NCBI GenBank assembly: GCA_001550305.1
Contig: LRTP01000368.1
Coordinates: forward strand, 1-64,000
Reading direction: 5' to 3'
DNA: 64,000 nt
Source of the DNA: Streptomyces diastatochromogenes
GTDB taxonomy: Bacteria > Actinomycetota > Actinomycetes > Streptomycetales > Streptomycetaceae
In this document: positions 1 through 64,000 of the stretch, piece by piece
Position numbering within the stretch: position 1 is the first letter of the stretch
Layout: every line of letters begins with the position of its first letter
Notes under the pieces: model-generated
Seen by the model: only the letters and a program-made list of their open reading frames with translations
What the model was told of the DNA's origin: nothing
Database searches by the model: none
Position numbers and translations under genes: made by a program

Positions 1-90
1 CGACCCGCTACGACAAGACCGCCGAGTCCTACCAAGCAGCCGTCACCCTCGCCTCGCTCCTGATGTGGGCGTGACATTTGACGACAACTC
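1..90 (+). mobile_element. Right end of an IS5-family insertion sequence (transposase C-terminus)
   Basis: The frame starting at base 3 reads TRYDKTAESY, then an AVTLASLLMWA-like tail, and stops at 72-74. This is the characteristic C-terminus of IS5-family DDE transposases. The rest of the element lies outside the window. Between the stop and the interrupted phosphatase gene there are only about 16 bases, ending at a CTAG (91-94). CTAG fits the YTAR target duplication known for the IS5 group, so I place the element boundary at about base 90. The family is clear from the protein tail; the exact boundary is an inference. Confidence 0.7.
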
Positions 91-1327
91 CTAGCGCGCG
101 GAGTGCCTCCTCGATGTCCTGCCCGCGAGTCTCCACCAGGCCGTCGGTGCACAGCAGGAGGAGGCTGCCGGGGTCCGTGAGCAGTTCCAGGGTGTCGTAG
201 GTGACACTGCCCACTCCGATCGGTGCGCCGACGGGGATCTTCAGCAGATCATTGCTGCCGTCGGGCCCCACGAGGACTGGCGGAAGGTGGCCGGCGCTGG
301 CGAGGGCGGAGCGGCCGGTCGTCGGGTCGTAGACGCAGTACAGGCAGGTGGCCAGCTGGGTGTGGCCCAGGTGCTGTGCGAAGGCGTCGAGCTGGGCCAG
401 TAGCCGCCCGGGGGGCAGGTCCAAAGTGGCGAGGGTCCTGACCGCCGTGCGCAGCTGTCCCATGACGACCGCTGCGTGCAGGCCGTGACCTGCCACGTCG
501 CCGATGACGAGTCCGACTCGGTGGCCCGGCAGGGGGATCACGTCAAACCAGTCGCCTCCGACCTGCGTGGTGTGACTGCTGGGGTGATACCGGTAGGCGA
601 TCTCCACCCCTGGCAGGCGAGGAGGCTGCGTGGGAAGCAGGCTGCGCTGCAGCACCGCGGATGCCGTCGCTTCGTCGCTGTGGATCCGGGCGTTGTGCAG
701 GGCCACAGCCGCCCGCTCGGCCACCTCCTCACAGGCTGTCAGGTCCGCGGCGACGAAAGCGGGACGGTCGGGTCTGCGCCCGAACACCAGGAAGCCAAGG
801 GCCCCGCCGTGCGCCACCAGATGCACCAGCAGGACGGAGGAGCCCTTCAGCACCAACCGGGCGGCCGGGCTGTCGAGCTCCGCCGGAAGTTGCTGCAGGA
901 CCTCATCTCCTACATGGGGAATGAGGACTGGTTCGATCTCCGCAAGGAATCGGGCCATGGACGTGCCGGTCGTGTAGACGAAGGTCTTCCCTGGGCGAAG
1001 TTCCTCCCGGCAGTCCAAGTCCTCATGGTGGACTGCCGCCACGCGGTGCATCACCACCGCACCCTCCAGGCCCTGGGGCACGAAGTCATCTTCCGACGCA
1101 ACGACCTGATCGCACAGATGAACCGAAGCGAAGTCGGCGAACCCCGGCACCGCCAGGCCGGCAAGTTGGCCGGCCTGGCGCTTGAGATCCAGGGTTGTGC
1201 CGATACCGCGCACGGCGTCGCGCAGGAAGGTCAGCCTGACCGTGTCGGTGCTGGTGACCGCACCGGGTGTCGCTCGGCGATCGGAGCCAGGGAGCGTCAG
1301 AGCGCATCGTTGTGTCTCTGGCGGCAA
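91..1327 (-). pseudogene. GAF-SpoIIE (PP2C-type) phosphatase, 3' end cut off by the IS element
   Basis: This is a Streptomyces-type serine phosphatase with an N-terminal GAF-like sensor (about residues 20-190) and a SpoIIE/PP2C catalytic domain (about 200-400). Visible metal-site motifs are GDWFDVI, IGDVAGHG, the GHLPPVL loop and LCTDGLVE. The native sequence runs to about EEALRALG, and the frame then enters the IS (bases 29-90) and ends with unrelated residues. The last part of the PP2C fold, which carries the final conserved Asp pair (DD-x-x-LL), is missing, so the protein is probably inactive. The frame opens with a TTG at 1327; there is no ATG or GTG in the first 30 codons, so the start is uncertain. 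The family usually acts on anti-anti-sigma factors; the partner is unknown. Confidence 0.75.
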
Positions 1328-1515
1328 AGAGGCCCCCTGACGTGTGCCGGGCGCAGACGCGCCCCAAGGATGACAAGGACAACTGCGCCAGACCCGGCCC
1401 TCGAGGCTGCCCAGACCTTCCGTTATGACCCTATCGCCCCAGCTCAGCAGTGGCGTTCACTCACAGGGGTGGTCCGCGCTGGTGGATCGGCGGTGTGGTG
1501 ACGGGCCCGTGAGGG

Positions 1516-1680
1516 GTGTGCCCAGTTCGGTGTGCTCGGGAAGCGGCGCAGGGTGGTGGCCTCACTCCGCAGGGTCAGGCCGTGCGCGAGCGGGTGCGCT
1601 TGCTCGCCGCCGATGGCTTTACGCGGGGTGAAGAGAACTCAGTGATAGCCAAACGGCTCCGGGGCAGTGTGCGGTCGGGG
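1516..1680 (+). pseudogene. IS630-family transposase N-terminal remnant
   Basis: The frame reads GGGLTPQGQAVRERVRLLAA, then GFTRGEENSVIAKRLRGSVRS. This matches the N-terminal helix-turn-helix segment of IS630/winged-helix transposases (GGLT...RR..VR..AA..F..G....IA..LRVS.RS). The match stops at about base 1680 and no catalytic DDE domain follows, so only the DNA-binding head is left. Confidence 0.55.
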
Positions 1681-2252
1681 GACGGTGGCGCCGGTCCTGG
1701 TGTGAGGGAAAGCGAGAGGCACTGCGCACGTCGGACCCTCGCGAAGCGACCGAAGGCCGAGGAAAGCGACTTCGCCGCGCACGAGCAGCTCCTGCTGGAA
1801 CACCTCAGGGCTTTGCACGTACCGCAGGGCGCTGCCGCCATGGCGGAAGTCGCAGATCAGCGGGCTCCATAGGACCGGATCAAGGTGATACGTACCGGGC
1901 ACGACGATGCGCTCGTCGGTGTGTACACGGATCACCTCGGTCTCGACACTGAAGAACCGCCCCTCCTGCCGGTGTGAGCGCGAACGCCCTGACCTCCATT
2001 TGGAGGGCACTTGGCCACCCGAGGCGGCCGTACGACGTCGGAGGCCGTCGGCGTGAACCCGGGCACAGCGAACTTTGTCGCGCTGGTATCGGTACAAGGG
2101 CTGCTTGCTCTCCGGGACCGGGGTCGGCCCGGTCAGCGGCGTGAGGCGCGCCCCCTGCGCCCACAGGCCCGGCAGCAGGACGCGATGTCGAGCCAGGTCG
2201 TGCAGTACTCGACGCCGAGCAGGTCGGGCGCCCGGCCGCCTACTGTGGGGGC
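1681..2252. other. Degenerate stretch with one unrecognised coding-like patch
   Basis: There is no complete gene here. On the minus strand, from about 1965 down to 1765, one frame reads VETEVIRVHTDERIVVPGTY, then a segment with LWSPLICDFRHGG and ELLVRGEVAFLG. It has GC-rich third positions and looks like a decayed or truncated gene, but I cannot assign a family. The frame has no convincing start and runs into unrelated sequence at both ends. The plus strand holds nothing convincing. Confidence 0.25.
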
Positions 2253-2534
2253 ATGGGCGAAATCCTCGTCGTGTACGAGCTCGACAACCCCATGGCCAAA
2301 CGCTCCTCCCTGGGGATAGCGGCTGGTGAGCAACGGCCCGTCCGCAAGCTGCACGCCGCGCCCTCCGCCCCGGGGGAGCCCTCCGCGACGGGACCGCGGA
2401 CCCTCTGCGGCAAGGACACCTTCGCCATGCAGACGGCCTGCTGGAAGCCCTCCGAACACCCTGGCGCCCTCTGGTACCCCGTGCAGTACGCATCCGTGGT
2501 CTGCTCCGACTGCGATGCCGTGATCGAGACCTGA
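2253..2534 (+). CDS. Small conserved hypothetical protein with Cys pairs
   Basis: This 93-aa protein starts MGEILVVYELDNP and ends VVCSDCDAVIET. The C-terminal half contains LCGKDTFAMQTACW and VCSDCD, so four cysteines could form a small metal site; that is inference. It resembles small hypothetical proteins seen widely in Streptomyces, but I know no function. It stands alone between remnants, with no operon partner on its strand. Confidence 0.6.
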   Translation: MGEILVVYELDNPMAKRSSLGIAAGEQRPVRKLHAAPSAPGEPSATGPRTLCGKDTFAMQTACWKPSEHPGALWYPVQYASVVCSDCDAVIET

Positions 2535-2711
2535 CCGGCGTGCGGAGCATGCGACTCCAAACGGGGTCATTCCATATCCGTCAGATCTCCCGCCCCAACG
2601 CGGGCTCCGACAGAACGGCGCGCAGCGGCTACGGCGCCCCGGCCCGCCAGCGGCGGCTTCGAGCGCAGGCTGCCGTCCTCGACAGCCCCCAGCACCCGCT
2701 TTCTCTACCGC

Positions 2712-3143
2712 TCAACCCCCTTGTTCCACGCACTCCTTGAAATGCTCCAGATCGCTGCGAACGAGCCGTTCGATGGCGTTCACCTGGGCGAATCCCTTCT
2801 GGCCGCCGAAGGTCTCCCTGATCGCGTCGGGGTCGTACTCGAGCCGTGCCTGGACCCGGGTGCGGTTCTCGTTGATCGGCTGCAGCGAGAAGGAACCCAC
2901 CAGTTCGGGGTCGCTGGTGGTGTGCCACTCCATCACGCGTTCCCCCTTGCGATCGGAGATCTCGGCCTCGAACACCCGGGCACGGCCGCCGGCCTCGACG
3001 TCCAGACGCGCTCGACCACCCGCCTCCGTACGGACCTCGCGCACTCCTTCCACGAACCGCGGATAGTTCTCCACGCGGTGGAGGTCGTCCCAAGCCTTGT
3101 CGATCGGCACTCCAACGTCGACGTGTTCTTCGAGGGTGCTCAT
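2712..3143 (-). CDS. SRPBCC (START-like) family protein
   Basis: This 143-aa protein starts MSTLEEHVDVGVP. The frame is open further upstream, but I chose the ATG at 3143 because GGAGGTGGG lies just before it and the SRPBCC pattern begins there. Features are the first strand (VDVGVPIDKAWDDL), WHTTSDPELVGSFSLQP and the long C-terminal helix (ERLVRSDLEHFKECVE). Such proteins enclose a hydrophobic ligand pocket; members act as cyclases, lipid-binding proteins or coenzyme Q partners. The ligand here is unknown. The gene is monocistronic. Confidence 0.8.
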   Translation of the reverse strand: MSTLEEHVDVGVPIDKAWDDLHRVENYPRFVEGVREVRTEAGGRARLDVEAGGRARVFEAEISDRKGERVMEWHTTSDPELVGSFSLQPINENRTRVQARLEYDPDAIRETFGGQKGFAQVNAIERLVRSDLEHFKECVEQGG

Positions 3144-3512
3144 GGCCCACCTCCATGTTCGACTCATGACGCATGGGCTTTCTGTGTCCAGTGTGCGCCC
3201 GGTGGGGGTGCCCGGTGGTGGCGTCGAGTGTGTCGAGTGTTCCGGTGCATGCGGTCCGCAACACGCATCGCTACGAGCACGCTGTCCGATGCTGTCACCA
3301 CCGGCAGGCACCTATGAGGTGTTCAGCCGACAGGACACACCCCGAAGCCGACAAGATCATGCACGGCATGCGGGAGACCCCGGGCGACTTCACCCTGATG
3401 AGCGCGACACCCCACAGGGCATGGAGCACAGCCTGGGCAACAACGTCTCGGTGAGCCTTTGCGACGACGACCGGAAGCTGCGGGCCGGCCGGTCCCGGCG
3501 CATGCTGGTGAC
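3144..3512. other. Gap with a possible decayed reading frame
   Basis: Between the SRPBCC gene and the next small gene I see no intact gene. Around 3355-3480 two plus-strand frames in series read MRETPGDFTLMS and then EHSLGNNVSVSLCDDD. Both look protein-like and would join only with a frameshift near 3410. I cannot identify a family. Confidence 0.25.
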
Positions 3513-3740
3513 ATGGACGTACGCCCCCCGGTGGTCGTGCTTTCGCCGGAGTCGGACGGGGGTCGCCGCGTGATGATCCGCGGCAAGTGCACGGGCACCG
3601 CGTACACCCTGTTCGACGTGCTGGATTTCCTGCACCGTGCCGGCCTGCCCGCCGAGGACCGGGTCGTCGACGACCCAGAGCTGATCGAGTGGCGTGGTGG
3701 CGGACCGTACGACTGGGACAACACGGCGCAGACACCGTAA
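3513..3740 (+). CDS. Small conserved hypothetical protein
   Basis: This 75-aa protein starts MDVRPPVVVLSPESDGGRRV and ends with an EWRGGGPYDWDN segment. I chose the internal ATG at 3513 because the upstream extension is low-complexity Arg/Ala. The compact acidic composition and the central helix (YTLFDVLDFLHRAGL) look like a real actinomycete protein, but the family has no function that I know. It has no close neighbours on the same strand. Confidence 0.55.
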   Translation: MDVRPPVVVLSPESDGGRRVMIRGKCTGTAYTLFDVLDFLHRAGLPAEDRVVDDPELIEWRGGGPYDWDNTAQTP

Positions 3741-3835
3741 CCCCGAATTTCCGCCCCCCACCGCGTATCGCCGTTCCGGCGCGTTAGAGGTCTTCCCTGT
3801 CTGACCGCATGCCGAAAGGGCGCCAGGGGCCTCCC

Positions 3836-4582
3836 CTACTCGTCGCCGATGCGTACGACCGCCAGCGTGATGTTGTCGGGTCCGCCCGCCCCGATGGCGG
3901 CCTTCCAGAGTTCGAAGGCCGCCCGGCCGTCGTCGTGCTCCCGCATCACCGCATCGATCTCGTCCGGCGTCACCGGGTCGGTCAGACCGTCTGTGCAGAT
4001 GAGGTAGCGGTCGCCGGGCGACAGCGACGCGGCCGTCACGTGAGGACTGATGGGGCGGTAACCGGGCGTACCGCCCAGGCACTGGGTGACGAGGGACGTG
4101 GTGCGCTCCCCGGGTTCGAGCGGCGGGCTGTCGTCGACGCTCACCTGGCGCAGCCCGTCGCGAGAGGACGCGAACACCCGGCTGTCCCCCACGTTGAACG
4201 TCAGCAGCGAGCCGGGCTGTACGACGACGCCGGCGACGGTCGTCCCCATGGTGGCCAGCTCACTTCCGGTGCCGCCGGCGGCCCGGTACAGGGCGCGGTT
4301 GCAAGCGTTCAAGGCGTCGCGGACGGCGTCCTCGCTGCTCAGAGTGGGACCGATCGACGCGAGCCGGTGGGCAGCCAGGGCGCTGGCCACGTCGCCGCCG
4401 GGATGTCCGCCGAGCCCGTCGGCGACGGCGACGACGAGGGGCGTCCCCAGCGGGAAGACCAGGCTCTGCGGGTTCTCGGTCACGGTGGCGCACAGTGTCC
4501 ACGGTCCGACGACGAGGCTGTCCTCGTTCCGCCCGCGGAGCAGCCCGGGATGGCTCAGCGCACTCACGGCGACGTACGACAT
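3836..4582 (-). CDS. PP2C-family serine/threonine phosphatase
   Basis: This 248-aa single-domain protein belongs to the PPM/PP2C family. In order it carries RNEDS (motif 1), VADGLGGHPGGD (metal-binding Asp and Gly loop), MGTTVAGVV, FNVGDSR, ICTDGLTD and GGPDNITLAVV, so all metal-ligand aspartates appear present. I chose the ATG at 4582 because MSYVAVSALSHPGL matches the usual start. The family removes phosphate from Ser/Thr in proteins, often opposing a Hanks-type kinase. No kinase is nearby, so the substrate is unknown. Confidence 0.88.
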   Translation of the reverse strand: MSYVAVSALSHPGLLRGRNEDSLVVGPWTLCATVTENPQSLVFPLGTPLVVAVADGLGGHPGGDVASALAAHRLASIGPTLSSEDAVRDALNACNRALYRAAGGTGSELATMGTTVAGVVVQPGSLLTFNVGDSRVFASSRDGLRQVSVDDSPPLEPGERTTSLVTQCLGGTPGYRPISPHVTAASLSPGDRYLICTDGLTDPVTPDEIDAVMREHDDGRAAFELWKAAIGAGGPDNITLAVVRIGDE

Positions 4583-4997
4583 GGAGCGCCACCGCCTTCC
4601 CGCACCGACACACCGCCGGAGGCCGGGCCCCCGACCTGCTGACACTCGCACACGAGTCCTCACGGCCGAAAGCCTGAGCCGAGAGATGGACCCTCACGAG
4701 ACGTCCTGTCCGGGACACCCGGCGAGTTGATGCCCGTCGCTCAGACGTCGGCCAGCCGCGCGCACACGCAGAACTCGCGCGGTTCGGCCCAGCGGGCGCA
4801 CGGGCGGGCGAAGGCTATGACGTCGCCCGGCCGCAGCGAATCCAGGCACAGTGCGTCGGTCGGTTTCCAGCGCGCGGAGCCACCCGGCCGAGCCTGTGCA
4901 TCCGACCACCGCCCAACCGACGAGCGGGGCAACAACACCATTCTCCGCTCCGGCGCCCCCTGCGGCCAGCCTCCACGGACGGTCACAGTGGCCTGCC
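4583..4997. other. Gap holding a short C-terminal gene scrap
   Basis: The only coding-like piece is on the minus strand at about 4741-4880. It ends LRPGDVIAFARPCARW and then EFCVCARLADV before a stop. It has no plausible start and no family match I can name, so it is probably the tail of a deleted gene. Confidence 0.25.
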
Positions 4998-5226
4998 TCA
5001 CGCCCCTGGCGGGACCTTCCCCGACACCGCCCCACACCGGTGAGGCCCACTACGACACCGGCGCCGCCCACGCCGACGACGTCTTTGAGCACGGCGGCTT
5101 CGCGGTGCGCTTCTCACCCACGACCTGGTCGGCATGCTTGCCGACAGCTGGACACTCGCCAAGGTCCACGCTGTCGACCAAGGGGACCTGACCCGCCGCC
5201 TCTGGCGCTTCACCCAGCCCCTTTGA
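4998..5226 (+). pseudogene. SAM-dependent methyltransferase C-terminal remnant, frameshifted
   Basis: One frame reads HYDTGAAHADDVFEHGGFAV, then RFS. At about 5110-5117 the sequence changes frame and continues THDLVGMLADSWTL, AKVHAVDQGDL and RRLWRFTQPL up to the stop at 5224-5226. Together these resemble the end of a class I SAM-dependent methyltransferase of Streptomyces (tail like EGELPRRLWRVTQ). The SAM-binding N-terminal part is absent. With the missing head and the frameshift I call it a pseudogene. Confidence 0.5.
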
Positions 5227-5310
5227 CGGCCGGTGACCAGTCCGTCGGCAGGATGCCCCGGGGCGCGCCGGTTCGCCGAGCGTAGGGGGCCGAGCCGCCG
5301 TAGGCCGGGT

Positions 5311-5616
5311 TCACGGGGTGATTGACGCGTCTGTGGTCAGCTCGCCGGTGACCAGATAGACCACTCGCCGGGCGATCGACACGGCATGGTCGGCAAACCG
5401 CGCGTAGTAGCGGCCGACCAAGGTGACGTCGACGGTCATCTCGACCCCGTGCTTCCAGCGGTCGTCCATCAGAGGCGGGAACAGCATGCGGTGCAGCTCG
5501 TCCATGCGGTCGTCGTCCTCCTCCAGCTGGAGAGCCGCATCGACGCCCTTGGTGATGATCACTTCTGCGGCCTGCGCCATCAGGCGCTGCGCGAGCTGGC
5601 CCATCTCCAGAATCGT
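5311..5616 (-). pseudogene. phoU: PhoU phosphate-signalling protein, C-terminal fragment
   Basis: The frame reads TILEMGQLAQRLMAQAAEVI, then KGVDAALQLEEDDDRMDELH, DDRWKHG and GRYYARFADHAVSIARRVV. This is the second three-helix repeat of PhoU with its metal-binding E/DxxxD-type helix (RFADHAVSIARR). The first half of the protein is missing. Upstream, at about 5616, the similarity ends abruptly and the sequence leads into the NuoB-like fragment on the same strand. PhoU normally restrains the PstSCAB/PhoR system; this piece should not be functional. Confidence 0.75.
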
Positions 5617-5707
5617 ACGGCGCCCCGCCCATGTACCCGTGCACACCAGCGGCGACGTCCTTGCCCGCTTCCTGATCCGCGCCGAGGAAATCGACGCAGC
5701 GCCGCGA

Positions 5708-6154
5708 CATCTCACCTGGCTCCGGCGGGCACCCGGGCACTTGAAGATCCACCGGTACGACGTCGGGTACGGCGCCCTCGACGCCGTACCCGCCCGCGAA
5801 CTCACCGCAGTTGATCGCGCAGTCGCCGACCGCCACCACCAGTCGCGGCTCGGGCATCGCGGCGACCGTGCGGCGCAGCGGCTCGGCCATGTTCCGCGTC
5901 ACCGGCCCGGTCACCAGCGCCACGTCCGCGTGCCGGGGCGAGGCCACCAGGCGGGCGCCGTACCGCTCCGCGTCGTACACCGGGTTGAAGGCCGCCGCGA
6001 TCTCGATCTCGCACCCGTTGCAGGAACCGGCGTCGACGCACCTCACCTGCACCGAGCCGCCGAACTCCCGCGCCTGCAGCAGGCCGCCCTCCGGGCGTGG
6101 TGGAGCGGGCTCGGCCTCCCGTCCGGTGTCCCGGATCTTGCGCAGCAGGCCCAT
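5708..6154 (-). pseudogene. NuoB/HycG-like [4Fe-4S] subunit, 3' truncated
   Basis: This resembles the 20-kDa NADH-quinone oxidoreductase subunit B family, specifically the formate-hydrogenlyase-like version. It starts MGLLRKIRDTGRE after a GGAGGG ribosome binding site (start 6154). Cluster motifs are VDAGSCNGCEIEI (C45, C48), GDCAINCGEF (C112, C116) and VPGCPPEPGEM (C142). It is normal up to the CPPEP motif, and then the family sequence is replaced by about 90 bases of unassigned DNA followed by a PhoU fragment. The frame stays open to 5210, so a chimeric 314-residue product could be made from this start. The partner subunits of the complex are absent. Confidence 0.7.
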
Positions 6155-6304
6155 GAACCCTCCCTGGCACGGTGAGGACTTGTCGGCAGGTGCCCGACAG
6201 GCCACCTGCGACCGGAGTTACGTCACTCGGGAGTGAAGCGGCCGCCTCCCGTTACCACAGAGCGCTGTCAGTCGCGGGAAGCGGCCGCCGGTTGAGGGCC
6301 GCCG

Positions 6305-6655
6305 TTACGACGGCGGTTTCGCCTGGGTCTGGGCGGCCTGCAGATCGGCGAGGAGTTCGGCTTGTCCGGCGAGCACGCCGGACAGGATGGTGCGGGCGAC
6401 CCTGAGCAGCTCGGCGATATACGGGCTGGTCAGCGAGTAATACACCGTCGACCCCTCCTTGCGGGTCACCACCAGGTTCGCTCGGCGCAGCACCGCGAGC
6501 TGCTGCGACAGATGCGCTGCTTCGATCCCTACCTCCGGGAGCATCTCCGCGACCGCGTGCTCGCGCTCGCTCAGCAGCTCCAGGACCCGGATGCGCGCCG
6601 GGTGGCCGAGCGTCTTGAAGAACTCGGCCTTCAGTTGGTACAGCGGCGTACTCAT
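6305..6655 (-). CDS. ArsR-family transcriptional regulator
   Basis: This 116-aa winged-helix protein has MSTPLYQLKAEFFKTLGHPA at the start, the wing region RRANLVVTRKEGSTVYYSLT, and the recognition helix around EAAHLSQQLAVLRR. I chose the start at 6655 because the family always begins near KAEFFKTLGHP. No cysteine pair typical of arsenic or zinc sensing is visible in the DNA-binding helix, so the signal may not be a metal. The gene is divergent from a zinc-ribbon protein, with a perfect palindrome between them that is the likely operator. Confidence 0.88.
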   Translation of the reverse strand: MSTPLYQLKAEFFKTLGHPARIRVLELLSEREHAVAEMLPEVGIEAAHLSQQLAVLRRANLVVTRKEGSTVYYSLTSPYIAELLRVARTILSGVLAGQAELLADLQAAQTQAKPPS

Positions 6656-6826
6656 CGTGTCGTCGCCTCCCCGGTACGGCAGCACGGCCGCACCAGGCCG
6701 TCCTCGGCGCATCGCATCAACCCACTCGTCAAACACATGTGGCCCATCCTCGCGTGCGGCAGCGGCCCAGCCGAATCCGCGCACGAGAACCGATCCGCCC
6801 GAAACCAGCGGTGACGACCTCAGCAA

Positions 6827-6842
6827 TTGCTAAGATTAGCAA
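6827..6842. promoter_or_regulatory. ArsR-type operator palindrome
   Basis: TTGCTAAGATTAGCAA is a perfect inverted repeat (7-bp arms, GA centre) in the spacer between the divergent arsR-like gene (start 6655) and the zinc-ribbon gene (start 6871). ArsR-family regulators commonly bind AT-rich palindromes of this length, and it is the only AT-rich element in the spacer. Binding is inferred. Confidence 0.65.
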
Positions 6843-6870
6843 CTCCATACGTGATGTGAGGGAGGTTTGC

Positions 6871-7050
6871 GTGAGAATCATTCCGCTGCGTGGCGCGGGC
6901 GTCGCCTGGTTCAAGTGCCCCGCCTGCCGCCTAAAGTGCCGGCCCACCGCCGTCGGCCCGGACGGACAGTGCCCGCGGTGCGGCGAGACCCGCATGCTGA
7001 AGCTGTCCTTCGGCGGCCGGGCCACCGCACCGGACGGCGGCCGGAGCTGA
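6871..7050 (+). CDS. Small zinc-ribbon protein
   Basis: This 59-aa protein begins at a GTG preceded by GGGAGG. It carries two Cys pairs, KCPACRLKC and QCPRCGE, which make a zinc ribbon of the rubredoxin/C4 type, followed by a basic-hydrophobic segment (MLKLSFGG). The size and arrangement suggest a small adaptor or nucleic-acid-binding protein; no function is known to me. It is divergent from the ArsR gene, and the operator sits 29 bases upstream of its start, so co-regulation is likely. Confidence 0.65.
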   Translation: MRIIPLRGAGVAWFKCPACRLKCRPTAVGPDGQCPRCGETRMLKLSFGGRATAPDGGRS

Positions 7051-7323
7051 CCCGCACGCGGCTCCGCAATGGGGATGGACCATGGGTGACTGGACTGTTC
7101 AGCGAATTCTTGCGAGGGACCCCGGGCGTTGACACCCGGGAGGAATCGCATCCCCGTGGCTGCGGTGTGGAGCGCCGCAGTATCACTGTGTATGTTCGGC
7201 CGCGGAGCGGCCGGATCCCTTCTCGGCGGAGCCGGGTGGTGAGAGCGCATGGCCGGTCGGTTCGCTCAATGTGATGAACGGACTCGAACGTGTGGTGGCG
7301 TCTCGCACGGGTGGCTACGATCC

Positions 7324-8554
7324 GTGATCGTGACGCTGGTCGTGCAGGTGAAACTGCTACCGACGCCTGTGCAGGCGGCGGCACTTGAGGCGACCCTGCC
7401 CGCCTGTAACGAGGCCGCGACCTGGGTGAGCGAGACCGCCTTCGCGCGCGGGGAGTTCAAGAACTTCGCCCTGCGCAAGCAGGTCTACGGCGAGGTCAAG
7501 TCCCGCTGGAACCTGGGCGCGCAGGCCGCCCAGCACGTCATCAAGAACACGTGCGACGCGTACGCCACGCTGAAGACGAACCTGAAGACCGGGGAACCTC
7601 GGCAGGCCCGGCTCACGCCGTTACCGCAAGGCCGCCGAGAAGCCGATCGCCTTCCGCCCGCAGGGCGCGCAGCCCTACGACGACCGCATGCTGTCCTGGC
7701 AGATCCCGGACCGGACAGTGTCCATCTGGACCGTGGCGGGCCGGGTAAAGAACGTGGCGTTCACCGCCTCACCCGATCAGCTGGCCACGCTGGCCCTGTA
7801 CCGCAGGGGCGAGTCCGATCTGCTGGAGCGGGACGGCATGTGATTTTTGAACGCCACCTGTGAGGTGCCCGAAGCACCCTTGAACTCGGACCTGGTGGAC
7901 TTCCTCGGGATCGACCTGGGCATCGTGAACATCGCCACCACCTCGGACGGCGAGATCATGGCCGGACGCGAGCTGAACCGCACCCGCCTGCGCGAGCGAG
8001 GCCTGCGTACCAAGCTGCAGCGCAAGAACACCCCGTCCGCCAAGCGGCGCCTGAAGAAACGGCGGCGCAAGGAAGCGCGGCGGGCGAGGGACATCAACCA
8101 CAAGATCGCAAAGCATGTGGTGGCCGAGGCAGAACGCACCGGTCGCGGAATCGCCCTGGAAGACCTGACAGGGATCCGCGAGCGGGTACGGCTTCGCAAG
8201 CCCCAACGGGCCACCCACTCCTCCTGGGCCTTCCACCAGTTGGGGGCATTCATCGCATACAAGGCTCGCCGGGTAGGAGTGGCGGTGGTGCACGTCGATC
8301 CGGCGTACACCTCCCGCACCTGCGCCGAGTGCGGCCACGTAGACAAGGCGAACCGGGTCTCACGGGCCTGGTTCGCGTGCCGGAACTGCGGATTCGTTGA
8401 TCACGCAGACCGTAACGGCTCCCGCAACATCCGCGCCCGCGCGCGGGAGTTGTGGCGACGCGGGGCCCCGTCAATGGCCCCCGCCCCAATCCGGAAACCG
8501 GGAGCGGGGCTGGACGCAAACGCAGCATCACACCCACTGATGCCCGTTGTGTAA
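7324..8554 (+). pseudogene. tnpB: TnpB (IS200/IS605-type RNA-guided nuclease), frameshift plus nonsense
   Basis: This is a TnpB of about 409 residues broken twice. The N-terminus (VVQVKLLPTPVQAAALE) runs normally to NLKTG. An extra G in GGGG (7591-7594) then shifts frame. The other frame continues GRPGSRRYRKAAEK to LLERDGM, where TGA (7841-7843) replaces a probable Trp codon. The catalytic half is intact from 7847: GIDLGIVNIATT (first RuvC Asp), the basic RRLKKRRRKEARRARD helix, IALEDLTGIRER (RuvC Glu), a zinc finger (CAECGHV...CRNCGF) and DHADRNGSRNI (last RuvC Asp). No tnpA is present. Translation of an active protein is unlikely. Confidence 0.85.
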
Positions 8555-8555
8555 G

Positions 8556-8583
8556 CCCGGCGCCTTTAGCGCCGGGTAGTTGA
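8556..8583 (+). mobile_element. Right-end hairpin of the tnpB element
   Basis: CCCGGCGC-CTTTA-GCGCCGGG (8556-8576) is a perfect 8-bp stem just after the tnpB stop, followed by TAGTTGAC. This is the position and shape of the subterminal right-end hairpin of IS200/IS605-type elements, which is also the 3' scaffold of the omega RNA. Esterase coding sequence resumes at about 8584, which fixes the element end near 8583. Confidence 0.6.
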
Positions 8584-8956
8584 CTTCGCTGTTCTCGGCT
8601 ATGCGATCACGTCGATGGAATCCGAGACGTACCGTCCTTCGCAGCTCGCTCTGCTGGGTGAGGACGCGTCACCGGAGCTGCGTCGTTCGATCTCGCTCGA
8701 CGCGCTGGTCACTCCGTCGGCTCCTCCGTTCTTCCTCTGGCACACGGCGGAGGATCCTTATGTTCCGCCGGAACACACCTATCGCCTTGCTGCGGCGTTG
8801 GCCGCCGAAAACGTGCCCCACTCGGTGCACGTCTTCCCCCACGGCCCCCACAGCCTGGGCCTTGCTCATGGGGCTGGAGAGGCATCGACATGGACACGCT
8901 TCGCCGCGTCATGGATCGGCGAGCAGACCGATACTCGAACGCCTCACGGAGCTTGA
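8584..8956 (+). pseudogene. Alpha/beta-hydrolase (acetyl-xylan-esterase-like), N-terminus lost
   Basis: The frame starts directly at the tnpB element end with FAVLGYAITSMESET. It continues to LVTPSAPPFFLWHTAEDPYV (acid-residue loop) and HVFPHGPHSLGLA (catalytic His). These are the C-terminal Asp and His motifs of the family. The nucleophile GxSxG region should lie upstream and is absent, also on the far side of the element, so insertion was accompanied by deletion or rearrangement. It cannot encode an active enzyme. Confidence 0.65.
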
Positions 8957-9223
8957 CAGCGCCGGCCCCATTGCGATGCGGGGGAGCCTGATCGGGAGTT
9001 CCTTGGGATGCCGAACATCGAGCGGCCTCACTGTGGCGGCGTCGATGCCCTGCCCGGCGACATCTAGGTCGATCCCGCGCTCGAGCACCTCGGTACGGGG
9101 ATGACCAGGACAGGTCGGGCCGGGGCGAGCGATCGAACTCCCGCTTCCTGACCTCATGTGGACCTCCGCTTTTCCGGGGGGTGCCTGAGACAGTCTTGCG
9201 CTGAGACCCGGCATGGCGATTTG

Positions 9224-9271
9224 TTGACCGATTGGACCACATCATGTTTCGATAGTGGTCCAATCAGTCAA
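9224..9271. promoter_or_regulatory. Long inverted-repeat operator upstream of the SnoaL-like gene
   Basis: TTGACCGATTGGACCAC (9224-9240) and GTGGTCCAATCAGTCAA (9255-9271) are inverse complements with one mismatch over 17 bp; the inner 11 bp match perfectly. The centre is 14 bp. The right arm ends 21 bases before the start codon at 9293. The left arm begins with TTGACC, a possible -35. The layout suits a regulator that blocks the promoter; which regulator is not apparent. Confidence 0.6.
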
Positions 9272-9292
9272 AAAAACTGGTGGAGGATTTCG

Positions 9293-9709
9293 ATGCATCA
9301 GGCTCAGACGGAGCGGAACAAGGCCGTCATCCTCGAGATCCTGACGACCGCGTTCAGTTCCAAGGACTTCACCGCGCTGGACCGGTACCTGCACCCGGCC
9401 TACGTGCAGCACAACGCGTTCATCCCGCCGGCCAAGGCCGGGCTGCGCGGGTTCATCGCGGACCTGCCCGACACCACCCGCTACGAGCCGGGGGCGATCA
9501 TCGCCGAGGGAGACCTGGTCATGGTCCACGGCCGGTACTCTGGCGGATTCGACAAGCCCCTCCTCGGCATCGACATCTTCCGTTTCGAAGACGGCCTGGT
9601 GGTGGAGCACTGGGACGTCCTGCAGGACGAGGTGGCCGCGCAGGACACCGTCGCCGGCAACCCCATGTTCACCAACCCTCGGACCGGCCGGGCCGACCGG
9701 CAGGCGTGA
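9293..9709 (+). CDS. SnoaL-like (nuclear-transport-factor-2 fold) protein
   Basis: This 138-aa protein starts MHQAQTERNKAVILEILTTA. The ATG at 9293 is preceded by GGTGGAGG. The NTF2-like pattern is clear: long N-terminal helices, LDRYLHPAYVQHN, the loop RGFIADLP, VMVHGRYSGG, and the strand pair IDIFRFEDGLVVEHWDVLQD. Predicted members are SnoaL cyclases or lactone/epoxide-processing enzymes; many are uncharacterised. It is followed after 69 bases by the conserved unknown protein at 9779, so the two probably share a promoter controlled by the inverted repeat upstream. Confidence 0.85.
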   Translation: MHQAQTERNKAVILEILTTAFSSKDFTALDRYLHPAYVQHNAFIPPAKAGLRGFIADLPDTTRYEPGAIIAEGDLVMVHGRYSGGFDKPLLGIDIFRFEDGLVVEHWDVLQDEVAAQDTVAGNPMFTNPRTGRADRQA

Positions 9710-9778
9710 CTCGGAGACGTGATGGCTCAGTAGGAACATCGACACACGGACTGCGTCACTCACCACGGAGGCCTACCC

Positions 9779-10498
9779 ATGACGAACCTGTTGGATCTTG
9801 TTCTTGGGGCCCATGGCGGCCTCCAGCGGTGGCGAGAAGCAAGAACCATCCACGCCAAGGGGGCCATGGGCGGACTCCTGTGGACCCTTCGCGGCCGGCA
9901 GGGAATCCTTGCCACGGCCGACATGACCGTTGACGTGCAGCAGCAGCGCGTGGTCTTCGGGGGCTTCACCGGCCCGGAACTACGCGGCGTATTCACGCCC
10001 GGCCGAGTCGCGATCGAGAGGCGGGACGGCGAGGTCGTGGCCGAGCGGACCTCCCCACGGGAAGCCTTCGCCGGCCACGGCCCGGACACCCCCTGGGACC
10101 AGCTCCATGTGCTGTACTTCGCGGGCTATGCCATGTGGAACTACCTCACGGCTCCCTACCTGCTGACGCGCCCCGGCGTTGCGGTGGAGGAACTGGAGCC
10201 CTGGCAAGAAGGCGACGAGAGCTGGCGACGGCTGCGGGCGACCTTCCCTGACGGTCTCGCGACACACGCCAGAGAGCAGATCTTCTCCTACAACACCGCC
10301 GGGCTGCTGCGCCGTCATGACTACGCAGCCGACGTACTCGGTGGCGCGCCCGCTGCGCATCTGTGCGAGAAGCATGCAACGGTGTCGGGACTGGTCTTCC
10401 CGACTCACCGGTACGTCCTGCCCGTTCGGGAGGATGCGCGGGTCCTGCCCGAGCCGGTCCTCGTCGCCATCGACCTCACCGAGATCTCTGTTGCCTGA
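9779..10498 (+). CDS. Conserved protein of unknown function (family with two relatives in this window)
   Basis: This 239-aa protein starts MTNLLDLVLGAHGGLQRWRE. It shares its whole architecture with the protein at 38916-39638: the same start (MTNLL...AHGG..RW), FTP.R.AIER.DG.VVAER..PR.SF.GH...TPWD, F.GYA.W.YLT.P, a GV.VEE.EPW segment, R.L..TFPD..A.H, the LLRRHDY strand, FPT.R and an I.VSIDL-type end. No signal peptide or membrane segment is visible. The function is not known to me; the beta-rich pattern with conserved Trp and His might be a ligand-binding barrel. It is probably co-transcribed with the SnoaL-like gene. Confidence 0.75.
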   Translation: MTNLLDLVLGAHGGLQRWREARTIHAKGAMGGLLWTLRGRQGILATADMTVDVQQQRVVFGGFTGPELRGVFTPGRVAIERRDGEVVAERTSPREAFAGHGPDTPWDQLHVLYFAGYAMWNYLTAPYLLTRPGVAVEELEPWQEGDESWRRLRATFPDGLATHAREQIFSYNTAGLLRRHDYAADVLGGAPAAHLCEKHATVSGLVFPTHRYVLPVREDARVLPEPVLVAIDLTEISVA

Positions 10499-10528
10499 CC
10501 ACGTTGCCTGACCGCGTTGCCTGACCGC
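10490..10528. repeat. Three tandem 13-bp repeats across a stop codon
   Basis: GTTGCCTGACC(A/G)C occurs three times in a row (10490-10502, 10503-10515, 10516-10528), with one base difference in the first copy. The first copy contains the TGA of the preceding gene. Confidence 0.9.
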
Positions 10529-10710
10529 GCCTCGCGCCGACGTCGCCAAAACGGGTGGCCATTCACCGCCGACCTGGCGCGTGCTCCCCGCCCGGGGACT
10601 GAGCGGTGTCCGAACGGGAAGTTGTCTGCGCCGCACCCATCGGGCTCCCGGGAGAGTCGACCCGAGCGGGCGAAGACTGCGACCGGTGTCGCCGGTTTGC
10701 GTGGTCGGGG

Positions 10711-11262
10711 TCAGGTGGAGCGGTCGCAGAGTTCGTCGACGTAGGTGCGCGCATCCGTCTCGGGCAGTGTCCAGGGCAGGAAGATGGCTCTGTAGATGAT
10801 GGGGGCCACCAGTAGGTCGATGACCTGGTCGCCGGTGAAGGTGCTGCCGGGGCGTGCGGCGAAGCCGGCTGCCTCGGTCCGGCGGTCGCGCAGGCAGTCA
10901 GACTCGTCCTCGCCGGCGGCGGCGGCTCCGCCGCGCAGGAGGGCGGCGTTCACGGGGACGCTGTAGTGGCTGATCAGCTCCTGTGCCCAGGTGGTCAGAT
11001 CGGCGCGCAAGTCTCCGGTGTCGGGAAGGCCGCGGTCCGGGTCGAGCCGGTAGGTCGCCAGGTCGTTGATCATGGTCCGGGCGTCGCCCCAGCGCCGGTA
11101 GATGCTCGAGTGATTCACTCCCGCACGCTCCGCGACCATCGGGATGGTGACGGCGTCACTGCCCCGTTCGGCGATCAGTTCCTCGACGGCCTTCCTGATG
11201 GACGTCAGCACCACGGCGCTGCGGCCTCCGGTGCGCCGCCGCGGGGACGATTCTGCAACCAT
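10711..11262 (-). CDS. TetR/AcrR-family regulator
   Basis: This 183-aa protein starts MVAESSPRRRTGGRSAVV at 11262, after a G-rich site; a start 18 bases upstream is also open. The HTH is TIPMVAERAGVNHSSIYRRW. The C-terminal domain ends with IIYRAIFLPWTLPETDA and resembles TetR_C ligand domains. It is divergent from an MFS transporter with about 90 bases between them, a typical regulator-pump pair. It probably represses the pump and itself through the inverted repeat in the spacer. Confidence 0.88.
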   Translation of the reverse strand: MVAESSPRRRTGGRSAVVLTSIRKAVEELIAERGSDAVTIPMVAERAGVNHSSIYRRWGDARTMINDLATYRLDPDRGLPDTGDLRADLTTWAQELISHYSVPVNAALLRGGAAAAGEDESDCLRDRRTEAAGFAARPGSTFTGDQVIDLLVAPIIYRAIFLPWTLPETDARTYVDELCDRST

Positions 11263-11285
11263 CCCCCCACTATAACGCACACCAC

Positions 11286-11333
11286 TTTGCTTTAAGCCTC
11301 CTCCTCGTTTACGGTGGCGTTAATGCTCAAAGC
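11286..11333 (+). promoter_or_regulatory. MFS promoter with overlapping inverted repeat
   Basis: A good promoter reads TTGCTT (11287-11292), 17-bp spacer, TACGGT (11310-11315). It is flanked by GCTTTAAGC (11289-11297) and GCTCAAAGC (11325-11333), which are inverse complements except for one base. The arms overlap the -35 and the start region, as expected of a repressor site. A closely similar arrangement lies before the Old Yellow Enzyme gene at 40127-40166. Confidence 0.6.
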
Positions 11334-11354
11334 TTGGCCTTAGGAGGCTCTGAG

Positions 11355-12602
11355 GTGTCTCTCACCGCATCACGGCATGACCGCAGCCCCGGCGTCGCGG
11401 CCTCTGAGCCCGGCCGGTCCCGCAGGCTGCTTCCCCCTGCCGCTGCGTTCGCCGGGTCGGCTGCCGTCTTCGCAACGCTGTACGTGGCCGCAGGCGCCCC
11501 CACCCCACTGCTGGTCGTCTTCGAGCAGCAGTGGCACTTCCCCGCCTGGGTGCTGACCGTTGCCTTCGCTTCCTACGCGCTCGGCCTGCTGGCGGCCCTG
11601 CTGGTCGCCGGATCGCTGTCCGACCACATCGGACGCCGGCCCGTCCTGGTCGGCTCGCTCCTCGTGGAACTCGGGGCGATGCTCATGTTCGTCTTCGCTC
11701 CGGACATCGGTTGGGTCATCGCAGCCCGCACGATCCAGGGCATCGCCACCGGCGCGGCCACGAGCGCCTTCTCCGCCTCGGTCGTGGAACATGCCCCGGA
11801 ACGCCACAAGAAGCTCGGCACCATCATCACCAGCATCGCTCCGGCGGGCGGGCTCGGCCTGGGCGCCCTGCTGACCGGCGCTGCGGTCCAGTTCAGCACC
11901 CATGCGACTGCGATCGTGTTCACGGCCCTCGCGGCGATCATGGTCGTCGGCACGGCCGTCGCCGCGTTCTCCGCGGAGACCGTCTCCAGGCGCCCCGAAA
12001 CGGCACGCACCCTCATTCCCCGCGTCTCCATCCCCCGGGCCGCACGTGGTGAGTTCCTGGCGAGCATTCCCGTTCACATGGCCGCATGGATGCTGGCCGG
12101 CCTCTTCATGGGGCTCGTGCCCACCATCATCCGGGACCTGCTGGGCCTGCACAGTGGTCTCCTGAACGGTGCCACGGCTTTCGTCGAGCCCGCGGCGGCC
12201 GCCGTGGCCGGTCTCTTCCTCGGCCGTCTGACAGCACGCCGCACCATCTTCGTCGGCGGCGCGGGTGTGCTGCTGGGAACCGCGGTGATCGAGGCCGGTG
12301 TCGCCACTGGATCGCTGTCTCTGCTGTGGGTGGGAGGCATCATCGGCGGCGTGGGCTTCGGCGCCTCGTTCTCCGGCGCCATCCGGACCATCGCCCCGCT
12401 CGTACAGCCCCACCAGAGGGCGGGGCTCTTCGCGTCCATCTACCTGGTCGCCCACCTGAGCTTCGGAGTGCCGGCCATCGTCGCAGGACTCCTGATCGCT
12501 CCGGTCGGTCTGCAGGGCACCGTCCTCGGCTACGGTGTCGCCGTCCTCGTCGCCGCAACCGTTGGCCTGGTCGCGCAGTACCGCGTCAATGCACGCGGCT
12601 GA
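11355..12602 (+). CDS. Major facilitator superfamily transporter
   Basis: This 415-aa inner-membrane protein has about 12 hydrophobic segments. I chose the GTG at 11355 because AGGAGG sits 7 bases before it. The A-motif of drug:H+ antiporters is visible as GSLSDHIGRRPVL between TM2 and TM3, and the R-rich TIQGIATGAATSAF segment follows in TM4. The substrate is unknown; sugar or drug export are both possible. The divergent TetR gene argues for an inducible efflux pump. Confidence 0.88.
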   Translation: MSLTASRHDRSPGVAASEPGRSRRLLPPAAAFAGSAAVFATLYVAAGAPTPLLVVFEQQWHFPAWVLTVAFASYALGLLAALLVAGSLSDHIGRRPVLVGSLLVELGAMLMFVFAPDIGWVIAARTIQGIATGAATSAFSASVVEHAPERHKKLGTIITSIAPAGGLGLGALLTGAAVQFSTHATAIVFTALAAIMVVGTAVAAFSAETVSRRPETARTLIPRVSIPRAARGEFLASIPVHMAAWMLAGLFMGLVPTIIRDLLGLHSGLLNGATAFVEPAAAAVAGLFLGRLTARRTIFVGGAGVLLGTAVIEAGVATGSLSLLWVGGIIGGVGFGASFSGAIRTIAPLVQPHQRAGLFASIYLVAHLSFGVPAIVAGLLIAPVGLQGTVLGYGVAVLVAATVGLVAQYRVNARG

Positions 12603-12691
12603 CCCGGCAAGCGCGCAGGTTGCTGGAGGCGGCACGTACGGCGGCAGGCAGGCGGCTGGTCGACGTCCCGCATCGGGATCGGGAGCCCGCC

Positions 12692-15595
12692 TCACACGGA
12701 CTCGTACGAGATTCGCTCACCGAGCGGGTCGGCGGACAGGGGCTGCTCGGTCCAGATGCACTTGCCGGACCCCGAGTAGCGGGCGCCCCACCGGCTGGTC
12801 ACAGCGGAGATCAGCTGGAGCCCGCGGCCGTTCTCGTCGGTGTCAGCCGCTCGACGGATTCTGGGCATCGCGGGGCTGGCGTCTGCGACTTCGCAGACGA
12901 GCGTTCGGCCGCGCAGCAGCCGCAGGGTGATCGGTCCTCTTGCATGGCGGACGACATTACCGACGAGCTCGCTGGCGACGAGTTCGGTAGTCATGATCAG
13001 CTCATCCAGGTTCCAGGCGGCGAGCTGGGCTCGGACATGTGCGCGGGCCTGCCCGGCGGCTGTGGGGTCGTCTTGCAGCTGCAAGCAGGAGATGTTCTCC
13101 GGAGCCAGCGCCTGGGTGCGCGCCACGAGCAGTGCGCTGTCATCGCGGCTGCGCTGGTCGGGCAGCAGAGTGGTGATCAGGCGGTCGCACAGGTCGTCGA
13201 GGGTCTCTGTCGCCTGAACGTGGGCGGGGCGAAGCTGGCAGGCGAGGCGGCCCATGCCTTCGGTGATGTCCAGTCCGCCGGATTCGACGAGACCATCGGT
13301 GTAGAGCGCGAGGATCGCGCCGTCGGGCAGGCTGAACTCGGCTGTGTCGAAGGGCGGGGTGGCGGCGCCGAGCGGGGGATTGACGGGCATGTCCGGGAAG
13401 TAGCTGGTTCCGTCGGGCCGGAGGACGACGGGCGGAGGATGGCCGGCGGTGATGGCCTGGCACATACGGCTGACCGGGTCGTAGACGATGCAGAGGCAGG
13501 TGGCGTAAAAGCCGTCCCCTAGGCCGCTGACGATTTCGTTGAGGTGGAAGAAGAGCTCGTCCAGAGGCTGCTCGAGATCGGCGAGCGTACGGCCAGCGGT
13601 GCGCAGTCGGCCCATGGTGACGGCCTCGGACACGCCGTGCCCCATGACGTCTCCAATGACGAGAGCAACCTGTTCGGCCGACAGCGGGATGACGTCATAC
13701 CAGTCGCCGCCGGCACACGTGCCGTCACCGGCGGGCTGGTAACGGGCGCAGGCGGTCACAGCGCTCAGGGCCGGCAGGCGCCGCGGGAGCAAACCGCGCT
13801 GGAGTTCCTGGGCACGGCGGTGCTCGGCGTCGTACAACCGGGCGCGCTCCAAGGCCTGGGCGACCATGCCGCTCATGGCGGTGAACAAGGTGCGTTCCAC
13901 GTGGCTGAAGACGTGCGGATGCTCGTAGATGAGACAGGAAGCGCCCACGGTGCGCCCGGAGGCGATCAGCGGCAGGATCGCCCATGCCTGGGCCCCGCTC
14001 GCGGCGGGCAGGTCGGCAAGCGCTGGGAAGCGGCCGATGAACTCCTCCGCGGAGGAGATGAAGTCCAAGCTGCCCTCGATGAAGGCTTGGCTGGAGGTCG
14101 GAAGCTCTGCGATGCGGGCGCCTTCGAAGCGGCGGAGGCTCTCCTTGGGGCCGGCACTGCCCATCAGGAACGCTCGGCCGTTTTCGTGAGTCCAGACGCT
14201 GACGTCTTTGGCGTCGAACAGGGGAACCATGTGGGTGGCCATCACATCGGCCACGTCATGTCCGGTGACCGCACCGGCAAGGGCTCGGGTCAGCTCCACG
14301 ATGCGCGCGGTGCGTTCGACGGCAGCGCCTTCGGCGGAGGCCTCGTCGGCTTGCGGATGCTGGGTACTGCTGATGTCGGTGATGCACAGGGTCAGGCCGT
14401 CCGGCAGCGGGGTCAGTCGCACATGCAGCCGTCGACCGGTGTATGTGGGTACGTCCAGCTCGGTCGGTCCGCCCTCGGCCGCGGCTTGCCTGCCTGCTTC
14501 CTCCATGCCGGGCGAGCACAGCGCCGGAACCGCATCCCACAGCACCTGCCCGAGGAACTGTCGCGACGGGGCAAGCAGGCGCTCGGCCTCCGGATCGGCA
14601 AAGATGATCCGCCAGGAGCGGTCGACGGCCAGGAATCCGCCGCGCACAGGCGACGGGGCTTGCTCCGCCGGTTCCTTGGCCAGATGGCCCGTGGTGACGT
14701 CACGCACGATCCCCGCCAGACGCGGGCCGGAGCCGTCGCCGGCACTCGATGCCTGGCCCCGGACCTCCACCAGGCGCATGCCGGTATCCGGCTGGCGGAC
14801 CCGAAATTCCGCCTGGTAAGGCGTGCGGGCGCGGATGGCCTCGTCGGCCCGCGCCAGCATCTGCGGGAGATCCTGCGGGTGGACCAGTCGCCGCCAGGTA
14901 CGGATCTGACCGTCGAAGCCCTTCGCGTCGATCCCCAGGATGCCGAGCGCGGCATCGTCCCAGATCACCTTGCCGGTACCGAAATCCCAGCCCCAGAATC
15001 CGACGGGGAATTCCGTGGTGTCGTAGTCGGCCGGGCGTTCCGCACCCTCAGGTCGAGGAGGTCCCGGACTCTCACGCAGGCAATCGGCGATCCAGCTTGC
15101 CACGGACGTCAGTTGCTGGTGCAGAGCCGGCGCCTCCGGCGTACGGGTGAAGACGGACAGTACGCCGAGGGGCTCGTCCGAGGCCGGTACCGGAACCGAG
15201 AGCAGCCCGGCTCCTGACGGCACGCCAGGCAAGCACGCGGCCGATTCGGGGCTCGTCGGCGCCGTCCATGCCGGGGCGTTGATGCGTACCGCGTATGCGG
15301 GAGCCTCCGGCGAGCGGCGGTCGATCTCTTCCCAGCGTTGCGTTCCCGGCCCCTCGACATTGCTCTCCACCGCCAGGTACAGGCTGCTGCTCCTCAGGGG
15401 CCCGAGGTGCACCATGCCGCCCATGGCCTGAGCCACTGCCACCGCGCGGTTCAGTCCGAGCCGTAGCGTGTCGTAAGCGTTCAAATCCGCACTGTGTGCG
15501 GGCGGCAAGGGGGAGTGAAGAGCCTGCGCCGGGGCGCCGGAGGAGGCGCCTTCCGCCGCCTGCGGCTGCTGGGTGCACCTGCTCTTGCCTGACAT
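12692..15595 (-). CDS. Multidomain sensor phosphatase: GAF-PAS-PAS-GAF-SpoIIE-HATPase
   Basis: This 967-aa soluble protein has, in order, an N-terminal GAF-like region (about 35-185), PAS with PAC (about 190-310, WRRLVHPQDLPQML), a second PAS (about 320-410), GAF (about 430-590), SpoIIE/PP2C phosphatase (about 600-810; GGDWYDVI, IGDVMGHG, AGHPPPVVL, YTDGLVES, RDDSALLVA) and an RsbW-like HATPase (about 830-955; SELVGNVVRHA N-box, DENGRGLQLI G-box). I chose the ATG at 15595 rather than the upstream one because GGTGGGAG precedes it. The fusion of phosphatase and anti-sigma-like kinase fits partner switching, with the sensor domains setting the balance. No STAS or sigma gene is next to it. Confidence 0.9.
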   Translation of the reverse strand: MSGKSRCTQQPQAAEGASSGAPAQALHSPLPPAHSADLNAYDTLRLGLNRAVAVAQAMGGMVHLGPLRSSSLYLAVESNVEGPGTQRWEEIDRRSPEAPAYAVRINAPAWTAPTSPESAACLPGVPSGAGLLSVPVPASDEPLGVLSVFTRTPEAPALHQQLTSVASWIADCLRESPGPPRPEGAERPADYDTTEFPVGFWGWDFGTGKVIWDDAALGILGIDAKGFDGQIRTWRRLVHPQDLPQMLARADEAIRARTPYQAEFRVRQPDTGMRLVEVRGQASSAGDGSGPRLAGIVRDVTTGHLAKEPAEQAPSPVRGGFLAVDRSWRIIFADPEAERLLAPSRQFLGQVLWDAVPALCSPGMEEAGRQAAAEGGPTELDVPTYTGRRLHVRLTPLPDGLTLCITDISSTQHPQADEASAEGAAVERTARIVELTRALAGAVTGHDVADVMATHMVPLFDAKDVSVWTHENGRAFLMGSAGPKESLRRFEGARIAELPTSSQAFIEGSLDFISSAEEFIGRFPALADLPAASGAQAWAILPLIASGRTVGASCLIYEHPHVFSHVERTLFTAMSGMVAQALERARLYDAEHRRAQELQRGLLPRRLPALSAVTACARYQPAGDGTCAGGDWYDVIPLSAEQVALVIGDVMGHGVSEAVTMGRLRTAGRTLADLEQPLDELFFHLNEIVSGLGDGFYATCLCIVYDPVSRMCQAITAGHPPPVVLRPDGTSYFPDMPVNPPLGAATPPFDTAEFSLPDGAILALYTDGLVESGGLDITEGMGRLACQLRPAHVQATETLDDLCDRLITTLLPDQRSRDDSALLVARTQALAPENISCLQLQDDPTAAGQARAHVRAQLAAWNLDELIMTTELVASELVGNVVRHARGPITLRLLRGRTLVCEVADASPAMPRIRRAADTDENGRGLQLISAVTSRWGARYSGSGKCIWTEQPLSADPLGERISYESV

Positions 15596-15734
15596 CGTCT
15601 CCCACCTGTAATCCGGCAAGGAAAGTTATAGACAAACCTATCCGAATGGGTGGGATGGAGAAGATTCCGGGTGGTGGCCGCACGGCTCAAACTGGCCGAG
15701 AAGGCCCCCACCCGGCAAGAGCTCGCTGGAGACC

Positions 15735-15753
15735 TTGACTCCAAAAGAGTCAA
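15735..15753. promoter_or_regulatory. HxlR-type operator palindrome
   Basis: TTGACTC-CAAAA-GAGTCAA is a perfect 7-bp inverted repeat 36 bases upstream of the HxlR start. TATAGAAT (about 15774-15781) nearby is a plausible -10. Autoregulation is inferred. Confidence 0.6.
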
Positions 15754-15788
15754 TGGGGAGCCTTGGTTTCCTGGTATAGAATGCGGTC

Positions 15789-16208
15789 ATGGTAGAGCGG
15801 GAGCGGTCAGCGACCATCGACTCGGACCGACCGATGGACATCCTCGATGCGGCCTGTCCCAGTCGTGATGTCTTTGTGGACCTGGCCGACAAGTGGGCCC
15901 TGCTGATGCTGGCGAGCCTGCGGGAGCGTGGTGCCCAGCGGTACTCGGAGCTGCACCGGTCTCTGGGTGGGATCAGCCGGAAGATGCTGTCGCAGACCCT
16001 GCGGACGCTGGAACGTGACGGCCTGGTCCTGCGCAGCGTCGACCCCGAGGTCTTGCCGCCTTTGGTGCTGTACGGGCTGACGGACCTCGGCGGTGAGATC
16101 GCCGAGGAGACCCGGGCCCTGTGTTCCTGGACCGAGAAGCGGGCCGCGCGCGTGCATGAGGCCCGCGTCGCCTACGACCAGCGCCACGCCTCCGACCAGG
16201 GGGCGTGA
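15789..16208 (+). CDS. HxlR-family transcriptional regulator
   Basis: This 139-aa protein contains the HxlR winged helix: CPSRDVFVDLADKWALLML, RYSELHRSLGGISRKMLSQT and LRTLERDGLVLRS, ending in TDLGGEIAEETRAL. Such regulators have a single N-terminal Cys (here in AACPSRD) that can sense electrophiles or redox change. The divergent 967-aa phosphatase and the downstream deazaflavin-type oxidoreductase on the other strand are possible targets. An internal ATG 45 bases downstream could be the true start. Confidence 0.88.
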   Translation: MVERERSATIDSDRPMDILDAACPSRDVFVDLADKWALLMLASLRERGAQRYSELHRSLGGISRKMLSQTLRTLERDGLVLRSVDPEVLPPLVLYGLTDLGGEIAEETRALCSWTEKRAARVHEARVAYDQRHASDQGA

Positions 16209-16534
16209 GCCGACTCCGGCGGTGAGTGGCCGGGGACCGGTCTGCGCGGGCGGCCCGCGTCCGACCGTCCCGCGTGCAGGAGATCCGCCGCGGCACGCTG
16301 GGCGTTCAGAGCCTGCGCGGTGTCGGCGAGGCTGCCGTCGAGGAGCGTGACATCGGTGTCGGTGCTCTCGACCTGAGGGGCTGTCAGCCGGACTGAGGGC
16401 AGGCGGTGGAGCGCGGCTGTCTCCCGGCTGCGATGCGTCCCCGCGGATGCAGTGGGTCGTGTCGCCATCGTAGGTCGGCGGGGGGTCCGGGTGGAGCGGT
16501 GCCGTTCGGTGGGCCCCACCCGGGTGAGAGCCGG
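16209..16534. other. Gap with a doubtful minus-strand frame
   Basis: A minus-strand frame from an ATG at 16468 to about 16172 would give a 98-residue Arg/Ala/Ser-rich product containing VESTDTDVTLLDGSLADTAQ. It overlaps the end of the HxlR gene, has no recognisable family and no clear ribosome binding site. I see no other feature. Confidence 0.25.
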
Positions 16535-16981
16535 TCAGCGTGCGTCGGCAACCGGTTCGAGGACGAAGAGTGGGATGTCGCGGTCGGTTCCGGCCCGGTA
16601 CTCGACGAAGGGTGGGTAGGCGGCGTCCGCGCGCTTCCACCATTCGGCCTTCTCCTCGCCGTGGAGTTCGCGGGCGATCATGTCCTGCTTGACCGCTCGG
16701 TCCCGCACCTCGACAAGGGGGTGGGCGACGACGTTCCGGTACCAGGAAGGGTGTGTGTCGGCGCCTCCGTTGGAGGCGGCCGCCGCGTAGGAGCCGTTGT
16801 GCTCGACCCGCATCAGGGGCATCTTGCGGATCTTTCCGGACTTCACGCCCTTGGTGGTCAGGATGATGACCGGCAGGTCCAGGAAGGTCCCGCCTTCCGC
16901 GCCGTCGGTGGCCTCGTACTGCGCGACCTGGTCGCGCACCCACGAGGTGGCGCTCGGCTCGTACTCACCGTGCAGAGGCAT
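16535..16981 (-). CDS. Deazaflavin (F420)-dependent nitroreductase family protein
   Basis: This 148-aa split-barrel protein belongs to the DDN/F420 family. It begins MPLHGEYEPSATSWVRDQVA. Signatures are VIILTTKGVKSGKIRKMPLM and SYAAAASNGGADTHPSWYRN (the G.....P.W..NL motif), with EYRAGTDRDIPLFVLEP at the end. Family members use F420H2, or bind flavins, to reduce quinones and nitro compounds and may protect against oxidative stress. It stands alone on the minus strand, facing the HxlR gene. Confidence 0.88.
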   Translation of the reverse strand: MPLHGEYEPSATSWVRDQVAQYEATDGAEGGTFLDLPVIILTTKGVKSGKIRKMPLMRVEHNGSYAAAASNGGADTHPSWYRNVVAHPLVEVRDRAVKQDMIARELHGEEKAEWWKRADAAYPPFVEYRAGTDRDIPLFVLEPVADAR

Positions 16982-17098
16982 TGGTCGTGCTCCTAGTCGT
17001 TCTTCATGGCACGGACCGTGAGGATCCTCGCGGTCCTGGTAAGGAAAGGGCTTTTCGCCAGAAGGCCCCTGGAGTGCCGGGAATTGGAATACCGGGAT

Positions 17099-17142
17099 GG
17101 GTCAGACCGTGACTTCGGGCGGGTCAGACCGTGACTTCGGCC
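17099..17142. repeat. Two tandem 22-bp repeats across a stop codon
   Basis: GGGTCAGACCGTGACTTCGG plus two bases is repeated exactly in register (17099-17120 and 17121-17142), with one difference in the last two bases. The stop codon of the flavodoxin-like gene (17124-17126) lies inside the second copy. Confidence 0.9.
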
Positions 17143-17738
17143 AGGGCGGCCCGGCCGGCGGTGAGGGCTGCGGCCTGTGCGGTGACCCGCGCGCCGAGGT
17201 GTTCGGCGGTGGCGATGTCGGCTTCATGCACCGTCTCGATGCCACCGTCCTGAGGGGTCTGGGCGCCCGCACCGACCCAGAAGCCGAGCCGGTTGAGGTC
17301 GTTCTCGCTGGCCTGGAGGGCGTTCCAGCCCGGGGCCAGCCCCAGGCCCACCCAGATCATGCGGTGCTGGGCGGCGAAGGCGGCCAGGAAGTTCAGGGTG
17401 TTGAGCTTGTCCCCGCTCTTGGAGGCGGAGTTGGTGAAGCCGGCGGCGATCTTGTCGGCCCAGGTGCCGTTGAGGTACCTGCCGCTACTGGCCTCGGCGA
17501 ACGCGTGGAAGCCCGCGGATGCGCCGCCCATGTAGGTCGGCGCCCCGAAGATCACTGCGTCAGCCCTGTCCAGCTCGTGCCACTGCTCGTCGGTGATGGT
17601 GTCCACCGCGACGAACGTCACGTGTGCGCCGGCCTTCTCGGCACCGCGCTGGACGGCCTCGGCGAGGACGGCGGTGTGTCCGTATCCGGAGTGGAAGGCG
17701 ACAACTACGCGCGGCTGGGGGGCAACAACCTGGGACAT
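17124..17738 (-). CDS. Flavodoxin/WrbA-like NAD(P)H-dependent oxidoreductase
   Basis: This 204-aa protein has the FMN phosphate loop FHSGYGHTAVLAEAV, the second FMN contact IFGAPTYMGGASAGF and a third around FTNSASKSGDK, and ends in a C-terminal helix. This is the NAD(P)H:quinone oxidoreductase/flavodoxin fold and it probably carries out two-electron reduction of quinones. It is divergent from a TetR regulator at 17985, with an AT-rich 250-base spacer and a strong palindrome, so induction by a TetR ligand is likely. Confidence 0.88.
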   Translation of the reverse strand: MSQVVAPQPRVVVAFHSGYGHTAVLAEAVQRGAEKAGAHVTFVAVDTITDEQWHELDRADAVIFGAPTYMGGASAGFHAFAEASSGRYLNGTWADKIAAGFTNSASKSGDKLNTLNFLAAFAAQHRMIWVGLGLAPGWNALQASENDLNRLGFWVGAGAQTPQDGGIETVHEADIATAEHLGARVTAQAAALTAGRAALAEVTV

Positions 17739-17944
17739 CTGGGACTCCTTGGTAAGTCGAACGAAGCTGGGTGGTTTCTAAAGTAGACCAAGCCTCTATT
17801 GGTGTTCAAGTAGAAAAGTGAGTTCAGATATCCGGTGAAGTTCATGGAGGTGGTGTTGGGGGCCTTGAGGAGGTGGTGATGGGGGCCCTGAAAGGCCGGT
17901 TCGGGTCGAGAGGTGTTCCGTGCCTCGTGGGCGGGGTCGCCTGC

Positions 17945-17970
17945 CGTTGTGGTCCAGGTGGACCACAACG
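17945..17970. promoter_or_regulatory. TetR operator palindrome
   Basis: CGTTGTGGTCCA-GG-TGGACCACAACG is a perfect 12-bp inverted repeat ending 14 bases before the TetR start at 17985. Its position overlaps the expected promoter of the TetR gene, which supports autoregulation. The same spacer carries ACCAA...TTGGT near 17787-17803 upstream of the divergent flavodoxin gene. Confidence 0.7.
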
Positions 17971-17984
17971 GCTAGCCTGGCGGT

Positions 17985-18608
17985 ATGGGAAGAAGACGAG
18001 GCTTCGACGAGGCCGTTGTACTGAATGTCGTACGCGACCAGTTCTGGACGACTGGATTCGCCGGCACGTCCACCTATGACCTCATGGAAGCAACCGGGCT
18101 GGGCAAGGGCAGCATCTACAAGGCGTTCGGCAACAAGCACGACCTGTACGTGCGTGTCTTCTCCGACTACTGCCGGGACCTCGTCGCCCAGGCCCGCGAG
18201 CAGCTGCAGGGCGGCCCGAAAGCGGTGCTTCCCTCACCGATGGCGCGACTCGAGCACTACCTCGTCTCCCTCGCCAGCGCCTTCGCCGGCGAGTCGCCCC
18301 ACCGTGGATGCTTCCTCACCAAGGTCACCGCGGACCGTGCCGGTGAGGACGAGGAGGTGGCGCAGACGGCCCGCCGCGCGTTCGACGATCTCGCCGGCGT
18401 CCTCGCGGGCGCGATCCGCGACGCCCAGGACGCCGGGGAAGTGGCCGACCATGTCGACTCCTCGGCTCTGGGGTATCTGCTGCTGAGCGTCATCAGGGGC
18501 ATCGATTCCATCGCCAAGGCGGATGTCGACGCCGCGACGCTCGAGCAGGCGGCGCGATCCGTCGTGGCCCTGATCCCGAGGGCGGAGCCACCTCGTGCGG
18601 AGGTCTGA
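17985..18608 (+). CDS. TetR-family regulator
   Basis: This 207-aa protein starts MGRRRGFDEAVVLNVVRDQF. The HTH is TSTYDLMEATGLGKGSIYKA, followed by FGNKHDLYVRVFSDYC. The C-terminal region (RGCFLTKVTADRAGEDEEV) is like regulators of the YxaF/LmrA-like group with a conserved Cys. The flavodoxin gene is transcribed divergently and is the most likely target. Confidence 0.88.
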   Translation: MGRRRGFDEAVVLNVVRDQFWTTGFAGTSTYDLMEATGLGKGSIYKAFGNKHDLYVRVFSDYCRDLVAQAREQLQGGPKAVLPSPMARLEHYLVSLASAFAGESPHRGCFLTKVTADRAGEDEEVAQTARRAFDDLAGVLAGAIRDAQDAGEVADHVDSSALGYLLLSVIRGIDSIAKADVDAATLEQAARSVVALIPRAEPPRAEV

Positions 18609-18649
18609 CCCCCGTTGAAGCGCGCGCGGCCTGCTTCCGCAACGGCACG

Positions 18650-18819
18650 CGGTCCAGGACAGCGGGAACTCGAAGTTCGGGACGAGCGCGGCAGCGACAT
18701 GGGCGGCGATGAAGACGAGCTGGAAGCCGATCAGAGCGGCGCGGCACCCCGGAGAACATGAGCTGAGAGGTGCCCTGAGCGAAGATGCCCAGCCCGGGGA
18801 CGTAGATGACGAACGACAT
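18650..18819 (-). pseudogene. MFS transporter N-terminal remnant (Cmx/CmrA-like)
   Basis: From an ATG at 18819 the frame reads MSFVIYVPGLGIFAQGTSQL, then MFSG, which matches the first membrane segment of Cmx/CmrA-type efflux pumps (VLGL..FAQGTSE.M.SG). It then changes frame and continues ALIGFQLVFIAAHVAAALV, another hydrophobic segment, before ending. Most of the transporter is deleted. It is divergent from the XRE regulator at 19074, so the two may once have been a regulator-pump pair. Confidence 0.5.
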
Positions 18820-18948
18820 GGTCCCGCTGTTCCGTAAGCGGTCGAAGGATGAACCAGGTGGCTTCCGCTCGCGCCCTACCGTCACTGCACGCAGGCGAGG
18901 GCTTCGCTTCCAGCCGCACGTCGCTGGTGAGGCGGCGCTGCCATCCCG

Positions 18949-19030
18949 GTTCACGTGCAGCGTCACGCCCTTCATGCCCTCGCGGACCCCGTGCATGCGC
19001 CTCGCTGAACCTAGGTCCGGGTGGTCCACC
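18949..19030 (-). repeat. 82-bp promoter-like repeat, copy 1
   Basis: This stretch aligns without gaps to 22353-22434; I count about 70 of 82 identical bases. It includes CCTAGGTCC and GGTGGTCCACC and, read on the minus strand, a short open frame beginning ATGAAGGGCGTGACGCTG. On the plus side it lies 43 bases before the XRE regulator; on the minus side it leads toward the MFS remnant. Confidence 0.7.
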
Positions 19031-19073
19031 CTCACCGACTCCGTCACGGCGCTGCGGTGCTCACACTGGATAC

Positions 19074-19979
19074 ATGAAACAGAACGGCGAACTGGGTGAC
19101 TTCCTGCGCTCGCGACGGGCGCGTCTGCGTCCCGAGGACGCGGGGGTGGCCTTCAGCGGCGGCGCGCGCCGGGTGCCGGGGCTGCGCCGCGAGGAGGTCG
19201 CGCACCTGGCCGGGGTGAGTACGGACTACTACGCCCGCCTCGAACAGGGCCGGCACCCCCACGTCTCGGAGACCGTGCTGGAGGCTGTGGCCGGCGCTTT
19301 GCGCCTGGACGACCTCGAACGTGGCTACCTCTTCGAGCTCGCTCGGCCCAAGACACCCGGTCCGGGCCGGCACCGTCCCGCCCGCGTGCCCCGGGTGCGG
19401 CCGGCGGTCCATCGCATGCTGGACGTCCTGGACGACGTCTCACCGGCCCTCGTCATCAACCACCGCAGCGACGTCCTGGCGGGCAACCACCTCGCCCACG
19501 CGCTGATCACCGACTTCGACACGCTGCCGTACCGCGAGCGCAACCTCGCTCGCTTCGTCCTGCTCCACCCCGCCGCCCGCGATCTGTACAGGGATTGGGA
19601 CAAAGTCGCCGAGACGTTCGTCGCAAGCCTGCGCCTGGCGGCCGGCCGCCACCCTGACGACCCCCAGCTGAACGAGCTGATCGGGGAACTGTCCATCAAG
19701 GTGCCCCAGTTCCACACCTGGTGGGCAAGCCACCGCGTGGACCAGTGTGCCCACAGCACCCAGCGACTTCATCACCCCGTGGTCGGCGAACTCACGCTTT
19801 CCTACGAAACGCTGGCCCTTCCCGCCGATCCCGACCAGACCATCTGCCTCTACACCGCCGAACGCGGCTCCGCCTCCGCGGAGAAGCTCCGGCTGCTCGC
19901 CAGCTGGAGCACCCCGACAGGCGCAGAGGCATCCTCCCCTTCCGGGCATGGCACGGTGCACCGGAACGTCGCGTCGTGA
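19074..19979 (+). CDS. XRE-family regulator with MmyB-like ligand domain
   Basis: This 301-aa protein starts MKQNGELGDFLRSRRARLRP. The HTH spans about residues 10-75 (VPGLRREEVAHLAGVSTDYY, then ARLEQGRHPHVSETVLEAVA). The C-terminal half (about 110-290) is the MmyB-like transcription-factor domain: PALVINHRSDVLAGNHLAHA, RFVLLHPAARDLYRDW, DPQLNELIGELS and LTLSYETLALP. This domain binds a fatty-acid-like ligand in characterised relatives. I chose the ATG at 19074 because the family begins with a short L-G-FLRSRR segment. It probably controls the neighbouring promoter repeat. Confidence 0.88.
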   Translation: MKQNGELGDFLRSRRARLRPEDAGVAFSGGARRVPGLRREEVAHLAGVSTDYYARLEQGRHPHVSETVLEAVAGALRLDDLERGYLFELARPKTPGPGRHRPARVPRVRPAVHRMLDVLDDVSPALVINHRSDVLAGNHLAHALITDFDTLPYRERNLARFVLLHPAARDLYRDWDKVAETFVASLRLAAGRHPDDPQLNELIGELSIKVPQFHTWWASHRVDQCAHSTQRLHHPVVGELTLSYETLALPADPDQTICLYTAERGSASAEKLRLLASWSTPTGAEASSPSGHGTVHRNVAS

Positions 19980-20443
19980 TCCGCGCCGTGCGTTCTTCAT
20001 GAGACCGGTGGCCCCGAGATTCTGCGGCTCGAGGAGATCCCCGCCTCGGTTCCCGCGAGTCCGTAGTCGGGAATCATTGGCGACGGCGATCGCCTCCTCT
20101 TCGTCCTCGTAGGGGATGACGACAACGACCGGACCGAAGATGTCTTCGAGGGCGATCCGCACGCCGTTGGTGACGTCCCGGCAGAAAGCAGCCGGGTCAA
20201 CGACCGGCGGATCTGGCCGGTGTTCGGCGAGCAGGCCGTGGCCACAGACGGCCTAGCCCGGCTGCTTCGTACGCACTGCCTTCACCGCTGGCCTGCACGC
20301 CCTCGGCGAAGGCTTTCAGCAGCTCGACGAGCCCCTGAACGAGGGGCGCCGCGCTCCCTGAGCTGTCCACGCTCGGCGGCGCCGTCCTTTCGACCCGAGC
20401 CAGGGACGACGCCACCAGTTCCTCCAGCCGCTCTGTGGGCAGA
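19980..20443. pseudogene. Aldehyde dehydrogenase scrap in a gene-poor stretch
   Basis: On the minus strand, about 20215 down to 20040, one frame reads CRDVTNGVRIALEDIFGPVV, then IPYEDEEEAIAVANDS. A second frame then continues DYGLAGTEAG. This is the EEIFGP.../NDSxYGLAG segment of aldehyde dehydrogenases with a frameshift; the NAD-binding half and the catalytic Cys are absent. The rest (20216-20443) contains a short minus-strand helix-like frame (LVELLKAFAEGVQA) that I cannot place. Confidence 0.5.
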
Positions 20444-20493
20444 CATCAGGTGTGACTCCTAGGAGTGACTCCTACGTGAAATCACACCTGATG
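20444..20493. repeat. Perfect 12-bp inverted repeat with internal direct repeat
   Basis: CATCAGGTGTGA (20444-20455) and TCACACCTGATG (20482-20493) are exact inverse complements. The 26-base centre contains the palindrome CTCCTAGGAG, and TGACTCCTA occurs twice (20454-20462 and 20466-20474). There is no gene start within 60 bases that it obviously serves. Confidence 0.85.
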
Positions 20494-20555
20494 CACGGCA
20501 CTCCCCACACCACCGGCGATCAGTCCTGCTCGGCACACCGGAGGCAGTTGCAGAA

Positions 20556-21164
20556 CTATCGCGTGGATCGGGTCCATCGGGGGTCTCTGCCGGTCAGGCC
20601 CAGCGCGCGGTCGAACGGAGGCGCGTGGGTCTCTTGCGGCACCTCGTCGGAGAGAAGGCCCAGGCCGCGCATGCGGGGTGCCTCACGTGTGTAGGTGTCG
20701 AACGTGGCGTCGGCCAAGGACGCGGGGATGTTGATGGACTGCCCGGTGGCTACTGCCATGTCCCAGGCATGGATGGCGAATTCGGCGATGAGGATCTCAC
20801 CGAGCGCGGTGGCGGCCATGGGCGGTCCGCCGACGCTCGCCTCTCCTGCCCACGCCGCCGGCGCGGACCAGGCACGCACTGCCGGATCCGCCTTTTCAGC
20901 CATCAGCCCAGCCCAGTCGGACTCCGGTCGTCCGGCGAGAAAAGGCATCGGGTCGGCAGTCAGCAGGCTGGGATCCGGTGCCGCCCGGGTGCCCGCGTCC
21001 CTCGTCATCAAGAGCATCATGGCGATGTGATTCACAAGGTCTCTCACCGTGAATTCCGAACACGGGGTCGGATCTTGGTACTGGTCCACCGACACACCGC
21101 TGACCACGTCAAGAGCCAGATCGATGCTCTGCGCCAACAAGTCCACCCGGGTCGATTGCCTCAT
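20556..21164 (-). CDS. TIGR03086-like, mycothiol-dependent maleylpyruvate isomerase superfamily protein
   Basis: This 202-aa DinB/MDMPI-fold protein starts MRQSTRVDLLAQSIDLALDV at 21164 after AAGGAGGG. The upstream extension is Arg-rich and unlikely. Metal-site histidines are recognisable in DLVNHIAMM (first helix) and IAEFAIHAWDMAVATG (HAWD motif), and TPCSEFTVRDLVNH is the family opening. Members are small metalloproteins, some of which use mycothiol as a cofactor; the substrate is unknown. Confidence 0.85.
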   Translation of the reverse strand: MRQSTRVDLLAQSIDLALDVVSGVSVDQYQDPTPCSEFTVRDLVNHIAMMLLMTRDAGTRAAPDPSLLTADPMPFLAGRPESDWAGLMAEKADPAVRAWSAPAAWAGEASVGGPPMAATALGEILIAEFAIHAWDMAVATGQSINIPASLADATFDTYTREAPRMRGLGLLSDEVPQETHAPPFDRALGLTGRDPRWTRSTR

Positions 21165-21364
21165 GCGGCGTTCCCTCCTTCTCGTGCCCCAGACCGGGGG
21201 CGAACGGTCCTGACGAGATGGTCTGTCAGACGATGTTGTATGTGGTGACCGCACGTTGGGCTGTGTATGGCGCTCGTCCCACCGGCCGGCGGGCTCGGCC
21301 TCAGGCCTGCCGCGGTCCTGTGCCACTACAGGCGCCACGTCCCCTCACTGCACAGGACGTCGTC

Positions 21365-22273
21365 CTAGTCGAGGAAGAGGCTCCATGCGACGGCGTTGAG
21401 GTTGTCGGCGAGGAAGATGTCGGTCCCTCCCAGGCGCTTGTCATAGTTCGGCATCAGCTCGGCCGCGCGGGCGACGACCGCGTCCATCCAGACCTTCAGT
21501 TCGGCCTGCTTGTTGTTCACCGGCACCTTGAGGGCGGCCGCGGCCTCCTTCAGGTCGACCGTCTGCAGCGCCTCGGTCGCGGACTTCCGCAGGTCGTTGA
21601 TGTAGTCACGGTTCGTCGCCACGTCCTCGGGCGTGCCGAACAGGGACATGTGACCGCTCACGATGGTGTCGAAGTCGTACTCCAGCAGCTGATCCATGGC
21701 CTCGAAGTACGCGGGCACGTGGGCGGAGAAGACGAGGCGGAAGAACGGCGGGTTCTTGACGGAGAAGCTGTCGATCGCCGCCATGGCCCTCAGTTCCGGG
21801 ACGTGGATGAACAGGTTGCCCGCCTGGTGCCAGTCGCCCGTGTAGTCCAGGGTGAACCGGGTCCCGTCGATGTCCAGCGCCTTGTGCGGACCGCTGAAGG
21901 TCACGTTCGGCAGCGGACGTCGGTCGTCGTGCGCCTCCTCGATGAACCGGCCGGTCAGCTCGTGGCCGATGATTTGCAGACCGTCCCGGTCGAGCTGGTG
22001 AGCCGCACCGATGTGGTCGGCGTGCGAATGGCTGTAGATCAGGTGCGTGAGCGGCTTCGGGGTGACCGACTCGATCGCCGCCAGCAGATTGTCGCCCCCC
22101 AGGGCCGGAGGAGCGTCCACCAGGACGACCCCCTTCTTGGTCTCCAGGAACATCGTGTTGACCATGCCCTGGGTGACGCCGTAGGCGCCGCCGCCCAGAT
22201 CGGTCACGACGAACCCGGACTCCGGGATGTCCGGACCGAGGGCGAAGTCGGGCATGGGCTTGAATGCGGTCAT
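21365..22273 (-). CDS. Metallo-beta-lactamase-fold hydrolase
   Basis: This 302-aa protein starts MTAFKPMPDFALGPDIPESG after GGAAAGGAAA. The zinc motif is SHSHADHIG (HxHxDH), with VLVDAPPALGG before it, a later histidine and GHMSLFGTPEDV near the end. The C-terminal region contains two helices typical of larger MBL proteins. The enzyme is probably a hydrolase or lactonase; the substrate cannot be told. An 82-bp repeat, also found near the XRE regulator, lies about 80-160 bases upstream of its start, which hints at common control. It shares only the fold with the MBL pair at 36-38 kb. Confidence 0.88.
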   Translation of the reverse strand: MTAFKPMPDFALGPDIPESGFVVTDLGGGAYGVTQGMVNTMFLETKKGVVLVDAPPALGGDNLLAAIESVTPKPLTHLIYSHSHADHIGAAHQLDRDGLQIIGHELTGRFIEEAHDDRRPLPNVTFSGPHKALDIDGTRFTLDYTGDWHQAGNLFIHVPELRAMAAIDSFSVKNPPFFRLVFSAHVPAYFEAMDQLLEYDFDTIVSGHMSLFGTPEDVATNRDYINDLRKSATEALQTVDLKEAAAALKVPVNNKQAELKVWMDAVVARAAELMPNYDKRLGGTDIFLADNLNAVAWSLFLD

Positions 22274-22352
22274 CAGGGATTTCCTTTCCGTGCCACCCGT
22301 CCGGCAGACGGGTGGATGGCGTGAGAGTGAGTGGAAGGTGATCGAGAGCCCT

Positions 22353-22434
22353 GTTCACACCCAGCGTCGCGCCCTTCATGCCCTGGCGGGCCCCCGGCGC
22401 GCGCCTTGCTGAACCTAGGTCCAGGTGGTCCACC
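22353..22434 (-). repeat. 82-bp promoter-like repeat, copy 2
   Basis: This copy lies upstream of the MBL gene (start 22273) on the minus strand. It includes TGAACCTAGGTCCAGGTGG and, read on the minus strand, a small frame MKGATLGVNR that resembles MKGVTLHVNR in copy 1. Confidence 0.7.
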
Positions 22435-22588
22435 TTCTGCTCGGAGATGTGCAGGATGCGGGGCGCGCGGCGGGTGGTCGTCCTCGTGCGGGATCCGAGC
22501 CTCCCAGTGGGTCAGCGCCGCGCGTTCCAGGCTCGCGGCGGGGGAAATCACGTTCATGCCGGCCAGGGAACGTCGTCGACTTGCCTGT

Positions 22589-22630
22589 GGAAACCGATCA
22601 GTTTACGGTGACCTGAAACCGATCGGTTTC
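22589..22630. promoter_or_regulatory. Two TetR-like operator sites before the SDR gene
   Basis: GAAACCGATCGGTTTC (22615-22630) is a perfect 16-bp palindrome ending 21 bases before the SDR start at 22652. GGAAACCGATCAGTTTAC (22589-22606) is an imperfect second copy 26 bases upstream. AAACCGATCGGTTT is the kind of site bound by TetR-type repressors. No TetR gene is adjacent. Confidence 0.65.
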
Positions 22631-22651
22631 CATCGTGAGAGGAGAAGGCGC

Positions 22652-23353
22652 ATGACCGCAATCGCAGGCTCGACCGTCCTGGTCACCGGGGGCAGCAGGG
22701 GCATCGGCAAGGCACTGGTCGAAGACCTGTACACGCGGGGCGCCAAGAAGGTGTACGCCACCGCCCGCGACCCGAGGACCGTCACCCACCCCGACGCCGT
22801 CGCGCTGGCCCTCGAGGTCACCGACCCGGCCTCGGTGGCCGCCGCCGCGACGGCCGCGCCGGACGTCACGATCCTGATCAACAACGCGGGCGCGGCCGTC
22901 GCCGCCTCCTACCTGACGTCGCCGATCGAGGACGTGCGCCGCGAGTTCGAGACCAACTTCTACGGACCGCTGCTCACCACCAGGGCCTTTGTCCCGATCA
23001 TCGAGGCCAACGGCGGCGGCCACCTGCTCAATGTGCACTCGGTCGTGTCCTGGATCGCCCTCGGCGGCTCCTACAGCGCGTCCAAGGCCGCGTTCTGGTC
23101 CCAGACCAACTCCCTGCGCCTGGACCTCAAGCCCCGCGGCATCAACGTCACCGGCCTGCACGTCGGCTACGTCGACACCGACATGGCCGCCCACATCGAC
23201 GCCCCCAAGTCCTCCCCCGCAGGCGTCGCCGCGCTGGCCCTGAACGGCGTCGAAACCGACGCTTATGAGGTGCTGGCCGACGAGGTGACCCGCCAGGTCA
23301 AGGCCGGCTTGTCCGGCGACCTCGGCGCGCTCTACCCGCAGCTTGCGCACTGA
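22652..23353 (+). CDS. Short-chain dehydrogenase/reductase (SDR)
   Basis: This 233-aa classical SDR starts MTAIAGSTVLVTGGSRGIGK. It has the Rossmann TGGSRGIG loop, LEVTDPASV (acidic adenine contact), NNAGAA, the catalytic Ser of HSVVSW and YSASKAA (Tyr/Lys). The C-terminus (DTDMAAHIDAPKSSPAGVA, then EVLADEVTRQVKAGLSGD) closely matches the SDR at 26443-27141; these two are paralogues. The substrate is unknown. Two palindromes lie in its promoter. Confidence 0.9.
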   Translation: MTAIAGSTVLVTGGSRGIGKALVEDLYTRGAKKVYATARDPRTVTHPDAVALALEVTDPASVAAAATAAPDVTILINNAGAAVAASYLTSPIEDVRREFETNFYGPLLTTRAFVPIIEANGGGHLLNVHSVVSWIALGGSYSASKAAFWSQTNSLRLDLKPRGINVTGLHVGYVDTDMAAHIDAPKSSPAGVAALALNGVETDAYEVLADEVTRQVKAGLSGDLGALYPQLAH

Positions 23354-23558
23354 TCATTCAGAGCCCGAGTCGGCCTCGAAAACCACTGCGGAGAAGGACG
23401 CAAGCCGTGAACTCCGCAACCACCCCAAGGCGTTCGCCGAGGAAACCACCACCGCCGGGATCGTCGCTCGGATGGTCGATCTCTACCCCGGCTGGGAGAA
23501 CCGCCGCATACTGTGGCACTCGGCCATGGCCGCCATCGCCCGCAAGACCGGCCAGTAG
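23343..23558 (+). CDS. Possible small protein of unknown function
   Basis: An open frame of 71 residues contains ETTTAGIVARMVDLYPGWEN and then LWHSAMAAIARKTG. It overlaps the last codons of the SDR and starts at a TTG; later starts are possible. The C-terminal helix looks protein-like, but I recognise no family and it may be a fragment. Confidence 0.3.
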   Translation: MRTDHSEPESASKTTAEKDASRELRNHPKAFAEETTTAGIVARMVDLYPGWENRRILWHSAMAAIARKTGQ

Positions 23559-23653
23559 CAGCCGAGCAACACCGGGGCGGCGCCCACGCCGCGGCGTCCC
23601 CGACCCTGTGCGCAGATCCCGCCCCCGAGCAGTCACCTGGAGCCGTGACCACG

Positions 23654-24718
23654 ATGACGACGACCGCCACACCTGCTGCGGAGACAGAGCCCGAGGGGCC
23701 GCACCCGGTCTGGCGCGTGCTCGCCGAGCGCGCACAGGCCGACAGCCGGCCCGGCGCACGCGCCGACGGGCACCGCGTCGCACTGGCCATCGAGGGCGGC
23801 GGGATGCGCGGCATCATCGCCGGTGGGATGGCCATGGCGCTGCACGAACTCGGCCTGACCAACGGCTTCGACGCCGTCTACGGCGCCTCCGCCGGCGCCG
23901 CGTCCGGAGCGTGGCTGCTGAGCAGCAGCCCGCAGTCGCTGCGCTTCTGGGCGCATCCCCGCTACGCCAGAACGGCGATCCGGCACTCGAACCCGCTGCG
24001 CGGGCGGCCGCTCGTAGACCTGTACGCCTTCTACGAGGTTCTCTACCGCTACGGCGACCAGGACTTCGCTCCGATGGACTTCGCCTCGATCCTGGCCAGC
24101 GATATCGAGTACCACCCGCTCGCCACCGACGCCGCAACCGGGGAGTCCACCGACCTGCGGCCCTTCATCGGCGACGCCGCGGAGTTGCGCCTGGCGTTGC
24201 GGGCCAGCGCCGCCCTGCCGCTCCTGGCGGGCGACCCCGTGATGCTGGGCGGGCGCCGGTTCTACGACGCGGGCGTCTCCGAATCCGTGCCCTACCGAAC
24301 CGCGCTGGCCCAGGGCGCGACCCATGTCATGGTGCTGCGATCCCGGCGTGCGATCGACACGGCGCGCCCCTCGCGCTCCGCCCCGGTCATCGCCAAGACT
24401 TTGCTGCGCCGTGAATCTGCGGCCTTGCGCAGGGTGTTCCTCGACCGCGAGGCGCGTCTGGCCGAAGACGACGCCTCCCTGGCCCACCACCCGACGATCG
24501 TCTCGATCCGCCCCGCCCCGGGCACACCGCCGGTCGGCCGTCTGGCCCGCCAGGGTGACCTCCTCGAAACCGCTCTGGAAGCGGGGCGCGCCGCCGTCCA
24601 CGACGCTCACAGCCACCTGTACTGCCTTCGACCCCACGAAGGCGCTGTCGGTGGCCAACAGCGTGAGTGCGACGTCGTCGGTGAAGGCGAATGCGAAGTC
24701 GTCCGGGGAAGCGGGTGA
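23654..24718 (+). CDS. Patatin-like phospholipase
   Basis: This is a protein of about 354 residues with the patatin catalytic dyad: IEGGGMRGIIAGG (oxyanion hole), AVYGASAGAASGAW (GxSxG nucleophile) and RRFYDAGVSESVPY (DxG with the catalytic Asp). An additional GTG lies 9 bases upstream at 23645. The family has lipid acyl-hydrolase activity and no signal peptide is visible. The last 35 residues (HEGAVGGQQRECDVV...) are acidic and unlike the family, so the native end may be lost and the frame read through into remnant DNA. Confidence 0.85.
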   Translation: MTTTATPAAETEPEGPHPVWRVLAERAQADSRPGARADGHRVALAIEGGGMRGIIAGGMAMALHELGLTNGFDAVYGASAGAASGAWLLSSSPQSLRFWAHPRYARTAIRHSNPLRGRPLVDLYAFYEVLYRYGDQDFAPMDFASILASDIEYHPLATDAATGESTDLRPFIGDAAELRLALRASAALPLLAGDPVMLGGRRFYDAGVSESVPYRTALAQGATHVMVLRSRRAIDTARPSRSAPVIAKTLLRRESAALRRVFLDREARLAEDDASLAHHPTIVSIRPAPGTPPVGRLARQGDLLETALEAGRAAVHDAHSHLYCLRPHEGAVGGQQRECDVVGEGECEVVRGSG

Positions 24719-24865
24719 GGATCGCCATTCACTGCTCGCCGGGCTGACCGCGTGGCGAAGCGCCGACGGTCGGCGGCGGTACAGCCGGCGGCCGTCTGGT
24801 CGGCGGTATGCAAGCGATTGCTGACGGCCGGACCGAAGTCCTCGCCGACGAGCCCACCAGGCAGC

Positions 24866-24961
24866 TCGGGTCTTCACCGAGGCGAGTCTGGCGTGGAAAA
24901 AAGAGGTGCGGGACACCTTCAGCAGTCGGCACAGAAAAGCGACACGATGGGTCGTTGTCAT
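24866..24961 (-). pseudogene. IS3-family transposase (OrfB) remnant
   Basis: The frame reads THRVAFLCRLLKVSRTSFFH, then ARLASVKTR. This is the helix-turn-helix head of IS3-family OrfB transposases (VA.LCR.L.VSRS.FY.W). No DDE domain follows, so only about 32 residues remain. The rest of 24719-24865 shows no recognisable gene. Confidence 0.5.
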
Positions 24962-24993
24962 CCTTGCCCGGCGGGCAGGCAAGTACCGTAGGT

Positions 24994-26391
24994 TCAAAGG
25001 TTGATCATGTGGCCGGCGAGGCCATGGAGGGCGTCCTGGACCGCCTCGCTCAGAGTCGGATGTGCGTGGACGTTCCTGATGAGCTCGGTCACCGTGAGGT
25101 CCCATTTCTGAGCGAGGGTCAGTTCCGGGAGCAGTTCGGTCACATCCGGGCCGATCAGATGGGCGCCGAGCAGTTCGCCGTAGCGCGCGTCACTCACCAG
25201 TTTCACGAAACCTACCGTGTCGCCGAACCCGTGTGCCTTGGCGTTGGCCGTGAACGGGAACTTCGCCACCCGGACGTCGAATCCCTCAGCACGGGCCTCG
25301 CTCTCCGTCCAGCCGAAGCTGGCGATCTGGGGCTGACAGAAGGTCGCACGGGGAACCATCCGGTAGTCGAGCTCCATCGTCTCCACACCGGCGATGCTCT
25401 CCGCGGCGATGACACCCATCGCCTCGGCGGCGTGGGCCAGCATCAACTTCGCGGTGACATCGCCGATGGCGTAGATGTGCGGCTGGCTGGTGCGGCAATG
25501 GCCGTCCACGTCGATCGCACCGCGGTCGGTCAGCCGTACGCCCGCGGAGGCCAACCCATAGCCGGCCGTACGCGGCTGGAAACCCGTGGCTTGCAGGACC
25601 CTCTCGGCCTCCAGGACCTGTTGTTCGTCGCCCTGCCGGACCACTGTACGGACACTGTCCGCGGCCTCTTCGATGGACTCGACGCGGGCGGAGGTCATGA
25701 CGCGGATTCCCTGTCGCTTGAACCGCTTGGTGAGCTCAGCCGACACCTCCTCGTCCTCCAGCGGTGCGATCCGGCCGAGGAACTCGACCAGCGTCACCTC
25801 GACACCGTAAGACCGCAGCAGATAGGCGAACTCGACGCCGATGGCGCCTGCTCCGGCGATGATCAGGCTCGACGGAAGGCTGTCGGAGAGGATCTGCTCC
25901 TCGAACGTCACGACTCGCTTGCCCAATGTCGTGCCGGGCAGCAGCTTCACGGTCGCGCCGGTGGCGATGATGCAGGAGCGGAAGGAGAGCGTCGCCTCGC
26001 CGTCGCGCAGGCGCACTTGCATCGTGTGCGGATCGATGAAGGTGCCACGGCCCTCGAACTGGGCGATCCTGTTCTTGCGCATGAGATAGCCGACGCCCTT
26101 CGCGCGGCCGTCGGCCACCGTCCGGCTCCGCTCGTAGGCGCTGTGGTAGTCGAGGCTCACGTCCCCGCTGATCTTTACGCCGAACTTCTCCGCGTCGTGC
26201 AGGATCAACTGGGCGACCTCGGCGTTGCGCAGCAGCGCCTTGGCCGGAATGCAGCCGATGTTCAGGCACACCCCGCCCCAGAATCGGCCCTCCACGACAG
26301 CCGTACGAAGCCCCAGCTGCGCGGAGCGGATGGCAGCCACATATCCGCCGGGGCCCGCACCGAGGACGAGGACATCGAAGTCAGTGTCCAT
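24994..26391 (-). CDS. lpd: Dihydrolipoyl dehydrogenase-type flavoprotein disulfide reductase
   Basis: This 465-aa protein starts [20 protein letters not shown]. It has the FAD loop GAGPGGYV, the redox disulfide [13 protein letters not shown], the second Rossmann loop [20 protein letters not shown], the FAD-ribityl motif IYAIGDV, and the [14 protein letters not shown] dimer-interface His-Glu pair of the active site. All hallmarks of E3 (NAD+-linked dihydrolipoamide oxidation) are present. No E1 or E2 gene is nearby; it follows an SDR gene with a 51-base gap and probably forms an operon with it. Such stand-alone copies often serve a separate dehydrogenase or a general reductase role. Confidence 0.9.
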
Positions 26392-26442
26392 TCCACCTCT
26401 CCCTTGGTGTCGGATGGTCTTGGGCCATCCCGCCGTCGCCGT

Positions 26443-27141
26443 TCACGGCGCCGGATCCAGGAGTTCCACAGGGCCGGACAACGCCGCGCGCACCCGGCGG
26501 GAGACCTCGTCGACCAGTACCTCGGGCACGTCGCGGCTGATCGCGTCCATGGTCTGCGCCGCCACCTCCGCAGCCGGCACTTTGGGCACGTCGAGACCCA
26601 CGGTGGCGTCGGTGTCCACGAAGCCCACATGCACCCCGACGACCAGGGTCCCCTGCTGTCGCAGACCAACGCGCAACGCATTGGTCAGCGACCACTCAGC
26701 AGCCTTCGACGCCGCATAACTGGGCCACCGCTTGCTCACCCGCCACGACGCCACCGACAGCATGTTCACCAGAGCTCCGCCGCCGCCCGCCGCGAGCACC
26801 GGAGCGAAGGCCCGCGAGACCGCCCAGGTGCCCAGGTAGTTCACCTCCAGCTCGCGTCGCGCGCCCTCCAGAGATCCCTCCAACAGGCTTGGCCCGGCCT
26901 GGATGCCGGCGTTGTTGATCACGATGGTCGCGTCGGACGCCGCCACCGCCGCAGCCGCGACCTGGTCCTCGTCGGTGACATCGAGACGCAGCGTCTCGAC
27001 CCCCGGCTCCCGGACGCTCTCGGGGTCGCGGACGCCCGCATACACCTTGGCTGCGCCCCGGGCGACCAGAGCGCGGGTGAACGCCAGTCCGATACCCCTG
27101 TTCGCGCCGGTCACCAGCGCGACCGATCCTTTGACCTCCAT
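26443..27141 (-). CDS. Short-chain dehydrogenase/reductase (SDR)
   Basis: This 232-aa classical SDR starts MEVKGSVALVTGANRGIGLA at 27141. It has TGANRGIG, LDVTDEDQV, NNAGIQAG, MLSVASW and YAASKAA (catalytic Tyr/Lys), and the same C-terminal pattern as the paralogue at 22652 (DTDATVGLDVPK, then VLVDEVSRRVRAALSGP). The gene precedes the lpd gene on the same strand and is probably its operon leader. Confidence 0.9.
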   Translation of the reverse strand: MEVKGSVALVTGANRGIGLAFTRALVARGAAKVYAGVRDPESVREPGVETLRLDVTDEDQVAAAAVAASDATIVINNAGIQAGPSLLEGSLEGARRELEVNYLGTWAVSRAFAPVLAAGGGGALVNMLSVASWRVSKRWPSYAASKAAEWSLTNALRVGLRQQGTLVVGVHVGFVDTDATVGLDVPKVPAAEVAAQTMDAISRDVPEVLVDEVSRRVRAALSGPVELLDPAP

Positions 27142-27568
27142 GGCCGGACACCTCGCTTTCGTAGGTTGCCGCCGTGCCGACAGAACCGCGGGCCCCGTAT
27201 CTGGAACATCCAGCCAATCGGTGAAGAGGCGGTCCGCGGCTCGTCTCTGAACTCTGCAAGCCAGTAGCGCCCCTTCCAAGGAGACAGCCGCGCGACCAAC
27301 ACAGCCCGAACACCGCCGCCGCTCGCCGGCTGACGAGCAACCGGGGACTCAACCCAGGGTTTCGCATCAGAAACGGCACCGCATCATGTGGGGCGCGTAA
27401 TTCCGGCGCGGTTGGTGACCACGAGTAACTGCGTTGGCCAGGCGAGCAGTGCGCGGGGACCGAGCCACCGGTGGCGGAGCACCGCGGTGGCCGGTGAGGA
27501 CGACGACGTCATGATGACGGGTGGTGCGCATCGGACTGTGCACTCCGGGGGCACGTTGCGGCAGACCG
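27142..27568. other. Upstream region, no confident gene
   Basis: This is the probable promoter region of the SDR-lpd operon and the spacer before the hydroxyacid dehydrogenase. Short minus-strand frames (for example one with ARLSPWKGRYWLAEF, about 27270-27290) exist but have no family match. Nothing else is visible. Confidence 0.4.
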
Positions 27569-28510
27569 TCAAGACAGCATGCGCACAGGGGTCCCGGCAT
27601 TCCATGCGGCGATGTCCTCGACCGCGTCCCGATAGAAGACCTCGTACAGATCCCGACTTACGTAGCCGATGTGAGGTGTCACCACAGCATTGCTCAGTGA
27701 ACGCAGAGGGTGATCGGCCGGCAGGGGCTCGCGATCGAAGACATCCAGCGCCGCTGAACCGATCCTCTTCTCGGCCAACGCCCTGAGCAGCGCCGCCTCG
27801 TCCACCACAGGCCCGCGCGAGGTGTTCACGAAAATCGCCGTCGACTTCATGAGGCCCAGTTCACGCTCACCGACGAGGCCGCGAGTGCGCTCGCTGAGTA
27901 CTACGTGAATACTCAACACATCGGAGCGCGTGAACAATTCGTCTCGCGAAACGTATGCCGTTCCTTTCGCCTGCGCGTCCGCGGGTGTCAGGTTCTTGCT
28001 CCAGGCGATGGTCTCCATGCCGAAAGCGCGCCCAATCTCCGCTACCGCAGTCCCCAGTCGCCCGAGGCCCAGAACTCCCAGAGTGGCACCCCTGAGGCTC
28101 ATCCCCAGCCCCTCCTGCCATCCGCCTCGGCGAACGGAGTCCACCTGTTGTGGGATCAAGCGTGCTGCGGAAAGGATGAGCCCCCAGGTGAGTTCAACCG
28201 TCGGGTACGAGAAATACCCCGTACCGCACACGGTGATACCCAAACGGTGTGCGGCATCCAGATCGATTGCCGCGTTGACCGGACCGGTGGTGACGAGCAA
28301 CTTCAGACGGGGCAATCTTTTGAGGGTTGAGGGCGGGAAAGGGGTCCGCTCTCGCATGGCCACCACTACCTCGTACTCGGCGAGCGCCATCACCACCGCC
28401 TCCTCGTTTTCGAAGGCTTCAGCGAAGACATGCACCTCTGCGTGGAGCGAATCCCAGTCGGCCAGACCCAGCGCAACGCCTTGATAGTCGTCCAGAATCG
28501 CGATTCTCAT
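27569..28510 (-). CDS. D-2-hydroxyacid dehydrogenase (NAD-dependent)
   Basis: This 313-aa protein starts MRIAILDDYQGVALGLADWD at 28510. It has the D-isomer-specific pattern: GVLGLGRLGTAVAEIGRAFG (NAD loop), VLSIHVVLSERTRGLVGE (catalytic Arg region), NTSRGPVVDEAALLRAL, ALDVFDREPLPADHPL (catalytic Glu region) and TPHIGYVS (catalytic His). It resembles the SerA/GyaR-like group that reduces 2-oxo acids. The substrate is not predictable. It is monocistronic. Confidence 0.88.
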   Translation of the reverse strand: MRIAILDDYQGVALGLADWDSLHAEVHVFAEAFENEEAVVMALAEYEVVVAMRERTPFPPSTLKRLPRLKLLVTTGPVNAAIDLDAAHRLGITVCGTGYFSYPTVELTWGLILSAARLIPQQVDSVRRGGWQEGLGMSLRGATLGVLGLGRLGTAVAEIGRAFGMETIAWSKNLTPADAQAKGTAYVSRDELFTRSDVLSIHVVLSERTRGLVGERELGLMKSTAIFVNTSRGPVVDEAALLRALAEKRIGSAALDVFDREPLPADHPLRSLSNAVVTPHIGYVSRDLYEVFYRDAVEDIAAWNAGTPVRMLS

Positions 28511-28607
28511 GCGGAATCCTCCCATTGTTACCGATTGGGCCGAAGTGTCGGTGGGCGGGGATATATTCACACGCTACGGACCATCGCGGGCGGAGCGTGA
28601 GCGGCAG

Positions 28608-29932
28608 TCAGCCGCTGAGCTTGCTCGAGGTGAACGCCGGGTGCCGTGTGGTGCCGTTGGCTGGTGCGGAGTGTCCTTCTTCGGTGTCGGCCCAGTGGGC
28701 TATGGGTGTGTCGTCGGTTGTGGCCCGGTGTGGTGTGGGGGCTGCCGGGCGCTGTTCGGTGGTGCGGAAGGCCAGCAGGACTGCGGAACCCGCGGCCCAC
28801 AGGATGAGTGTCGCCAGCGGGGCGAGGACGTGGGAGCTCTGGAAGTAGCTGAGGTCGGCTATGGCGCGGACGGCGGCGCCGGGGGGCAGCAGTGCCGACA
28901 CGGTCCGGGCTCCGCTGGGCATCAGGTCGGCACCGACGGTCGCGCCGCTGGTGGAGTTGCCGACGGTCAGCAGCAGCAGGGTGGCGAGGGGGATACCGAG
29001 GGGGCCGACGTAGGTGGCCAGCATCTTCGTGGTGAAGGCCGCGGCGGCGGCCAGCAGGGCCAGGACGAAGGCCAGGGGGAGATACGGTGCGGGGACGGCG
29101 TTGAGGACGGGGCCGGCGATGGCGGCCGCGACAAGGCCCGACGCCGCGGCGAACACGGCCATGAGGGTGAAGCGGTGCCGCAGGTGGAGCAGGCCGCTGA
29201 GTCCCACGACGTTCTGGGCGAGGGCGAAGCCGGAGAGGGTCACCCCGAAGGAGACGTAGAACCCGGCCAGGCCGCGGGCGTCGTACCGGTCGAGCGGCAC
29301 GACGTCGGAGACGCTGAGATGCTGGTCGGCGCCGTGTGCGTAGGCGGTGACGAGTTTGGTGACGGCGGTGGTCGTGGACAGGCCGTTCGCGCTCGCGACG
29401 TCGAGTTTGAGGTCTTTGCCGTGAGGGCCGGTGCCGAGCACGGCCACGGTGTCCCGGTGGCGCAGCGCGTCGCGTGCCTCGGTGGTGGAGTCGGCGCGCC
29501 GGACGTCGATCGAGTCGCCCAAGGCCTGCTGGACCTTGTTCGCCAGCTGTGATCCCGTGACCGCCACGGGGATCCGGTGGGGCTGGGGGTCGCGCATGAG
29601 CCCGACATAGCAGCTGACGAACGCCGAGACGATGACCAGGCCGATCAGGAACGGCTGCAACCAGATACGGATGGGAAGGCGGCGCCTGTGATGCGGGGGG
29701 CGGGGCTGGGGATGCACTCCGGGTTTCTCCATGACTGGTGGTGGATCGATGGCGCCGGGGGTGTAGGCGAGGGACAGGTCGTCGCTGTCGCGCAGTGGCA
29801 CGGTCGATGTGCGCGTAGTGGCATGGTCGATGTGATCGCCGTCTTGCCGCGGCGGTGCAGCGCGAAGACCGGCTTGCTGTCCCGGCCGACGGCTTCGCGG
29901 TGCTCGCCTGACGTGGCGCTTTCTGCGTTCAT
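28608..29932 (-). pseudogene. DUF3533/Pip-like membrane protein, frame broken by a 23-bp duplication
   Basis: The protein has one N-terminal hydrophobic segment (FLIGLVIVSAFVSCYVG), an external domain of about 150 residues (IPVAVTGSQLANKVQ, then RDTVAVLGTG) and at least five membrane segments at the C-terminus (ALAQNVVGLSGL; LATLLLLTVGN; PLATLILWAAG). This resembles YhgE/Pip-like or DUF3533 membrane proteins. The best start is the ATG at 29932 after GAAGGAG: MNAESATSGEHREAVGRDSK, up to GKTAITST. A 23-bp tandem duplication (29789-29834) puts it out of frame with the main body. Removing one unit restores a 433-residue frame. Internal starts at 29801 (GTG) or 29732 (ATG) might rescue a shorter product. 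Confidence 0.65.
29789..29834. repeat. 23-bp tandem duplication inside a reading frame
   Basis: The unit occurs at 29789-29811 and 29812-29834, with two base differences. It is 23 bases long and so not a multiple of 3, and it separates the start codon at 29932 from the in-frame body of the membrane protein. Confidence 0.85.
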
Positions 29933-30055
29933 GACTGCGGCTCCTTCGTGCGCGTCGCGTTTGCCTGCCCAGGGCGGGCAAACGCGACGGCTGCGGTGGA
30001 GGTCCGTTCCCCCCGGGCTGGTGCCGTGCGATGGTGAAGGTGGGCCCTGGACCGG

Positions 30056-30844
30056 TCAGCGGCCCTGGAAGTCGACGGAGGGCCGGGGCTGCTTTGCCTT
30101 GAAGGCCTTGACGGCTGAGGCGAGGCCCTTGTTGACGTCGTCGGTTTCGAACAGCGGCATGGCGATGTCGAACATCGCCTCGTCCGCGGCGGAGACGCCG
30201 CCGACGGCCCAGGCGCGCAGCAGGGCCTTGTGTGCGGCGTGGGCGCGGGTGGGTCCCTTGGCCGCCTTGCGAGCGAAGGCGGTCGCTTCGGCCAGAAGGC
30301 TGTCGTCGGCGACGACCCGGTTGACGACACCGGCGTCGGCCATGACCCTGGCGGGCACCTGCTCGGAGGTGAGCGCCCACTCCGCGGCGCGTGCCCGGCC
30401 CGCACGTTCGGCGACCCGGTAGATCCCGCCGAGCAGGGTGACGATGCCGAGGGTCTGCTCGGGGTGGCCGAAGCGGGCCGTCTCGCCGGCGAAGATCACG
30501 TCGGCGCGGAGCGCGAGTTCCAGACCGCCGCCGAAGCACAGCCCGTGGACGGCGGCGACCACCGGCAGCGGGAGCCGCTCGAGCTGGTTGAAGACCTGCA
30601 TGTAGCGCTCGAAGAGGGTCCGCAGTTCACGTACGTCCGCATCCGGCCAGTCGACGATGTCGCCGCCGAAGCTGAAGTCCGGGCCCTCCGCGCGCACCAG
30701 TACCGCCCGGGCGTCGCTGTGGCCGATCGCCTCCAGCGCCTCGGCGAGCTCGGCGGCCATCCGCGGGTCGATGCGGTTCTGCGGCGGGTTGGTCAGGACC
30801 AGCGTGGCGAGGCCATCGTCGATGGAGTAGGTCAGATGGGGCAT
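30056..30844 (-). CDS. Enoyl-CoA hydratase/isomerase family protein
   Basis: This 262-aa crotonase-fold protein starts MPHLTYSIDDGLATLVLTNP at 30844; 5 upstream codons are also open. The family signatures are EGPDFSFGGDI (oxyanion hole) and PVVAAVHGLCFGGGLELALR (CoA-binding loop), then FGHPEQTLGIVTLLGGIYR. The typical hydratase Glu pair is not clearly kept: HPEQTLG appears in place of PEVTLG, where an E is usual. Activity may therefore be that of an isomerase or hydrolase. It is downstream of two hydrolase genes on the same strand (gap 31 bases) and probably in the same operon. Confidence 0.85.
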   Translation of the reverse strand: MPHLTYSIDDGLATLVLTNPPQNRIDPRMAAELAEALEAIGHSDARAVLVRAEGPDFSFGGDIVDWPDADVRELRTLFERYMQVFNQLERLPLPVVAAVHGLCFGGGLELALRADVIFAGETARFGHPEQTLGIVTLLGGIYRVAERAGRARAAEWALTSEQVPARVMADAGVVNRVVADDSLLAEATAFARKAAKGPTRAHAAHKALLRAWAVGGVSAADEAMFDIAMPLFETDDVNKGLASAVKAFKAKQPRPSVDFQGR

Positions 30845-30875
30845 GGTTCGTCCTTGCACTCTGTCGGGGCGCTCG

Positions 30876-31769
30876 TCAGGAGAGGTGCCGGCGGAACCAG
30901 TCGAGGGCGCCGGTGCTCGCCTGGTCGAACTCGGTGGTGTACGGGTCGAAGTGGCCGCCGGGGATCATCTGCAGCCGCTTGGGCTCCAGGGCCTGCTCGA
31001 AGGCGGCGAGCCCCGTGTCGGTGAGGGTCACGGTGTCGTTCGCGGCGACCACCATGAGCAGCGGCGTGGGGGAGACCCGAGTGACCCAGGTCCCGGGCTC
31101 GTACATGCGGGCCAGCCGGTTGGAGCGGACCGTGACCTCGTTGCTCCACACACCCTCCGGTACGGGCTGGAGGTAGAAGTCGATGGCTTCCTGCGTGCGG
31201 TAGGAGGCGGGCACGGCCGGGTCGTCACCGACGACGGCCTGGGTGCGGGGGGCCTCGCCGCGGGCCTGGGCGCGCTCGTCCTCGTCGAAGGCCGCCTCCA
31301 GCTTCGAGACCGCTTCCGGCGCGATGCGGCGCCGCCCCTGCTCGAAACCGCTGATGGTCGGCACCTGGGAGACCACGGCGCGCAGCCGGCGGTCGGTGGC
31401 GCCCAGCACGATCGCGTGGCCGCCGGCATAGCTGGTGCCCCACAGGCCGATCCGGTCGGCGTCGACCTCGGACCGGCTCTCCAGGTAGGAGATGGCGCGG
31501 CGCCAGTCCGCGATCTGCCGCCAGGGGTCGATGTCCTGCCGGGGAAGGCCGTCGCTGGCGCCGAAGTTGCGGTGGTCGTGCAGCAGGACGGCGAAGCCCG
31601 CCTCGGCGAAGGCCCGCGCGAAGGGCTCCAGGCCGTGGTCCCTGACCCCCGCGTAGCCGTGGGCCATGGTGATCGCCGGGTGGGGGCCGGGACCGTCCGG
31701 CAGGAAGAGCCAGCCGCGCAGCGTGACCCCGCCGTCGGCGCCGAATGCGACATCCTCGCGCTGGACCAT
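30876..31769 (-). CDS. Alpha/beta-hydrolase (dienelactone-hydrolase-like)
   Basis: This 297-aa protein starts MVQREDVAFGADGGVTLRGW. It has the nucleophile elbow GLWGTSYAGGHAIVLG (GxSxG), the oxyanion segment PAITMAHGYAG, the acid loop VVAANDTVTLTDT and the final histidine motif MIPGGHFDPY. This is a complete Ser-Asp-His set. It resembles the Streptomyces hydrolases with an extra N-terminal strand. The substrate is unknown; the neighbouring enoyl-CoA hydratase, flavin reductase and second hydrolase suggest ring-cleavage or ester catabolism. Confidence 0.85.
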   Translation of the reverse strand: MVQREDVAFGADGGVTLRGWLFLPDGPGPHPAITMAHGYAGVRDHGLEPFARAFAEAGFAVLLHDHRNFGASDGLPRQDIDPWRQIADWRRAISYLESRSEVDADRIGLWGTSYAGGHAIVLGATDRRLRAVVSQVPTISGFEQGRRRIAPEAVSKLEAAFDEDERAQARGEAPRTQAVVGDDPAVPASYRTQEAIDFYLQPVPEGVWSNEVTVRSNRLARMYEPGTWVTRVSPTPLLMVVAANDTVTLTDTGLAAFEQALEPKRLQMIPGGHFDPYTTEFDQASTGALDWFRRHLS

Positions 31770-31838
31770 GGAACAACCTCCTCGGTGCGACCAGGGCCGG
31801 GCTCTGGCCGGAATGACGGAAATGACGGGAACGGGGGC

Positions 31839-33023
31839 TCAGCCCCGGTGGAAGTACTCGGCGTCGAGCACGCCGTTCAGCCTGCGGCCCAGTTCGGCGG
31901 AGAACCGGTGGACGACGCCGAGCGGCCGGTGGTGGATGGCGGCCCGGACGATCTGCCCGTCCGCGTTCTTCGTCAGGATCGTCAGGCCGTCGATCTGCGT
32001 GCCGCCGAACGCGGTGGCCCGCCACTCCAGGTAGGAGCGCTCCCCGCTGACGGTCGCCTGGGTGAAGACGAGCGATTCGTAGATCGTGCTCGCCGCTGCC
32101 ATCACGTTCTTGACCTGGTCGCGGCCCTCGACCGTGCGGGTGAGGGCGCTCGCCTCCAGCGTCACGTCGGCGGCGAAAGGGTCACTGAACGCGTTGGCCG
32201 ACTTCTCCTCGAAGGCGTTGGTCCAGGCCGACACCTGCACGGCGGGCAACGCGCGGGCCAGGAAGCGATCGAGGTGGCCCGCGACGCGGGTCGGCTGCTC
32301 CAGGTGGGCCCAGTGCCCGGCCTGGCCGACCGCCACCGTCTCGGGCGCGGCGAACCGCGGCGCGACCCCCTGCGCGACCGACTCGTCGGTGACGAATCCG
32401 TCGTCCTCGCCGCGCACGATGAGCACGGGTCCGGTGTACCGGCTGGGCTGCTCGCCCGCCGGGTGCCCGTTGTTCCAGCAGTCGGCGGCCTCCCGCACGG
32501 TCTCGGGACGCATCCGCGTGCCGCTCACCACCAGCCGGTCGAGGTCCGCCTCCGCCAGCGCGGCCGACAGCTGTGTCCTGACTGCGCGCTGCGCGTCGCC
32601 GTCGCCGCCCAAGGAATGGAAGGTGTCCATCTCCTCGTCGGGCTGCCGGGTGCCGCCCAGCGGGACCGGGGTGACCAGGACCAGACCGAGAGCTCGGTCA
32701 GGGCGCTGTGCGGCCACCAGCTCGGCCACCGCCGATCCCAGGCTCTGCCCGACGATCACGAAGGGCTTGCCGAGGGCGTCGGCCACGGCGCCCACCTCGT
32801 CGGCGAACCGGTCGTAGGTGAACGGCCCACTCGCCTGCGTGCGGTCCCCGCTCCCGGCCAGGTCCAGGGTGACGCATTCGATGCCAGGGGTGGTGAGTTC
32901 GCCGATCAGGCGGTCCCAGACGTACTGGTCGTCCAGGAAGCCGTGGACGAACACCACAGCGAAGTCTCCCTCGCCCTGCCGCCGGAATCGCACATCACTC
33001 GTTCCGACCCGCTCTGTCCTCAT
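31839..33023 (-). CDS. Alpha/beta-hydrolase fused to a SnoaL-like domain
   Basis: This 394-aa protein starts MRTERVGTSDVRFRRQGEGD at 33023. Residues 1 to about 260 form an alpha/beta hydrolase: VVFVHGFLDDQ, VIVGQSLGSAVAELVAAQ (GxSxG), LIVRGEDDGFV (Asp) and VAVGQAGHWAHLEQP (His). Residues about 270-394 form an NTF2/SnoaL-like domain (VSAWTNAFEEKSANAFSDPF, LEASALTRTVEGRDQV, RRLNGVLDAEYFHRG). Fusions of this order are not one I know as standard. The start is 8 bases downstream of the flavin reductase stop, so the two are coupled. Probable role: hydrolysis of an ester or thioester coupled to the flavin-dependent step. Confidence 0.82.
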   Translation of the reverse strand: MRTERVGTSDVRFRRQGEGDFAVVFVHGFLDDQYVWDRLIGELTTPGIECVTLDLAGSGDRTQASGPFTYDRFADEVGAVADALGKPFVIVGQSLGSAVAELVAAQRPDRALGLVLVTPVPLGGTRQPDEEMDTFHSLGGDGDAQRAVRTQLSAALAEADLDRLVVSGTRMRPETVREAADCWNNGHPAGEQPSRYTGPVLIVRGEDDGFVTDESVAQGVAPRFAAPETVAVGQAGHWAHLEQPTRVAGHLDRFLARALPAVQVSAWTNAFEEKSANAFSDPFAADVTLEASALTRTVEGRDQVKNVMAAASTIYESLVFTQATVSGERSYLEWRATAFGGTQIDGLTILTKNADGQIVRAAIHHRPLGVVHRFSAELGRRLNGVLDAEYFHRG

Positions 33024-33031
33024 CGCCGCGC

Positions 33032-33760
33032 TCACTTTCCGGGGGCGACCCTGACCTCGCCCGAGGCGGACCATTCCTTGGTGTTGATCGGGGACCAGTC
33101 GGCGGGCCGTCCGTCCAGACGCTGCATCCGCTGGTCGTGCCGGGCTTCGAGCAGTTCCTTGTCCAGGGGGGTGGTGAAGACGTTCTCGACCAGCGTGTAC
33201 TCGGCGGCCAGGCGTCCCACGGCCGGGAGGGCGGCGGTGTCGATCCGGCCCCGCTCCAGGTAGAGGTCGTCCCGGACGTGGAAGCGCACCACCCGGCCCC
33301 ACACCACGTGGTCCACCATGTCGTCCCCGACGGGGATGATCCGGTCGACGACGCACTCGAAGGAGATCGGCGCGTCCTTGACCCGGGGTGCGCGCACGAC
33401 CTCGGACGGCTCCTTGCCCAGGTCGAGCGCCTCGAACTCGTCCACGTCCGGCTCGAACCCGTAGGCCGAACCGTGCATGGCGTCCGCCTGCGGCAGCGTC
33501 ACCAGGTTGGTGACGAACTCGCCGGTGTCACGGATGTTGATGAAGGTGTCCTTCAGAGTGACGCCGTCCGCCTGCGGCTGCAGGGTGATCGAGACCATGG
33601 GCGGCTTCCTGCCGACGGCGGTGAAGAAGGAGATGGGCGCGAGATTGGCCACGCCCTCGGTCGACACCGTGCTGACCCAGGCCACGGCGCGCGGAATGAT
33701 GCTTCCGATCAGCAGTTTGTACGCGTGGGCGGCGTCGAGTTCTGCAGCGTCAATGATCAT
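33032..33760 (-). CDS. Flavin reductase/FMN-binding split-barrel protein
   Basis: This 242-aa protein starts MIIDAAELDAAHAYKLLIGS after GGAGGT (start 33760). It has PRAVAWVSTVSTEGVANLAP (FMN phosphate and isoalloxazine contact), ISFFTAVGRKPPMVSI and KDTFINIRDTGEFVTNL, typical of the DIM6/NTAB flavin reductase fold. The C-terminal extension of about 70 residues (ELLEARHDQRMQRLDGR) is longer than in plain reductases. As the first gene of the run down to the enoyl-CoA hydratase, it is likely the oxidoreductase of the pathway or supplies reduced flavin. Confidence 0.88.
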   Translation of the reverse strand: MIIDAAELDAAHAYKLLIGSIIPRAVAWVSTVSTEGVANLAPISFFTAVGRKPPMVSITLQPQADGVTLKDTFINIRDTGEFVTNLVTLPQADAMHGSAYGFEPDVDEFEALDLGKEPSEVVRAPRVKDAPISFECVVDRIIPVGDDMVDHVVWGRVVRFHVRDDLYLERGRIDTAALPAVGRLAAEYTLVENVFTTPLDKELLEARHDQRMQRLDGRPADWSPINTKEWSASGEVRVAPGK

Positions 33761-34133
33761 CGTCAGACCTCCATCGGTGGGAACGCGGCATGGGAACAGC
33801 GCTGCACGCCGTACGACCACTGCCGGGAGAGCGACTCATGGGGGGCGCCGAGGGGAGGGGCGCTGCACCCTGGGCTCTCATTGAAATAAGCGTATGCCTT
33901 TTGACTATGTCACGCAAGTCGGACATTACGTCATCTCATCACTGCACCGGGAGAATGCCGGAACATAGCTGTACCGCGGTTGCCTCTGGCGGATTGCGCC
34001 ATCGCCCGCTGTGGTGACGCCCATAGAGGTGTTGGCCGACGAGGATCCTGGTGGTGGGCGTCGGCGGGAAAGGTGGACCGTCGTCCTGTGTCCCTGCGTG
34101 ATCAGGGCCCGGGACATCGTCCGCCTCCCCCCG
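33761..34133 (-). promoter_or_regulatory. Promoter region of the flavin reductase operon
   Basis: On the minus strand I read TTGCGT (33912-33917), a 17-bp spacer and TACGCT (33889-33894). The spacer begins with GACATAGTCAA. The identical 11-mer starts a 17-bp spacer in the promoter of the MBL gene at 36801, which makes it a likely shared operator. The other bases of the region (33761-33888 and 33918-34133) hold no gene that I can support. Confidence 0.6.
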
Positions 34134-34868
34134 TTACTTCCGCATGGATTCCGCGAGGTCGCTGACCTGCTGAAGCTGACTCGCGGCGAGACGTCGCACG
34201 TCCCAGATGAGCTCGGCCACACCAGCGGTGGCCGGTCCGGGTGACGCGCCGGGAGGCTCGATCCCCGTCACGGCCGCCAAGTCGCCGGAGGCCACGCCGA
34301 GTACGGCGGAGAAATCAAGCAGGAGCTCAGGGGTGAGCTGTATGCGACCGTGGCCCACCCCGCCATAGGTGGCAGCGGACCAATACCGGCCGGTGACCGC
34401 CTGGAACGTCTTGGCTGTGGCCGTCCAGTTGAGATTTCTGTTCCGCGCCATGCGCATGAGCAGGGCACCGGGACCTGGAGAGTATTGCTCGTACACCGGC
34501 AACCTGGGAACGGGCTCCGTGCTCTCCTCCCGTGGCAGGGATGCCACGAACTTTCGCAATGCGTCCTTCTTCTCCGGAGGCAGGGCGACGGTGCGTCGGA
34601 CCAGGTCGGGAACAAGCGATCCGGCCGTCGTGTCCGCGGGGGCGAGGGCGTCGGGTACGTCGGCGCCGACCATGGCAAAGAGGTCCGCCGTATGCAGACC
34701 GAGCACGGGAGCGAGCCGCCGAAGCAAAGATGGGTTCGGCGCTCCGCTGTTGAACACTGTGCGCAGTTCGAGCTCGGCGACGTCGGCGAGTTGGGCCAAG
34801 GCACCGATGTCCAGCTGCCTGAGACCCGCTAGTCGCTCCAGTACACCCATGTCCGCATCCCGCGCCAT
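34134..34868 (-). CDS. Helix-turn-helix (XRE-like) protein of unknown function
   Basis: This 244-aa protein starts MARDADMGVLERLAGLRQLD. The first 60 residues look like an XRE HTH (IGALAQLADVAELELRTVFN, LRRLAPVLGLHTADLFAMVG). The middle (RLPVYEQYSPGPGALLMRMA) and the end (RIQLTPELLLDFSAVLGVAS) resemble a family of conserved actinomycete proteins. No known function. It could regulate the neighbouring operon, but there is no evidence beyond adjacency. Confidence 0.6.
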   Translation of the reverse strand: MARDADMGVLERLAGLRQLDIGALAQLADVAELELRTVFNSGAPNPSLLRRLAPVLGLHTADLFAMVGADVPDALAPADTTAGSLVPDLVRRTVALPPEKKDALRKFVASLPREESTEPVPRLPVYEQYSPGPGALLMRMARNRNLNWTATAKTFQAVTGRYWSAATYGGVGHGRIQLTPELLLDFSAVLGVASGDLAAVTGIEPPGASPGPATAGVAELIWDVRRLAASQLQQVSDLAESMRK

Positions 34869-35065
34869 CCGGCCAGCCTAGCCTCGTGACAACACCCGCA
34901 TCAGCAGCCGAACGCGCGCTGCTGCGGCCGGACCACGACGTATCCAGCCCTCTGGCCAGCGAAGTGACTCCGACGTGTGCCAGACGCGACCTAGACCGTA
35001 CTGAGGATGTGGAGCGCGTTTGAGGTCTACTGCCGCGCCAGATCTGGTTGGGTAGCTTGATCGGC

Positions 35066-35749
35066 ATGGATCAGGGGCGGGTAGTTGAAGCGTTTCGGCT
35101 TGAGGCGGGGCAGCTCGCGCAGGAGATGACCTGGGTTTCGGCGGCCGAGTGGCGTCTGCCGACGCGGTGTGCACCGTGGAACGTGAGCGACTTGCTGGCT
35201 CATGTCCGGGTGGTGATTGCCTGGCTGCCGGGCATGCTGGCCGCGCCGGCGCCGATCCGTGCCGAGGTCTCGGCAGTGGAGTACTACCGGCCCGACGCCC
35301 GTTTCGCTCCGGGCACCAACGCGGCTCGGATCGCTCTGGCCCAAGATCATGCGGCTGAACAGCTCAGCGGTGCCGCACTTGCCGACGACTTCAACGCCAC
35401 TTGGCAAGAGGTGGACCGATTGTGCCGGGCCGAGCCCGAAGGGCGTGTGGTTCGCACGCGGCACGGCGATCCGATGCTCCTGTCGGAGTTCCTGCTGACA
35501 CGCGTGGTTGAGGTCGCCGTGCACGGCCTGGACCTGGCCGACGCCCTGGGGCGCGAGACGTGGCTGACTTCCGCGGCCGCAGATTTGGTGCAGGGACTTC
35601 TGCTCGGACCGGACGGGGCAGCGGCACTGGAGAAGCTGGGGTGGAGGCAGCTTCGTTTTCTGCGCAAGGCGACGGGGCGCGAGCCGATGACCAGGGAGGA
35701 GGCATCGGACGTCAGCCGCCTGGGCATCCGCTGGCTCACGTTGGGTTGA
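35066..35749 (+). CDS. Maleylpyruvate isomerase-like mycothiol-dependent protein
   Basis: This 227-aa protein starts MDQGRVVEAFRLEAGQLAQE at 35066 (an earlier frame start 18 bases upstream is less likely). The MDMPI/DinB signatures are TRCAPWNVSDLLAHVRVVIA (first metal His), RVVEVAVHGLDLADALG (second metal motif HGxDL) and the C-terminal WRQLRFLRKATGREPM helix. The family binds a metal and some members use mycothiol; the substrate is unknown. It stands alone between minus-strand genes. Confidence 0.8.
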   Translation: MDQGRVVEAFRLEAGQLAQEMTWVSAAEWRLPTRCAPWNVSDLLAHVRVVIAWLPGMLAAPAPIRAEVSAVEYYRPDARFAPGTNAARIALAQDHAAEQLSGAALADDFNATWQEVDRLCRAEPEGRVVRTRHGDPMLLSEFLLTRVVEVAVHGLDLADALGRETWLTSAAADLVQGLLLGPDGAAALEKLGWRQLRFLRKATGREPMTREEASDVSRLGIRWLTLG

Positions 35750-35943
35750 GAAGTCGCCAACTGACGCCAGCCAACGCTGCGGAACGGTTGCTGGATGCTG
35801 TCGACGATCCCTCCGGGTAGGTCGATCTGGCCGGAGGGCTTCAGTGCAATGAGCGCAGTGTGCGCCTTGGCCACAGCAATTCGGCTGGTCATAGGCATAC
35901 CACCGTCGTCTCGCCGCAGGACGATCACCTCTCAGGCAACGTC

Positions 35944-36801
35944 TCACTTTCCCAGTAGTCCGACCGCTCCGTACCACACCGGACCCGGGTTGAGCAGATC
36001 CGGGTAGAGCCCTGTCATCCGGTCGAAGAACTCGCGGGCAGTCGGGTCTTCGTCGAGCAGCCGGATGGCGTCCAGAAGGTACTGCCGGGTTCGGTCGAGA
36101 ATGGCGGGATCATCCGGTAGGTCTTTGTTCTTGTGGCCGGCCACAACCGCGCGCGGCTCGAGCGCGGCGACGCGATCGATGGCCGTAAGCCATTTCTGCA
36201 GGCCGCCATTGCCGCCTTCGAGGATGTACTGGTGCACCCCGTTGTAGGCGACGTCGCCGGCCACCACGAGGCCGATGGACGGCACGTGCAGGACGGACGT
36301 CTCGTCGGTGTCCGTGTGCCCGACCTCGATGGCCTGGACGAGGTTGCGCTCCAGCTGGAAGCCGTCGGCGGGAACGGGCTGGGCAAGAACCGGGCTGTCG
36401 GGGATCAGGCCGGGGAAGCGCTTGTCCCACATTTGTTCGCGCCCGGCGGTGGTCTGCTGGTGCATGACCTCGATGGTGCCGCGGGTCGCGTAGACGGTGA
36501 CGCCGTGGAATCGCTTCACGAGTTCCGCGGTGCCGAACCAGTGATCGCCGTGCCCGTGGGTGGAGTAGATGTGGGTCAGGCGCCTGCCGGACCGCTCGAC
36601 CCAGTCGCCGACCTGTTCGGTCTGTTCTCGGGTGAAAGGCGGATCGACCAGGACGGCGTCCTCTTCCCCGAAGATCAGTGTCGAGGTCAGCGGTGAGGAA
36701 ACGAGCCGGTCACCGTTGGGCAGGCGTTCCTCCCCGGCCCTGGGTGTGCCGTCCGAAACGAAGGTCTCGTACTCCAGAGAGCTGGGCGCTGATGCGGTCA
36801 T
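35944..36801 (-). CDS. Metallo-beta-lactamase-fold hydrolase
   Basis: This 285-aa protein starts MTASAPSSLEYETFVSDGTP at 36801; the earlier start is Arg-rich. It has THGHGDHWFGTAELVKRF (HxHxDH), VEVGHTDTDETS-like (HIEVGHTDTDE), VVAGDVAYNG (bridging Asp), and AVVAGHKNKDLPDDP. The whole pattern, including WFG and the GHKN motif, recurs in the divergent gene at 37064; these are paralogues of one quorum-signal-lactonase/arylsulfatase-like subgroup. The substrate is unknown. The two genes share a central operator. Confidence 0.88.
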   Translation of the reverse strand: MTASAPSSLEYETFVSDGTPRAGEERLPNGDRLVSSPLTSTLIFGEEDAVLVDPPFTREQTEQVGDWVERSGRRLTHIYSTHGHGDHWFGTAELVKRFHGVTVYATRGTIEVMHQQTTAGREQMWDKRFPGLIPDSPVLAQPVPADGFQLERNLVQAIEVGHTDTDETSVLHVPSIGLVVAGDVAYNGVHQYILEGGNGGLQKWLTAIDRVAALEPRAVVAGHKNKDLPDDPAILDRTRQYLLDAIRLLDEDPTAREFFDRMTGLYPDLLNPGPVWYGAVGLLGK

Positions 36802-36912
36802 GATGGCTCCTCCCTGAGGGGCAACGTGCGGCCCGCGCGGTCTTCTGGTCACCTACCTGCGGCGGCGGACCGCTTGCGCAGCGGAATTCAGTGCCTACAC
36901 AACGACGACTGT

Positions 36913-36961
36913 ACGACATAATCATACCCGCATTGACTATGTCGTTGAGTCGAGTTACTTT
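36913..36961. promoter_or_regulatory. Divergent promoter/operator of the MBL gene pair
   Basis: Plus strand: TTGACT (36933-36938), 17-bp spacer, TACTTT (36956-36961), serving 37064. Minus strand: TATGAT (-10; 36921-36926) preceded by a 17-bp spacer that starts GACATAGTCAA; the -35 (CTCAAC) is weak. Inverted repeats ACGACATA (36913-36920) and TATGTCGT (36938-36945) overlap both promoters. The GACATAGTCAA element at the head of the 17-bp spacer is the same as in the flavin reductase promoter. Confidence 0.65.
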
Positions 36962-37063
36962 CGGCTGGAGAAGTACGACAGGCCAGGCAGCATCCACAGG
37001 TATCGACATGGCTGATCGGCTACAGCTCTCTCGTGGCTGCCTCTGAGTCCCAAGGAAGCGATC

Positions 37064-37912
37064 ATGCCCGGAGCGCAACTGAGCTGGAGTGTCCACGTGG
37101 CGCCGTCGATCCCCACCGAGATCGCGGACCTGCCGCCCGACGTCCCCCGGCGCCTGTGGTCGCCCATCACGGCCACACTGATCGCAGGCGAGCGCGATGC
37201 GGTGCTGGTCGACGCGCTGATGACCGCCGAGCAGGCCGACCGGTTGGCCGACTGGGTCGCGGCGAGCGGCATGAACCTCACCACGGTCTTCGTGACCCAC
37301 GGGCACGGTGACCACTGGTTCGGGCTGGGCACCCTTCTTGAGCGCTTCCCGGGGGCGCGCGCGGTGGCGACGCCGGCGGTGGTGGAGCAGATGAAGAAGC
37401 AGATGGCACCGGAGTTCGTCGCGTCGTTCTGGGGCAAGCGCTTCCCGGGCCAGATCCCGGACAGGCTCGTGGCAGCGGAGCCGCTGGCCGGCGATCGGCT
37501 GGAGCTGGAGGGCCAGGACCTTGTCGTCGTGGGACTCGGGCACACGGACACCGATGACACCACCTGTCTGCACGTGCCGTCGATCGGCCTGGTCGTGGCC
37601 GGAGACGCCGTCTACAACGATGTTCACCTCTATCTCGCCGAATCGCCCGCCGAGGGCCGCCGAGCCTGGCTGGACGCCCTCGACACCATCGCCGCGCTGG
37701 AGCCAGAAGCGGTGGTCGCGGGGCACAAGAACCCCGACCGTCCCGACGACCCGAAGGCAATCGCCGAAACCCGGCGCTACATCCACGACTTTGAGGCGGT
37801 CGCAGAGCACACCAAGACCACTCTCGACCTCTACCGCCGCATGTTGGAACTGCATCCTGGCCGGGTCAACCAGGGCGCACTGTGGGGCTCGGCGAGGTCC
37901 GCCAAGGGCTGA
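37064..37912 (+). CDS. Metallo-beta-lactamase-fold hydrolase
   Basis: This 282-aa protein starts MPGAQLSWSVHVAPSIPTEI. It has FVTHGHGDHWFGLGTLLERF (HxHxDH), GLGHTDTDDTTCLHVPSIGL, VVAGDAVYNDVHLYLAE (bridging Asp) and AVVAGHKNPDRPDDPKAIAE. It is the paralogue of the divergent gene at 36801: the THGHGDHWFG, GHTDTD, VPSIGLVVAGD and AVVAGHKN blocks are common. The role is inferred from the fold as hydrolysis of an ester, lactone or thioester. A start upstream would give an extra Ser/Arg-rich segment. Confidence 0.88.
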   Translation: MPGAQLSWSVHVAPSIPTEIADLPPDVPRRLWSPITATLIAGERDAVLVDALMTAEQADRLADWVAASGMNLTTVFVTHGHGDHWFGLGTLLERFPGARAVATPAVVEQMKKQMAPEFVASFWGKRFPGQIPDRLVAAEPLAGDRLELEGQDLVVVGLGHTDTDDTTCLHVPSIGLVVAGDAVYNDVHLYLAESPAEGRRAWLDALDTIAALEPEAVVAGHKNPDRPDDPKAIAETRRYIHDFEAVAEHTKTTLDLYRRMLELHPGRVNQGALWGSARSAKG

Positions 37913-38175
37913 GCGGCCGGGCCGTGGCCGCCCGGTCGCACCATGGTCGGGGCGCCCGGGGCAGGGAGGCGTCAGCCGAGTGCGTGTTCGACGTGCAGAT
38001 GCTTCTGTCCGCGACTCACCCGAGCGGCACAGCCTGCAAGGGCGAACCCACCGGGCCCTACGCGGAACTCCGGGAAGCCGACACTCGTCATTCGGAGAGT
38101 TACACTTCCAGACGTAATAAGTAAATAGGCTATGGACATGTTGCTGTAGCTGCCGTCACCGAAAGAGATGCGCGA

Positions 38176-38781
38176 ATGTCCTGGACTGCGACAGCCCGAT
38201 ATGGCCTGGAGCCCGCCCCGGGCGGGCTGGCCCTCGTACAGGACCTGCTCAACACGCTGTCCGCCGGCAAGCCCCGGAAGTCCGACCTTCTGCAGACCGC
38301 CGAGGGCGCCCGTGCTTGGCTCGACCAGGCATTGAAGAGCTGGAGTGGGGTGTCCCACCGGCCCGCACCCGGCATCGAACTGACAGCCGAGGACGTGCAG
38401 GGCCTGCGCGACTTCCGTCATGACCTGGGGCAGAGCCTCCACGCCCAGCTCGGTGACTCGGCGACGGAGCCCGGCCCGGCGGCTTCACTGATGACCTTGC
38501 CCACCGCACTGCGGCTCGACGAGCACGGGGCCGTCCACGCCGAGCCCCGCGGTACGGGATGGCGGCAGGTGGCGTCACTCGCCCTCATCGAGGTCTACCA
38601 GGCGCAGTGCACCGACACCCTGCGCCGCCTGAAGGCCTGCCGAAACACGCGCTGCCTGGTTGCCTTCTACGACCGCTCCCGCAACAACAGCGGCGTCTGG
38701 CACGACGTCCACGTCTGCGGCAACGCGGCCAACCTGCGCAACTATCGTGCGCGCAAGCGGGCCGGCGCCGACCAGGTCTGA
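38176..38781 (+). CDS. CGNR zinc-finger transcriptional regulator
   Basis: This 201-aa protein starts MSWTATARYGLEPAPGGLAL. The N-terminal ABATE-like region (about 10-140: ALVQDLLNTL..., LTAEDVQGLRDFRHDLGQSL) is followed by the zinc motif LKACRNTRCLVAFYDRSRNN and then HVCGNAANLRNYRAR (CGN-x-x-N/R). This fits the CGNR family of DNA-binding regulators. It is next to the MBL pair and opposite a paralogue of the unknown family; its targets are not evident. Confidence 0.85.
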   Translation: MSWTATARYGLEPAPGGLALVQDLLNTLSAGKPRKSDLLQTAEGARAWLDQALKSWSGVSHRPAPGIELTAEDVQGLRDFRHDLGQSLHAQLGDSATEPGPAASLMTLPTALRLDEHGAVHAEPRGTGWRQVASLALIEVYQAQCTDTLRRLKACRNTRCLVAFYDRSRNNSGVWHDVHVCGNAANLRNYRARKRAGADQV

Positions 38782-38915
38782 CAGTCGGCCCTCCGGCGCG
38801 GTCCTCGCCGTTGTGCCTCGCTCGCCGGCACCTGAGCCGCCCGCCGCAGCAGGGCCTGCCGTCATGCGGATGCGCTCCCCGGCGAGGGGCCAGGGCTCCC
38901 GCTTGGCTGGTGCCG

Positions 38916-39638
38916 TCAGGAGTAGTGGACATCACGCAGGTCGATACTGACCATGAGGTGATCGTGGTCGGGACGTCCGTCGGACCGGCGGAGGTAGGCG
39001 CGACGCCTGGTCGGGAACTTGATTCCGTCTGCTTCATCGATGTCGTAGACGTACTGTGCGGCCGCGAAGCCGCCGGCGATGTCAACGTGGTAGTCGTGGC
39101 GCCGGAGCAGATAGTCGTCCCCGAAGTAGAAGTCCTGCACCGTGCTGTGGCTTGCGATGTCGTCCGGGAAAGTGACCCGCAGATGACGCCATCGCTCAGT
39201 TGGCGACTCGTTCCACGGTTCCGCCTCCTCCACGCCCATGCCGTTCATGATCGCGAAGAACGGCGTGGTCAGGTACGTCCACAGGGCGTAGCCGTTGAAG
39301 TAGGCGCGGTCCAATGGATCCCAAGGCGTTTCCAGGGTGTGTCCCCGGAATGACGCTCGTGGATGGGAACGCTCGGCTACGACGGTGCCGTCGGCGCGTT
39401 CGATCGCGATGCGGTCGGGTGTGAAGTCTGAGCGCTGTTCGGGAGCCCCGAAGGGGCGCACTGAAGCGTGTTCCTTGTGCATGTCGACAGTCATGCGGCG
39501 TGGCTGGAGGTCCTGGGGCAAGCCCTTGGCCGCAAAGAGCTCTCCGTCACTGACGATGGTGGCAGTCACGGTTGTGTGCCGGCCCCACCGCTCGGTGCCG
39601 CCATGAGCCTTGAGAACTGCTGAGAGCAGGTTGGTCAC
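38916..39638 (-). CDS. Conserved protein of unknown function, paralogue of 9779-10498
   Basis: This 240-aa protein starts MTNLLSAVLKAHGGTERWGR. It shares with the 9.8-kb protein FTPDRIAIERADGTVVAERS, PRASFRGHTLETPWD, FNGYALWTYLTTP, a GVEEAEPW segment, RHLRVTFPDDIASHS, LLRRHDYHVDI, FPTRRRAYLRR and a SIDLRDV-like end. The two copies are clearly related throughout but far from identical. No signal peptide or membrane segment. The function is unknown. A third, truncated copy lies just downstream at 39859-39990. Confidence 0.75.
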   Translation of the reverse strand: MTNLLSAVLKAHGGTERWGRHTTVTATIVSDGELFAAKGLPQDLQPRRMTVDMHKEHASVRPFGAPEQRSDFTPDRIAIERADGTVVAERSHPRASFRGHTLETPWDPLDRAYFNGYALWTYLTTPFFAIMNGMGVEEAEPWNESPTERWRHLRVTFPDDIASHSTVQDFYFGDDYLLRRHDYHVDIAGGFAAAQYVYDIDEADGIKFPTRRRAYLRRSDGRPDHDHLMVSIDLRDVHYS

Positions 39639-39858
39639 GTCTCCTCCAACAGCCGGCGAGCAGGGTGCTCGGTATGCGCCTTACGGAGTCTGGAAGGGCT
39701 CGGGGACTTTGATGCCGAAGGCCTCGCGGCCTAGCGGTGGCGGACTGGTTTGTCGCAGAGCCGGGGTTGCCCGGACGAGCCGTTTGCTCTTCATGCGGAT
39801 CAGCTTCACCGACGCCAGGATGCCCAGGAAGGTGCTTGTTGCTTTCCGGCCCTGCCTG

Positions 39859-39990
39859 TCAGGTGAAGTATGCGTCTTCGATGTCGATCGCGAGAGAGAT
39901 GGAATCGCGAGCCCGGGTTCCGTCCGGGTTGCGTACGTCGAGCCGGTGCCCGTTGATGTCGTCGCGCAGCAGGTGTGGATCGGGCGGCTT
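39859..39990 (-). pseudogene. C-terminal remnant of the same unknown family
   Basis: The minus-strand frame ending at 39859 reads HLLRDDINGHRLDVRNPDGT, then RDSISLAIDIEDAYFT and a stop. It aligns with the last 35 residues of the two family members (RRAYLRRSDGRPDHDHLMV, SIDLRDVHYS). The rest of the gene is absent. The stretch 39639-39858 and 39991-40126 holds no other gene that I can support. Confidence 0.5.
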
Positions 39991-40126
39991 GGGCGGCTGG
40001 GTCGGGTGCGGTCACCCCTACGCGCACATCCGCACGGGCTACGTGCGCCACAGGATCCCTGGACCCCTGCGACGGGCCCGACTGCCGACTACCCACGGCA
40101 GGGGGGCGCCCTTGGAGCACAGATAT

Positions 40127-40166
40127 TTGCTTTAGGGCGGATGAGTGCTACGGTCGAGCTAAAGCA
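40127..40166 (+). promoter_or_regulatory. Promoter and operator of the Old Yellow Enzyme gene
   Basis: TTGCTT (40127-40132), 16-bp spacer, TACGGT (40149-40154). Inverted repeats TGCTTTAG (40128-40135) and CTAAAGCA (40159-40166) are perfect and flank the promoter. The hexamers TTGCTT and TACGGT and the GCT.AAGC arms recur in the MFS promoter at 11286-11333. Confidence 0.65.
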
Positions 40167-40254
40167 CATTTCCGGGCCTTAATGAGCCGGTGCCACATGT
40201 CACCGGTCGCCTCCCGAGATCTTCCTGGCCCCGTTCCAACATCAGGAGTCACAT

Positions 40255-41361
40255 ATGAGCTCGACACAGTCCTTGCTTCTGCCGTACCAGATGCGCGACG
40301 TCTCTCTGGCGAACCGCGTGGTCATGGCCCCGTTGACGCGGAGTCGTGCACGCAATCGCGATCTCCTGCCCACTGATCTCCACGTCGAGTACTACGCCCA
40401 GCGGGCTTCAGCCGGTCTGATCGTCTCCGAGGGTGTGTGGATCAGCCGCGACGCGGTCGGATGGCATGACGTTCCGGGGCTGTTCACCGATGAGCAGGTC
40501 GCCCGCTGGAAGCAGGTGACAGATGCGGTCCACCACGCAGGTGGTGTCATTTTCGCTCAGCTGTGGCACACCGGGTCCGCTTCTCACCCCGACTTCTTCG
40601 ACGGCCGCCCGCCCCTTGCGCCTTCAGCCGTCAACCCGGGGCTACTGGCTCCGACTTCGGCCGGCCGCAAGCCCACCGTGGAGCCCCGGGCGATGTCGGC
40701 GTACGACCTCCGCCGTACGGTCGCCGACTATGCGGCGGCGGCTCGCAACGCCATGGCGGCGGGATTCGACGGTGTGCAGCTGCAGGCAGGCTTCAACTAC
40801 CTGATCAGTCAGTTCCTGAATCCCCGCACCAATCTGCGCACGGACCGCTACGGCGGCACGATCGAGAACCGTGCCCGCTTCCTCTTCGAGATCATCGAGG
40901 CCGTCGGCGAGTTCGTCGACCTGCGGCGTGTCGGTGTGAAAGCCGGACCCGCCTGGTCCGAGACGGGAGAGTTCATCTCCGGGGTCGAGGCGCTGGCTGA
41001 CAGCGAGTACGTGCTCGGACGGCTCAACGACTATGAACTGTCACATCTCCTGCTCATGGGGATGATGGCCGACCCCACCGGAGGACCGTTGGAGGAGCTG
41101 GCCGGCGATGGCATGTTCCGGCACTTCCGGAAGGTCTATGAAGGCACGATCATGGCGAACGTCGGGTTCGACCAGGACCGAGGGAACTCGATTCTGAGCG
41201 ACGGCCTGGCGGATCTGGTCGCCTACGGGCAGCCGTTCATCGCCAATCCGGATCTGCCGGCCCGGATCGCCTCCCACGCGCCGCTCGCCGAACCGAAGAA
41301 GGACCTCTTCTACGGTCCGGATGCGGCCGGCTACACCGATTACCCACTACTGGAAGCGTGA
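40255..41361 (+). CDS. Old Yellow Enzyme (alkene reductase)-family flavoprotein
   Basis: This 368-aa TIM-barrel protein starts MSSTQSLLLPYQMRDVSLAN. It has NRVVMAPLTRSRA, FAQLWHTGSASHPDFFDGRP, SAVNPGLLA, RTDRYGGTIENRARFLFE and the phosphate-binding end FIANPDLPARI. The substrate-anchoring pair usually written HxxN (HGANGYL or HAANGYL) reads LQAGFNYLISQFL here, so His is Gln and Asn is Phe. The Tyr in RYGG and other FMN contacts are kept. It may still reduce enals or enones, with altered substrate binding. A promoter with an inverted repeat lies 90 bases upstream. Confidence 0.88.
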   Translation: MSSTQSLLLPYQMRDVSLANRVVMAPLTRSRARNRDLLPTDLHVEYYAQRASAGLIVSEGVWISRDAVGWHDVPGLFTDEQVARWKQVTDAVHHAGGVIFAQLWHTGSASHPDFFDGRPPLAPSAVNPGLLAPTSAGRKPTVEPRAMSAYDLRRTVADYAAAARNAMAAGFDGVQLQAGFNYLISQFLNPRTNLRTDRYGGTIENRARFLFEIIEAVGEFVDLRRVGVKAGPAWSETGEFISGVEALADSEYVLGRLNDYELSHLLLMGMMADPTGGPLEELAGDGMFRHFRKVYEGTIMANVGFDQDRGNSILSDGLADLVAYGQPFIANPDLPARIASHAPLAEPKKDLFYGPDAAGYTDYPLLEA

Positions 41362-41763
41362 AGCGGGACGGAACCACGGCCGGGCCGGGTGGCCCTGGAA
41401 GCGAGCGACTCGGTCTGATCGACAAGGCGACTGGGTGCCGTACTGGAGTGGCGCCCGCCACCTCCTCAACGCAGCGTTCGGTTTGCCTGCTCGTGAGATG
41501 TGCCGCTCCCGCTCGATCACGTCCCCCTGCTCCACCAGGATGCCGTCCTCAATGCGGACGAGGAAGTTCCCCGGAACTGGGCGGCCCAGTGGACCTCGGA
41601 ATGGTTCGAGCCGACCGCGGTCACCGTGAGGCGAGCGGTGAAGTCCCGTACCGGGACCGGGAAGTTCGTCGACACCGGCACCGCCGGCCGCATCGTCGTC
41701 GAGCGAGCCGGCTCGGTCCGAACCGAAGGTCGACCGCCCAACGGTCCGGCGATGTGTACTTGA
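41362..41763 (-). pseudogene. SRPBCC-domain remnant in a gene-poor gap
   Basis: On the minus strand, about 41720 to 41565, one frame reads TNFPVPVRDFTARLTVTAVG and then HSEVHWAAQFRG. This resembles the central strands of SRPBCC/MxaD-like proteins (FPV.DY.A.LRV.PV..G....EW.A.F). No start and no complete domain; I treat it as a remnant. The rest of the gap has no other feature. Confidence 0.35.
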
Positions 41764-42171
41764 TCAGGTGAGACCGAGTTGACGGAGCATGCCGAGCTCA
41801 TCACTGCTGCCCCAGCGCTCGACCATCTTCCCGTCGGCGAACCGGCTGATCTGCATGCCTCGGTAACTCACCGTCTTTCCCGTCGGACTGTGCCCCATCA
41901 GTTCACCGAGATGTGTGCCCGTGATGGTGTAGGCGAACGCGATTTCGTCGTCGGTGGCCATGACGTGCTCGACCTCGATGTGCAGATCGGGGAAGGCTCG
42001 CCGCATCGTGGCGAACATCTCTTCATAGCCTTCCGGTCCCGGAACCTGGCCTGGGGCCGGGTCGTGGTCCACAGAGTCGGGCGCCACGTATTCCTCGAGC
42101 TCGCCGAGGTGGTCAGTGTTCACCGCTGATCCGAAGCCCTCCAGGACGGCGGCGTTGCTGCTGCGCGACAT
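41764..42171 (-). CDS. SnoaL-like ester cyclase family protein
   Basis: This 135-aa protein starts MSRSSNAAVLEGFGSAVNTD. The NTF2/SnoaL pattern is clear: LEEYVAPDSVDHDPAPGQVP, GYEEMFATMRRAFPDLHIEV, EIAFAYTITGTHLGELMGHS, SYRGMQISRFADGKMVERW. The acidic and His positions of the cyclase subgroup are present (DHDP, W). The substrate is unknown. It is the last intact minus-strand gene before the ABC locus. Confidence 0.85.
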   Translation of the reverse strand: MSRSSNAAVLEGFGSAVNTDHLGELEEYVAPDSVDHDPAPGQVPGPEGYEEMFATMRRAFPDLHIEVEHVMATDDEIAFAYTITGTHLGELMGHSPTGKTVSYRGMQISRFADGKMVERWGSSDELGMLRQLGLT

Positions 42172-42314
42172 GACGCGCTCCTTGACGTTGCAGCCCTGGG
42201 CCTACACATCGACGATGTGCAGTAGCCCCTTCCTCCCATCCACGATAGGTGTGGCGGCCTGAGGTGGCCTGCTGACGCCGGGGAGGGCGGCCAGGGCGTC
42301 GGCGGCTGGGTTCT

Positions 42315-43184
42315 TCACTTGAGGCCGCTGAGCATGACGCCGCGGATGTAGTACTTCTGGAGCAGCAGGAAGAGGACCAGGACCGGCAGGATGCTCAGGA
42401 CGAGGCCGGCCATGACGATGGGCATCGTGCGGGTCGGATCGACGTAGTCCTGCAGGAGCTGGATGCCGACGGGCAGGGTCATCACGTCCGGGTTGGCGGT
42501 CGAGACGAGCAGCGCCCAGATGTACTCGTTCCAGGCGTCGACGAAGGTCAGCAGCCCGAGCGTCACCATGACCGGCTTGGTCTGCGGCACCACGATCCGC
42601 CACCACACGGCGAACTCGCCGGCCCCGTCGATGCGTGCGGCCTCGAGGACCTCGTCCGGGATCGAGACCATGAACTGGCGCATCAGGAAGATCCCGAAGC
42701 CGTTGACGAGAAACGGCATGGCGAGTGCGGTGATGCTGACGGTCAGGCCCGCGCCGCCGCGCCCGAACAGGTCGTTGCCGCCCGCGAGCGGCCAGTGCAC
42801 CAGGATCAGGAAGTGCGGGATGAAGAAGAGGAACGGGGGGAACATCATCGTCGACAGCACAAGGCGGAAGATGAAGTTCCGTCCGGGGAAGTGGAGTTTG
42901 GCGAGCGCGTAGCCGGCGAGTGACGACGTGAGCAGCACCGATCCGGTGATCACGGCGGTGGCGATGACGCTGTTGCGGAAGAGCACCGGCAGATCGAGCT
43001 GGTCGATCGCCGCCCGGTAGTTGGACAGGTCGAACGCCTCGGGCAGGAACCGGTACGGCAGCGTGCCGGACTCGCCGGGCCCCTTGAAGGACGTCATCAC
43101 CATGTCGAGGAACGGCACCACCGTGAGCACGGCGCCGGTCACGACCACCAGATACGAGAACCACGGGAAGCGGCGGCGGATCAT
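42315..43184 (-). CDS. Carbohydrate ABC transporter permease (MalG-like)
   Basis: This 289-aa inner-membrane protein starts MIRRRFPWFSYLVVVTGAVL. It has six hydrophobic segments; the EAA loop is PDEVLEAARIDGAGEFAVWW, then RIVVPQTKPVM. This is the second permease of a CUT1-type importer. The ATG at 43184 overlaps the stop of the first permease (ATGA), so the two are translationally coupled. No ATPase gene is in the cluster, so it probably uses a shared MsiK-type ATPase, as is common in Streptomyces. Confidence 0.92.
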   Translation of the reverse strand: MIRRRFPWFSYLVVVTGAVLTVVPFLDMVMTSFKGPGESGTLPYRFLPEAFDLSNYRAAIDQLDLPVLFRNSVIATAVITGSVLLTSSLAGYALAKLHFPGRNFIFRLVLSTMMFPPFLFFIPHFLILVHWPLAGGNDLFGRGGAGLTVSITALAMPFLVNGFGIFLMRQFMVSIPDEVLEAARIDGAGEFAVWWRIVVPQTKPVMVTLGLLTFVDAWNEYIWALLVSTANPDVMTLPVGIQLLQDYVDPTRTMPIVMAGLVLSILPVLVLFLLLQKYYIRGVMLSGLK

Positions 43185-44155
43185 GTGTCCTCTCCCTTGC
43201 GCCGGAAGATCCACAACTGCACGAGGGTGACCACGAGGACCACCAGGAACAGCACGAAGGCCGCGGCGCTCGCAGTGCCCCAGTCGCCGTACGAGAAGGC
43301 CTGTCGGTACATCTCCAGCGCGGCGACATTGGTCGCGTCACCCGGGCCGCCCTTGGTCATCACGATGATCAGCGCGAACGACTGCAGGCCGGTGATGAAC
43401 TGGGTGATGCACACGAACAGCAGGGACGGCCGCAGCAGCGGCAGCGTGATCTTCCAGAAGACGGTGACGGGCCCGGCACCGTCGAGCGCGGCGGCCTCGT
43501 AGTACGACTCGGGAATGGACTTCAGCCCGGCGGTCAGGATGAGGATCGCCGTGCCGACCGAGGCCCAGGCCTGTACGACCACGACTGAGGGCAGCGCGGT
43601 GTCCGGGTCCTGGAGGAACGCCACCGAGCCGAGCCCGAGGGCGTTGAGGACGCCGTTGACGAGGCCGCCCGGCTCATACATGTACTTCCATACGTTGCCG
43701 ATGGCGACGACGGTCGTGACGATCGGCAGGAAGTACAGGGTGCGCCACAGCCCCTGGAACCGCAGCTTGTCGATGCAGTTGGCGACGAGCACGGAGCCGG
43801 CGAGCGCGAGAGCCACGGTGCCCAGGGCGAACAGCAGCGTATTGGTGAGAATCGGCGTCAGGAACGTCGAACCGTCCACGAAGAGGTCGGTGAAGTTGTC
43901 CAGGCCGACCGGATCGATGTCGCCGAGATCGAACCCGGCCCAGCGGGACATCGACAGCAGCAGAGCGAAGCCGAGCGGCAGGATCAGGAAGACCGCGAAG
44001 AAGAGCAACGTCGGCGCCAGGAAGAGATAGGCGACGACGGCCTGGCGTCGTCGGGGCCGGGTCCGGCGGCGGCCGTCGACGGCGGGCCCGGTGGACCCGG
44101 CGTGCCGGGGGCTGTGTACCCGCTCGGTCGTCTCCGGTGCCAAGGCGTTCACCAT
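43181..44155 (-). CDS. Carbohydrate ABC transporter permease (MalF-like)
   Basis: This 324-aa membrane protein starts MVNALAPETTERVHSPRHAG at 44155. It has an Arg-rich cytoplasmic head, six or more membrane segments (VAYLFLAPTLLFFAVFLI...) and the EAA loop PESYYEAAALDGAGPVTVFW, then KITLPLLRPSL. It is the first permease of the importer. The start overlaps the 3' end of the solute-binding gene by 7 bases. Confidence 0.92.
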   Translation of the reverse strand: MVNALAPETTERVHSPRHAGSTGPAVDGRRRTRPRRRQAVVAYLFLAPTLLFFAVFLILPLGFALLLSMSRWAGFDLGDIDPVGLDNFTDLFVDGSTFLTPILTNTLLFALGTVALALAGSVLVANCIDKLRFQGLWRTLYFLPIVTTVVAIGNVWKYMYEPGGLVNGVLNALGLGSVAFLQDPDTALPSVVVVQAWASVGTAILILTAGLKSIPESYYEAAALDGAGPVTVFWKITLPLLRPSLLFVCITQFITGLQSFALIIVMTKGGPGDATNVAALEMYRQAFSYGDWGTASAAAFVLFLVVLVVTLVQLWIFRRKGEDT

Positions 44156-45504
44156 GAGCGCGACACCTCCTGATCGACCTGACGGCGGATGGTGCGCAGT
44201 GACTCGTCGACCGACTGCTGACCGGTCCACAGCGCCTCGATGTTCTTGCGCAGCAGCGACTTGGCCTGCTGCGCGCCCGCCACGTTCGGCTCCGGCACCG
44301 CGTACGCCAGCGCGTCCAGGAAGGGGCTCAGGTTCGGATCGCTGCCTTCGCTCAGGAGTGTCCGCATGTCCTCGGCGCGGCCGGTCAGGGAGCCGACCGA
44401 CACCTGCAGGGAGCTCATCCGGGTCGCTGTCGCACCCTTCTTGGCGCTCTTGACGCTCACCTTCTCGGTGTTGAGCCAGCGCAGGAACTCCCAGGCCTCG
44501 CGCGGGTGTTCACTGGCCGTGTTGACCCCCAGCATGAAGCCGGTGGAGAGCGTGGCGCGCCTGCCGTCCGCCTCGGGGACGGGCAGCGGCGCGACGCCGA
44601 CATCGCGATAGGCCTGGCCCATCTCGGTCTTCAGGCTTCCGGTCCACCAGCCGGCGCTGACCACCATGGCCACCTGTCCGGACTGGAACGCCTTGTAGAC
44701 GTTGACGCCAGGGGCGCTCGCACCTTTGACGACGAGGCGGTGCTCCAGATCGAACACGGCCCGGCCGGCCGGCGAGTCGATGGCGGTGCCCCTGCCGTCC
44801 GCGGAGACGAACGTTCCGCCGGCGGCGTTGAGCAGGGCGAGCGTCTGGCCGACGGTGGTGGAGTCGTCGTAGGTCGACAGCCCGAACCCCTGGACCAGCG
44901 TGTTGCCATACCGGTCCCGCTTGGCGGTGCGGTAGGCCGCCTCCTCCAACTCACGCCAGGTGCCCGGAGGACGCTCGATGCCGGCCTCGCGCAGCAGCCG
45001 CTTGTTGTAGTAGAGGGCGTACGTCTGCACCTCGGTGGGGTAGCCGTAGATCCTGCCCTCCACTGACGAGGCGCCGACCGCGGCCCCGCCGTAGCCGCGC
45101 CTGATCTCCTCGGCGTGCTCGGCGGGGGCGGGCCGCAGGACGCCGGCCTGGACGAGTTGGCCGTTCCACAGACAGTACGGATGGAGGATGTCGGCGCCCT
45201 GGTCCGCGGCCTGCCGGACCATGAACGTGGTCAGCAGGTCCGTGAACTCGACGGCCTTCGTCCGCACCTTGACCCGGTCATGAGTGGCGTTCCACTCGTC
45301 GACCGGGCGCTGCAGGGCCTCCTTGAGCGCCCCGCTCGCGTAGTGGGAGAGCAGGGTGAGGACGATCGGATCCCCGGGCCGCCCGGTGCCCTGGTACGGC
45401 GCGGCGCATCCGGAGGCGAGCAGCGCCGGGGGCAGCAGCGCCGAGGGGAGCGCGAGCGCGAAGTGACGGCGGCTCAGGCCACCGATTCGGTGTGACGGCG
45501 TCAT
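44149..45504 (-). CDS. ABC transporter solute-binding lipoprotein
   Basis: This 451-aa protein starts MTPSHRIGGLSRRHFALALP at 45504. It has a twin-arginine-like motif (RRHF) and the lipobox LASGC, so it is a Tat/lipoprotein candidate. The mature protein has the CUT1 SBP pattern: VKVRTKAVEFTDLLTTFMVR, YGYPTEVQTYALYYNKRLLR and FQSGQVAMVVSAGWWTGSL. It is the second gene of the NamZ locus, with start overlapping the GNAT stop (ATGA). The ligand is likely an amino sugar (inference from NamZ). Confidence 0.9.
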   Translation of the reverse strand: MTPSHRIGGLSRRHFALALPSALLPPALLASGCAAPYQGTGRPGDPIVLTLLSHYASGALKEALQRPVDEWNATHDRVKVRTKAVEFTDLLTTFMVRQAADQGADILHPYCLWNGQLVQAGVLRPAPAEHAEEIRRGYGGAAVGASSVEGRIYGYPTEVQTYALYYNKRLLREAGIERPPGTWRELEEAAYRTAKRDRYGNTLVQGFGLSTYDDSTTVGQTLALLNAAGGTFVSADGRGTAIDSPAGRAVFDLEHRLVVKGASAPGVNVYKAFQSGQVAMVVSAGWWTGSLKTEMGQAYRDVGVAPLPVPEADGRRATLSTGFMLGVNTASEHPREAWEFLRWLNTEKVSVKSAKKGATATRMSSLQVSVGSLTGRAEDMRTLLSEGSDPNLSPFLDALAYAVPEPNVAGAQQAKSLLRKNIEALWTGQQSVDESLRTIRRQVDQEVSRSW

Positions 45505-46502
45505 CGGGCGGCCTCCCGGCGCATCACGCGAAACACCCGGGTCGTGGTGAAACCGCTCTTGCGGTACAGGTGGCCCGCCGGGGACTGCTCGCCGGTCCAC
45601 AGGAACCACGCGGAGTGCGCGCGGCGCGCCCGCATCCGCTCCAGGACCAGGTGGAGCAGGACCTTGCCGAGTCCGGTGCCGCGCATCTCCTCCAGCACGC
45701 CGAACGGCCCGAACCGCTCGTCCACCGAGTCGAACGTGCCGTGCATCGCCCAGCCGACCAGGCGGCCCGAAGGGTCCCGGGCGACGACGATCCGGTCGAG
45801 CGGTGTGCCCGCGGCCAGACACTGCCGGATCGTGCACGCCCAGTCCGGGCCGAAGTGGTTCCCGGCGAGCGCGAACAGGTCCACCAGGTCGTCGTCGTAC
45901 GGAGTGTCGAACCGGTAGCCCTGCGCCGTCAGTTCGTCCAAGCGGCACGCGACATCCTCCGGGATGCGATAGCCGACCAGGCCGCGGTCCATCGCCGCCG
46001 CCTCGTACAGCGTGCGAAAGCCCAGGGACTCAAGGAGTCCGGCCGCTTCGGGGTACGCCTCGGCGTCCAGGCCGGGGAGGACGTAGTTCGGGGTGTACGA
46101 GGAGAAGTCCACCCGGGTGCGGCCGTGGCTGTGCAGCCAGTCGAGGGCGTCGGTCAGCAGTCGGCGGCCGAGGCCGCGCCCGCGGACGGCCGGGTCGACG
46201 AAGAAGAACGGGATCCAGCCCTGCTCCGGCTCCAGGTCGGTGCCGGTCATCGGCGTCAGACGGCGCACCGCGTAGGCCGCGCCGAGGACACGGTCGCCGT
46301 CGACGGCGACCCGAAGGCCCTCCGGATCGAAGTTGGGGTCGAGCAGCACCAGGGAGCGGAAGCGGTCCGGGGTGATGGAGTCGGCCGGCGCACTCCGGCG
46401 CCACGACTCCACCAACCGCGGGCCGTCGCCCGGGCCAAAGCCACGCGTCTCGACCCGGGATGTCGTCGTGCGATCGGTCGTCGACGGGGTTGTCGTCATC
46501 AA
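45501..46502 (-). CDS. GNAT-family N-acetyltransferase, two-domain
   Basis: This 333-aa protein has two GNAT-like halves. The first has AAYAVRRLTPM, FFFVDPAVRGRGLGRRLLTDALDW (acetyl-CoA P-loop). The second has WAMHGTFDSVDERFGPFGVL, EEMRGTGLGKVLLHLVLERM and YRKSGFTTTRVFRVM. The acetyl-CoA motif (RGxGxG/A) is visible in both. Position between NamZ and the binding protein suggests it acetylates an amino sugar or muropeptide; that is inference. Confidence 0.85.
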   Translation of the reverse strand: MMTTTPSTTDRTTTSRVETRGFGPGDGPRLVESWRRSAPADSITPDRFRSLVLLDPNFDPEGLRVAVDGDRVLGAAYAVRRLTPMTGTDLEPEQGWIPFFFVDPAVRGRGLGRRLLTDALDWLHSHGRTRVDFSSYTPNYVLPGLDAEAYPEAAGLLESLGFRTLYEAAAMDRGLVGYRIPEDVACRLDELTAQGYRFDTPYDDDLVDLFALAGNHFGPDWACTIRQCLAAGTPLDRIVVARDPSGRLVGWAMHGTFDSVDERFGPFGVLEEMRGTGLGKVLLHLVLERMRARRAHSAWFLWTGEQSPAGHLYRKSGFTTTRVFRVMRREAAR

Positions 46503-46634
46503 TGGGGTTGTCCTTCCATACGCAGATCACGGACGGCGGGGAACGTCGCCCGCGGCGTCGGCGTCGGCGACGGGGCTGGGCGTGGCGTTGGTGATGACAG
46601 CGGGCAACGCGTCGCGGCGGCGGCCCAGGAGGTC

Positions 46635-47831
46635 TCAGGAGTAGAGCAACACGTCGTCGCCGGCCCACCGGCCGGGCGGCGCCGGTGGATCGCAGAGCGG
46701 CAGCGGGTCTTCGCCCGCGTCGACGGCGCGCCGCAACCGGTCGGACCCCCACAGCAGGTCGATGAAGTGACGGTGGCCGGTCCCCTCCACGCCGCCGTCC
46801 GAGGTGCGCCAGTCGAAGTCTCCCGGGTACAGCCGCCGCAGCGTGGCCAGCATCGCGACAGCGGTACGCACGGGCGCGAACACCTCGCGATCGGTGATGT
46901 GGAGTTGGACCCCGCGCAGCGTCCGTCCGGCGTGTTTGTGAAAGGTCGGTACGTACCGCAGATCACGGAAGTGCACTCCAGGCAGGGCGAGCTCGGCGAG
47001 CGAGGGCGCGAACCGCGCGTCGATGTACGGGGCCCCGACGATCTCGAAGGGCTGCGTCGTACCACGGCCCTCCGAGAGATTCGTCCCCTCGAACAGACAG
47101 GTGCCGGGGTAGAACGTGGCAGTGGTCGACGTCGGGATGTTCGGCGAGGGCGCGACCCACGGCAGGCCGGTGGCCCCCGCGTCCATGGCGCGCCGCCAGC
47201 CGACGGCCTCGATCACCGTCAAGTCAGCCGCACTGCCCGCCACGTGGGGTACGGCCGAGGCGTTGAGATGCCGGGCGAGTTCACCGCAGGTGAGACCGTG
47301 GCGGACGGGTACCGCCGCGCGCCCGACGAAGCTGGCCCACGCCGGGTCGAGCAGCGGGCCCTCGCTGACGAGTCCACCGAGGGGATTCGGCCGGTCGGCG
47401 ACCACGAACCGTACGCCCGTACGAGCCGCCGAGACCATCAGGTCGAACATGGTCCACAGGTAGGTGTAGAACCTGGCCCCGATGTCCTGCAGGTCGTACA
47501 CGAGGGCGTCGACGCCGCTGTCGATCAGCAGTGTGTCGAGGCGCTCGCCACTGCTCCGGTGGGTGTCGTGGACCGGCAGGCCGGTGGTGGGGTCCGCCTG
47601 AGCGGCCTCGCTCTCACCGGCCTGTTCGGTCCCGTGCAGCCCGTGTTCGGGACCGAACAGGGCGACCAGCCGCGCGCCGGCCTCGAGCAGCGCGGGCGCG
47701 GCCGGGCGCAGGTCGGGGAGGACGCCGGTGTGGTTGGTCACCAGCCCGAGCCGTCCGGGCCCGGCAAGTCCGGGCGACGCGTGCAGCCGTGCGATCCCGG
47801 GCGTCACCGCGACGCGGTCGGCCGTGCTCAT
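46635..47831 (-). CDS. namZ: Exo-beta-N-acetylmuramidase (NamZ/DUF1343 family)
   Basis: This 398-aa protein starts MSTADRVAVTPGIARLHASP at 47831. DUF1343 motifs: RLGLVTNHTGVLPD, LVALFGPEHGLHGTEQAGE, DTLLIDSGVDALVYDLQDIG, RFYTYLWTM, DRPNPLGGLVSEGPLLDPAW and PGTCLFEGTNLSEGRGTT with the conserved Glu; it ends WGSDRLRRAVDAG. NamZ releases MurNAc from non-reducing ends of peptidoglycan fragments. No signal peptide is visible, so it may act in the cytoplasm on imported muropeptides. It heads the operon with GNAT, SBP and two permeases (gap of 132 bases before GNAT). Confidence 0.85.
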   Translation of the reverse strand: MSTADRVAVTPGIARLHASPGLAGPGRLGLVTNHTGVLPDLRPAAPALLEAGARLVALFGPEHGLHGTEQAGESEAAQADPTTGLPVHDTHRSSGERLDTLLIDSGVDALVYDLQDIGARFYTYLWTMFDLMVSAARTGVRFVVADRPNPLGGLVSEGPLLDPAWASFVGRAAVPVRHGLTCGELARHLNASAVPHVAGSAADLTVIEAVGWRRAMDAGATGLPWVAPSPNIPTSTTATFYPGTCLFEGTNLSEGRGTTQPFEIVGAPYIDARFAPSLAELALPGVHFRDLRYVPTFHKHAGRTLRGVQLHITDREVFAPVRTAVAMLATLRRLYPGDFDWRTSDGGVEGTGHRHFIDLLWGSDRLRRAVDAGEDPLPLCDPPAPPGRWAGDDVLLYS

Positions 47832-48245
47832 CCCTTGGCCCGTCTGCCGGTGCGATCGCGAAGCAGTGGACGGAAATGTACTTGCATGTCCCGGAATGTT
47901 GCCACGATCTACCACCAGTTCGCGCCAAGGACGGCCGCGGGAATCTCTTGCGGCGGCCGGGGCGGCGCGCCGGTGCGCGGACCGTCGGAACGCCACTGAG
48001 GGGAAGCAGCGAGCGGCGCCCCTCACCTCGGGCCCGAACCGAGGGGCGCACGTCGAGCCGGACGCGACTTGATTGAACTGGCCGAGGGATTGACGGTCCG
48101 CTACGGACGGAGAACGCCGCCGCGGACTCGGCGCGCAGCCCACGGCTACGGGGAATCCCGTCCGGGAACGGGGAGCGCCACGCGGCTTCGACGTCGCAGT
48201 CCGCGAAGCATGCGACAGCGACCTGTGCGGCGCCAGGTCTGTAAC
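47832..48245. other. Intergenic region between namZ and lysR
   Basis: No gene seen. This is the promoter side of both the namZ operon (minus) and the LysR gene (plus). On the minus strand near 47878-47900 there is GGGACATGCAAGTACATTT, an AT-rich patch that could hold the namZ promoter. The LysR box lies at its right end. Confidence 0.45.
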
Positions 48246-48269
48246 AATCATGCGGTCCAACGCATGATT
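48246..48269. promoter_or_regulatory. LysR-type operator
   Basis: AATCATGCG-GTCCAA-CGCATGATT is a perfect 9-bp inverted repeat ending 36 bases before the LysR start at 48306. It contains a T-N11-A-like core typical of LysR boxes. It is likely the autoregulatory site; whether namZ is also controlled from it is open. Confidence 0.65.
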
Positions 48270-48305
48270 CTTCATGTGTTGATCGGTTTAGGAGATGGGT
48301 GTGGG

Positions 48306-49250
48306 ATGGACCTGAGGCACCTGAAGTACTTCCTCGCCGTTGCCGAGACGCGCAACTTCACCCAGGCCGCGGCGAACTGCTACGTCGCGCAGTCCGCGCT
48401 GAGCCAGCAGATCGCACGGCTGGAGAAGGAGGTCGGCGCCCAGCTGTTCAGCCGTACGAGCCGCTCGGTACGGCTGACCGCCGCCGGTGAACTGCTCGAA
48501 CCCTTGGCCCGGCGCATCCTGGCCGACGTGGACAACGCCCAGGCGGCACTCGACGCGCTGGCGGGCCTGCGACGCGGGCGGCTGCACCTGGGACTCATGC
48601 AGACGCGCGCCTCCTCGTTCGACCTGGTCGAGGTGATGGCCGAGTACCACTCCCGGCATCCGGGAATCGACTTCCACGTGGTCAACGCACCGAGTTCCGA
48701 GATGGCCGCCGCAGTCCTGTCCGGCGCACTCGACCTCGCCGTGGTGGGCCTCGGTCCCCGGCAGGTACCGGAAGGGCTCGACCATCGCATCCTGGCCGGC
48801 GACCCGCTCGTCCTGATCGTGCCCGCCGACCACCCCCTGGGCGACCGTGACGTGGTGCACCTGGCCGACCTGCCGGAGAGTCACCAACTCATCCAGTTCA
48901 CGACGGGCACCGGGTTGCGCCGCCAGGTCGAGGCCGCCTTCGCGCGCGCCGGAGTGGAACCCGGCCGACACTTCCAGGTCGGCCAGATCCACGACATGAT
49001 CCGGCTGGCCGCGCGAGGCATCGGCGTGACGGTCGTACCCCGCTCGACGGTCTTCGGAGCCGGCTCCCTTCTGGGCTGCAACCCCGGCGACGCGCTGCCG
49101 TACGGCGCCCGGGCGCTCCGTCTCGCGGACGACGCGGCGGTGCACAACGTCTGTGCGGTCTACGACAGCAAGCGGCTGGCACCGGCTGCCGCCGCGTTCC
49201 TCGAGGTGATGGAACGGCACGCCGCAAAGGGACAGGGGGAGGCCTATTGA
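48306..49250 (+). CDS. LysR-family transcriptional regulator
   Basis: This 314-aa protein starts MDLRHLKYFLAVAETRNFTQ. HTH: AAANCYVAQSALSQQIARLE, then KEVGAQLFSRTSRSVRLTAA. The effector domain runs from about residue 90 (LHLGLMQTRASSFDLVEVMA) to AVCAVYDSKRLAPAAAAFLE. It is a canonical LTTR. Divergent from namZ with about 470 bases between, and 103 bases upstream of the DUF1275 gene, so either or both may be targets. Confidence 0.92.
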   Translation: MDLRHLKYFLAVAETRNFTQAAANCYVAQSALSQQIARLEKEVGAQLFSRTSRSVRLTAAGELLEPLARRILADVDNAQAALDALAGLRRGRLHLGLMQTRASSFDLVEVMAEYHSRHPGIDFHVVNAPSSEMAAAVLSGALDLAVVGLGPRQVPEGLDHRILAGDPLVLIVPADHPLGDRDVVHLADLPESHQLIQFTTGTGLRRQVEAAFARAGVEPGRHFQVGQIHDMIRLAARGIGVTVVPRSTVFGAGSLLGCNPGDALPYGARALRLADDAAVHNVCAVYDSKRLAPAAAAFLEVMERHAAKGQGEAY

Positions 49251-49353
49251 TCGGTGGGACCGATTGCTGCGCCCACATCCATATGTTGGACGAAACGCTC
49301 GTCGCGCCAGAGGCTGAACGGGAACCGCCCGCCTCACGAATCGGAGCGTTGTC

Positions 49354-50088
49354 ATGCTGGTCGTCCTGCGCGACGCATGGGCCACCGTCGTCCCCGACGG
49401 AAAGGACCGGCACGGCCCTCTTCCGCCGCTGATGCTCGCGCTGACGGTGGTGACCGGCCTCGTGGATGCCTTCAGCTACCTCGGCCTGGGGCATGTCTTC
49501 GTCGCCAACATGACCGGCAACGTGGTCTTCTCCGGCTTCGCGATCGCCGGTGCCGCGGGCTTCTCCCTGGCCGCGTCGCTCGCCGCGCTCGCCGCGTTCG
49601 CGGTGGGCGCCCTGCTGGGCGGCCGCGTGGTCCATGGAGCACGTGCGCACCGCGGACGCGTACTGCACCTGGCCCTCGTCGTGGAGACGGTTCTGGTCCT
49701 GGCGGCGTACGTCATCGCCCAGGCCGCCGCCACCCCCTACACGGGCACCAGCCAGTACGCCCTGATCGCGCTGCTCGGCCTCGCCATGGGCGTGCAGAAC
49801 GCCGCCGCACGCGCGCTGGCCGTACCCGATCTGACCACGACCGTATTGACGCTCACCATCACCGGCATCGCCTCCGACAGTCGTGCCGCCGGAGGCAGGG
49901 GCGGCAAGGCCGGTCGACGTCTGCTCTCGACGGCGGCGATGTTCTCCGGCGGCCTCATCGGCGCCGTCACCGTCCTGCACGGGGGCCCGGCGCTGCCCCT
50001 GCTGTTCGCCGCGATACTCCTCGCGGCCGCGACCGTCGCCGCGTTCACGCTGACCCGGTCCGACGCCGCCTGGACCGACCCGCTGTGA
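49354..50088 (+). CDS. DUF1275 (YoaK-family) membrane protein
   Basis: This 244-aa membrane protein starts MLVVLRDAWATVVPDGKDRH. It has about six hydrophobic segments with the DUF1275 pattern: TVVTGLVDAFSYLGLGHVFV, ANMTGNVVFSGFAIAG, GMGVQNAA-like (GLAMGVQNAAARALAVPDLT, then TTVLTLTITGIASD). The family has no established function. It follows the LysR gene on the same strand and may be its target. Confidence 0.88.
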   Translation: MLVVLRDAWATVVPDGKDRHGPLPPLMLALTVVTGLVDAFSYLGLGHVFVANMTGNVVFSGFAIAGAAGFSLAASLAALAAFAVGALLGGRVVHGARAHRGRVLHLALVVETVLVLAAYVIAQAAATPYTGTSQYALIALLGLAMGVQNAAARALAVPDLTTTVLTLTITGIASDSRAAGGRGGKAGRRLLSTAAMFSGGLIGAVTVLHGGPALPLLFAAILLAAATVAAFTLTRSDAAWTDPL

Positions 50089-50173
50089 CCGACACCGAGC
50101 GCCAAGACACCGAACGCCCGGACCCCGAGTAGTCCACCGCATCGAACGCTCGTAAGGCAGTGGATGGAGGCGG

Positions 50174-50797
50174 CTATGCCCTGCCGGTGCCAGACGTGTC
50201 GACGCTGGTGTTGCCTGCGGTGGCGGGGAAGAGGCGCTGGACAGCGGTGACGACGGCGGCGCGTCGGGCTGCCGGGGAGGGGTCGCGGACCTGGTCGGCG
50301 GCCGCGTCCACGAGATCGAGCTGGCCGGCCCAGGCCATGGCGATCTGGTTGACGAAGACGAGGATGTCGATGGGCTCCCAGGCGGGATCCAGGTGGCCGG
50401 CTTCCTGGGCCTTGCGGAGCTGCTCGACCTTGCGGCGTACGGTTTCCTGGGTGGCGGTGTCGGCGTCGTCGCCCGCGAGTTCCAGTCGACCCCAGCTCAT
50501 CAGCCGGAAGCGGTCGGGGTGGCGGATGAAGTAGTCGTGCACCCGCCCGGCGTACTCGGGCAGGTCGGTGGGGTCCAGGCGGGTCGCCTCGGCCACCGCG
50601 GCCATCTCCTGTTCGGCCACGAACCCGTAGAGAGCTTCCTTGCTGCGGAAGTACGCGTAGAGGCGTTCCGAACTGGTCTTCGCGGCCTTGGCGATGCGCG
50701 TGATCCGCGCGCCCGCGATCCCGTACCGGGCGAACTCGGCCCTGGCCGCGGTGACGATGCGGTCACGGGTCGAGTCTGCGCTGGTCGAAGAGGCCAT
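50174..50797 (-). CDS. TetR-family regulator
   Basis: This 207-aa protein starts MASSTSADSTRDRIVTAARA. HTH: ARITRIAKAAKTSSERLYAY, then FRSKEALYGFVAEQEMAAVA. The C-terminal part (HPDRFRLMSWGRLELAGDDA) matches the TetR_C_34/36-like group. It is divergent from an aldo/keto reductase gene, with a palindrome in the 98-base spacer, and most likely represses that gene. Confidence 0.9.
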   Translation of the reverse strand: MASSTSADSTRDRIVTAARAEFARYGIAGARITRIAKAAKTSSERLYAYFRSKEALYGFVAEQEMAAVAEATRLDPTDLPEYAGRVHDYFIRHPDRFRLMSWGRLELAGDDADTATQETVRRKVEQLRKAQEAGHLDPAWEPIDILVFVNQIAMAWAGQLDLVDAAADQVRDPSPAARRAAVVTAVQRLFPATAGNTSVDTSGTGRA

Positions 50798-50856
50798 GTC
50801 TGAAGACTACCTAACCAAAAAGGTCTGTTTGGCAAAGGCTGCCCACAGGGCGTACG

Positions 50857-51879
<1,023 letters not shown>

Positions 51880-51949
51880 CCCCGCCCCGGGGCACAAACC
51901 GCCCCATAAGACTCCGCAGGGGACGGCCGGGCGGGCCTGCGCCCGCGTG

Positions 51950-51985
51950 GGGCCGGTTCCCGGGCTCATGCCCGGGAACCGGCCC
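51950..51985. terminator. Strong terminator-like hairpin
   Basis: GGGCCGGTTCCCGGGC-TCAT-GCCCGGGAACCGGCCC is a perfect 16-bp stem with a 4-base loop, between the convergent aldo/keto reductase (stop 51879) and GH92 gene (stop 52011). No T-tract follows, as usual in Streptomyces. It can serve both genes. Confidence 0.8.
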
Positions 51986-52010
51986 GAACGCGTCGGCGCG
52001 TGCCGAGCTC

Positions 52011-55000
52011 TTACTGGCCGAAGCCGTAGGCGAACAGGTGGTCGGTGCCCGTCGAGCCCGTCACCGGCAGCGTGATCGACGCCACCTGCTTGGACGCGTC
52101 GAGCGGCACCTTCGTGGCGAAGACGTAGGTCTTCACGTTGTCCCGTCCCCCGCTCCCGGTGTTTCGGTAGGCCGTCGTGACGGCCGTCGTGTCACCCGCC
52201 AGCGGCTTGCTCGACCCGCCGTTGAGCGTCCAGTCCGAGAAGCCGACGGTCGCCTGGGAGGTGGTGCCGTCGGTGTAGGTGACGGTCACTGTGCCCGACA
52301 CCCCGCTGCCGTCGGTCGGTGCGTTGGCCGCCGAGCCCAGCAGGCCCAGTGACGCACCCGACGTGCCGGCCGGCATCGGGATGGTCTGACCGGCCATCTC
52401 CAGGTTGTCGAGCTGACCGGATGTCACCGTCGGCCAGGTGTAGGAGACGCCGTCGACCGTGAGGGTGGAGCCGCTGGTGACGCCCGCCGCCGACAGCGCG
52501 TTCTGCGAGAAGGCCCAGCCGCCGCCGTCGAAGCCGCCCGAGTAGCTGGTGCCGTCGGGGTAGACGCCCTTGTTGGTGGCGTACGGCCACAGCGCACCGG
52601 CCTTGGCCACGGCCACGCGGAGGGTGGCCCCGTTGAGCGCCGCGCCGGTGCTGTGGTCGGTCAGCGCGAAGGTGACCGGGAAGGTTCCCTCGCTCGTGCC
52701 CGCCGTCACATGGACCTTCGCCTCGGCGCTGCCCGAGGCGGGCACTGGCGCCGAGCCGGACGCCGTGTCCAGCGTGATGCCGGAGGGCGTCGTCGCCTTC
52801 CAGTCGACCGTGACGGCCTTGCCGCCGAGGTTGGTCAGGTCGAGCGTGCCGTCACCGGACGCGCCCGGCTGGAGCACCAGGCCGTCGCTGGAGGGGCCGG
52901 TCGCCGCCAGGACCCGGTCGCCGCCCGTGGTGTCGGACGGTGGTGCCGCCGACGGGTCGGACGCCCAGGACTTGTCGGGTTCGGTGCCGAGCGTGAAGTC
53001 GACCGTGCCCGCGCCCGCGAATTGCTGGTACGTCAGCCAGGAGGTGTTCCACTCCGTGCCCTTGACGCCGAGCGACTGCACGTACGGCGCGTCGGGCGCG
53101 GCCTGCGGAGCGTTGATCCGCACCGTCTTGCCGTTGCCGAAGGTCACCTTGGCCACCGGGAACGCCGGGCTGCCGAGCGCCAGGGTGTCCGTGCCCGGGG
53201 TCTCCGGGTACATGCCGAGCTCGGACCAGACGTACCAGGAGCTCATAGCGCCGAGGTCGTCGTTGCCGAACGAGCCGACCGGAGCGTTGAAGTACAGGTT
53301 CTGCTGGGCCTTGCGGACGGCCGCCTGGGTCTTCCACGGCTCGCCGGTGTAGTTGTACTCCCAGGGGATCTCCACGCTGGGCTCGTTGCTCAGGTCGGCG
53401 TCGGTATTGCCCGGGTGTGTGATGTTGTCGAGCAGGCTGTCCAGGTAGGACGAGTACGCCTTGGCACCGCCGCGTGCCTGGATGAGCTGCTGCAGGTTGA
53501 ACGGGACCATCGGTGTGTACTGGGCCGAGGTGCCCTCCACGAAGCCGTTGGAGGTGCCGGGGGTGAAACCGGTCGCGAACTGGCCGTCCTTGTTCTTGCC
53601 CTGGATGTAGCCGGTCTGCGGGTTGAAGACGTTCATCCAGTCCTGGGCGCGAGTGGCGAACTTCTCGTAGACGGCCGTCTTGCCCAGCGACTTCGCGAAG
53701 GCGGCGACGGCGTAGTCGGCGGAGTCGTACTCCAACTGCGTCGAGACCGGGCCGTAGAAGTTGCAGCAGCCGTAGTCGTTCTCGTCCAGCGGGAGATAGC
53801 CCTTCGCGTCCCGCACCGACTCGCCTGGGCGGTCGTTGTTCGAGGCGGTGGCCTCGTGCTGCAGGGCGGCGATCGCCTTGTCGGTGTCGAAGCTCCGGGC
53901 GCCGAAGGCGTATGCGTCGGCGATGATGCCGGCTGCGGGGTCGCCGACCATCACATAGCTCTCGCCGTTGTTCGAGGCCCACTTGGGCAGCAGGCCCGTC
54001 TGGTCGTAGCCGTTGAGCATCGAGGTGACGACGTCGCTGGTGACCTTGGGCTCGACCATCGCCATCAGCTGGGTCTGGGAGCGGTAGGTGTCCCACCCCG
54101 AGTAGTTGGCGTACTGGGCCTGCTGGCCCTTCGCCAGTTTGTGGACCTGGTTGTCCATGCCCATGTACTGGCCGTTGTCGTCGGAGAAGACGTTGGGGTG
54201 CAGCAGCGCGTGGTAGAGCGCGGTGTAGAACTGCACCTGCTGGTCCGAGGATCCACCGCCGGTCTGGATCTTGTTCAGCACCGTGTTCCAGGCGTCGTGG
54301 TTCGCCTGCTCGACAGCACCGAGGTTCCAATTCCTGATCTCGGTGGTGAGGTTGTCCGCGGCGTTGGCGTCATTCGTGTACGAGATGCCGACCTTCGCGC
54401 TCACCGTCGGGGTGGAGGAGGTGTCGAAGGTCAGGTACATGCCGTTGGCACCCGTGGTGGGGGGCTGGACGGCCTTGCTCGCGGCGGACTTCCGGGGCGC
54501 GGCGTCGGCGCTGGGTGCCGGGGACGGCGTGCTCGTGGTGCCGCTCCCGTGCACGGTCGGGGAGGGAGCCGCGGGAACGGTGAAGTGCTTCTCCTTGAGC
54601 GGTTTCGACGGGTGCGTCTGCAGGGTCTGCTGGGCCCTGCCCGCCTTCAGCGACGTCGCGCCGGAGTTGATGGTGCTGCCGACCCAGGTGCCGCTCGCGG
54701 TGAACGGCTGGTCGAACTTGATGTCGAAGTGCAGCGTGTACCTGTTGCTCGCGCCGCAGAAGTGACCGCTGTCGATCGAGCCGCGGATCTCCTTGTCGTT
54801 CACCACCTGGACGCGGGTCCCGTCCACCTGTGTGGCGCCCCCGCTGAGCTTGAACAGCAGGTTCGCCTGCCGGCCCGCGGGGAAGGTGAAGGTGCCCAGG
54901 CCGGCGCGGGTGGTGTCGCTCAGCTGGGTCTTGACGCCGTTCGCGTCCGTGACTTTGTAGTACCCGATGCCCGCCTGCTCGTCGTCGTGGCTGAAGCCGA

Positions 55001-55418
55001 CGGACGCATCGCCGAGGTTGCCCGACAGTGCGCCGGTCACCGGCAGGATGGGCAGGTCGCCCGCGACGCCGCAGCCGGGTCCCGAGACATGGGTGAGGCT
55101 GAAGCCGGAGATCTTGTTGTCGTTGTACTCGTAGCCGCCGCCCGAGGGACGGTCGGGCGTCGTGTCGGGACCCCACTGCACCATGCCGGCCGGCATGTCG
55201 GGGCCGGGGAAGGTGTCCACCGCGCCGGAGGTGCCGATGAGGGGGTTGACGAGGGACGCGGGGTCCTTCACCAGGGCAGGCGTCGAGGCGCTGGCGGCAT
55301 GGGCGCCTCCGATCGCCGGGAGTGGGAGTACGGCGATGCCCAGGACGGACACCACCGCCAGGCGTTGGCGGAATCTCATTCGGTCACGTGGCGCCGTAGA
55401 ACGTCGAGGTCTGACCAT
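52011..55418 (-). CDS. Secreted GH92 alpha-1,2-mannosidase-like glycoside hydrolase
   Basis: This 1135-aa protein starts MVRPRRSTAPRDRMRFRQRL at 55418 after GGAGGC. A signal peptide ends near GGAHAASAS. The GH92 N-domain has NPLIGTSGAVDTFPGPDMPA and SGFSLTHVSGPGC. The catalytic barrel has GWDTYRSQTQLMAM, GCCNFYGPVSTQLEYDSADY, DLSNEPSVEIPWEYNYTGEP and NDDLGAMSSWYVWSELGMYP. A linker (about 355-385: TPSPAPSADAAPRK) splits the first domain, and a C-terminal region of about 250 residues (DLTNLGGKAVTVDWK; VGFSDWTLNGG) looks like NEW3 and galactose-binding modules. It releases mannose from N-glycans or mannans. No neighbours are functionally linked. Confidence 0.92.
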   Translation of the reverse strand: MVRPRRSTAPRDRMRFRQRLAVVSVLGIAVLPLPAIGGAHAASASTPALVKDPASLVNPLIGTSGAVDTFPGPDMPAGMVQWGPDTTPDRPSGGGYEYNDNKISGFSLTHVSGPGCGVAGDLPILPVTGALSGNLGDASVGFSHDDEQAGIGYYKVTDANGVKTQLSDTTRAGLGTFTFPAGRQANLLFKLSGGATQVDGTRVQVVNDKEIRGSIDSGHFCGASNRYTLHFDIKFDQPFTASGTWVGSTINSGATSLKAGRAQQTLQTHPSKPLKEKHFTVPAAPSPTVHGSGTTSTPSPAPSADAAPRKSAASKAVQPPTTGANGMYLTFDTSSTPTVSAKVGISYTNDANAADNLTTEIRNWNLGAVEQANHDAWNTVLNKIQTGGGSSDQQVQFYTALYHALLHPNVFSDDNGQYMGMDNQVHKLAKGQQAQYANYSGWDTYRSQTQLMAMVEPKVTSDVVTSMLNGYDQTGLLPKWASNNGESYVMVGDPAAGIIADAYAFGARSFDTDKAIAALQHEATASNNDRPGESVRDAKGYLPLDENDYGCCNFYGPVSTQLEYDSADYAVAAFAKSLGKTAVYEKFATRAQDWMNVFNPQTGYIQGKNKDGQFATGFTPGTSNGFVEGTSAQYTPMVPFNLQQLIQARGGAKAYSSYLDSLLDNITHPGNTDADLSNEPSVEIPWEYNYTGEPWKTQAAVRKAQQNLYFNAPVGSFGNDDLGAMSSWYVWSELGMYPETPGTDTLALGSPAFPVAKVTFGNGKTVRINAPQAAPDAPYVQSLGVKGTEWNTSWLTYQQFAGAGTVDFTLGTEPDKSWASDPSAAPPSDTTGGDRVLAATGPSSDGLVLQPGASGDGTLDLTNLGGKAVTVDWKATTPSGITLDTASGSAPVPASGSAEAKVHVTAGTSEGTFPVTFALTDHSTGAALNGATLRVAVAKAGALWPYATNKGVYPDGTSYSGGFDGGGWAFSQNALSAAGVTSGSTLTVDGVSYTWPTVTSGQLDNLEMAGQTIPMPAGTSGASLGLLGSAANAPTDGSGVSGTVTVTYTDGTTSQATVGFSDWTLNGGSSKPLAGDTTAVTTAYRNTGSGGRDNVKTYVFATKVPLDASKQVASITLPVTGSTGTDHLFAYGFGQ

Positions 55419-56289
55419 CGGTTGCCTCCGCAGCGGTTCACGATTCGCACATCGGTGCTGACGCCCTCGGGGAACGGGGAACGCCGGCGGGGGGCAACGG
55501 TGTCGGTCGCTCCGACGGCCTGACAACGTTGCCATGCACGAGTGTTGAGTGAAACGCGAGTGCTTGCGGCATGTCAACGAGGCCAACAGGACTTTCTGAG
55601 CGCGAAGTTCACAGACGACCCCTCTGAGTGTCGTGATTCCGAGGCCAGGCGAGTGGTTACGCCTCCCTGCACCGACGAGCGGCCCCGGGCCTCCGGCGTG
55701 TCGGGCGGTCAGTCGCGACAGGCCTTCACGCGCGGGTCCCCGCGGTCGAGGATGCGTACCTGCTCCCTCCGCCGGACCAGCCAGGATCCGGGCCGAGCCT
55801 TGGGGGAGTTGCCGTCTCTCGGCGAAGGCTCCTTGCGCCCGCAGCCACGAGCACGCATCACCAAAGACACTGGCAACGCAGGGTTGTTCCCGTTGCGACG
55901 GGCATCATTCACAGCCTGTCCCGCCCTGCCCTGCTCGGCGCACGCCCACCCTCCGGCGTTTCACTCCTTCGCAAACGCGTCGGGTGGACGGCGCCTTGTC
56001 CAGGACGGTCGCAAGGGGGGCGTGTGCAGACAAACGGTACGAACGTCGTCGTCCATGCTCCGCGGTGCTCCTCCGCGGCGCTTCCGTACCGCCAGTCGTC
56101 CGGTGGGCCCGGCCGTGTGCCGGAGAGGGGAGTCCACGCCGCACGCATGCATCGTCCACAGCGCTGGAGACAGTTCGGCATGCTGTGAGCGGCGCCCCGA
56201 CGGCCTCTCCCCGGCAACTGCCTGCGCGGGGGCGTGGCCCTGTCTCTTTGGTCAAGATGGTGGGTTGTTGTGGGCCGGAGGCCGCCTGG
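55419..56289. other. Long gap without a supportable gene
   Basis: Several open frames cover this region on both strands, but all have Arg/Pro/Ser-rich shadow composition and none shows a family pattern. The GH92 promoter lies at its left end. One short minus-strand frame ends REQVRILDRGDPRVKACRD (about 55719-55775) and may be the tail of a decayed gene. I see nothing else. Confidence 0.4.
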
Positions 56290-56850
56290 CACTCTGTCCT
56301 CGATCCGTCCGGCCAACAGCTTGCGCTGATCAAGGACGGCTGTCAGTGAGCCGGCAAGACTCGGGACCATCAGAGCGGCCGCCTCGGTTCCCGGAACGGT
56401 GACGGTCTGCTCGTCCTGGGCGGTGAAGATGTCCTCGACCAGCCGCTCGGTCATCCTCGGGGCCTTCGGTCGTAACGGGGTGACCAGTCGGCGCCGGCCG
56501 GCCTTGCGGATCTGGGTCGGGGAGCCGAACCTCTCCAACAGCGTCAGGACGCCAGGGTGCTGCAACCGCGGCCCCAGGACGCGTTCCGGCGTCGGATGAA
56601 TCTGGGTGAGCAGGCCGTGGAGCCGGTTGGCGATCCGGGTGGCCTCGCCCGCCGGGTCGTCGTCGAAGCCCACGATCATCTCTGGTTCGGCGATCGCCTC
56701 GTCCGCGCCGTCGATCGACCGCAGGCTGTGGGGCATCGCGCGGGCAGCGTCCGCGATGATGAACGCGTCCCTCGCGTCGGTCTGGGCCTCCCCCGGGTAG
56801 AGGTCGGCGAACCGCCTGCGGGACCCGAAGGCCAGAGGCCTCATTGCGGA
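56290..56850 (-). pseudogene. IS110-family transposase remnant
   Basis: The frame reads FADLYPGEAQTDARDAFIIA, then DAARAMPHSLRSIDGADEAI, RIANRLHGLLTQIHPTPERV, LGPRLQHPGVLTLLERFGSP and EQTVTVPGTEAAALMVPSLA. These are the DEDD domain and linker of IS110-family transposases (DLYPGEAKTDARDA, TQIHPALERVLGPRL). The N-terminus and the C-terminal transposase_20 domain are absent. The 56851-57102 stretch shows no gene. Confidence 0.8.
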
Positions 56851-57102
56851 ACCACGAAGTCGGTAACGGGGGGGCGGCACTTGCGGTCGGCGGCGGGGTG
56901 GACCTTGCTGGTCAACCCGCCCGGAGCTTCCGAGAACAGTGGCCATCAGTCGCAGCCTGCGCCGAGGCCGGATGCGTCGTCGCACCTCCCACTCGAGAGC
57001 GAGAGTCGCGTTCGGCGAGTTCGCGGTGAGCCGGAACAGCCCCTCGGTGGCCGCCGACGGCTTCGACGCCGCTGTGTCAGTCGCTTCCTCTACGGTCTGC
57101 CC

Positions 57103-57963
57103 ATGACTCCTGAGATGTGGGACCTGTTACGTCCGTTCCGTGACGAGGCGATCGCGCGGGACATACCCGTCGACGACGTAGAGCGGTGGCTGGGCATCGC
57201 TCGCCCTTGCGCGACGCTGACGCGGGACGGGGACGGCCCGGTCATGGGCCGGTTCGGCGGTCCGCTCCTGCTTCCGGCCGATGTCCCGGACCCCGCCCAC
57301 CCGTTCGTCGCCTCCATCGACCTCGCGGCCCTGCCCGCCGACGCGACAGACCTGCCCCTGCCTCCGGACGGCCATCTGCTGCTGTTCGCCTTCCCCGAGA
57401 CCGCCGACGATGACGACACGATGGGCAGCGTGGTGTACGTCCCCGCCGGCACGGCCGTGACGGAACGGGACAGGAACGCCTGGAACACCTTCGACTTCGA
57501 GGATGAAGAGGCGATGTTCGAGGCGTTCCCACAGGGCCCGCTGCGGGCGACGGCCAGCGTGTCGCTGCCCTACCACCACGCGGTCGAATTCCTCGGGGAG
57601 CTGGGGAGTGGTCCCCTTCCGGGGCATCCCCGCTCCGAGGAACTCGTCGAGGTCTGGGACAGCACCCAGGACGCCATCGCCCCCGCGGGGCCGCTGCAGA
57701 TCGGGGGATACGCCTGGGAGGAGGCCATCTACACCGATCCGGTCGCCATCGCCGCGCTCCGTGCCGTGAAAGCGGCGGAAGCGGGCCGGTGGGACGGGCC
57801 GGTTTCGGGTGACGTCTCGGACTGGGTGCTCCTGGCCGACTGGCAGGCCGGCATGGACGTGGAAGGCTGGGAGAGCGCCACCGTCCACTGGGTGATCCAA
57901 CGCGAGGACCTGGCCGCGTGGCGCTTCGACCGTGCGTTCACCTCCGTTTTCTGGAACCCCTGA
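57103..57963 (+). CDS. DUF1963 (YwqG-like) protein
   Basis: This 286-aa protein starts MTPEMWDLLRPFRDEAIARD at 57103. The YwqG pattern is FGGPLLLPADVPDPAHPFVA (strand after N-terminal helices), SIDLAALPADATDLPLPPDG, HLLLFAFPETADDDDTMG, VVYVPAGTAVTERDR, then IGGYAWEE and WVLLADWQAGMDV, and RAFTSVFWNP at the end. The family has no settled function in bacteria. The gene stands alone. Confidence 0.8.
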   Translation: MTPEMWDLLRPFRDEAIARDIPVDDVERWLGIARPCATLTRDGDGPVMGRFGGPLLLPADVPDPAHPFVASIDLAALPADATDLPLPPDGHLLLFAFPETADDDDTMGSVVYVPAGTAVTERDRNAWNTFDFEDEEAMFEAFPQGPLRATASVSLPYHHAVEFLGELGSGPLPGHPRSEELVEVWDSTQDAIAPAGPLQIGGYAWEEAIYTDPVAIAALRAVKAAEAGRWDGPVSGDVSDWVLLADWQAGMDVEGWESATVHWVIQREDLAAWRFDRAFTSVFWNP

Positions 57964-58222
57964 CCTTTTCCTGGCCAGTTGGGCTTGCTTCCAAGCTCCA
58001 AACAGGAGACGTTGCGCTCTGCCCGCGCTGCAGGCTTTGGCTGCCGAGCCAAGACTGACTGCTGAAGCCGGACTGGAGCCGCATCGCCGACTACGCGGAT
58101 CAAGCCCCTCCGAGCGTGCCGAGCGGGGCAACTCCCGCGCCTTGCCGATGGAGAGCTTGTCACTTGTCGGTCCGTCACGGATCGTCGCCGCTGGTGTTCG
58201 CGCGGCGGATGGCGCCCGCGGG

Positions 58223-58783
58223 TCAGATCTGGTTCTCGCCGCCGTCGACGTACAGATTGGCTCCGAGGATGAAGCCGCTCTGCCCGGAAGCCAGGAAAGC
58301 CACCACCTCGGCGACCTCGTCCGGGCGCCCGATCCGGCCCAGTGGGACACCCGCGGCGAACTGTGACTTGGCGAGGGGGGTGTCTCCCGCGGCCACTGCG
58401 TCGAGTCCAGGAGTGTCGATGGTGCCCGGGGAGATCGCGTTGACCCGGATACCGCGGCCCTTGAGCTCGTTGGCCCAGGTCCGGGCGAAGGACCGTATCG
58501 CCGCCTTGGAGGCCGCGTATGTGCCGAAGGCCGCGACACTGTCATCGGCGCGCACCGAGGAGTTCAGGATCACCGACGCGTCGTCGTTCAGCAGCGGCAG
58601 AGCCTTCTGCACCGTGAACAACGTGCCCCGGACGTTGACGCCGAAGGTCTCCTCGTAGTGCTCCTCGGTGACCTGCTCCAGCGTCGCGAACGACGCGGTA
58701 CCGGCGTTGGCGAACAGCACGTCCAGGCCTTGGCCCCGGGCGCGGACCGTGTCGTACGGCCGGTCCAGGTCGGCCAGGTCGGG
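58223..58783 (-). pseudogene. SDR, N-terminal NAD-binding part deleted
   Basis: The frame reads DLADLDRPYDTVRARGQGLD, then VLFANAGTASFATLEQVTEE, NSSVRADDS, YAASKAAIRSFARTWANELK, GRGIRVNAISPGTIDTPG and GFILGANLYVDGGENQI (SDR end). The Rossmann GxxxGIG segment is missing, and the sequence joins to the head of a TetR gene at about 58784-58795. It cannot bind NAD(P) normally. The missing part and the neighbouring TetR suggest that the original pair was divergent and a deletion fused them. Confidence 0.7.
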
Positions 58784-58795
58784 ACGCGGCAGAAG

Positions 58796-59386
58796 GCACC
58801 GATCGGCCGACCGAGGGGTTTCGATACCGACGAGGCCCTTGAACATGCCATGAGGGTCTTCTGGGGACAGGGCTACGAAGGTGCCAGCCTCACCGATCTG
58901 ACCCACGCCATGGGCATCACCCGCACCAGCATGTACGCGGCCTTCGGCAACAAGGAGGACCTGTTCCGCAAGGCCTTGGACCGCTACACCGAAGGCCCCG
59001 CCTCGTACGGGGCCCGGGCCCTGCAAGAACCGACCGCCCGACAGGTGGCCGCCGCGTTCCTCGACGGCTCCGTCCGGGCCACCACCCGCCCCGGCTGCCC
59101 CGCCGGGTGCCTCGGTGTCCAAGGTGCCCTCGCCGCCGGCGACCCGGGAAGCGATGCCCGCGACGCCCTCATCGCCTGGCGCAACGAGCACACCTCCCTG
59201 CTCCGCGACCGGTTCCGGCAAGCGGTCGACAAAGGCGACCTCCCTCCCGACGCCGATCCCGAACTACTCGCCCGCTACCTCATGACCGTGGCAAATGGCA
59301 TCGCCGTCCAAGCCGCCGGCGGCACCGCCCGCGACGACCTCCAGCAGGTGGCCGACATGGCCCTGCGAAGCTGGCCACCTGCCTGA
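58796..59386 (+). CDS. TetR-family regulator, start codon missing
   Basis: From APIGRPRGFDTDEALEHAMR, the frame has a full TetR body: GQGYEGASLTDLTHAMGITR (HTH), TSMYAAFGNKEDLFRKALDR, CLGVQGALAAGDPG and a long C-terminal helix ending VADMALRSWPPA. The 196-residue body looks intact. Its natural start has been lost in the same deletion that cut the SDR; the frame opens at least to 58658, so a start from upstream sequence (for example 58658) could produce an extended protein. It may be silent. Confidence 0.55.
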   Translation, partial: APIGRPRGFDTDEALEHAMRVFWGQGYEGASLTDLTHAMGITRTSMYAAFGNKEDLFRKALDRYTEGPASYGARALQEPTARQVAAAFLDGSVRATTRPGCPAGCLGVQGALAAGDPGSDARDALIAWRNEHTSLLRDRFRQAVDKGDLPPDADPELLARYLMTVANGIAVQAAGGTARDDLQQVADMALRSWPPA

Positions 59387-59427
59387 TGGTCCTGATGGTC
59401 CTGACGGCCCTGACGGCCCTGACGGAC
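59383..59427. repeat. Five tandem 9-bp repeats across a stop codon
   Basis: CTGATGGTC, CTGATGGTC, CTGACGGCC, CTGACGGCC, CTGACGGAC run without gap from 59383 to 59427. The first unit contains the TGA of the TetR gene (59384-59386). Confidence 0.9.
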
Positions 59428-59459
59428 CGAGGGTGCCGGCGGAGGATCCACAGAGGTGA

Positions 59460-59690
59460 AGTGGAGATCGGTTGTAAGCGCGCGTGATGAGGGAGCGCGT
59501 GGCCCGGGGGACAGGAGGACCTCTCCGGAGGCCACGGTGCGGTTGACGTCGAGGAGCGCGTCGGCGGTGGTGTTTTTGAGGATGGGGAGTTCGGCGGTGA
59601 CGGCGAAGCCACCTGCGGGGCGGTGGCCCGCCTTCAGGCGGTCGCCGGGCGGAGTGGGCGCGCTCCCGCATGCCGATGAGGCCGAACTGG
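59460..59690 (-). pseudogene. Two-component system scrap (histidine kinase tail joined to response-regulator piece)
   Basis: Read on the minus strand: QFGLIGMRERA, frameshift, GDRLKAGHRPAGGFAVTAEL (histidine-kinase C-terminus of the NarX/DesK type), then ILKNTTADALLDVNRTVASG and EVLLSPG (receiver end and linker of a LuxR-type response regulator), frameshift, ATRSLITRAYNRSP. The join between the kinase end and the regulator segment and the two frameshifts show decay by deletion and indels. No gene function is left. Confidence 0.5.
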
Positions 59691-60162
59691 AGCTGCCTCG
59701 CGAACGGCCCCGGACCGCATCGCCCCGATGCCTGGCAGGGCGAGTGCGAGCACCCGGGCCGTGGGGCGGACGCAAGGTCCATCTCCGCTGCGCCGTCCGA
59801 CGACCGGGCCCACCCGCTGCCCCGGCGGACCTCGCCCAGAGCACCCGGCAGCTTGAGGATCCAGCGGCGCGGACCCGGCCGACCGCGCCGCCGTCAGGAT
59901 CGCCTCCGTGTGGCGAAAACCGCGCCTGTCTGCGGAGTGGGGGGATCGAGCGAGTGGGGAATTTCGGCGAGCGTCGCGCCGGAGACGAGCCGGGGCCGCC
60001 CGCTCGTTCAGTGTCCGGGCCGCGCCGACCAGGGCAAGAGCGCCTTCGGCGTGACGGTCGGACCTGGTGTCCGGCGCTCACGGCCGTGGGGTGCCGCAGG
60101 CGCGGTAGGGGTGCCGTCTGTCGGCGCGAGCGCCAGGGCGCGATGCGGTGTATCCAGGACAT
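59691..60162. other. Gap without a supportable gene
   Basis: Open frames on both strands have shadow composition; I find no family match. The upstream region of the SpoIIE gene lies at its right end. Confidence 0.4.
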
Positions 60163-61287
60163 ATGGTTTCTCGGCGACTCGGTAAGGATCAGGGTTTGTC
60201 AGGGGAACCACGTCGTGCCCTGCTGGCGGTACCGATCGCGTTGATCGCGATTGTCACGGTGGTCGACGTACTCGCTCCGCCCAGCGTCCACCTCGGGCCC
60301 TTCCTGGTCGCCGCACCCGCTCTCACAGCGTCGTTCGCCGGGCCCTGGGCGACCGGCTTCGTCGGCGCGCTGGCCGTCCTGGCCCAGACCGTGGTCGCGG
60401 TGACGCGCACCAGCCTCCTTGATCTGAACCACATCTTCCAGCTCATCGTCCTGATCCTGATGTCAGCGCTCGTGACCGTCTTCGCTCACCTGCGAGGACG
60501 CCATGAAAGGGAACTGAGCCGGCTGCGCTCGGTGGCGATGGCCGCACAAGAAGTGGTGCTCAAGCCGATTCCCCACCGGATCGGCCCGTTGCGCATCGCC
60601 TCCGTCTACCTGGCCGCGGAGACCGAGGCGCAGATCGGCGGCGACCTGTATGCCGCCGCCCGCACGGCCAAAGGAACCCGGATCGTCATCGGCGATGTCA
60701 GGGGCAAGGGCCTCGAGGCGGTCGGGGATGCCGCCCTCCTTCTCGGCGCATTCCGGGCTGCGGCCCACAAACAGGCCGACCTGCCCGAGTTGGTCGCCTT
60801 CCTGGAGGGAACCGTCTCCTCGGACCTGGACGACCCCGCGGCCCCCGAAGGTGAGGCCGAGGATCGTGGCGAGGCATTCATCACCGCCGCCGTACTGGAC
60901 GTTCCGGACCATGATCCGGCCATACACATGATCAACTGTGGGCACCCCCCGCCCCTGCTGCTGCGCGGCGGCCAGGTCGGCCTGCTCGAGGTGCGCCACC
61001 CAGCACCGCCTCTGGGTCTCACCGAATTCGTGCAATCCCGACCCTCCCCGGAAACGTTCGCCTTCGAGCCCGGCGACATCGCCCTTCTCTACACGGACGG
61101 CGTCATCGAGGCCCGCGACCCGAACGGCACGTTCTACCCGCTTGTGGAACGGGTGGCTGGCAAGTCCGGCAAGGGTCCCGACGCTCTCCTGGCCCACCTG
61201 TGCGCGGACCTGTTGCACCACGCCGGCGGATACCTGGATGACGACGCCGCCATGGTGGCGATCGAGCGCATGCCGGGGTCATTGTGA
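60163..61287 (+). CDS. Membrane-anchored SpoIIE/PP2C phosphatase
   Basis: This 374-aa protein starts MVSRRLGKDQGLSGEPRRAL at 60163. Three hydrophobic segments lie in the first 120 residues (LLAVPIALIAIVTVVDVL; FLVAAPALTASFAGPW; IFQLIVLILMSALVTVF). The catalytic part has QIGGDLYAAART, IVIGDVRGKGLEAV, NCGHPPPLLL, LLYTDGVIEARDPNGTF and DDDAAMVAIER with the final Asp pair. A complete phosphatase of the small Streptomyces type. The partner is unknown; it is the third SpoIIE-type gene of the window. Confidence 0.9.
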   Translation: MVSRRLGKDQGLSGEPRRALLAVPIALIAIVTVVDVLAPPSVHLGPFLVAAPALTASFAGPWATGFVGALAVLAQTVVAVTRTSLLDLNHIFQLIVLILMSALVTVFAHLRGRHERELSRLRSVAMAAQEVVLKPIPHRIGPLRIASVYLAAETEAQIGGDLYAAARTAKGTRIVIGDVRGKGLEAVGDAALLLGAFRAAAHKQADLPELVAFLEGTVSSDLDDPAAPEGEAEDRGEAFITAAVLDVPDHDPAIHMINCGHPPPLLLRGGQVGLLEVRHPAPPLGLTEFVQSRPSPETFAFEPGDIALLYTDGVIEARDPNGTFYPLVERVAGKSGKGPDALLAHLCADLLHHAGGYLDDDAAMVAIERMPGSL

Positions 61288-61947
61288 GCAGCGGCAGGAG
61301 CAACTCGCCCTTCCCGCGGCAGAAGCGCCCGCTGCCCGGCGTGGTCGTGTCCGATCATGAGGGCTGGTAGGTGCCTGCCCCACGCTGATCCACCAAGTGG
61401 CTGTGCACGAATCGGGGTGGCGGATCCGCTGGTCGCCAAGGACTTCGCGGTCGGCTCCGCGCCGCAGGGACTGGTCTCCGGTGCCGCGATCGTCGGTGCG
61501 ATGTGGTGCGCCGCGCTGCTGGGGCCGTCGGTGCCCGGGTTGTCGCAAGCAGGCCGCACGGGGGCACGGGTCGTACCAACGGATGCTGGACGAGCGGCCG
61601 TTGGGCGGCCGTCGGGTCATGATCCCGCTCCGGGCACGGCGGGCTTACGGGGTGGCTACGGTCGGTCGCGGCTGTGCCGGAGGTTACGCCTGGCGGCGGG
61701 CCGGACCCGCTGCGCGGACTCCTTACGGCACCGTCGGTGCCGGACCGTGGCCCTCGGTCGCCGACGCCGGGGAGGAGCTGGAACACGTCGCGACGTCCGG
61801 GGGCTTCCTCGTCCTTCCCTTGTCCAGCGCTGATGCCCTGGGGGTATCGCCGCTGACGGAAGAGGTCTTGGACGCCGGCCGCGGCACGGAGGAAGGGTGG
61901 AGGAGCGGCGGAATCTCCCGCCGCCGACCACAAGGACCGTGAGAGCG
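61288..61947 (+). pseudogene. ISL3-family transposase remnant and surrounding gap
   Basis: At about 61517-61645 the plus strand reads CWGRRCPGCRKQAARGHGSY and then QRMLDERPLGGRRVMI. This matches the zinc-finger N-terminus of ISL3-family transposases (CP.CG....R.HG.Y.R.L.DLP..GR.V). No catalytic part follows. Frames before (ADPLVAKDFAVGSAPQ, then LVSGAAIVGAMW) and after it are not recognisable; the rest of the gap has no supportable gene. Confidence 0.45.
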
Positions 61948-62814
61948 ATGCAGATCTTCATCACAGGCGGCTCCGGCTACATCGGCCGCTCCACCATCCG
62001 GGCACTGACCGGGCACGGCATCGGCGTGACAGCGCTGGCACGCAGTGAGCACGCGGCGCGCACCGTGTCGGACCTCGGTGCCACCCCGGTCGCGGGGGCG
62101 CTCACCGACACCGATGTCCTCCATGAGGCGGCCCGCAGAGCCGACGGGGTCATCCACCTCGGCGTGGACTACGCCGAGGGCACCGCGGACGTCGACCGCG
62201 CGGCGGCGGAGGTACTGCAGGACGGTGTGGGAAGCGGACCCTATGTGCACACGGGCGGGGTGTGGGTGTACGGCGACACCGACGGGGTCGCAGACGAGGA
62301 CGCCCCGCTGAGCCCGCCGCGCATCACCGCCTGGCGGCTGGAGAACGAGAAGCGGGTGCTCGCCCGGGCCGCCACCGGAGCGCGCCCGGTGGTGGTGATG
62401 CCAGGGCTGGTCTACGGCCGCTCGGGCGGACTGGCGCAGTCGTTCTTCGTCGAGCCGGGGCGCGCCGCGGGAGCCGTGCCCTGCATCGGGGACGGCTCCA
62501 ACCACTGGGCGCTGGTCCACGTCGACGACATCGCCGAGCTGTACGTCCTGGCCCTGGGCGCCCCGGCCGGTTCCGCCTACGCCGGCGTCGGCGGTCAGAA
62601 CCTTCCGCTGGCGGACGTCACCCGGGCCCTCAGCCACGCCGCCGGATGCCCGGACCGGATCGAGTCGCTGACCGTCGAGGAGGCCGTACGACGGATGGGC
62701 CCGATCGCCGAGGCGTTCGCCCTCGACCAGCAGTTCAGCGGCGCCCGGGCGCGCCGCGAGCTCGGCTGGACGCCCACCCGTCTCGACGCCCTGGCGGAAC
62801 TCGCCCAGGGCTGA
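61948..62814 (+). CDS. NAD-dependent epimerase/dehydratase (extended SDR)
   Basis: This 288-aa protein starts MQIFITGGSGYIGRSTIRAL at 61948. It has the TGGSGYIG NAD loop, GVIHLGVDYAEG, HTGGVWVYGDTDGVADEDAP, EKRVLARA, VVVMPGLVYGRSGGLAQSFF and NHWALVHVDDIAELYVLAL. The usual YxxxK is not visible at its place (the segment reads RLENEKRV), so catalysis may differ (atypical SDR). The substrate is unknown. The next gene follows after 46 bases. Confidence 0.85.
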   Translation: MQIFITGGSGYIGRSTIRALTGHGIGVTALARSEHAARTVSDLGATPVAGALTDTDVLHEAARRADGVIHLGVDYAEGTADVDRAAAEVLQDGVGSGPYVHTGGVWVYGDTDGVADEDAPLSPPRITAWRLENEKRVLARAATGARPVVVMPGLVYGRSGGLAQSFFVEPGRAAGAVPCIGDGSNHWALVHVDDIAELYVLALGAPAGSAYAGVGGQNLPLADVTRALSHAAGCPDRIESLTVEEAVRRMGPIAEAFALDQQFSGARARRELGWTPTRLDALAELAQG

Positions 62815-62860
62815 ACAACCAGGGAAGCGGGTGCCTGACCCATCGGGAAGGAGGTGCCGC

Positions 62861-64000
62861 ATGCGGAGCCTGGAAGTCACCACGGCCATTCTCGCGACCG
62901 TGCTGGCCATGACGTGGCTGGCTCGCCGCCTGCGCTGGAACGAGCCGGTCCTGCTGGTGGCGGGTGGCTGCCTGATCGGTCTCACTCCCGGGTTCCGCAC
63001 GCTGGTCCTGCCGCCCCCGGTCGTGCTGCTGCTCTTCTTGCCACCCCTGCTCTACTGGGAGTCGCTGACCACCTCGCTCCGCGAGATCCGGACGAATCTG
63101 CGCGGGATCGTGCTGCTCGCGACCGGCCTGGTGCTGGCCACCGCTGCCGCCGTGGCCGGGGTGGGGCACGCGCTGGGCCTCTCCTGGCCGCTCGCCTTCG
63201 TCCTGGGCGCCGTCGTGGCCCCCACGGACGCCATCGCTGTGCAGGCGGTCGCCCGGCTCCTGCCCCGCCGGATCCAGACCGTCCTCCGGGCGGAGAGCCT
63301 GATCAACGACGGCACCGCACTTGCCCTCTACGCGGTGGTCGTCGGGGTCGCCGTTCAGGGACAGGCCGTCACCTGGTCGGGCACCGCCGCACGCTTCCTA
63401 CTGGCCTACGCGGGCGGTGTCGCGATCGGCGCCGCCTGCGCCGCCGCCGTGGTGGCACTGCGCAGACGGTTGCGCGACCGCGTGTTGGAGAGCGCCCTGG
63501 CCGTGCTCACCCCGTTCGCCACCTACCTGCCCGCGCAACTGCTGGGCGTCTCCGGCGTCCTGGCGGTGGTCACCTGCGGTCTCGTCCTCAGCCAGGCAGG
63601 CCCCAGGGTGACCAGCGCGGGGGCCAGAGTGCAGATCACCGGCTTCTGGGAGGTGAGCACCTTCATCCTCAACAGCGCCCTGTTCGTTCTGGTGGGCATC
63701 CAGACACCCGCCATCGTGAGCGCGATCGGCTCCGCCTCCCTGGGACACGCCGTGGTCACCGCCTTGCTGGTCGGCGGCGTGGTGATCGCCACGCGCCTGC
63801 TGTGGCTGTACTCGGTGCCGTACCTTCTCCGTGCCGTCGACCGCCGCCCGGTCCAGCGCACGCTGCGCTCCGGCGCCCGGGAAAGGTTCCCTGTGGCCTG
63901 GAGCGGGGTGCGCGGGGCCGTGTCGCTGGCGGCCGCCCTTGGTGTCCCGGCCACCACGGCAGCGGGTCGGCCGCTCGAAGGACATGGCCTGGTCGTCTTC
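62861..64000 (+). CDS. CPA1-family Na+/H+ antiporter (5' part, runs off the window)
   Basis: The frame from the ATG at 62861 (after GAAGGAGGTG) stays open to the window end: 380 codons. It has 10 or more hydrophobic segments: LVAGGCLIGLTPGFRTLVLP, VVLLLFLPPLLYWESLTTSL, APTDAIAVQAVARLLPRRIQ, VLRAESLINDGTALALYAVV (Asp-Asp region of CPA1), GFWEVSTFILNSALFVLVGI and AWSGVRGAVSLAAALGVP. This is the NhaP/CPA1 pattern. The C-terminal part is outside the window. Confidence 0.9.
   Translation, partial: MRSLEVTTAILATVLAMTWLARRLRWNEPVLLVAGGCLIGLTPGFRTLVLPPPVVLLLFLPPLLYWESLTTSLREIRTNLRGIVLLATGLVLATAAAVAGVGHALGLSWPLAFVLGAVVAPTDAIAVQAVARLLPRRIQTVLRAESLINDGTALALYAVVVGVAVQGQAVTWSGTAARFLLAYAGGVAIGAACAAAVVALRRRLRDRVLESALAVLTPFATYLPAQLLGVSGVLAVVTCGLVLSQAGPRVTSAGARVQITGFWEVSTFILNSALFVLVGIQTPAIVSAIGSASLGHAVVTALLVGGVVIATRLLWLYSVPYLLRAVDRRPVQRTLRSGARERFPVAWSGVRGAVSLAAALGVPATTAAGRPLEGHGLVVF

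Follow-up and report, generated by a model that had tools for sequence, protein, structure and literature searches.

Among described systems, the closest to the locus considered here is Jann_2411 (PDB 3h0n), a member of the ABATE/CGNR family that is reported to be dimeric, is predicted to contact DNA through its finger, and has CQNR as its motif (PMC2954205). The accessible part of that report gives no DNA target, and within the literature found, no target is reported for the CGNR family, DNA binding being a prediction from one crystal structure. An analogy with one-component, ligand-responsive dimeric repressors of the LacI/TetR type is named in the same source (PMC2954205). By that analogy, the present locus would resemble such repressors in its palindromic operator over promoter elements, its likely autoregulation and its adjacent catabolic target genes, but would differ in that a treble-clef zinc finger reads the DNA instead of a helix-turn-helix, and in that the outer hexamers start 23 bp apart.

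The window analysed is a whole stretch of 64,000 nucleotides from Streptomyces diastatochromogenes (contig LRTP01000368.1). It encodes a protein with the same two domains as Jann_2411, in the same order and with a fold matching 3h0n, and it carries a palindrome that fits a dimer, a state reported for Jann_2411 only; for the clade of CGNR proteins to which this protein belongs we propose a palindromic operator and target genes. The repeated element in the window is very probably the operator of this neighbouring ABATE/CGNR protein (38176-38781), a presumed dimer of which would repress a flavin-reductase operon and both genes of a divergent MBL pair. The features concerned are as follows.

33883-33911, no strand: candidate operator A, 29-bp palindrome GAAATAAGCGTATGCCTTTTGACTATGTC with right arm TATTTC, 5' of the flavin-reductase operon, matrix score 39.4
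33962-33990, no strand: tentative operator A', AACATAGCTGTACCGCGGTTGCCTCTGGC, 79 bp from A, a second copy that is weak or decayed
36915-36943, no strand: candidate operator B, GACATAATCATACCCGCATTGACTATGTC, a 29-bp palindrome in the gap that separates the divergent MBL genes, matrix score 38.4
38114-38142, no strand: candidate operator C, GTAATAAGTAAATAGGCTATGGACATGTT, a weaker copy upstream of the CGNR gene, 62 bp from its start codon, matrix score 23.4
33889-33917, minus strand: putative promoter TTGCGT-N17-TACGCT for the flavin-reductase operon; operator A contains its spacer and -10
36949-36921, minus strand: putative promoter CTCAAC-N17-TATGAT
36933-36961, plus strand: putative promoter TTGACT-N17-TACTTT for 37064, -35 within the right arm of operator B
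30056-30859, minus strand: enoyl-CoA hydratase/isomerase family protein (PF00378)
30876-31769, minus strand: alpha/beta hydrolase (PF02129)
31839-33059, minus strand: alpha/beta hydrolase with C-terminal SnoaL-like domain (PF00561, PF12697, PF12680)
33032-33763, minus strand: flavin reductase-like protein, first gene behind operator A (PF01613, E 1.2e-22)
35944-36801, minus strand: MBL-fold hydrolase left of operator B (PF00753)
37064-37912, plus strand: MBL-fold hydrolase right of operator B (PF00753)
38176-38781, plus strand: ABATE plus variant CGNR zinc-finger protein, proposed regulator (PF11706, E 6.4e-14; PF07336, E 5.5e-7)

Operators A and B are both 29-bp palindromes of the form GACATA-N17-TATGTC, with the consensus GACATARGCAWA-N5-TWTGCYTATGTC and a fixed spacing. 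The initial annotation had described a shared operator as an 11-mer, GACATAGTCAA, at the head of a 17-bp promoter spacer; the repeat is real, but the 11-mer is only half of the palindrome, whose geometry accounts both for the shared 11-mer and for the apparent 17-bp spacer. All three promoter strings that it quoted occur at the positions listed above, as do its inverted arms ACGACATA/TATGTCGT around B (36913-36920/36938-36945); the second arm at site A had been overlooked. The identical placement of the 11-mer in two spacers, however, is not independent evidence of a shared operator, as the -10 hexamers TACGCT and TATGAT and the plus-strand -35 TTGACT belong to the palindrome itself. A strict sigma-70 scan of 33700-38300 returned 0 promoters, and the promoter calls therefore remain putative. 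In two orthologous loci, L035 and L034, the latter from Streptomyces olivochromogenes DSM 40451, the flavin-reductase promoter keeps its -10 and has TTGCGC as its -35, and both hexamers of the promoter for 37064 (TTGACT and TACTTT) are identical to those of the window.

Rarity within the genome bears on whether the repeat could be a coincidence. Two copies of the 11-mer lie in the window, where 0.16 would be expected even if one mismatch is tolerated; in favour of chance similarity, two near-matches are also reached in 2 of 100 shuffled windows. Across the whole genome there are 3 exact copies. At one mismatch or fewer the 11-mer matches 54 places and its reversed pattern 34, which makes most near-matches to the 11-mer by itself noise. 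The exact copy outside the window (C640) was searched for a second arm and has none, and of the 51 one-mismatch copies, 27 of which were inspected with their flanks, none lies within 3 mismatches of the 29-bp pattern. With GACATARTCAN9TGAYTATGTC at up to 3 mismatches, only A and B match in the 12.3-Mb draft genome, and the reversed-pattern control gives 0. The full form is also met in other genera, next to genes of the same clade. On these comparative data, an origin by chance or by duplication of promoter DNA has almost negligible probability, and a plain duplicated promoter was rejected. A nucleotide search with 106 bp around operator B across 295 genomes of the genus matched its own genome only, for which reason conservation was traced through proteins; a plasmid search with 81 bp gave zero matches.

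The initial annotation had suggested conservation of the motif before orthologues as a check, and L034 and L035 do keep operators A and B and a weaker C. At operator A the three loci are identical at 27 of 29 bases. Operator B keeps 20 of 29 columns between close orthologues against 149 of 233 in its surroundings, a figure lowered by the shorter L035 slice, and is not clearly kept better than its flanks. The score of A' (17.1) lies inside the background range, and the equivalent positions score 25.5 in L034 and 24.9 in L035. Counterparts of C lie at -62 in L034 and L155, at -59 in L036 and at -61 in L111, with another in L035 (score 16.0). In 798 kb of loci without a CGNR gene, 8 places score at least 20 and 12 at least 16; because scores like those of C and A' also arise by chance, these two sites rest on their conserved place. 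The same two loci bear on the choice of regulator, for which the CGNR protein and a neighbouring HTH protein (34134-34868) had both been put forward. The HTH gene, so called in the initial annotation, sits between two of the sites in the window. It is, however, absent from L034 and L035 (open reading frames being listed for L034 only), its protein belongs to no Pfam or NCBIfam family, and a search of 157 loci, many no longer than about 3 kb, gave no homologue at E 1e-4. Control by the HTH protein is therefore highly improbable and was rejected on the persistence of the operators without its gene, and co-occurrence singles out the CGNR protein.

That co-occurrence is the main support for the CGNR protein as regulator. 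Three scans with the pattern found sites of 2 mismatches or fewer in 11 genomes besides the genome of origin (4 + 4 + 3), and in 11 of 11 a clade CGNR gene lies within 1.5 kb. One of these genomes (G273) had previously been met through its CGNR gene. Simple arithmetic puts a chance CGNR neighbour at roughly 0.3-0.4% per site, from a mean of 8.2 zf-CGNR genes per genome (range 5 to 12, 115 in total, in 14 genomes of the genus, five of them chosen for holding a site). When 13 window proteins were compared with the 11 site-found loci (3.0-3.6 kb), the CGNR protein matched 11/11 and the other 12 matched 0 or 1 each, the G122 locus being centred on its CGNR gene (L175) and the overlapping L119 also matching both MBL proteins. 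The first scan also gave six 3-mismatch matches (L114, L115, L117, L118, L121, L123) with no CGNR gene there, and the reversed-pattern control of the first outside scan likewise gave 2 matches. The broader pattern of the later scans was composed after sites had been seen in CGNR-bearing loci; independent of that choice are the genome uniqueness scan, the first outside scan, and the Fisher and held-out tests described next.

Among 80 loci fetched by MBL similarity, and with a pattern built from the two window sites alone, a site with at most 4 mismatches is present in 13/21 with a CGNR gene and 0/59 without (Fisher p 6e-10), the counts being 7/21 against 0/59 at 3 mismatches and 14/21 against 2/59 at 5. 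The MBL loci and the window, with training sites picked by the window pattern, then served to train a matrix that was applied to held-out loci. At threshold 18 it detects a site in 19/24 clade CGNR loci (L155-L178, fetched by protein search, of which L168, L170, L171 and L175 hold sites already seen in the first scan) and in 0 of 35 other CGNR loci (L124-L153 and L179-L183); at thresholds 14 and 16 the latter become 1/35, the one being L181, a shortened gene that may belong to the clade. Four of the 5/24 clade loci in which no site was found (L156, L176-L178) are partial protein matches. In all, 26 sites were observed in 83 kb against 0 in 100 shuffles and an expectation of about 1.4 if the 1.63 per 100 kb seen in loci lacking a CGNR gene applied.

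Spacing and phylogeny agree with this pattern. Across 55 loci, 6 of which had been retrieved with the site itself, the dyad GACATA..TATGTC occurs 46 times at spacing 17 against 1-14 times at each other spacing from 5 to 30; in 27 other CGNR loci it is found 0 times at spacing 17, and in 68 loci lacking CGNR, among them 6 retrieved with the pattern, 12 times against 4-19 at other spacings. A sigma-factor signature was rejected, since symmetry and fixed dyad spacing argue for a dimeric protein. In a tree of 71 proteins, which leaves out CGNR matches below 165 residues, identical sequences and re-fetched copies (L154, L170, L171, L120, L119), a site with at most 5 mismatches lies within 1.6 kb of 38/46 clade members and 0/25 others; 8/46 have none within those limits, and without the site-fetched L184-L187 the clade count is 34/42. 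By comparison, then, the palindrome is seen to travel with one CGNR clade across several actinobacterial genera, and its pairing with the CGNR regulator is well supported.

Such pairing could also arise if the regulator were encoded elsewhere and the CGNR gene were a regular target. Indeed, 19 of 46 clade genes carry a site (score at least 18) within 200 bp before the coding start, as a target would also show, and as autoregulation predicts. A distant regulator, however, should have sites away from CGNR genes, and in all 11 genomes with sites at up to 2 mismatches one adjoins such a gene. In L108, L111, L120 and L113, moreover, the strong site stands before another gene and the CGNR gene lies 0.5 to 2.7 kb away; none was seen near genes of other CGNR clades, and the site-bearing clade has finger residues of its own. 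A regulator encoded elsewhere is accordingly improbable.

Those residues lie in the C-terminal zf-CGNR domain (PF11706, residues 151-194, 51.9 bits against a cut-off of 24), which follows the ABATE domain (PF07336, residues 19-129, 30.7 bits against 24.4). The window protein keeps Cys155, Cys160 and Cys181, three of the family's four zinc cysteines, and at the third ligand position the alignment places His176 in 46/46 clade members and Cys in 25/25 other CGNR proteins. Of the CGNR motif, CGN is kept and the R (residue 184; R in 25/25 others) is A, P, T, V, L or I in 46/46, with residue 186 Asn in 46/46 where the others have Lys or His. A Cys-Cys-His-Cys zinc finger, with CGNxxN replacing CGNR, is thus plausible for the clade from the alignment, and a distinct finger fits a distinct DNA site. 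As a PDB sequence search gave nothing significant (best E 0.74), the fold was modelled and compared instead: the AlphaFold2 model has a mean pLDDT of 83.7 (58-83 in the finger blocks), and a single PDB entry, 3h0n, matches it below E 0.001 (E 5.8e-6, TM 0.50/0.53, rmsd 6.9). The structure alignment excludes L070, which holds unknown residues.

In the mechanism proposed, the CGNR dimer would set one treble-clef finger on each 12-bp half-site, with the spacer and -10 covered at site A and the -35/-10 region at site B, and would probably repress the flavin-reductase operon and both MBL genes. It may also control its own gene through site C, more weakly, and, more tentatively still, a pathway metabolite might bind the ABATE domain and lift repression. 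Sequence-specific binding by the CGNR protein is predicted from co-occurrence, and repression, ligand and pathway are likewise inferred. Repression is the probable mode, judged by position over promoter-like hexamers, which the strict scan does not recognise. Action as an activator, or as both, is less likely: the tandem sites of SDR/CGNR divergons, exactly 47 or 50 bp apart, could serve either mode, but at A and B the palindrome overlaps putative -10 and -35 elements, and in six clade genes the site lies at -24, spanning the ATG, positions typical of repression.

Aromatic-acid catabolic regulons of actinobacteria contain related enzyme types (alpha/beta hydrolases, CoA-transferase, thiolase), and the likeness here is in enzyme types only. 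In other genomes the genes that would be controlled include SDRs, CoA-transferases (L063, L085, L168) and one thiolase (L085). NCBIfam assigns the CGNR, flavin-reductase and HTH proteins to no family, and among the enzyme matches listed (for the enoyl-CoA hydratase, 25 of 72) none reaches its cut-off, so enzyme names stay at Pfam level. The gene types suggest a route that degrades an organic acid, lactone or aromatic compound. A single small catabolic or detoxification-type regulon under one regulator, as initially suggested, is supported by comparison for the flavin-reductase operon and the divergent MBL pair, with the form of the operator changed.

Taken together, these comparisons likely reveal the first recognition sequence for an ABATE/CGNR protein: a variant-finger dimer would read a 29-bp palindrome of 12-bp half-sites before catabolic operons in several actinobacterial genera, would in some lineages repress itself through an arm TATGTC that holds its own start codon, and would have a finger and an operator that arose together. 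With the operator and its target operons defined, and a clade that has both a site and a finger change in common, the function of a common CGNR family becomes testable with one gel shift, and the operator gives a handle on what the ABATE domain senses. If true, a bacterial treble-clef zinc finger would be serving as an ordinary operon regulator; and if finger and operator did arise together, other CGNR clades should have different operators, decodable by the same approach.

Every sequence string that the initial annotation quoted for its two promoters, each with the same 11-mer at the head of a 17-bp spacer, was found where it had been placed. The 11-mer, GACATAGTCAA, occurs 2 times in the window against 0.16 expected (one mismatch allowed) and has 3 exact copies in the 12.3-Mb draft genome. 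Each 11-mer in the window is one arm of a palindrome; inspection of its flanks found the third exact genomic copy without a partner arm. The observation is right and extends beyond what was first seen: the equal placement and spacing are real, although they do not form a separate promoter feature, because they follow from the geometry of a 29-bp operator of which the promoter hexamers are partly made.

Palindromic sites and candidate regulators in the window; in a whole-window matrix scan these four sites were the places scoring at least 8
33883-33911: operator A, before the minus-strand flavin-reductase operon; arms as in B except for one base (TATTTC); score 39.4
36915-36943: operator B, between the divergent MBL genes at 35944 (minus) and 37064 (plus); GACATA-N17-TATGTC; score 38.4
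38114-38142: weaker operator C; score 23.4
33962-33990: tentative operator A'; score 17.1
34134-34868: HTH protein
38176-38781, plus strand: CGNR protein, the proposed regulator

Genome-wide, the pattern GACATARTCAN9TGAYTATGTC with up to 3 mismatches has exactly 2 matches, A and B, and its reverse has 0; a second form of the pattern again recovered only A and B. Scores like those of the two weaker places recur in background (at least 20 on 8 occasions and at least 16 on 12 in 798 kb without CGNR genes), so these sites rest on conserved position: C lies 62 bp before the CGNR start, a place kept by its counterparts in four fetched loci (L034, L036, L155 and L111).

Comparison of sequences across genomes supports the pairing of the palindrome with a CGNR regulator. 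Firstly, among 80 loci retrieved with the MBL protein as query, 21 with a CGNR gene and 59 without, the window-derived pattern at up to 4 mismatches occurred in 13/21 and 0/59 respectively (Fisher p 6e-10), and at 5 mismatches in 14/21 and 2/59. Secondly, a weight matrix trained on the MBL-fetched loci and the window was applied, at a threshold of 18, to test loci retrieved by similarity to the CGNR protein: 19/24 had a site, against 0/35 loci around other CGNR genes. The test loci held 26 sites; 100 dinucleotide shuffles gave 0, and the frequency seen in CGNR-free loci would predict about 1.4. At up to 2 mismatches in 455 kb, the dyad GACATA..TATGTC showed a single sharp maximum, at a spacing of 17 (46 cases, against 1-14 at other spacings). 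Thirdly, when 71 CGNR proteins were placed on a tree, the site (up to 5 mismatches, within 1.6 kb) was confined to one clade, accompanying 38/46 members against 0/25 proteins outside it. Five of the eight remaining members (L113, L070, L072, L043, L102) have matrix matches of 24 to 41, farther away or with more mismatches, and no convincing site was found for L167, L104 and L164.

The same association was recovered starting from the site. A genus scan with the window-only pattern matched 11/295 genomes, the source genome included; all four others with at most 2 mismatches (G027, G122, G104, G028) carry an ABATE/CGNR gene no more than 1.5 kb from the site. The matches at exactly 3 mismatches, in six genomes, are probably due to chance, as no ABATE/CGNR gene was found at their sites and the reversed pattern also gave 2 matches. 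Two later scans, of 394 class and 394 family genomes, used a slightly broader pattern at up to 2 mismatches and added 4 and 3 genomes (reversed control, 0), in all 7 of which an ABATE/CGNR gene adjoins the site; one, G273, had already been encountered through its CGNR gene. Pooled, 11/11 genomes with a site of at most 2 mismatches, the source genome apart, have a CGNR gene nearby. When 13 window proteins were compared with these 11 loci, which span just 3.0 to 3.6 kb, the CGNR protein was found in 11/11 and any other in at most 1.

The initial annotation had left the regulator between the CGNR and HTH neighbours. The matching loci of Streptomyces olivochromogenes (L034) and Streptomyces sp. 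NBC_01549 (L035) lack the HTH gene but keep A and B, with weaker copies of A' and C; their CGNR proteins are 96% and 90% identical to that of the window. No homologue of the HTH protein was found in any of 157 loci, many of them only about 3 kb long. The mycothiol-isomerase-like gene at 35066 is likewise missing from both, and 34134-35749, which holds the two genes between the operators, looks like a local insertion or replacement. Near the CGNR gene lies an FMN ene-reductase gene of old yellow enzyme type (40255-41361), also present in L034; the window matrix scan found no operator-like site scoring at least 8 before it.

The CGNR protein contains zf-CGNR and ABATE domains, both exceeding Pfam cut-offs, and its structure model (mean pLDDT 83.7, finger blocks 58-83) retrieved 3h0n as the sole PDB fold match below E 0.001. 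PMC2954205 describes the 3h0n protein as a likely dimer whose treble-clef finger probably binds DNA and whose N-terminal domain may have a ligand, and proposes ligand-released DNA binding for it. The site clade departs from two family-defining features yet matches profile and fold: His176 is present in 46/46 members where 25/25 other CGNR proteins have Cys, and the R of CGNR (residue 184), present in 25/25 others, is replaced by A, P, T, V, L or I. Asn186 is invariant in the clade and Lys or His in other CGNR proteins. Residues 176, 184 and 186 are a clean marker of the operator-bearing subfamily (the window protein and 45 relatives), and a changed finger with a site absent from other clades is how a change in DNA specificity would be expected to look. 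In one subclade (L039, L040, L080, L168, L169) sites start TAC rather than GAC and the finger reads CGNTQN rather than CGNAAN, possibly a further specificity change.

From 41 non-redundant sites the symmetric consensus is GACATARGCAWA-N5-TWTGCYTATGTC, with G1, A2, C3 and A6 most constant. Across three close orthologous sequences, A is identical at 27/29 positions against 158/218 in its surroundings, and B at 20/29 against 149/233; the putative plus-strand promoter hexamers at B are the same in all three, and at A the putative -10 is kept and the -35 differs by one base. A strict sigma-70 scan recognised no promoter. Sites scoring at least 18 lie within 200 bp upstream of the coding start in 19/46 clade CGNR genes, and in six loci (L062, L063, L085, L116, L122, L172) the site starts at -24, its right arm TATGTC including the ATG start codon. 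Between divergent SDR and CGNR genes, two operators stand exactly 50 bp (L116, L122, L172) or 47 bp (L184-L187) apart, a fixed spacing that suggests co-operative binding. Arthrobacter loci (L070, L071, L072) have several operators; contig L071 carries operators but no CGNR gene, although L070 of the same genome has one, an arrangement suggestive of a multi-operon regulon.

In the arrangement that we infer, as regards CGNR binding, direction of control, ligand and pathway alike, a CGNR dimer would sit on each palindrome, each of its fingers contacting one half-site. Bound to A, the dimer would cover both the spacer and the -10 element in the putative promoter for flavin reductase, two hydrolases and enoyl-CoA hydratase; at B it would overlie the -35 proposed for 37064 together with the putative 35944 promoter; and at C it would limit the CGNR protein's own synthesis. 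A pathway metabolite held by the ABATE domain would release the dimer. An SDR adjoins the site in 6/6 SDR/CGNR loci tested, and in L108 and L158 the genes beside the site matched no family. The families found beside the site outside the window suggest a role in organic-acid breakdown.

Gene families beside the site in other loci
CoA-transferase: L063, L085, L168
Thiolase: L085
MBL hydrolases: L063, L173, L174
Hydrolase-SnoaL: L063, L085
SnoaL: L113
Flavin reductase and SLAC1-type channel: L159

Relatives of MBL 37064 occur in bacteria of several phyla and, at 56-62% identity, in archaeal metagenome-assembled genomes (L042, L044-L047, L061), the latter reflecting either wide transfer or binning error.

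Judged by titles and abstract openings among the matches listed, mostly from non-subscription journals, no publication treats an operator of the ABATE/CGNR family, and such an operator is likely, if not certainly, absent from print; PMC9976334 names a CGNR protein in a table of genes that changed. What these results probably add is a DNA target for one variant clade within a common, uncharacterised bacterial zinc-finger family.
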